Position numbers and translations under genes: made by a program. From the IMG/VR virus record IMGVR_UViG_3300039106_000104, positions 1-20,140 of that record: a DNA stretch of 20,140 nt. One strand, 5' to 3'. Under the pieces are notes generated by a model. It was not told the origin of the DNA. It saw nothing but the letters and a program-made list of their open reading frames with translations, and made no database searches. This DNA is from a virus. This document shows positions 1 through 20,140 of this stretch, one piece after another. The number at the start of each line of letters is the position of its first letter. Position 1 is the first letter of the stretch.

Positions 1-1
1 A

Positions 2-817
2 TTTGGTGTAGGCGCATCAAATACAGCGGCTTTGACGATTAGCCCAACTGGAAATGCGGGCTTGGGAGTTACTCCGAAGTCTTGGTTCTCTGATATTAGA
101 GCACTTCAAATTGGGTCTAACGCTTCTATTTTTGCTTATAACCCCGGTGCTAATAATTGTTCATTTGGGTCTAATCTTTATTTGGATTCATCGGCTGTAT
201 CAACATATATAAACACTGGCTACGCAACAACTTATCAGCAGTTTGATGGCTCTCACATTTGGCGCATAGCAGGGTCTGGCACAGCAGGAAACCCTATCTC
301 CTTTACTCAGGCGTTAACCCTTACAGCAAATGGCGACTTGCTTTTAGGAACTACAGCAACTGATGGTGCGGCTGGTTATTGGTTTGTAGGTGCTAATTCA
401 AGTTCTGTTCAAAGACTAATAATTGGTCATCCATCAAGCAATGGAAATGGTAGTCAATACCATGACTTTTATTACAATGGTGGCTCTATTGGTTCTATTA
501 CTCAAAATGGTACAACAGCCGTTGCCTATAACACCTCCTCCGACTATCGCCTAAAAAACATAACAGGCCCAATCACAACTTCTGGTGCTTACATTGATTC
601 TTTGAATCCTGTTGAGGGTACTTGGAAAGCAGACGGCTCAACATTTGTTGGTTTAATTGCCCACGAAGTTCAAGAAACCTCACGCACTCAAATAGTCACA
701 GGAACTAAAGATGGCGATGAAATGCAATCAATGGATTACTCAAACTCTGAATTGATTGCCAACTTGATTGCAGAAGTAAAATCTTTACGTCAGCGTGTTG
801 CCACATTGGAGGCTTAA
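2..817 (+). CDS. Tail fibre/spike distal part with S74 intramolecular chaperone (5' partial)
   Basis: The reading frame is open from base 2, so the gene begins before the window; the first in-frame start candidate (TTG at 32) is internal. The visible 272 residues are Gly/Ser/Thr/Asn-rich, as in beta-structured fibre shafts. They end in an S74 peptidase (endosialidase-type chaperone) domain beginning SSDYRLKN at 536-559. In that family Ser and Lys of the S-D-x-R-x-K motif form the self-cleavage dyad; here they are the Ser codon at 539-541 and the Lys codon at 554-556. Further family hallmarks are 'GLIAHEVQE' near 650-676 and a C-terminal coiled coil ending in 'LRQRVATLEA'. The chaperone trimerises the fibre and then cuts itself off. 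It is the receptor-binding protein or part of it; the host-recognition part lies mostly outside the window. The stop overlaps the next start by one base (TAATG). Confidence 0.88.
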   Translation, partial: FGVGASNTAALTISPTGNAGLGVTPKSWFSDIRALQIGSNASIFAYNPGANNCSFGSNLYLDSSAVSTYINTGYATTYQQFDGSHIWRIAGSGTAGNPISFTQALTLTANGDLLLGTTATDGAAGYWFVGANSSSVQRLIIGHPSSNGNGSQYHDFYYNGGSIGSITQNGTTAVAYNTSSDYRLKNITGPITTSGAYIDSLNPVEGTWKADGSTFVGLIAHEVQETSRTQIVTGTKDGDEMQSMDYSNSELIANLIAEVKSLRQRVATLEA

Positions 818-1317
818 TGAATCAAGCATTAGTAGCAGAATACTTTGACCACAAAGATGGTCATTTGTACTGGAAAAAAGTCATGCACCCTAACAAGCAG
901 TATCTTGTTGGTCAGGAAGTAGGCTCAATCCATTCAACAGGCTATCGTCATGTAACTTGGATGAACAAACCACACAAGGTTCACAGATTGATTTTCTTGC
1001 TTGAGCATGGATACTTGCCAAAAGAGATTGACCATATCAATGGTGACAGACAAGACAACCGCATTGAAAACTTGCGTGAAGCCACTAGAAGCGAAAACCA
1101 ATACAACAAGGGTATGTGCAAGAACAACACATCAGGCTTTCGTGGCGTGAGTTGGCACAAGCATAGTAAGGCATGGCTTGTCAGGTTGTGCGTCAATGGT
1201 AAATCCAAGATTATTGGTTACTTCAAAGACTTAGAACTTGCGGGTTTAGTTGCTGACGAAGCAAGAGCATTACATCATGGCAAGTTTGCGTATAACTCAG
1301 CGTCTTTCTGCCGCTAA
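817..1317 (+). CDS. Free-standing HNH homing-type endonuclease with AP2 DNA-binding domain
   Basis: A 166-residue protein. The HNH_3-type nuclease core lies at residues 56-90: 'VHRLIF', then 'IDHINGDRQDNRIENLREAT' with His73, Asn75, Asn81 and Asn85 as metal-binding or scaffold positions. An AP2-like DNA-binding domain follows at residues about 104-160 ('SGFRGVSWHKHSKAWLVRL' onward). HNH-AP2 proteins of this build are typically mobile endonucleases in phage genomes that cut near their insertion site in related genomes. The ATG at 817 has a GGAGG ribosome-binding site inside the end of the fibre gene. No intron or intein border is visible and the fibre frame is intact, so this is a stand-alone homing gene, not an intron-encoded one. 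Confidence 0.9.
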   Translation: MNQALVAEYFDHKDGHLYWKKVMHPNKQYLVGQEVGSIHSTGYRHVTWMNKPHKVHRLIFLLEHGYLPKEIDHINGDRQDNRIENLREATRSENQYNKGMCKNNTSGFRGVSWHKHSKAWLVRLCVNGKSKIIGYFKDLELAGLVADEARALHHGKFAYNSASFCR

Positions 1318-1332
1318 TCTTTAAGGACTAAC

Positions 1333-1488
1333 ATGATTCAAATTGATGGCAAAACAGTTGATTTAACAAATCCTCCGACATGGGGTAATAGTATTGAAAT
1401 CAAACCCAATGGTTTTATTGAGCAAACCAAAGATGGCGTAACAACTCTTGTTCAGCCTACACCACAACCTTTAAAGGAAGCAAAATGA
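1333..1488 (+). CDS. Small hypothetical protein, 51 residues
   Basis: ATG at 1333 is preceded by AAGGA (about 1323-1327), directly after the HNH stop codon. The frame encodes 51 residues starting MIQIDGKTVDLTNPPTWGN and ending TPQPLKEAK. It stops at 1486-1488, giving an ATGA overlap with the next gene, a strong sign of translational coupling. There is no membrane segment and no cysteine; composition is polar with a short Pro-rich tail. I do not recognise a family. Its position between fibre-associated genes and the connector genes suggests an accessory virion or assembly role, but that is only context. Confidence 0.6.
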   Translation: MIQIDGKTVDLTNPPTWGNSIEIKPNGFIEQTKDGVTTLVQPTPQPLKEAK

Positions 1489-1802
1489 CTACTATCACTT
1501 GGAGCATCACAGCAATGAACTGCTCAACCACTGAGCAAAACCCTGACACAGTAATCGTATGCCACTGGACATGTTCAGGAACAGACGGAACTTATAACGC
1601 TTCTATCTATTCCACTTGCTCAGTACCATCACCTACTGGCTCATTTACACCCTATGACCAATTAACGCAAGAGCAAGTGCTTGGATGGTGCTATGCCAAC
1701 GGAGTAGACAAATCCGCCACTGAAGCGGCTGTAGAGGCTCAACTGCAAGCGCAGATTAACCCGCCTGTGGTGACTCCTGCTTTGCCTTGGAGTGCAGCAT
1801 AA
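1485..1802 (+). CDS. Small conserved phage protein (DUF7936-like), 105 residues
   Basis: Starts MTTITWSITAMNC and ends VVTPALPWSAA. Small phage proteins with an opening 'MTTITWSI', a short beta-rich domain, a central '(D/E)QLTxEQVxGW' helix (here 'DQLTQEQVLGWCYANG', residues about 60-75) and a terminal '(L)PW' form a recurring family of unknown function, usually called DUF7936; this assignment is from memory of the pattern. Unlike what I would expect for the family it carries five cysteines in 105 residues. It starts inside the stop codon of the preceding gene (ATGA). No signal peptide or membrane segment. It is probably cytoplasmic or a minor virion component; function unknown. Confidence 0.65.
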   Translation: MTTITWSITAMNCSTTEQNPDTVIVCHWTCSGTDGTYNASIYSTCSVPSPTGSFTPYDQLTQEQVLGWCYANGVDKSATEAAVEAQLQAQINPPVVTPALPWSAA

Positions 1803-1804
1803 AC

Positions 1805-2041
1805 ATGGTAGACGAGCCAGTCACTCACGAACACATCTATGAGCGTTTACTGGCTGTAGAGTCCAAGGTAGACAACATAGAGAAGAATACACAAGATGTA
1901 ATCAAAGCCTTTAACGCTGCCTCAGGTGCTTTCCTAGTGCTTGAGTGGATCGCTAAAGCTGTGAAGCCTATCATTATCATAGGTGCTTTCTTCGGGGCTA
2001 TTTGGTTAGCTCTTGATAACAGATTTAATGGAGTTAAGTAA
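1805..2041 (+). CDS. Small membrane protein, coiled coil plus one TM segment (holin/XhlA-like?)
   Basis: A 78-residue protein with start ATG at 1805, three bases after the previous stop. The frame is open upstream to a TTG at 1787, but that would overlap the previous gene and lacks a ribosome-binding site. Residues about 8-35 (HIYERLLAVESKVDNIEKNT) look like a short coiled coil. Residues 37-52 are amphipathic, and residues 54-70 (VKPIIIIGAFFGAIWLA) form one transmembrane helix. This layout, coiled coil then one C-terminal TM, resembles XhlA/haemolysin-like phage membrane proteins that accompany holins. It lies far from the endolysin (8 kb), so a lysis role is uncertain. Confidence 0.7.
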   Translation: MVDEPVTHEHIYERLLAVESKVDNIEKNTQDVIKAFNAASGAFLVLEWIAKAVKPIIIIGAFFGAIWLALDNRFNGVK

Positions 2042-2044
2042 TAT

Positions 2045-2233
2045 ATGAATATGCCTACACGTGGTCAGAGAACATATAAGAATAAGATGAAGAAGGTAAT
2101 GGGTGAGTACAAAGAAGGTACTCTTCACAGCGGTAAGGGTGGCCCTGTGGTGAAGTCCAGAACTCAAGCAGTTGCGATTGCTTTGAGTGAAGCTGATAGA
2201 GCTAAGAGAAAAACTGGTAGAAATAAGAAGTAA
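2045..2233 (+). CDS. Small basic protein, DUF6496-like, 62 residues
   Basis: Begins MNMPTRGQRTYKNKMKKVMG and ends AKRKTGRNKK. The central stretch 'GTLHSGKGGPVVKSRTQAVA' followed by 'IALSEA' matches the widespread phage/bacterial small-protein pattern 'LHSGSKKGPVVKSRKQAIAIALSEA' (DUF6496, from memory). It is strongly basic with Lys/Arg clusters at both ends, compatible with nucleic-acid binding, but its function is unknown. It is in the same direction as, and tightly packed with, the connector genes. Confidence 0.72.
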   Translation: MNMPTRGQRTYKNKMKKVMGEYKEGTLHSGKGGPVVKSRTQAVAIALSEADRAKRKTGRNKK

Positions 2234-2244
2234 AGGATATATAA

Positions 2245-2895
2245 ATGGCTACGTATTTAGACGTTGTGAACAATGTGCTCAGACGCTTGCGTGAGCCTAC
2301 TGTTACATCTGTAACTGATACTGACTACTCAAACCTTGTAGGTGTATGGGTTAATGATTCTAAGAGAGAGATTGAGGATGCCTTCGATTGGAATGCTCTA
2401 AGCTCTACCATTGTAGTATCTACAGTGGCTGGGACTCGTAACTATACTCTTACAGGTTCAGGTCAGAGATTCACCACAAGTGATGTATTGAATGATACCA
2501 GTGATTATGCTTTACAACCAGCTAATCGTGACTGGATTAACCGTATGTATTACTTAGGTAATGCCAATGGTGGTGCTCCAACATACTACTGCTACAATGG
2601 TGTAACTGCTGGTGGTGATAATAAGGTAGATGTATATCCACTGCCTGATGGTATATATTCATTGAGGTTTGAGTTGGTAGTACCTACAGTGGATCTAGTG
2701 AATGACTCAGACACTATCTTAGTTCCCTCTCACTTGCCTTCTATGTTGGCCTACTCCAGAGCCATCGCAGAGAGGGGCGAAGACTCTGGTATTACCTCTT
2801 CAGAGGCTTACCTGATGTACAGATTAGCTCTGGCAGATGCTATTGCCATTGAGAAGAATCGTTATGAAGATACTACAGTTTGGAATGCTGTCTAA
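2245..2895 (+). CDS. Putative head-tail adaptor (P22 gp4 / tail tubular A-like)
   Basis: A 216-residue protein beginning MATYLDVVNNVLRRLREPTV, preceded by AAAGGA. An N-terminal helical pattern ('VVNNVLRRL', then 'VNDSKREIEDAFDWNAL') precedes a beta-rich middle ('STVAGTRNYTL', 'YPLPDGIYSLRFE') and C-terminal helices ('LPSMLAYSRAIAERGED', 'EAYLMYRLALADAIAIEKN'). This helix - beta - helix plan with 'W..l.....' and 'Y.LP....' motifs is characteristic of phage adaptor proteins that bind the portal and connect head to tail. Size is close to T7 gp11 (196) and P22 gp4 (166). It is followed by a nozzle/stabilisation-like protein, the usual neighbour. Start codon of the next gene overlaps this stop (TAATG at 2893-2897). 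Confidence 0.7.
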   Translation: MATYLDVVNNVLRRLREPTVTSVTDTDYSNLVGVWVNDSKREIEDAFDWNALSSTIVVSTVAGTRNYTLTGSGQRFTTSDVLNDTSDYALQPANRDWINRMYYLGNANGGAPTYYCYNGVTAGGDNKVDVYPLPDGIYSLRFELVVPTVDLVNDSDTILVPSHLPSMLAYSRAIAERGEDSGITSSEAYLMYRLALADAIAIEKNRYEDTTVWNAV

Positions 2896-4436
2896 TGTCT
2901 GAACAATTACTTACAACAACAGTTCAAGCTCCCGGCTTCATGGGACTGAACTTGCAAGACTCATCTGTCAATCTAGACAATGGGTTTGCAACTATTGCTC
3001 AGAACTGTGTCATTGACAGGTTCGGACGTATTGGTGCTAGGAAGGGATGGTCAGCAGCGCACTCTTCCTTAGCAGCTTTAACAGGTTACTATGTAAAAGC
3101 TATTGGTGAGTTAATTGATAACGCTGGTAACTCTTACATTGTAGCTACAGGTAACAATAAACTATTTAAGTTAGTAGGTACAACACTATCTGAGTTAAGC
3201 TACGGAGGTGGCGGCACAGCTCCTACCATCACAGATGACCATTGGCAGATAGCTCCGTTGAATGGATGCTTATACCTGTATCAGGCTGGACATACACCTT
3301 TAGTGTTTGACCCTGCAACAAGCTCAACTACTTATAAGCGCATATCTGAGAAGACTGGCTACTTAGGTACTGTATCAAGTAATAACTGTGTTATCAGTGC
3401 CTATGGTCGTACATGGAGTGCTAATAACAGTACCAATAAGAGTATTGTACAGTTCTCAGACCTCTTAGCAGGTCATGTATTAAGTACAGGTACAGCTGGT
3501 ACTTTGGATGTATCTCAGGTGTGGCCTGCAGGTTCCGATGAGATTACAGCCTTAGCTGCACATAATGGCTTCTTAATTATCTTTGGTCGTAGACAGATAC
3601 TTATATACTCCAATGCTACAGACCCTAATAATCTTACATTATCTGATTCTATTACAGGTATTGGATGCTTTGCCAGAGACTCTGTAGTTAAGACTGGTAG
3701 TGATATTGTCTTCCTGACAGATACAGGTGTACGTTCATTGATGCGTACCATTCAAGAGAAGTCAGCTCCAATGAGGGAGTTAAGCTTGAATGTTAAGGAT
3801 GCCTTAGTAGAGGATTTAACTTCTGAGACTGCAGTTAACATTAAAGCTGTGTATTCAGACAAAGATGCCTTCTACCTGTTATCTCTACCTACAGTTAATA
3901 CTGTCTATTGTTTTGACATGAGGGGTCAACTGCAGAATGGTGCAGCTAAGACTACAACGTGGAATAACATTACCCCTAAAGCTTTCTTCTACACACGTAA
4001 TAAGGATTTATTGCTAGGACAAGAAAGTTTTATTGGTAAATATAACACTAACCTTGACAGTACTGATACTTATAGAGTACAATACTATACCAATTACTTT
4101 GACTTTGGAAGTCCTACATCACTGAAGATGTTGAAGAAGATTAACTTAACATTCATTGGTGGTAATACAGCTACAGTGTTTATTAAGTATGGCTTTGATT
4201 TCAGTGCTGCATATCAGTCTAGAACCATTGCACTAGGTAGTACATCAATAGCTGAGTATGGTATTGCTGAATATAACATAGGTGAATACACTGCAGGTAT
4301 TGTGTTTGATAATCAAAAGATTCAAGCAAGTGGTTCAGGTAATGTCTTACAGATTGGCATGGAATTAGATGTTAATGGTTTTGAAATTTCATTACAAAAG
4401 CTTGACTGCTACGTCAAAGCTGGACGTATCAGATAA
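2895..4436 (+). CDS. Putative tail nozzle / packaged-DNA stabilisation protein (P22 gp10 / T7 gp12-like)
   Basis: A 513-residue protein starting at ATG 2895, overlapping the previous stop by one base; a TTG at 2880 in frame is less likely. The N-terminal part has 'NLQDSSVNLDNGFATIAQNC' and then 'VIDRFGRIGARKGW', the signature of phage tail/stabilisation proteins of the P22 gp10 type ('a N.. i...G.l..RkG'). Repeated short beta-motifs follow ('GYYVKAIGEL', 'NKLFKLVG', 'CLYLYQAGHTPLVF', 'FLIIFGRRQILIYSN', 'IVFLTDTGVRSL'), consistent with a beta-propeller. It would form the lower part of the short tail, capping packaged DNA. The C-terminal third (after about residue 380) is also beta-rich and ends with 'KLDCYVKAGRIR'. 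No catalytic motif seen. Confidence 0.72.
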   Translation: MSEQLLTTTVQAPGFMGLNLQDSSVNLDNGFATIAQNCVIDRFGRIGARKGWSAAHSSLAALTGYYVKAIGELIDNAGNSYIVATGNNKLFKLVGTTLSELSYGGGGTAPTITDDHWQIAPLNGCLYLYQAGHTPLVFDPATSSTTYKRISEKTGYLGTVSSNNCVISAYGRTWSANNSTNKSIVQFSDLLAGHVLSTGTAGTLDVSQVWPAGSDEITALAAHNGFLIIFGRRQILIYSNATDPNNLTLSDSITGIGCFARDSVVKTGSDIVFLTDTGVRSLMRTIQEKSAPMRELSLNVKDALVEDLTSETAVNIKAVYSDKDAFYLLSLPTVNTVYCFDMRGQLQNGAAKTTTWNNITPKAFFYTRNKDLLLGQESFIGKYNTNLDSTDTYRVQYYTNYFDFGSPTSLKMLKKINLTFIGGNTATVFIKYGFDFSAAYQSRTIALGSTSIAEYGIAEYNIGEYTAGIVFDNQKIQASGSGNVLQIGMELDVNGFEISLQKLDCYVKAGRIR

Positions 4437-4449
4437 CTAGGAGATTAAT

Positions 4450-4680
4450 GTGAGTAATTACACCAAGAGTACAGATTTTGCAATTAAAGACTCATTGTCT
4501 ACAGGAAACCCCAGTAAGCTTGTAAAAGGTACTGAGATTGATACTGAGTTTTCAGCTATTCAATCAGCTGTTAACTCTAAAGCTGACAAAGCTAACCCAA
4601 CATTTACTGGAACTATTACAGCTGCTAACTTAACAGTTTCAGGAACATTTACAGCAACCGTGGACGGAGGTACATACTAA
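4450..4680 (+). CDS. Short tail-fibre-anchor-like protein, 76 residues
   Basis: GTG start at 4450 with AGGAG at 4438-4442; the ATG two bases earlier is followed at once by a stop. The sequence MSNYTKSTDFAIKDSLSTGN and then 'KLVKGTEIDTEFSAIQSAVN', 'SKADKANPTFTGTITAANL' matches the N-terminal anchor of many marine and freshwater podovirus fibre proteins, where 'TDFaaKDsLpsGd..KiVKGTEIDTEF..I..AvatKAD' leads into a long fibre. Here the gene ends 'TVDGGTY' after 76 residues. It could be a self-standing short fibre or needle protein, or an anchor detached from its shaft. Position between the gp10-like gene and the ejection genes matches that of the P22 needle gene. Stop and next start overlap (TAATG). 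Confidence 0.68.
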   Translation: MSNYTKSTDFAIKDSLSTGNPSKLVKGTEIDTEFSAIQSAVNSKADKANPTFTGTITAANLTVSGTFTATVDGGTY

Positions 4681-5672
4681 TGGCTGATTGGACAGATTTA
4701 ATTGGCCCATTATTGGGCACTGTAGGTAGTGTATACACAGCTAACCAAGCTTCTAATGCCACTACCGATGCCGCTAATGCAGCTGCTAGGGCTGCACAGT
4801 TCCGTCCTGTAGGTATCACTACTAGGTTCGGTAAGTCAGGCTTTCAGTATGACCCTACTTCAGGTCAACTCACGGGTGCTGGCTACCAAGTAGCTCCTGA
4901 CGTAGCTGCAGCCCGTGAAGGCTTGATGGGCTTGGCTGGTACTGGCTTAGGTCAAGCTCAAGAGATTCAAGCATACCAGCCTAATGTCAATGCTCAAGCT
5001 GCAGGTCTATTTAACTTAGGTGCTGGCTACATAGCTCAGACACCTCAAGCACAAGCTCAGCAGTACATGACTCAGCAGCAACAACTGTTAGCTCCCGGTC
5101 GTGAACAGACATTAGCTAACCTAACTAACCAACAGCAACAGCAAGGTCGTTTAGGTCTAGCCACTGGTGGAACTATGGCAGGATACACTGCAGGTGCTCC
5201 CGGCTTACAAGCTACTAATCCTCAGATGGCTGCATACTACAATGCTCAAGCTCAGCAGGATGCTCAGTTAGCTGCACAGGCTCAGTTGGCTGGACAGCAA
5301 CAAGCTACATTCGGTCAGGGTTTGATGACTGGTGGTTTGAACTTGGCAGGCCAAGGCTTTGGCTTACAAAGTCAAGCTCTTGCTCCTTACACTCAATATG
5401 CTCAACAAGCTATTAACTTAGAGAATCAAGGCTTGAATGCTTTGACTCAAGGTATGGGTTTAGGTAGCTCAGTAACAGCAGGTTCTACAGCAGCTGCTAA
5501 CATTCAAAATGCTGCAGCACAACAAGCAGCAGCTTTGCAGATGCAACGTAACAATGCTGTAGTAGGTGGTTTGTCAGACCCTATCAGTCAGTTGATTGCA
5601 GGTTTAACTGGTGGTTCTTCTAACTATCAACAAACTGTTAATCCTTACTTTACTCCGCTTAAACCAGCTTAA
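4680..5672 (+). CDS. Putative internal virion / DNA-ejection protein, Ala/Gln-rich
   Basis: A 330-residue protein with an N-terminal hydrophobic/Gly-rich stretch ('WTDLIGPLLGTVGSVYTA') followed by long Ala/Gln/Gly-rich low-complexity regions, including Gln runs near residues 134-138 and 155-160 ('TNQQQQQGR'). Repeated 'AQAQQ', 'QDAQLAAQAQLAGQQQ' and 'GQGL..GGLNL.GQG' blocks suggest long helices with no enzymatic motif. No Cys is evident. By position (after nozzle-like genes, before lysis genes, first of three similar proteins) it is inferred to be one of the ejected internal proteins that form the channel through the host envelope, as T7 gp14 or P22 gp7 do. Sequence alone does not prove this. 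Confidence 0.6.
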   Translation: MADWTDLIGPLLGTVGSVYTANQASNATTDAANAAARAAQFRPVGITTRFGKSGFQYDPTSGQLTGAGYQVAPDVAAAREGLMGLAGTGLGQAQEIQAYQPNVNAQAAGLFNLGAGYIAQTPQAQAQQYMTQQQQLLAPGREQTLANLTNQQQQQGRLGLATGGTMAGYTAGAPGLQATNPQMAAYYNAQAQQDAQLAAQAQLAGQQQATFGQGLMTGGLNLAGQGFGLQSQALAPYTQYAQQAINLENQGLNALTQGMGLGSSVTAGSTAAANIQNAAAQQAAALQMQRNNAVVGGLSDPISQLIAGLTGGSSNYQQTVNPYFTPLKPA

Positions 5673-5680
5673 GGAATAAT

Positions 5681-7036
5681 ATGGCAACACCACAAGGAAT
5701 TCAAGGTTTATTTGGAGGCATGGGTACTCCTGAGGAAATGCAACGTCAACTGGTTGAGCAGAAGGCTACTCAGTTTGCTGGTATGTCTCCTCAGCAACAG
5801 ACATCCTATAACATTTACAAGAACACATCTAATTTAGGCCGTGGCTTAGCTGGTGCTTTTGGTGTCGATGTACAAGACCCAGCTATCAAGAGAGCTACTA
5901 TGCTTCGTCAAATGGCTTCACAGTTTGACACCAATACTCCTGAAGGCCTGAAGCAGATGGCTCAAGCTTTACAAAGCACAGACCCTGAGTTAGGCTTTCA
6001 AGTGATGCAGCGTGCTCAAGCTATGGAAGAGCAGATGGCTAAGACAAAAGGAGCTACAGCTGAGGCTCAAAAGAAAGAGTTATCAGTTCAACAAGAAGCT
6101 TCTTTGCGTAATGAATTAGCTAATCTTGGCCCTGATGCAACTCAAGAGGATATTCTTAAAGCGGTAACTAAGTATGGTTCTGCTGATAAGGTTATGTCTG
6201 TACTACAATCAGCTGCTGATAAGAATATTCAACGTGAACAAGCTGCACAACTTCAACGTGATCGTATAGAGGCACAAGTTCAAGCTCAGCGTGAACGTTT
6301 AGATGCACAGATTCAAACTGCTAAAGATCGTAATGCTACTTCCAAAGAAATTGCTCAGATGCAAATTGATGGAAGAAGAGACTTAGCAGCCTTTGCAGCT
6401 TCATTGAAAGCTTCTAATCCTAAACCTTTGCCAGCAAGTCTACAAAAGAGTGAAGATGATGACTTGACTAAAGTAGATGCTGCTTTTGCTCAGTCTGAGG
6501 CACTAAACCCTGTCATAACTGCACTTACACCTAATGAACAAGGTAAACGACTTCTTGAACTAAGTCCCGGTAAAGTTGCTGGTTATGTCTATCAGAACTC
6601 AATGGGTAAATCATCGCCTGAGTCTAGAGCTTATGCACAATTAAAAGAAGCTGTTGGAGCTGCTGTTAATATTAAAACAAGTGCTGAGAAAGGTGTGCAG
6701 ACAGACAAAGACGTACTACGCTTTGCTGATGCTCTTATTGCAGCTTCAGGTCGTTTTGATAGCAAGGCTACTTTTGATGCTTTACAGCGTTTTAATGAAG
6801 CAAACCTTAAAGATCAAGAACGTATCCAGAAACGTATTAACTCTAGACGTATTTCTCAGGGTGTAGAGCCATATTATCCAAGTATTGGAACTACTAAACA
6901 ATCTAATAAGCCAGAAACTACTCCTTCAGTTGATCCTGCAACACTTAGAAAACAAGCTATTGACGCTATTGCTAAAGGAGCTGACCCAGCTGCTGTTAAA
7001 GCGAGATTTAAGCAAATTACTAATCAGGAGTTTTAA
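5681..7036 (+). CDS. Putative internal virion / DNA-ejection protein with long coiled coil
   Basis: A 451-residue protein with an AAGGA ribosome-binding site before ATG 5681. The first 60 residues are Gly/Gln-rich ('GIQGLFGGMGTPEEMQRQL'). A long helical, charge-alternating stretch spans residues about 100-255 ('ELGFQVMQRAQAMEEQMA', 'DRIEAQVQAQRERLDAQIQT', 'KEIAQMQIDGRRDLAAFAAS'), typical of coiled coils in ejection proteins. A region rich in 'KTSAEKGVQTDKDVLRFADA' (about 330-350) resembles segments of the same kind of phage protein. The C-terminus ('KQAIDAIAKGADPAAVKARF') is a short helical repeat. It lies between two other Ala/Gln-rich genes with no gap and is probably the middle of an ejection triplet. 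Confidence 0.58.
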   Translation: MATPQGIQGLFGGMGTPEEMQRQLVEQKATQFAGMSPQQQTSYNIYKNTSNLGRGLAGAFGVDVQDPAIKRATMLRQMASQFDTNTPEGLKQMAQALQSTDPELGFQVMQRAQAMEEQMAKTKGATAEAQKKELSVQQEASLRNELANLGPDATQEDILKAVTKYGSADKVMSVLQSAADKNIQREQAAQLQRDRIEAQVQAQRERLDAQIQTAKDRNATSKEIAQMQIDGRRDLAAFAASLKASNPKPLPASLQKSEDDDLTKVDAAFAQSEALNPVITALTPNEQGKRLLELSPGKVAGYVYQNSMGKSSPESRAYAQLKEAVGAAVNIKTSAEKGVQTDKDVLRFADALIAASGRFDSKATFDALQRFNEANLKDQERIQKRINSRRISQGVEPYYPSIGTTKQSNKPETTPSVDPATLRKQAIDAIAKGADPAAVKARFKQITNQEF

Positions 7037-8527
7037 ATGAGTACTTTTGATGATTTGATTCCCCAGACGACAGGCGATGGAAATGCTTTTGCTGATATAG
7101 CTCCAGCTCAGCAGCCAACACCCGCAGCTCCACCACGTTCCTTAGGTAGTGAAGCTTTACGTCAGCTTGGCTTAACAGCTCGTGCTGGTATCACAGGAGC
7201 AGCAGCTCTTCCTGCAATGATGGCAGAACCTGTAGCGGCAGCTCTGGGTATGCCTCCTCAAGCAGAAGCTCTACAAGGTTTTCTAACTAAAATAGGATTG
7301 CCAGAGCCTTCAGGACAACTTGAAAGAGCTGTTCAATCAGGTGTTGGAGCAATGGCTGGAACAGGTGCTCAAGCTGCAGCGGCTAAAGGGATTCCTTTGT
7401 TGGCTGGCTTTACACAGAACCTACCACAACAGTTAGCGGCCTCAGGTGCTGGTGGAGCAGTGTCTCAAGCTGTTACGGAAGAAGTTACTGGGGCAACAAA
7501 AGACCCTTATGCGGGTTTAGCAGCTGGCTTGTTGTCAGGAGCTGTCACAGGAACATTAGCTGGAAAAACAGTAGATACAGGTAAACTGCTTAAAGGATGG
7601 ATGACAGGAACTTCTAAGCCTACTCTTACAATGGACGAAATCCAAACAAGAGCACAACAGGCTTATAGAACAATGGAAGACCAGAATGTCTATGTTAATA
7701 AGAATAGTCTAACTAATAAATTGTTTACTAATATTGAAAATAGACTTAGTGCTGAAAACTTTAATCCCAATGTTGTAGATTCTCATAAGCCAGTAGCTCA
7801 AGTATTAACTCAGTTTAAAGAAATGGCTAAAGACCCTTTCATTTCATTCACTAAGTTAGAGCAAATGAGGTCATCCATTAATGAGTTAAAGAACTCAGGT
7901 GATTCAGCTACTAGACGATTAGCGGGTGCTGCTGTGTCTGAGTTTGATAACTATTTAAGTTCTATTGGTAACAAAGATGTTCTCTCAATAGGCGGGAACA
8001 CAGGTAAAGCTTTAGCAAGCGTTAAAGCAGCTCGTGCAGACTGGAGAAACTTATCTCGTGCACAAACTATTGAAGATGCTTTAAAGTATGCAGACGTATC
8101 GGCAGATAAGCCAACAGCATCAACTTCTGAGTTAATCCGTAATGGAATGATTAATTTAGCTCGTGATAAGAACAAGATGAGAGCTTTTACAGATACAGAA
8201 CAAAATGCCATTCGTGCAGTAGCTAAAGGCGGCTCTTTTGATACTTTATTGACTGTGCTTGGTAAATTTAACCCTGAACGAAGCCAACTAGCTGCTTATA
8301 GTGGAATTATGGGTGTTTCTGCAGGGCCGACAACAGGAGCTGCACTTGCTGTAGGTCTTGGAACAGGTGGTTTTGTTGCTGATAAAGCTCAAGGACTTTT
8401 AAGAAGTAGGGAAGGTCGGCAGCTTGTTAATCAGATTGCTTCTGGAACACTACAACCTATCCCTCAGAATATGGCCTTTAGAGGAATGTTGTCAGGACTA
8501 CAACCACTACCCGGTGAAGTGCCTTAA
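7037..8527 (+). CDS. Putative internal virion / DNA-ejection protein with hydrophobic Gly/Ala segments
   Basis: A 496-residue protein starting one base after the preceding stop. The N-terminal 45 residues are Pro/Ala/Gln-rich and likely disordered. Residues about 45-180 hold several Ala/Gly hydrophobic helices ('GLTARAGITGAAALPAMMAE', 'GAVSQAVTEEVTGATKDPYA', 'AGLLSGAVTGTLAGK'); another lies near residues 425-450 ('GIMGVSAGPTTGAALAVGLG'). Such segments could insert into a membrane on ejection. A charged helical region lies between (residues about 200-400). There is no transglycosylase motif as in T7 gp16, so if this is the channel protein, cell-wall cutting must come from elsewhere. Assignment is by composition and position. 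Confidence 0.58.
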   Translation: MSTFDDLIPQTTGDGNAFADIAPAQQPTPAAPPRSLGSEALRQLGLTARAGITGAAALPAMMAEPVAAALGMPPQAEALQGFLTKIGLPEPSGQLERAVQSGVGAMAGTGAQAAAAKGIPLLAGFTQNLPQQLAASGAGGAVSQAVTEEVTGATKDPYAGLAAGLLSGAVTGTLAGKTVDTGKLLKGWMTGTSKPTLTMDEIQTRAQQAYRTMEDQNVYVNKNSLTNKLFTNIENRLSAENFNPNVVDSHKPVAQVLTQFKEMAKDPFISFTKLEQMRSSINELKNSGDSATRRLAGAAVSEFDNYLSSIGNKDVLSIGGNTGKALASVKAARADWRNLSRAQTIEDALKYADVSADKPTASTSELIRNGMINLARDKNKMRAFTDTEQNAIRAVAKGGSFDTLLTVLGKFNPERSQLAAYSGIMGVSAGPTTGAALAVGLGTGGFVADKAQGLLRSREGRQLVNQIASGTLQPIPQNMAFRGMLSGLQPLPGEVP

Positions 8528-8533
8528 CACTTT

Positions 8534-8707
8534 ATGAAGAGGCTAACTCTAGCCCTTCTAATCATCTTTACGAGTTTTATAGCGACAGCTGGCTTCGACC
8601 CTAACGCAGATAGATGTGTTAAGTGGACATGGAAGTGGGCTGCTGACTATAAGACTCGTATTGTCGTGTGTCTTGAATGGAAGAAAGCATACAAAAATGA
8701 TCGTTGA
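8534..8707 (+). CDS. Small exported protein, 57 residues, two Cys and Trp-rich
   Basis: ATG at 8534, seven bases after the previous stop, encodes 57 residues. It opens with a clear Sec-type signal peptide: MKRL, hydrophobic core TLALLIIFTSFIA, and a likely signal peptidase I site after 'ATA' (residues about 17-19). No lipobox Cys follows the core, so it is not a typical lipoprotein or Rz1-like spanin. The mature part of about 38 residues has Cys28 and Cys46, which could form a disulfide in the periplasm, and four Trp ('CVKWTWKW', 'VVCLEW'). It overlaps the next gene by 11 bases. I recall similar short phage proteins with a C-x-x-W pattern but no known function. Location at the start of the lysis cassette suggests an envelope role. 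Confidence 0.68.
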   Translation: MKRLTLALLIIFTSFIATAGFDPNADRCVKWTWKWAADYKTRIVVCLEWKKAYKNDR

Positions 8708-9194
8708 TCCTCTAACAGCTCTAGCAGGTATACAGAATGCTATTAGCATGGTCAAGAAGGCTAGTAAAGTAGCTAATGACCTAGGCTCTCTTGCCCCGAT
8801 GATTGGCAAGATGTTCGATGCTAAAGCAACTGCCACTAAAGCATTGATTGAAACTAAGAAGGGTAAAGGTTCCAATATGGGAACAGCTCTTCAGATTGAA
8901 ATGGCCTTGGAACAAGCCAGAGCCTTTGAAGAAGAACTTAAGATGCTCTTTATGACTACAGGTAAGGTTGATGTCTGGAATAAGATTAAAGCCCGTCAAG
9001 ACCAGATGGACATCGATGACGCAAGGGAACTAAGGTCTTTAGAGAAAGCTGAGAAGAAGGCTAAGCAAAAGGAACAAGAGATGAATGAACTAGCCATGAT
9101 TATAGGTGGTTGTTTCTTTGTTCTCTTCTTAGTCTTTGTTGGCATCTATGAGTTAATGGACTTCTGTAATACTACTCAAAGGTGTGGACGTTAG
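8697..9194 (+). CDS. Membrane protein with coiled coil and C-terminal TM, lysis region
   Basis: A 165-residue protein with ATG at 8697 (MIVDPLTALAGIQNAI). The same frame is open upstream to 8616, but that part overlaps the signal-peptide gene and has no ribosome-binding site. Residues 1-50 are helical and resemble the opening of a widespread phage family ('MIDPiTA...a..lvkkg...g.d....g...g'). Residues about 95-130 are a highly charged coiled coil ('KIKARQDQMDIDDARELRSL', 'EKAEKKAKQKEQEMNE'), and residues 133-152 (AMIIGGCFFVLFLVFVGIYE) form one transmembrane segment. The tail has two Cys. It recurs near lysis or virion genes in related phages (memory, not checked) and its function is unknown. 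The stop overlaps the next start (TAGTG). Confidence 0.72.
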   Translation: MIVDPLTALAGIQNAISMVKKASKVANDLGSLAPMIGKMFDAKATATKALIETKKGKGSNMGTALQIEMALEQARAFEEELKMLFMTTGKVDVWNKIKARQDQMDIDDARELRSLEKAEKKAKQKEQEMNELAMIIGGCFFVLFLVFVGIYELMDFCNTTQRCGR

Positions 9195-9343
9195 TGAATG
9201 AATATCAGAAGACATTTGATATATGCCTCAAGATATTTATCTACGGGTGCATGGCTTTGTGGTTTCTTGGTTTCTTAAAGTTTCTCCCTGATGATCTCTC
9301 CAATAAGATTGTCAATTTATTACTTGGTAAGATAGGACTATAA
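9194..9343 (+). CDS. Small membrane protein, 49 residues, GTG start (holin-like candidate)
   Basis: GTG at 9194 overlaps the stop of the previous gene (TAGTG). The 49 residues start VNEYQKTFDICLKIFIYGCM and contain one hydrophobic helix (residues about 10-31, 'ICLKIFIYGCMALWFLGFL') followed by an amphipathic tail 'DDLSNKIVNLLLGKIGL'. It ends at 9343, one base before the ATG of the holin-like gene. One TM, small size and position upstream of a holin and an endolysin suggest a holin, antiholin or pinholin accessory. No upstream AG-rich site is obvious, so expression probably depends on coupling to the preceding gene. Confidence 0.6.
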   Translation: MNEYQKTFDICLKIFIYGCMALWFLGFLKFLPDDLSNKIVNLLLGKIGL

Positions 9344-9344
9344 T

Positions 9345-9839
9345 ATGTTAGAAATGCTTGGTGGTGGTTTACTTGGAAGTATCTTCGGAGGTCTGTTTAG
9401 ACTGGCTCCGGAAGTACTTAAGTGGGCAGATAAGAAGAATGAGCGTTCACATGAGCTTAATATGTTCAAGTTCCAGTGTGACTTGGAAGCTCAGCGAGGA
9501 CAACAAAAGTTAGCTGAGATAGGTGCTCAACGTGAAGCTGCTATTGATACTGGTGTCATGAATGCCTTTCAGTCAGCCATTGAGCAACAGACTGAGATGG
9601 TTAAGGCTGCTGGAGGCTGGGTAGCTTCTCTGTCTGCCTCAGTACGTCCTGTGGTGACTTACTGGATCTTAGGTCTGTGGAGTTTCATCCACGTATGGTT
9701 GTCCTACAATGCTTGGGTGTCAGGTATGCCTCCACTGGATGTCTTTAAAGTCATGATGTCAGCTGACTTTGCAGCCTTGGTCTCAGGTACTTTGAACTAC
9801 TGGTTCCTTGACCGTACATTGTCTAAACGAGGTCTGTGA
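9345..9839 (+). CDS. Holin, 3TM / gene-transfer-release type
   Basis: A 164-residue protein with three hydrophobic stretches: residues 5-20 (LGGGLLGSIFGGLFRL), 102-125 (PVVTYWILGLWSFIHVWLSY) and 138-156 (MSADFAALVSGTLNYWFLD). The middle is a charged helix (28-85). 'SASVRPVVTYW' followed by an acidic/hydrophobic 'DFAALVSGTLNYWFLDRTLSKRG' end is the pattern of the 'holin of 3TMs, for gene-transfer release' family (PF11351, from memory). It would form the inner-membrane hole that lets the endolysin reach the cell wall. It directly precedes the endolysin and shares the sequence TGATG with its start. Confidence 0.8.
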   Translation: MLEMLGGGLLGSIFGGLFRLAPEVLKWADKKNERSHELNMFKFQCDLEAQRGQQKLAEIGAQREAAIDTGVMNAFQSAIEQQTEMVKAAGGWVASLSASVRPVVTYWILGLWSFIHVWLSYNAWVSGMPPLDVFKVMMSADFAALVSGTLNYWFLDRTLSKRGL

Positions 9840-10279
9840 TGGACTTAAGTATTGCAGCTGAGCTGTGCAAAAGGTTTGAAGGGTTTAGAAGTAAGCCCTA
9901 CTTATGTCCTGCCAATGTAGCTACAATAGGTTATGGAAGTACTTACTACGCTAATGGTGTGAAGGTTACTCTAAATGACGTTCCGACGACACAAGAGGAG
10001 GCTCATGTTCTTTTGATGCACGAATTGGAACATACGTACTTACCGGGTGTTGTCAGAAACTGCCCTGTACTTCTGACAGATACTAGGAAGCTCAATGCTA
10101 TTGTAGACTTTTGTTATAATTTAGGTACAGGTAGACTACAAACTTCTACACTGAAACGTAAGATTAATGCTCAGGATTGGGACGGAGCCAAGGAAGAGCT
10201 ACTTAAGTGGAACAAGGGTGGCGGTAAAGTACTTGCTGGACTTGATAAGCGAAGGAAAGCAGAAATAGCACTATTCTAA
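9839..10279 (+). CDS. Endolysin, GH24 T4-type lysozyme (E-C-T catalytic set)
   Basis: A 146-residue muramidase cutting peptidoglycan between MurNAc and GlcNAc. ATG at 9839 overlaps the holin stop (TGATG) and follows GAGG; a GTG at 9836 is in frame immediately before it. The GH24 active-site signature is present: Glu14 in 'RFEGFR', Cys23 in 'YLCPANVATIGYG', Thr29 in 'ATIGYG', with the standard E-8aa-C-5aa-T spacing. Cys in place of Asp is common in this family (for example P1 Lyz). Further family motifs are 'LNAIVDFCYNLG' and 'LKWNKGGGKVLAGLDKRRKA' near the end. No N-terminal TM or signal-anchor-release sequence is present, so export depends on a true holin lesion. Confidence 0.93.
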   Translation: MDLSIAAELCKRFEGFRSKPYLCPANVATIGYGSTYYANGVKVTLNDVPTTQEEAHVLLMHELEHTYLPGVVRNCPVLLTDTRKLNAIVDFCYNLGTGRLQTSTLKRKINAQDWDGAKEELLKWNKGGGKVLAGLDKRRKAEIALF

Positions 10280-10304
10280 GTTTCAAACTTACAATTACAA
10301 TAAG

Positions 10305-10340
10305 AAAGCCCTTAAGAGTTTTATCTCCTAAGGGCTTTTT
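10305..10340. terminator. Bidirectional rho-independent terminator between convergent gene blocks
   Basis: AAAGCCCTTA at 10305-10314 pairs with TAAGGGCTTT at 10329-10338, giving a 10 bp stem with a 14-base loop. On the + strand it is followed by T residues to 10340; on the - strand the complement of the A-rich left side (AATAAGAAA, 10299-10307) supplies a weaker U tract. It lies 25 bases after the endolysin stop and 6 bases beyond the stop of the last - strand gene (10346), so it can end transcription from both directions. Confidence 0.85.
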
Positions 10341-10345
10341 AGTTG

Positions 10346-10501
10346 CTAATCTAGGATAAACGCTAGTGTTAAGAATCCTATGTGTAAGTAGATGACTTGA
10401 TTGGCTTCATCTGACATCTTGTCATTATCATCCATAATATAGAGTTCATCAGCTTCTATACCAAAGACTAAGCCAGTTTTAAATTCAAAGTCTAGTATCA
10501 T
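10346..10501 (-). CDS. Small hypothetical protein, 51 residues
   Basis: On the - strand, ATG at 10501 encodes 51 residues: MILDFEFKTGLVFGIEADEL through DDNDKMSDEANQVIYLHIG to LTLAFILD, stopping TAG at 10346-10348. A GGAGG lies 11 bases upstream (10513-10517), somewhat distant. The protein is acidic in the middle and hydrophobic at the C-terminus (IGFLTLAFIL, residues 41-50), which might be a weak membrane anchor. It is the last gene before the shared terminator. I do not recognise a family. A real gene is supported by start signal, clean reading frame and the need to fill this otherwise empty stretch in a tightly packed genome. Confidence 0.55.
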   Translation of the reverse strand: MILDFEFKTGLVFGIEADELYIMDDNDKMSDEANQVIYLHIGFLTLAFILD

Positions 10502-10582
10502 AACTACCAATGCCTCCAAGTATTAACGATGATATGGATGCAGGTAATCATTTCGACTACCCGCATAGTCCAATAGAAGCTA

Positions 10583-12487
10583 TCAGATTTCACACGCACC
10601 AGCAGTGCAAGCCAATGTCTGAGCACCTTCTACATTGTCAGTGCCTTCAACCAGTTTGTCCCAGTCAATACCTAGAGGCATAGCAGCAACCATTGCATGA
10701 TACTCTTCCTCAGTCATGGCCTCATAAGGAGCTTGTCGATATGTTCCACCATCCATCGGTAAGAAGCTCACACCTGTAATCTCATCAAAGTTATTCCACA
10801 CCCATGCTCCAACTTCAGGCCACTCAGTCTCAGTCACTGAGATAGTCACTGAAGGCTTATGCTCACAGTAGTGACGCTGAAACAGTAACCACAAGCGCAG
10901 GTGCTTGATAGCATTCAAGTCCTCACGCAGTACAGCACCCTTCTCAACTCGCATGGGGAAGCTAAAGATAGTTGTGCTATCAGGCTTCATCACACACAGC
11001 TCAGATGGGAACCCTTGCTCTTTTAAGAATGCAGTCAGAGGGTCTTTGTTATCAGACCTGACACGACGAATAAAGTACTGACTGTGCTGAGGGTGGATAC
11101 CACTAGCAGTGCCTGTAAGCTGAGAGACAGTCCCTTCTGGCTTAATGGCAGTGATGGCAGCACTGCGATTGATACCGATAGCATCAGCAAACTCAGCGTT
11201 AGTAGCAATAGCAACATCTTTAAAGTCCTCTAATATCATAGGTAAACCAGCATCATCAGGGTCATTTAGCAAGGCATTGTCCAAGATACCAGTCATAGAC
11301 ACACCCAGCAAACGTTCCTCTTCAGTGTTTGTCTGCCACACCTTACGAAGGTACGGGAAGTGAGTCATCGTTGATTGAAAAGTCCCCAGAATAGTAGCCA
11401 AGCGCACTTTATTCCGTAGAGTATCCACACAATCGTCGCTCCGCACAATAACAGAAGACAGATTACAAAATTGATAAGGTCTAAGGATAATCTCACTGCA
11501 AGGGTTTGTGCCCCATTCTTTACCCAATTCCCTGCGTCCACTCTTAGCTGCTTGAAGTTCACTCGCATAACGGTTAAAGATTCCTCGCTCTCCAGAATGT
11601 GATTCATAAATACTAGACCACTCACGCATGAACTTACCTACGTCAGGCTTGACTTCGTAGATGGCACTGTTGTTAGCCAAGGCACGTTGACCATTACCAT
11701 CCCACCAGTTACCAGCCTTAGCGTGAGCCATACGGTCATCACTTAAGTCTGACAGTGAAATCATAGCAGATCGTCGTACGCCACCAACAACCACGACTTC
11801 TCCGACCTTACATAGAATATCATGTGCTTCAAGTGAGGTGAGTTTCCGTCCAGTCGCTCCACGGAACTTTGCAACCACATACTTGAACAAGTCAACAAGC
11901 GGCTCTGGCCCTGATGCTCTTCCACCAAAGGTCTTAAGCCTCGTTCCTGCCGGACGTACACCCGATACATCCCACTTAGGCACTTCTCCAGCATATAACA
12001 AGGCAATGACTTGTCGTAAGGCTTTAGCCCATCCCTCTTTGGAGTCCTTAACATTAATGACAGTGCCACTATTGTACAAATCAACTGGAATCTCAGGTAA
12101 CTTAGATACATACTTTTGCTCCACACTAAAGCCTACACCAGTTCCGCATAACAGAATATACATAGCCTCATCAAAGGCTTTAGGGTCATCAATGGGCAGG
12201 TATGAACAGTTATAGCCAGCTACGTTCTGTCTCTCTAAAGCATCCCCAGCTGTCATGATGCTACGCATTGAAGGCATCACTTCTAATTGAGTTACAGCAC
12301 TCTGCAGTTGGTTACGCAATTCGTTACTTAGCGAGTAGTTATGCTTCTCTTGCAGGTGCTTAGTCATGAAGTTAAAGTAACGGTCTACAGTCTCAGGCCA
12401 GTGCTCTCTCCGGCCTTTATCATCCAAGTAGCGAGAGTAGCGGCTCTTGCCAATGTATTCTTGGTATGGTGTCATTAGTTTACGCAT
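10583..12487 (-). CDS. nrdJ: Ribonucleoside-triphosphate reductase, adenosylcobalamin-dependent (class II, monomeric)
   Basis: A 634-residue enzyme that reduces ribonucleotides to deoxyribonucleotides for phage DNA synthesis, using adenosylcobalamin to generate a thiyl radical. Key residues align with the Lactobacillus leichmannii type: Cys94 in 'GYNCSY' (reducing cysteine 1), the finger-loop 'GTNPCSEIILRPYQFCNLS' with radical Cys330, Glu332 and reducing Cys341 (spacing identical to C408/E410/C419), and a C-terminal redox pair Cys627/Cys632 in 'LACTAGACEI' (spacing as C731/C736). 'GGVRRSAMIS' (about 235-244) and 'AITAIKPEGTVSQLTG' (nucleotide/phosphate-binding 'PEGT') are further hallmarks. 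It is shorter than the 739-residue bacterial enzyme. ATG at 12487 lies one base after the preceding stop. The enzyme needs no oxygen or second subunit but requires host B12. Confidence 0.95.
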   Translation of the reverse strand: MRKLMTPYQEYIGKSRYSRYLDDKGRREHWPETVDRYFNFMTKHLQEKHNYSLSNELRNQLQSAVTQLEVMPSMRSIMTAGDALERQNVAGYNCSYLPIDDPKAFDEAMYILLCGTGVGFSVEQKYVSKLPEIPVDLYNSGTVINVKDSKEGWAKALRQVIALLYAGEVPKWDVSGVRPAGTRLKTFGGRASGPEPLVDLFKYVVAKFRGATGRKLTSLEAHDILCKVGEVVVVGGVRRSAMISLSDLSDDRMAHAKAGNWWDGNGQRALANNSAIYEVKPDVGKFMREWSSIYESHSGERGIFNRYASELQAAKSGRRELGKEWGTNPCSEIILRPYQFCNLSSVIVRSDDCVDTLRNKVRLATILGTFQSTMTHFPYLRKVWQTNTEEERLLGVSMTGILDNALLNDPDDAGLPMILEDFKDVAIATNAEFADAIGINRSAAITAIKPEGTVSQLTGTASGIHPQHSQYFIRRVRSDNKDPLTAFLKEQGFPSELCVMKPDSTTIFSFPMRVEKGAVLREDLNAIKHLRLWLLFQRHYCEHKPSVTISVTETEWPEVGAWVWNNFDEITGVSFLPMDGGTYRQAPYEAMTEEEYHAMVAAMPLGIDWDKLVEGTDNVEGAQTLACTAGACEI

Positions 12488-12488
12488 A

Positions 12489-12647
12489 TTAGTCTAGTTC
12501 CTTTATTAAATATTCTTGTTTCTTCTCAATTACATCATCAAATCTATCAACAAGGTCATCACTCTGGATTCCTAACAGTTCCAAGAGTGACACCTCATCC
12601 AAACGCTTGAGAGCCTCTTTCAGTTCTTCAAATGTTATGTTGTTCAC
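12489..12647 (-). CDS. Small conserved phage protein, 52 residues
   Basis: GTG at 12647 starts a 52-residue acidic helical protein: MNNITFEELKEALKRLDEVS, then 'LLELLGIQSDDLVDRF' and 'DDVIEKKQEYLIKELD', with TAA at 12489-12491. It overlaps the end of the DUF3310 gene by 20 bases and ends one base before the ribonucleotide reductase ATG. The pattern '(F)EE(L)...l.EvsLLElL.I.SeDLVdRFqD.IE' recurs in small proteins of T7-like phages encoded beside the DUF3310 gene or the replication genes (from memory); function unknown, perhaps a regulator or protein-protein adaptor. Confidence 0.75.
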   Translation of the reverse strand: MNNITFEELKEALKRLDEVSLLELLGIQSDDLVDRFDDVIEKKQEYLIKELD

Positions 12648-13017
12648 GTTTAGTAATCTCTCTGTCAATGTACCACTTAGCCTTCTTCAAGTCTTCAATG
12701 GCATCCTTCTTAAGGTCACACCGCCAGATGTACTTGATTGCATTACCTAAGTTAAAGCCCATGTGTTCTGTAACTTGGATACATTCAATACCTGATGGAT
12801 GTTCAGTGTAGTGCTTAGGCTTGTGAATACTGTCATTAGCCCATTCACCGTGGTCTGAGTCAACCCATTCTTTAATGGCTTCACTGAGTGGTTTAGCTGC
12901 TTCTCTGATGTAAATGTCGCGATTAACCCATTTGTCGTAATTAATGCAAGCATTACAAGGATGAATACTAATATCTAATTGACTATAAAAACAAGTCTTA
13001 CATTCAACTGTTGCCAT
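12628..13017 (-). CDS. DUF3310 protein with N-terminal zinc-finger-like Cys cluster (T7 gp1.7-related)
   Basis: A 129-residue protein. The N-terminal 25 residues contain Cys6-x2-Cys9 and Cys21-x2-Cys24 ('VECKTCFY', 'HPCNACIN'), a likely zinc ribbon. The C-terminal half (residues about 67-122) is a DUF3310 domain: 'PKHYTEHPSGIECIQVTEHM', 'GNAIKYIWRCDLKKD' and 'EDLKKAKWYIDRE'. The DUF3310 domain occurs in T7 gp1.7, shown to be a dTMP/dGMP kinase, so a role in dNTP supply with the adjacent reductase is plausible but inferred. ATG at 13017 has a strong GGGAGG site and overlaps the metallophosphoesterase end by 14 bases. Confidence 0.85.
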   Translation of the reverse strand: MATVECKTCFYSQLDISIHPCNACINYDKWVNRDIYIREAAKPLSEAIKEWVDSDHGEWANDSIHKPKHYTEHPSGIECIQVTEHMGFNLGNAIKYIWRCDLKKDAIEDLKKAKWYIDREITKREQHNI

Positions 13018-13771
13018 ATTTCCTCCCTAGGTATTCAACACTTAAAAACATTTCATCGAAGTGTCCATCCTGTACTTCATTCATCATCAGTAAGCCCCTC
13101 CAGTGTCTGTTACTTAATTGATCCATATAAGATTCATCGTGTAGGTAGTAAGAGCCAACAATGATAGCGCATATAGGCTTTCCATCAGCACGTTTTCCAT
13201 AAGCGATTTGTTTACCCTGTTGGTGTCCTGCAACACAAGACATATGTAACTTATTAATGATAGCACTAGCAGCACCAGCAGGTCTTCCCATTGCCCCCAC
13301 AGGCCAGTAGTGATTAAACCCAACACCATTAATAAACACAGGATGTAAAAATCCATGTACTTCCCAATCTTTCTCATACTCAAGATCCTTTGTAGAAATC
13401 AAGCCTTCCAGTGTAGGGTTATTGTTTACAGCCCTATCAATACGGTTCTCATGGTTCCCTAAAGTCATCACCATACGAGGCTTGTACACCTTGTGCTTAG
13501 ATTCCTTCTGAGACTTCTGAGCTTCCTTCAAAGGAGCCAGTAACAACTTCATGGCCTCCTTAGCAGCTTCAACGTCCTTCTTGTAGCGCAGACCTTCAAA
13601 GTACTTACTCCCCTTGATGTCATGGCTACTAAGGCTTGGCATATCTGCAAAGTCACCTATGTTAACCACCACATCAGGTTTGTAATCGACAATAGCTTTA
13701 CCAGCCCATGTCAGATGCTCCAAAGGTACACCCTCTTTAATCTGACAGTCCGGTACGACTAAAATCTTCAA
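13004..13771 (-). CDS. Calcineurin-like metallophosphoesterase
   Basis: A 255-residue protein. The frame opens at a TTG at 13786, but AAGGGGA lies five bases before a TTG at 13771 that gives MKILVVPDCQIKEG, the usual start of the family, so 13771 is preferred. Metal-binding motifs in order: Asp8-x-Gln10 ('VPDCQIK'; the common family has Asp-x-His), Asp40 in 'VNIGDFAD', Asn106-His107-Glu108 in 'LGNHENR', His154 near 'VGFNHYW', and His183 in 'VAGHQQGK'. 'DMPSLSSHDIKGSKYFEGLR' is typical of the phage subfamily, which commonly has Gln in the first motif. It acts on an unknown phosphoester, possibly a nucleic-acid end or nucleotide. It overlaps both neighbouring genes. Confidence 0.85.
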   Translation of the reverse strand: MKILVVPDCQIKEGVPLEHLTWAGKAIVDYKPDVVVNIGDFADMPSLSSHDIKGSKYFEGLRYKKDVEAAKEAMKLLLAPLKEAQKSQKESKHKVYKPRMVMTLGNHENRIDRAVNNNPTLEGLISTKDLEYEKDWEVHGFLHPVFINGVGFNHYWPVGAMGRPAGAASAIINKLHMSCVAGHQQGKQIAYGKRADGKPICAIIVGSYYLHDESYMDQLSNRHWRGLLMMNEVQDGHFDEMFLSVEYLGRKYGNS

Positions 13772-13931
13772 TGTCTTCCCCTTCAACAGTTAGTTTCTCA
13801 CCACTACGAATACCAGCTTTGATGGCCTCTAAGATACCAAAGCTTAGGAGTGCCTTAGCTTCTTCGTTAGTGAGGTCAAACATAAACGTAGCACTACCAT
13901 CCTCATGTTCCTTAATCATCTCTACGTTCAT
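13737..13931 (-). CDS. Small conserved phage protein, 64 residues
   Basis: ATG at 13931 with a strong AAGGAGG eight bases upstream encodes 64 residues: MNVEMIKEHEDGSATFMFDL, then 'TNEEAKALLSFGILEAIKAG' and an acidic end. 'hedGsAtf.fdlt.eE...Ll..Gi.eAi..gi' recurs in small phage proteins (from memory), function unknown. It overlaps the metallophosphoesterase start by 35 bases and the preceding gene's end by 20 bases, suggesting coupled translation. Confidence 0.72.
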   Translation of the reverse strand: MNVEMIKEHEDGSATFMFDLTNEEAKALLSFGILEAIKAGIRSGEKLTVEGEDIEDFSRTGLSD

Positions 13932-14175
13932 TGTTAGCCTCCTTCAAGAACTCTTCAGCATCATTAACAAACATGAAGTATCTGAGACATATTGCTAGAG
14001 CTTCATTGACTTCCTTGCAGCTGGCAATGTCCTCAGGATGGTTACTCCACCCACCATTGAGAGTATTCAAGTAAGTACTCTTCATAGTCTCAACTGTAAT
14101 AGCGTCTGTAAAATCTTCCCAAGCATTCTTAATCTCAGGAGACTTCATCATTGCTTCAATAAGATTGTTTATCAT
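13912..14175 (-). CDS. Small hypothetical protein, 87 residues
   Basis: The frame opens at ATG 14196, but that start has no ribosome-binding site, whereas ATG at 14175 follows AGAGAGG with about 9 bases spacing, giving MINNLIEAMMKSPEIKNAWE. The protein is helical and slightly acidic ('DFTDAITVETMKSTYL', 'GGWSNHPEDIASCKEVNEAL') with a C-terminal 'NDAEEFLKEANNERRDD'. The 14175 start overlaps the endonuclease I end by 20 bases. I do not recognise a family. Confidence 0.65.
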   Translation of the reverse strand: MINNLIEAMMKSPEIKNAWEDFTDAITVETMKSTYLNTLNGGWSNHPEDIASCKEVNEALAICLRYFMFVNDAEEFLKEANNERRDD

Positions 14176-14605
14176 ATTTAGAACCTCTCTTTTCATTTAA
14201 CCATGACATTGGAATATCTTTATCGGCATACTGAAATCCATGCTTAGTGCACCAATCTCCGTATGTAGTTTGGCTTACCTTTGAGAGCTTAGCTTTAGAG
14301 TTACTGAAGACAAATCTAATATCAAGTTCAGGGTGTTGTTCCTTCACCATCAAGTGTTTCTGTCTGTCAGCAGTCATGAACCTACCCTTGCTCTCAATGA
14401 TAATACCATTACTAAGTAATAAAAAGTCAGGAGTGTACGTACGTTTCTTCTCAGGCTGCGTATATCCAATCACTAACTTCTCATACTCAAAAGGAACTTC
14501 TAAGGCTTTCAATCTCTCAGCTATCTTATCCTCTAAGCCTGACCTGAAACCATGCTTCAAAGCTACTTGTCTAACTGTCAGTGGCTTTTTACGCTTAGGC
14601 TTCAT
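14156..14605 (-). CDS. Endonuclease I, T7 gp3-like Holliday-junction resolvase
   Basis: A 149-residue protein matching T7 endonuclease I (149 residues). Catalytic positions are conserved: Glu25 in 'SGLEDKIAERL', Asp60 in 'YTPDFLL', Glu71 and Lys73 in 'IIIESKGR'. Spacing (35, 11, 2) is nearly that of T7 (E20, D55, E65, K67; 35, 10, 2). It resolves branched DNA before packaging and degrades host DNA together with the exonuclease. ATG at 14605 overlaps the preceding gene by 11 bases. It is the replication-block neighbour of exonuclease and SSB, as in T7. Confidence 0.92.
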   Translation of the reverse strand: MKPKRKKPLTVRQVALKHGFRSGLEDKIAERLKALEVPFEYEKLVIGYTQPEKKRTYTPDFLLLSNGIIIESKGRFMTADRQKHLMVKEQHPELDIRFVFSNSKAKLSKVSQTTYGDWCTKHGFQYADKDIPMSWLNEKRGSKYDKQSY

Positions 14606-14891
14606 GGTTCACCTTAGTCCTGTGATACTGATGGAGGAAAGCTCCAAAGGTATCCACAAACTCTTCATCATGGTTTAGCTTACCCATTGTGAACATAATG
14701 GCATGAACTAACTCATGGTAGAAGGTCTGCTCAGTGGTCTGCTTATTCATGTCCATACGGATAGTAATGGTTTGCTTCTCAGGGTCACACTTACCCATGT
14801 CATCCATGTGCATTACGTAGTTAACGTACCAGACTGAGCCTGCGAGACTGAAGGAGGTTGCCACATCTGGTTTGGTTTCCTTCTTAGCCAT
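14595..14891 (-). CDS. Small zincin-like protein with HExxH motif, 98 residues
   Basis: Begins MAKKETKPDVATSFSLAGSV. The motif 'TFYHELVHAIMFTMG' gives His59-Glu60-x-x-His63, the zinc-protease signature; Glu76/Glu77 or His74 after it ('KLNHDEEFVDTF') may be the third ligand. The end 'FVDTFGAFLHQYHRTK' resembles a short conserved phage family with HELVHA (from memory). It is too short for most metalloproteases, so an active protease is not certain. The start at 14891 overlaps the exonuclease end by 79 bases, with only a weak ribosome-binding site; translation may depend on coupling. Confidence 0.75.
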   Translation of the reverse strand: MAKKETKPDVATSFSLAGSVWYVNYVMHMDDMGKCDPEKQTITIRMDMNKQTTEQTFYHELVHAIMFTMGKLNHDEEFVDTFGAFLHQYHRTKVNHEA

Positions 14892-15535
14892 AGGAGCAAT
14901 CCGTTTTCCAGTACCCTGTCAGTATTGCCGTCATAAGCTTTGATACAAGCTGCATATAATTCCTCTTCGGTTGTACAGTCTTTAAGAATCTTATCAGCCT
15001 TTACAGGGCCAATACCTCGTATACCTTCAATGTTATCAACTCTGTCACCTGTCAGTATCTGTTTGTAGAAACTGTACAAGCCTTCAAACTCAGTAACATA
15101 ATACTCCTCATCCTTTACAGGATTATAGTGCCACCCCGGTAACTGATCTAGGTCTTTGTCAACGTGAACAATCCAGAAGTTACCTTGGGTAGACGCTATG
15201 CCTACAGCATCATCAGCTTCTTCGTCTTCAGTCATGAGAGCACCTAGCTTCATGAGATGTTTACGAAGGGCATCGTAGTGTCTAGGCTTGGGAGCATCCT
15301 TACGATTACCTTTGTAAGGAACGGTGGTAGCTACCTCGAATCTAAAGTTAGTTTTACCTGTAATCCAAGCCTTGTAGTCATCACACTTCAAGCGCATATA
15401 GATGATGTCGGTGAACCATTCTGTGAGTCGATTTAGTGCCCATCGTTCCTCTTCATCCTCATTGGAGAAGCCAACTTTATAAACTAAAAAGTCAGCATCT
15501 ACAATAGCCTCAGTAGGCCTGTTAGAGGATGTCAT
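14813..15535 (-). CDS. 5'-3' exonuclease, T7 gp6-like (FEN/PIN family)
   Basis: A 240-residue protein if started at ATG 15535; an ATG at 15568 is in frame but would add MAKKPLKKKLL, which is the out-of-frame reading of the acidic SSB tail, so the shorter form is preferred. Metal-binding acidic residues of the family (240-residue numbering): Asp13/Asp15 in 'IVDADFLVYK', Glu106/Asp108/Asp109 in 'EEADDAVG', Asp126/Asp128 in 'VHVDKDLDQL', Asp164/Asp167 in 'LTGDRVDNIEG'. The helix-3-turn-helix 'GIRGIGPVKADKIL' (171-184) follows. 'YKGNRKDAPKP' is the arch region. It removes RNA primers and degrades host DNA in T7. The 3' end overlaps the HExxH gene. Confidence 0.92.
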   Translation of the reverse strand: MTSSNRPTEAIVDADFLVYKVGFSNEDEEERWALNRLTEWFTDIIYMRLKCDDYKAWITGKTNFRFEVATTVPYKGNRKDAPKPRHYDALRKHLMKLGALMTEDEEADDAVGIASTQGNFWIVHVDKDLDQLPGWHYNPVKDEEYYVTEFEGLYSFYKQILTGDRVDNIEGIRGIGPVKADKILKDCTTEEELYAACIKAYDGNTDRVLENGLLLWLRRKPNQMWQPPSVSQAQSGTLTT

Positions 15536-15959
15536 CAGCAGTTTCTTCTTCAGTGGCTTCTTCGCCATCTGGAGAGTAAACCTTCAACTCGGTAATCACA
15601 ATCTTCTTAATAGATGGTGCAGCACCGAACTTAGCTGACATCTTGTGACGGTATGAGGACACCAGTGCATAACACTTAGTACCATTACCAATCTTGGAGA
15701 TGTCTACGGGATTACCTTCTTCGTCTACAGGTTCAAACAAGAACTTAGACTTACCAACAATGTACTTACCCATAGTGTCTTTGTCTTTGAGCTTAATGCC
15801 CAACTCTTCAAGGCGACTACAAGCTGCATCACTCAACTGTCCTAATGTGCATTCATACTTATCGTTAGTCTCATTGAACTTCTTGTTGTACTCTTTCATC
15901 CAGTTACTCCAGTACAGTTCACCAGCTACTTTTACGGGTTTGATGCTATCAATACTCAT
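15522..15959 (-). CDS. Single-stranded DNA-binding protein, T7 gp2.5-like
   Basis: A 145-residue protein starting MSIDSIKPVKVAGELYWSNW. The core is a mix of beta strands and helices with 'KSKFLFEPVDEEGNPVDISK' and 'AAPSIKKIVITELKVYSP', and it ends in an acidic tail (131-145: DGEEATEEETADDIL), the hallmark by which SSBs contact other replication proteins. Size and position beside exonuclease and polymerase match gp2.5 (232 residues in T7, shorter here). ATG at 15959 has AAAGGA upstream. Name is inferred from tail, context and size; no aromatic-stack motif was checked. Confidence 0.75.
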   Translation of the reverse strand: MSIDSIKPVKVAGELYWSNWMKEYNKKFNETNDKYECTLGQLSDAACSRLEELGIKLKDKDTMGKYIVGKSKFLFEPVDEEGNPVDISKIGNGTKCYALVSSYRHKMSAKFGAAPSIKKIVITELKVYSPDGEEATEEETADDIL

Positions 15960-15981
15960 TTCATTTTCCTTTAAGGTTAGT

Positions 15982-16146
15982 TTACTCAGCTACTACAACG
16001 TTATCATCAGCAACAGCAGCAGGTTGCTGTGCTTTAATTTGTGATTCCATCTTCTGTAGCAGTGTGAATGCTCCAGTCTTAGTTGGAAGTTCACCAATTA
16101 CTTGAAACAAGAAGTTAATCTCGTTGGGTTCAAGATTCAATGTCAT
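15982..16146 (-). CDS. Small conserved phage protein, 54 residues
   Basis: ATG at 16146, preceded by GAGGAAA, encodes 54 residues: MTLNLEPNEINFLFQVIGEL, then 'PTKTGAFTLLQKMESQIKAQ' and a polar tail ending VVVAE, with TAA at 15982-15984. The pattern 'lnLe..EvNfIl..LgeLPtktgA..Ll.KI..Q' recurs in small proteins of T7-like and marine phages near the SSB or polymerase gene (from memory). Function unknown; the helix-turn-helix-like plan would fit a small protein-binding adaptor. Confidence 0.75.
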   Translation of the reverse strand: MTLNLEPNEINFLFQVIGELPTKTGAFTLLQKMESQIKAQQPAAVADDNVVVAE

Positions 16147-16160
16147 TTATGTTTCCTCTA

Positions 16161-16337
16161 TCAATGCAGCTCTTGTGACGGGTGAGCTGTATTACCCGAT
16201 GCCAGATCTTCCAAGTACACAAGTGCTGATAATAACACAGTGTATACCTCTTCAAGATCTAGATTCTCTCCTATCTTAACCTTGAAAGTTTCACCTTCAA
16301 CGCTAAATAGTATTTGATTCTTATCAATGTGTTTCAC
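16161..16337 (-). CDS. Small hypothetical protein, about 58 residues
   Basis: The frame is open from TTG 16352, GTG 16349 or GTG 16337; none has a strong ribosome-binding site and no ATG is available. GTG 16337 gives MKHIDKNQILFSVEGETFKV and then 'KIGENLDLEEVYTVLLSALV', 'YLEDLASGNTAHPSQELH' (58 residues). It overlaps the end of the polymerase gene by 14 bases. 'FkVKIGE.L.LEEVytVLLSALv.L.dlAsGn' looks like a short conserved phage protein (from memory). It is probably translated by reinitiation after the polymerase. Function unknown. Confidence 0.62.
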   Translation of the reverse strand: MKHIDKNQILFSVEGETFKVKIGENLDLEEVYTVLLSALVYLEDLASGNTAHPSQELH

Positions 16338-18045
16338 GCCAGTTTGCACCAATTTTATATTCTCCGTCTAGTGGACAACGAAGCTTGAAATGCTCACCAG
16401 CTTCAACGATACTTTGCTTTGCAGCCTCACCTACTATTGTAGCATACATCTTAGGAACTTCAAGTTGAAATTCATCATGGACATTTGCCACCAGCTTCAC
16501 AGGCCACTTGTTAGCCTTAGTCTTATCGTGAAATAATACCAAAGCCTTCTTCATCACAATCGCCCCAGCCCCTTGAAGGAGCGAATTGAGAGCTGCGTGT
16601 TCGGAGCGCACCCATATCTTACGACCATCAAGCCCCGGTACAAAGCCCTTACCCGCATATCTGCTAACCGTATTTCTAAGACGTTGTAAGGCGGGTGTGT
16701 TCTTAAGAAAGGCATCGATAAGTTTCTGTCCCGCTTTAGCATTACCACCGACAATGGAACCAATCTTAGCTGGCCCTGCACCGTATAGAAATGCGTATAT
16801 AAATGTCTTCGCTTGATCCCTTGTCTGGAGACCCGCAGCTTTTTGGTTCTGCGTGTGAACGTCAGTTCCATCCTTTGATGATCCTTCAGTGACCGTTTTA
16901 ACATATCCATCATCCTTCATATAATGTGCAAGCATACGCAGCTCAAGGCCACTAGCATCACAGCCAACCAATACGTTACCTGCTTCCACAGTCCAACACT
17001 CTCTGCACTCTGGCCCATAGATACTCCCAGCATTAGGAATCTGCGCCATGTTAGGAGTACTGTGTGTCATCCTTCCAGTAACTGCGCCATTCGTTATAAC
17101 CTTACCATGCACTCTACCGTCCTTACCCACAGCCTCTAGCCAGCTTTCAATCTGAGCTACACGTTTCTGTAGCATCAGGTAAGTGGCAATCATCTGAGCC
17201 TCAGGAATGTTAACAACCTTAGCCAGTACAGACTCATCGACAATAGCCTGACCCTTCTCAGTGAACACCTTAGGCTTCCATCCAAGCTCCATCAGCTTCT
17301 CTCCAATCTGCTTTCTACTTCCGGGATTGAAAGTATCAACGCAGTCTTTGATGGGCTTTCCACTTGTCTTGTGGAACCTTGGTGTGACCGTTGGAGGCCA
17401 TCTCTCTTGCATCTGCTCATAGATTCCTGCCATCTTTCCTTTGATGTCAGCAAGTAAACAGGTTGTATAGGCTTGATCGAGTTTGAATCCATGTCGTGTC
17501 TGTTCCTCAATGATAGCTGCTACCTTATGTTCAAGGTCAAGGCTTTCTTGTGAAAAGTCTTTCGTAGTGAGTTCATTAGTAAGATGCTTATAAAGATCAC
17601 AAGTGACCTCAACGTCCCTAATGCAATAATACTCCAGAAGAGCCATGTGAGGAACGTTGAAGCACTCACCTTTGTATTCCTCTCGTCGTTCCATTAGCCA
17701 TTCCCATATCCTTTTGTAGTCAACTTTCTTAATCGTCCCCATCCTGTTGCCCCATGCGTCTAAGCTGTGACCGTTCTCTATCGAGGGATCTAGCAGTCTT
17801 GAGGCTATCAGTGTATCGTACACTTGGTTCAAGCGAATCTTCGTAGTCCAGAGCCTGTTGAGTATCGAGAAATCGAAGCCTATTCCGTTGTGGGCTACTA
17901 TCAACGTAACGTCCTTTAAATACTCCACGAGGCTGTCTGCTGCTTTCCATACGTTCACTTCTCCCGTGTCAATGTCCTTAGTTACCACCATCCAAATCGT
18001 GTTGTGATCTAAGGTTGTCTCGATGTCCAATACGATACGCTTCAT
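16324..18045 (-). CDS. DNA polymerase, family A, T7-like, with 3'-5' exonuclease
   Basis: A 573-residue polymerase. 3'-5' exonuclease motifs: Asp7/Glu9 in 'VLDIETT', Asp58 in 'HNGIGFDFSIL', Asp144 in 'YCIRDVEVTCDLY'. Polymerase motif A is 'GCDASGLELRML' (Asp363), motif B 'RDQAKTFIYAFLYGAG' (Arg409, Lys413, Tyr417), motif C 'VANVHDEFQLEV' (Asp524). The residue equivalent to E. coli Pol I 762 is Tyr417, as in T7 (Tyr526). T7 polymerase has 704 residues; the distance from exonuclease to motif A is about 75 residues shorter here, the size of the thioredoxin-binding loop, which seems absent. Overlaps the upstream small gene by 68 bases and the downstream one by 14. It is the replicative polymerase. 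Confidence 0.96.
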   Translation of the reverse strand: MKRIVLDIETTLDHNTIWMVVTKDIDTGEVNVWKAADSLVEYLKDVTLIVAHNGIGFDFSILNRLWTTKIRLNQVYDTLIASRLLDPSIENGHSLDAWGNRMGTIKKVDYKRIWEWLMERREEYKGECFNVPHMALLEYYCIRDVEVTCDLYKHLTNELTTKDFSQESLDLEHKVAAIIEEQTRHGFKLDQAYTTCLLADIKGKMAGIYEQMQERWPPTVTPRFHKTSGKPIKDCVDTFNPGSRKQIGEKLMELGWKPKVFTEKGQAIVDESVLAKVVNIPEAQMIATYLMLQKRVAQIESWLEAVGKDGRVHGKVITNGAVTGRMTHSTPNMAQIPNAGSIYGPECRECWTVEAGNVLVGCDASGLELRMLAHYMKDDGYVKTVTEGSSKDGTDVHTQNQKAAGLQTRDQAKTFIYAFLYGAGPAKIGSIVGGNAKAGQKLIDAFLKNTPALQRLRNTVSRYAGKGFVPGLDGRKIWVRSEHAALNSLLQGAGAIVMKKALVLFHDKTKANKWPVKLVANVHDEFQLEVPKMYATIVGEAAKQSIVEAGEHFKLRCPLDGEYKIGANWRETH

Positions 18046-18160
18046 ACTCTGCCTTTAGGTCTTCATAGTGGTGAATGAGTAACTGATACTTGTCCTGCAT
18101 TTCATAGTACTTAGTCTCCAAGTCCAACATTCTACCAGCTATCGTGTCTACGTCAATCAT
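17978..18160 (-). CDS. Small coiled-coil protein, 60 residues
   Basis: ATG at 18160 overlaps the preceding stop (ATGA) and encodes 60 residues: MIDVDTIAGRMLDLETKYYE, 'MQDKYQLLIHHYEDLKAEYE' and a charged tail. The heptad-like spacing of Leu/Tyr/Ile suggests a coiled coil over residues 8-42. It overlaps the polymerase start by 68 bases. Function unknown; coupling with the polymerase may matter for its expression. Confidence 0.65.
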   Translation of the reverse strand: MIDVDTIAGRMLDLETKYYEMQDKYQLLIHHYEDLKAEYEAYRIGHRDNLRSQHDLDGGN

Positions 18161-18408
18161 GTTACCTTACCTCTGTATGTTAGTTCAGGGCAATGATACA
18201 CTGTATTCCTGAAGTCAGTCCTATAACGTGACCTGACTACATTATTGACATTCATCGACATGACAGCTCTCTTACGTTCTTTTGTAGCTGCTTTGTAAGC
18301 ATTAACTTTATCACGATTACGTTGAACCCACTCACGCTGCTTGAGCCTGATACGTTCCTTACGTTTCTCATGCACTGCCCATACGTCTTTAATGGTTCCC
18401 TTAGTCAT
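18157..18408 (-). CDS. Small basic hypothetical protein, 83 residues
   Basis: ATG at 18408 overlaps the preceding stop (ATGA), and its ribosome-binding site AAGGAGAAG lies inside the preceding gene. The sequence MTKGTIKDVWAVHEKRKERI, then 'RLKQREWVQRNRDKVNAYKA' is highly basic, followed by 'ATKERKRAVM' and an Arg/Tyr-containing C-terminus. This Lys/Arg-rich helix looks nucleic-acid-binding; the pattern 'W..RN.dkv..Y.a..keR' resembles the basic linker seen around some phage HNH-type proteins, but no HNH residues are present. No family is recognised. Confidence 0.65.
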   Translation of the reverse strand: MTKGTIKDVWAVHEKRKERIRLKQREWVQRNRDKVNAYKAATKERKRAVMSMNVNNVVRSRYRTDFRNTVYHCPELTYRGKVT

Positions 18409-18434
18409 GTGTTCTTCTCCTTCAGTTTGGCTTC
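18405..18434 (-). repeat. Repeated gene-end / ribosome-binding site segment, copy 1
   Basis: The last codons of the gene at 18405-18734 and the start of the next gene share a 24-base segment (18411-18434) with 18966-18989, with one mismatch. It encodes the 'EAKLKEKN' end and carries AAGGAGAAG upstream of the next ATG. The shorter stretch at 18405-18422 also matches 18731-18748 with one mismatch. Confidence 0.75.
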
Positions 18435-18734
18435 AATGGCTTTGGCAAAGTCATGCAAAGACAAGTCATAAGCATCCCGATAACCAGTAGGAATTCTTAA
18501 ACCCAATTCAATTGCAACTGTTTCCTCATTTGTCAGCCCTATCCATGTGCGCTGTGGTGGGGCGGTGTAAAGCTCTGCTTCGTGCATGAACTGCTTGTCT
18601 GCAATCCAATTCACTACGCCATTGTCTGCACACGCCACAGGCTCGTAGTGCGGATAAGGTTTTTCAACCAACACTACACCTTGACCCGATTCATAGGCTT
18701 TGACTGCTTCGCTATTCCACATTGACTTGTTCAT
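18405..18734 (-). CDS. Hypothetical accessory protein with PQRTW...KLKEKNT C-terminal module
   Basis: A 109-residue protein. The N-terminal part (residues 1-55: 'NSEAVKAYESGQGVVLVEKP', 'YPHYEPVACADNGVV') is followed by 'YTAPPQRTWIGLTNEET' and ends 'HDFAKAIEAKLKEKNT'. The 'TAPPQRxWVGLTxEE' motif is frequent in phages and prophages of beta-proteobacteria (from memory). The C-terminal module is shared with the protein at 18957-19343. The end of the gene carries AAGGAGAAG that serves as ribosome-binding site for the next gene. Function unknown. Confidence 0.72.
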   Translation of the reverse strand: MNKSMWNSEAVKAYESGQGVVLVEKPYPHYEPVACADNGVVNWIADKQFMHEAELYTAPPQRTWIGLTNEETVAIELGLRIPTGYRDAYDLSLHDFAKAIEAKLKEKNT

Positions 18735-18748
18735 GTGTTCTTTTCCTT
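18731..18748 (-). repeat. Repeated gene-end / ribosome-binding site segment, copy 3 (short)
   Basis: This 18-base stretch matches 18405-18422 with one mismatch. It encodes the end 'KEKNT' of the gene at 18731-18964 and supplies AAGGAAAAG and ATGA for the start of the gene at 18734. The homology does not extend into the preceding codons as in copies 1 and 2. Confidence 0.65.
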
Positions 18749-18964
18749 AACCCATGTGCAATCAAAACATATCTTCATCATCCATCTGACAAACCAATTA
18801 GGTTCGTATCCTTTTACTGGTCTGTAAGAAATACCTTCTTCTTTACGACCACCAAACAAGTAGCAGATCCACTCAGACCTTTCAGGCACATGAAATTTAT
18901 ACGAGCCTTCAGCTTTGTATTCATCATCAAAGCGAATTGTTCCGCTTATTGGTTGTTCATCCAT
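18731..18964 (-). CDS. Hypothetical accessory protein, 77 residues
   Basis: ATG at 18964 (MDEQPISGTIRFDDEYKAEG) is chosen over a TTG at 19000 because AAGGAGAAG lies seven bases upstream. 'YKFHVPERSEWICYLFGGRK' and 'GYEPNWFVRWMMKICFDCTW' are Trp- and Cys-containing, and the end 'TWVKEKNT' repeats the last residues of its neighbour. Overlap with the upstream gene is 8 bases and with the downstream gene 4 bases (ATGA). Trp/Tyr-rich with a possible amphipathic helix (NWFVRWMMKICFD), no clear TM. Function unknown. Confidence 0.7.
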   Translation of the reverse strand: MDEQPISGTIRFDDEYKAEGSYKFHVPERSEWICYLFGGRKEEGISYRPVKGYEPNWFVRWMMKICFDCTWVKEKNT

Positions 18965-18989
18965 TGTTCTTCTCCTTGAGTTTGGCTTC
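18957..18989 (-). repeat. Repeated gene-end / ribosome-binding site segment, copy 2
   Basis: Second copy of the 24-base segment (18966-18989) at the end of the gene at 18957-19343. It carries the ribosome-binding site for the gene starting at 18964. A further exact 16-base repeat (CCATGTGCGCTGTGGT on the + strand) occurs at 18543-18558 and 19068-19083 and encodes the shared 'PQRTW' element. Confidence 0.75.
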
Positions 18990-19343
18990 AAAGAATTCAA
19001 AGGCGGCTATTTTGTCAAAGTCGCATAACTCAAGTGCTTTTGAGAAATCTTCATCATCAATCTCAACCCATGTGCGCTGTGGTTGAATCTTGTGGCCTTC
19101 CGATGCGCAAACACCTACCCGCAAACAATTTCCTGTTCTTACCTTTGGTTGCTCTGGCTCATAGTCCAGCCCTAACTCTCTGGCGTTCTCTGCCATCTTT
19201 TCGAGGGCTTCGTTGGCTAAGGCTTCTTTGATGGCGGTGATGGCTTCTTTTCGTTTGGGTACTGTTCTTTGTGATGTGAATCCCCACTCATCGCCAATAT
19301 CTTCCAACGCCTCCAATGCCAACTTCAAGGCTTCTTTAGTCAT
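18957..19343 (-). CDS. Hypothetical accessory protein with MTKEALKLALEALE start and PQRTW module
   Basis: A 128-residue protein. The frame is open upstream to TTG 19388 and ATG 19355; ATG 19343 is chosen because GGAG lies six bases upstream and because 'MTKEALKLALEALEDIGDEW' is the usual opening of a common phage/prophage protein family. Residues 1-60 are helical and contain 'RKEAITAIKEALANEALEKM'. The C-terminal module 'QPQRTWVEIDDEDFSKAL' and 'FEAKLKEKNNG' is shared with the gene at 18405-18734. Its start overlaps the stop of a tiny upstream gene (ATGA). Function unknown. Confidence 0.72.
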   Translation of the reverse strand: MTKEALKLALEALEDIGDEWGFTSQRTVPKRKEAITAIKEALANEALEKMAENARELGLDYEPEQPKVRTGNCLRVGVCASEGHKIQPQRTWVEIDDEDFSKALELCDFDKIAAFEFFEAKLKEKNNG

Positions 19344-19405
19344 ATCTTGCTCCATACCCAAACCCCAAGAATTACAAGCAGTACCCAATACTGTTCTTCA
19401 GTCAT
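19340..19405 (-). CDS. 21-residue transmembrane microprotein (putative)
   Basis: ATG at 19405 with AAGGGGA six bases upstream encodes MTEEQYWVLLVILGVWVWSK and a final Ile, stop TGA at 19340-19342. Residues 6-19 are strongly hydrophobic, giving one short transmembrane helix with an acidic N-terminus and a basic C-terminal Lys. Both ends are ATGA overlaps: with the previous stop at 19402-19404 and with the next ATG at 19343. Without it, the gene at 18957 would be separated by 59 bases from its neighbour in a region where neighbours overlap. Evidence is start signal, both overlaps and composition; there is no homology. Confidence 0.5.
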   Translation of the reverse strand: MTEEQYWVLLVILGVWVWSKI

Positions 19406-19599
19406 GCTTGTCCCCTTATCGAGGCGTTGCCTCTGGCTCTAATACGCTCAGGTATATGGTGTTCAAGATGATTTTCAATACACCACTCAGCAATCTCAGC
19501 ACATATCTTACGCTCTTGCAAGATAGCCAACTTTATAAAGTCTATTAACTCAATTTCATCATCTTGTTTTGCTTTGCTAATAATTTCATCTTGTGTCAT
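19402..19599 (-). CDS. Small hypothetical protein, 65 residues
   Basis: ATG at 19599, overlapping the preceding stop (ATGA), encodes MTQDEIISKAKQDDEIELID, 'FIKLAILQERKICAEIAEWC' and 'IENHLEHHIPERIRARGNAS', ending GQA. Helical, with a Cys/His cluster at Cys33, Cys40, His44, His47 and His48. It starts inside the stop codon of the membrane protein gene upstream. Proteins opening 'MTQ.EI...A...' with 'LE RF A.L...AAA.EREACA..' appear in many phages as small accessory proteins (from memory), and this may be a short relative. Function unknown. Confidence 0.68.
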   Translation of the reverse strand: MTQDEIISKAKQDDEIELIDFIKLAILQERKICAEIAEWCIENHLEHHIPERIRARGNASIRGQA

Positions 19600-19742
19600 T
19601 TTGCAGCCTCCATGTACAGTCCAACATTCCCTAGAGCATAACCTACAAAGGCTATACCCAGACCTGTATTTCCTTTGACGATCAAGTCAATGGCTACGAT
19701 AGTGTAGACAACACCTACAGCAGCGATTAACCATGCACTCAT
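19596..19742 (-). CDS. Small membrane protein, two TM segments, 48 residues
   Basis: ATG at 19742 follows GGAGGAGA and overlaps the helicase stop (ATGA). A GTG at 19802 in frame is rejected because it would overlap the helicase. The 48 residues MSAWLIAAVGVVYTIVAIDL, 'IVKGNTGLGIAFVGYALGNV' and 'GLYMEAAK' form two hydrophobic helices (about 3-23 and 28-43) with a charged turn (KGN). Small proteins with 'KGN..mgi.f.gYalgNiGL' are known from other marine/freshwater phages next to helicase or primase genes (from memory). Function unknown, possibly a membrane-associated accessory of replication or host takeover. Confidence 0.76.
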   Translation of the reverse strand: MSAWLIAAVGVVYTIVAIDLIVKGNTGLGIAFVGYALGNVGLYMEAAK

Positions 19743-20140
19743 AATGTCTCCTCCTGCATCTCCACCATGCGTCCAGTTTCCATGTTGTACTTCAAAGTAC
19801 ACGCTGGGCCAGTATATCCGTTATAGCGGTTCTTGGCAACCGAGATCTTTGTCTGGTGTCGTTCTTGTTCATTGTCAGCCATGCTGTTTCGTTCAAGTGT
19901 AATGACAGCATCGGAGAGTTGAGCAATAGCTCCAGATCCTCGCAGCTGAGATAGTGAAACTGATTGCCCGTCTTCGTGTCCTGCATTGCCTTGTGGCCTC
20001 CGTAAGTGTGATACACAAATTAATGTAATCTCAAGTTCCTGTACCAATGTCCTGAGCTTCGTCATCATGTTATCAATGGCCTTACGCTCATCTCCATTGT
20101 CTTGACCAGATATAACAATACTGATGTGGTCAAGAAAGAT
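19739..20140 (-). CDS. Replicative helicase, T7 gp4-like (5' partial, C-terminal part only)
   Basis: The frame is open to the window edge, so only the last 133 residues are visible and the start lies beyond 20140. They include the Walker B-like 'IFLDHISIVISG' at the edge, 'NGDERKAIDNMMTKLRTL', 'ITLICVSHLRRPQG', 'SLSQLRGSGAIAQLSDAVIT', 'LERN' and 'KNRYNGYTGPACTL', all following T7 gp4 ('IFLDHISIVVSG...ERK.IDN.MTKL', 'CHL', 'LRGSGAL.QLSD', 'ALERN', 'KCRFTGDTG', where the Arg is the trans-acting arginine finger). It unwinds DNA 5'-3' as a hexameric ring, possibly fused to a primase domain outside the window. It lies directly upstream of the accessory genes and polymerase. Confidence 0.93.
   Translation of the reverse strand: MFLDHISIVISGQDNGDERKAIDNMMTKLRTLVQELEITLICVSHLRRPQGNAGHEDGQSVSLSQLRGSGAIAQLSDAVITLERNSMADNEQERHQTKISVAKNRYNGYTGPACTLKYNMETGRMVEMQEETL

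Follow-up and report, generated by a model that had tools for sequence, protein, structure and literature searches.

Among surveyed phages of Gram-negative hosts, 13% (about one in eight) appear to lack a known spanin (PMC6139136, PMC12819732). One lysis system without spanins, that of phage phiKT, employs a disruptin, which the account of Holt et al. 2022 given in PMC12819732 describes as a short cationic phage peptide with an LL-37-like helix. The lysis region described here resembles those of the spaninless phages (PMC6139136) in that a holin and an endolysin are present and neither a lipoprotein/i-spanin pair nor a u-spanin was found, but it differs in that the same accessory module is common to close relatives that have spanins and close relatives that lack them, which makes for a natural comparison. 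The first gene of this module, ORF1, likewise specifies a short, cationic product within a spaninless lysis system; as far as the cited account of the disruptin goes, ORF1 differs in being a predicted two-Cys β-hairpin with strongly conserved residues and in occurring beside spanins as well. The second, ORF2, belongs to phrog_32327, a family without functional annotation that includes ORF60 of Puniceispirillum phage HMO-2011 (E 3e-89 against the family profile). In HMO-2011, CRP-1, and Limnohabitans DC31, the family member is found within a few genes of the endolysin; the ORF1 partner and Cys tail seen in our sequence were not seen in these three. A further point of comparison is T4 RI, a periplasmic antiholin and thus a small exported Cys-bearing protein that acts in lysis. 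ORF1 is likewise small, exported, and Cys-bearing, but it accompanies several non-homologous holin-like genes and is for this reason probably not a holin-specific antiholin; we rejected the idea of an antiholin dedicated to a single holin on the same grounds. We know of no experiment on any member of the ORF1-ORF2 module.

We analyzed an IMG/VR fragment of 20,140 bp from a freshwater phage (hereafter, the window), which encodes a family A DNA polymerase (nearest isolate pelagiphage HTVC104P, 47% identical), a tail gene, a B12-type ribonucleotide reductase (RNR), and genes that, by position, look like internal-virion genes. As this is a fragment, much of the phage genome may lie outside it, and that part can be judged from relatives alone. 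The lysis region (positions 8534-10279) comprises five overlapping or abutting genes (Table 1); all five members of the cassette proposed in a first-pass annotation of this DNA were found, with small refinements of their coordinates, and are conserved and under purifying selection. Among 80 first-round relatives, ORF2 and ORF3 are kept in every one, ORF1 is detectable in 78, and the ORF2/ORF3 overlap spans four bases in 66. This retention, together with low pN/pS values (0.14 for the ORF1 core, 0.13 for ORF2, and 0.10 for ORF3), shows that ORF1-3 are real genes. A small gene far upstream of the cassette (Table 1, last line), whose product weakly matches a phrog_689 holin (E 0.018), may also belong to the lysis set, judging from the position of a similar gene immediately upstream of ORF1 in three relatives (L007, L010, and L050).

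Table 1. Genes of the lysis region and one further small gene of the window
Feature	Position	Strand	Length	Start	Description
ORF1	8534..8707	+	57 aa		Sec-type leader and short mature peptide; two Cys
ORF2	8697..9194	+	165 aa	ATG	phrog_32327 family; start overlaps ORF1 end
ORF3	9194..9343	+	49 aa	GTG	One TM; overlaps ORF2 end
Probable holin	9345..9839	+	164 aa		phrog_6637, E 3e-32
Soluble GH24 endolysin	9839..10279	+	146 aa	ATG	Pfam Phage_lysozyme PF00959, E 4e-35, full profile length
Small protein	1787..2041	+			Hydrophilic N-terminal part, helical in appearance, and a single C-terminal TM (by eye, an XhlA-like plan)

The endolysin is clearly a GH24 enzyme, as first proposed: the Pfam match is joined by one to the phrog_7 endolysin profile (E 4e-45), and the N-terminal hydrophobic segment is absent. 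Its active-site spacing is E14-8-C23-5-T29, with a Cys in place of the common Asp. The preceding gene is called a holin because of its position and its homology (45% identity) to an AcaML1 gene that adjoins a lysozyme gene. The earlier label of a 3TM-type holin is thus retained for its second half, with the 3TM designation uncertain, since the hydrophobicity profile has one strong segment and two or three weak ones and no Pfam holin family, GTA_holin_3TM (PF11351) included, was matched; a homologue in L005 scores E 0.8 against PF11351. The protein consists of an N-terminal hydrophobic stretch, a helical middle, and one strong and one weak TM segment near the C terminus.

The mature ORF1 peptide is about 38 residues long, Trp-rich, and carries a net charge of about +4, with C28, W31, D38, C46, and W49 invariant in a 40-sequence alignment. 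A β-hairpin (27-35/42-50) is predicted by AlphaFold, with a pLDDT of about 95 within the hairpin. C28 and C46 fall on opposite faces of the predicted hairpin in a register read by hand, which argues against a simple intramolecular C28-C46 disulfide in this model. A BLAST search of isolates with ORF1 alone returned chance mycobacteriophage matches and nothing else, and a Foldseek search of the PDB with the model was uninformative. ORF2 matches the phrog_32327 profile over residues 3-155 (E 2e-10) and is predicted to be all-helical, with one TM segment at about 132-150, near the C terminus (C-tail-anchored), followed by a tail of about 15 residues that holds two Cys; the structure model is all-helical as well, at low confidence (pLDDT 61).

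ORF1 and ORF2 recur as overlapping neighbors in hundreds of aquatic phages and make up a widespread, conserved gene pair of lysis cassettes. We distinguish three ORF2 clades, denoted w (that of the window), m (MW202879 type), and d (MW202701 type), with w and d joined by profile comparison (E 2e-24). An ORF1-like two-Cys gene precedes ORF2, mostly with an overlap of a few bases, in 278 of the 318 loci with enough upstream sequence, a count obtained with a search pattern that itself demanded two Cys. The invariant C, W, D, C, and W of ORF1 span clades w and m plus a few members of clade d; the clade d gene at this position has a different two-Cys core, and its homology to ORF1 is for that reason not established. 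The leader also varies by clade, being hydrophobic and Sec-type in w, Pro-rich and devoid of a hydrophobic segment in most of m, and mostly short and non-hydrophobic in d. In clades w and m combined, the two-Cys tail of ORF2 accompanies 160 of 164 hydrophobic ORF1 leaders versus 13 of 55 Pro-rich ones, while clade d contributes 11 hydrophobic leaders paired with an ORF2 that lacks tail Cys. This correlation is a hint, not proof, of direct ORF1-ORF2 contact; in the tree it is strongly clade-structured, with few independent changes, and the idea of a covalent ORF1-ORF2 disulfide is weakened because the Cys tail follows clades.

The module is partnered by several unrelated holin-like genes, is found in both podovirus- and myovirus-labelled genomes, and has an endolysin nearby in 170 of 210 loci, the enzyme being of the GH24, GH19, GH108, or M15 type (four unrelated families). 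In cultured phages, ORF2 homologues lie near the endolysin in HMO-2011, where ORF60 is four genes upstream of the lysozyme, and in Limnohabitans DC31, CRP-1, and CRP-118. In the window and many relatives, the module directly follows internal-virion or tail genes, a position between these and the lysis genes that would also fit a role in the virion or in exclusion. ORF1-ORF2-ORF3 might accordingly encode membrane proteins of the virion, of DNA ejection, or of superinfection exclusion whose genes happen to adjoin those for lysis, all three products being small membrane or exported proteins and phrog_32327 offering no annotation to the contrary. We consider this doubtful, given that the module stays near endolysins of all four families across genomes of both labels, and that HMO-2011 and CRP-1 have their ORF2 homologue in the region of the lysozyme and terminase genes. 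In two relatives (L013:1966-2475 and L071:5450-5995), an ORF that by eye resembles an HNH endonuclease is placed between ORF1 and ORF2, splitting the otherwise overlapping pair; the window has a comparable ORF at 817-1317.

A six-frame scan detected no lipobox signal in any window ORF, and hence no u-spanin (lipobox and C-terminal TM in one protein), and none of the called membrane ORFs of the window has the i-spanin plan of an N-terminal TM. The same scan found no lipobox lipoprotein in nine related contigs with the window-type holin/GH24 arrangement, and recovered both lipoproteins in two control contigs. The phrog_1327 Rz profile identified Rz in four Rz-type control contigs (G017, G018, G022, and G023) and gave no credible match in the window-type contigs, the one short weak match being to a 44-aa frame in G002 (E 0.007). 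The nearest near-complete relative is G008 (36,018 bp), one of the nine contigs, which has the gene order of the window, including RNR and polymerase, and an ORF1 98% identical over 53 residues; we regard it as near-complete because, in three other contigs, its two end genes are adjacent or have a single gene between them. No spanin was found in the rest of G008, nor was a lipobox ORF found in the complete circular genome MW202710, which has a related holin and GH24 enzyme, or over 50.0 of the 54.8 kb of MW202701. MW202879 gave one lipobox match, antisense inside ORF2, that looks spurious. The first-pass observation that the cassette has no recognizable spanin is therefore upheld for the window, and no lipoprotein of an Rz/Rz1 pair was found elsewhere, in the nine related contigs, G008 among them, or in MW202710.

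Sister phages whose ORF2 is 80-95% identical, and which also have ORF1 and ORF3, encode an Rz i-spanin; a Pro-rich Rz1 lipoprotein is nested in its gene, as seen in a detailed reading of the L017 and L018-contig controls. Such an Rz with nested Rz1 is as found in phages of Gram-negative hosts. A more distant ORF2 relative, accompanied by ORF1, is located on a Rhodoferax MAG contig; this contig and two weak matches were returned when genome contigs were searched with a clade d query, and the window-clade query returned no relative. Cultured relatives have Limnohabitans, Roseobacter-group, and SAR116 bacteria as hosts. On the strength of these three lines, the host of the window phage is likely Gram-negative, and the Gram-positive host that would have made a spanin superfluous is disfavored.

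The sister phages also bear on the proposal, made at first pass, that ORF1 or ORF2 replaces the spanin. ORF1 accompanies all 56 Rz-positive cassettes of clade w (Rz1 nested where checked) and all 34 Rz-negative ones, counts of related sequences rather than of independent events, and its mean net charge is 4.1 in the former versus 4.3 in the latter (p 0.37). Over all clades, Rz is found in 57 of 210 cassettes, each with a lipobox ORF; of the 153 with no Rz match, 150 also lack a lipobox ORF, such that most cassettes of these aquatic phages have no recognizable spanin. A clade m cassette with a GH19 endolysin (L131) is an exception among the Rz-negative ones and has two lipobox ORFs. The cultured ORF2 relatives are similarly mixed, with an Rz and embedded Rz1 in DC31, a two-component pair in CRP-118, a u-spanin candidate in CRP-1, and no spanin seen in the HMO-2011 cassette. 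Spanins thus appear optional around a constant module whose presence, by gene content, does not correlate with their absence. Since the pair is equally present in Rz-positive and Rz-negative cassettes, it is not simply a spanin substitute, and the idea that these proteins are a response to a missing spanin has to be corrected; in addition, the topology of ORF2 is not that of an i-spanin, and no lipobox is present in ORF1. A degenerate two-component spanin, with ORF1 as the o-like and ORF2 as the i-like partner, is very improbable for the same reasons: the genes are adjacent and overlapping, one product is exported and the other is in the inner membrane, and the Cys in both would fit the intermolecular disulfides typical of spanins (PMC6139136), but the TM segment of ORF2 is C-terminal, its tail of about 15 residues is too short to span the periplasm, and a genuine nested Rz/Rz1 stands beside the same pair.

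The phage most likely lyses its host with the holin and the GH24 endolysin, without a dedicated spanin. The fuller reading that we favor, which we hold to be about evenly balanced between right and wrong, is of a spaninless holin-endolysin cassette preceded by a conserved accessory module, ORF1-ORF2 with or without ORF3, that acts at the inner membrane. The holin would open the inner membrane and the GH24 enzyme would cut the wall. ORF2 would be an inner-membrane protein whose short tail, with two Cys in this clade, is probably periplasmic, and ORF1, a folded two-Cys hairpin exported in clade w, would act with it as a pair at that membrane. Since the holin partners are unrelated, action on a host target or an activity contained in the module itself is likelier than holin-specific control, and the pair would most likely prepare or time lysis via a host target rather than via the variable holin. 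The outer membrane would then be broken by shear, by osmotic stress, or with help from ORF1.

The last of these routes recalls the first-pass suggestion of an outer-membrane-acting factor, which survives for ORF1 as an unlikely reading and is weakened by the lack of an export signal in most ORF1s of the sister clade, m. ORF1 might be a disruptin-like peptide, a cationic Trp-rich hairpin that, after cleavage of the wall, breaks the outer membrane whether or not a spanin is also there; it would be exported through Sec or, in other clades, stay in the cytoplasm until the holin triggers and lets it out. The charge, Trp content, predicted hairpin, and export of the clade w peptide are consistent with this, as are its place in lysis cassettes and the 153 of 210 of these with no Rz match, and the phiKT disruptin, as presented in PMC12819732, is a precedent for a phage peptide in this role. 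We nonetheless judge it improbable: ORF1 does not follow spanin absence, its invariant specific residues suggest a folded binder over a generic membrane-active peptide, most of clade m combines a Pro-rich, signal-less leader with a lower charge (mean 2.4), and the disruptin of that account is an amphipathic helix. Quite unlikely as well is a broader version, in which ORF1 is the first example of a distinct class of phage lysis peptides, Trp-rich β-hairpins with two Cys and a swappable leader that, together with ORF2, would breach the outer membrane for hundreds of phages from aquatic habitats. The occurrence of a nearly identical module in phages with and without a spanin provides a large natural set in which the outer-membrane question is testable by gene swaps.

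Several further features were noted in these cassettes. A second lipoprotein (LLTGC...YRYKCQNPD..), distinct from Rz1 and matching no Pfam or PHROG family, is encoded upstream of the holin-like gene in L017 (6811-7014) and in many Rz-positive sister loci. The u-spanin candidate of CRP-1 is gp54 (L357:4870-5211), a hypothetical protein of phrog_30566 with a lipobox and a C-terminal TM segment that resembles an unannotated u-spanin. DC31 gp112 (L355:4985-5323) and CRP-1 gp56 (L357:4074-4403) occupy a holin-like position and have two apparent TM segments and an N-terminal EF-hand-like motif, which in gp112 scores below the Pfam cut-off; a calcium-responsive holin is possible. Finally, an inverted repeat with a T-run at 10295-10340 of the window, between the convergent lysis and RNR operons, has by eye the look of a shared terminator.
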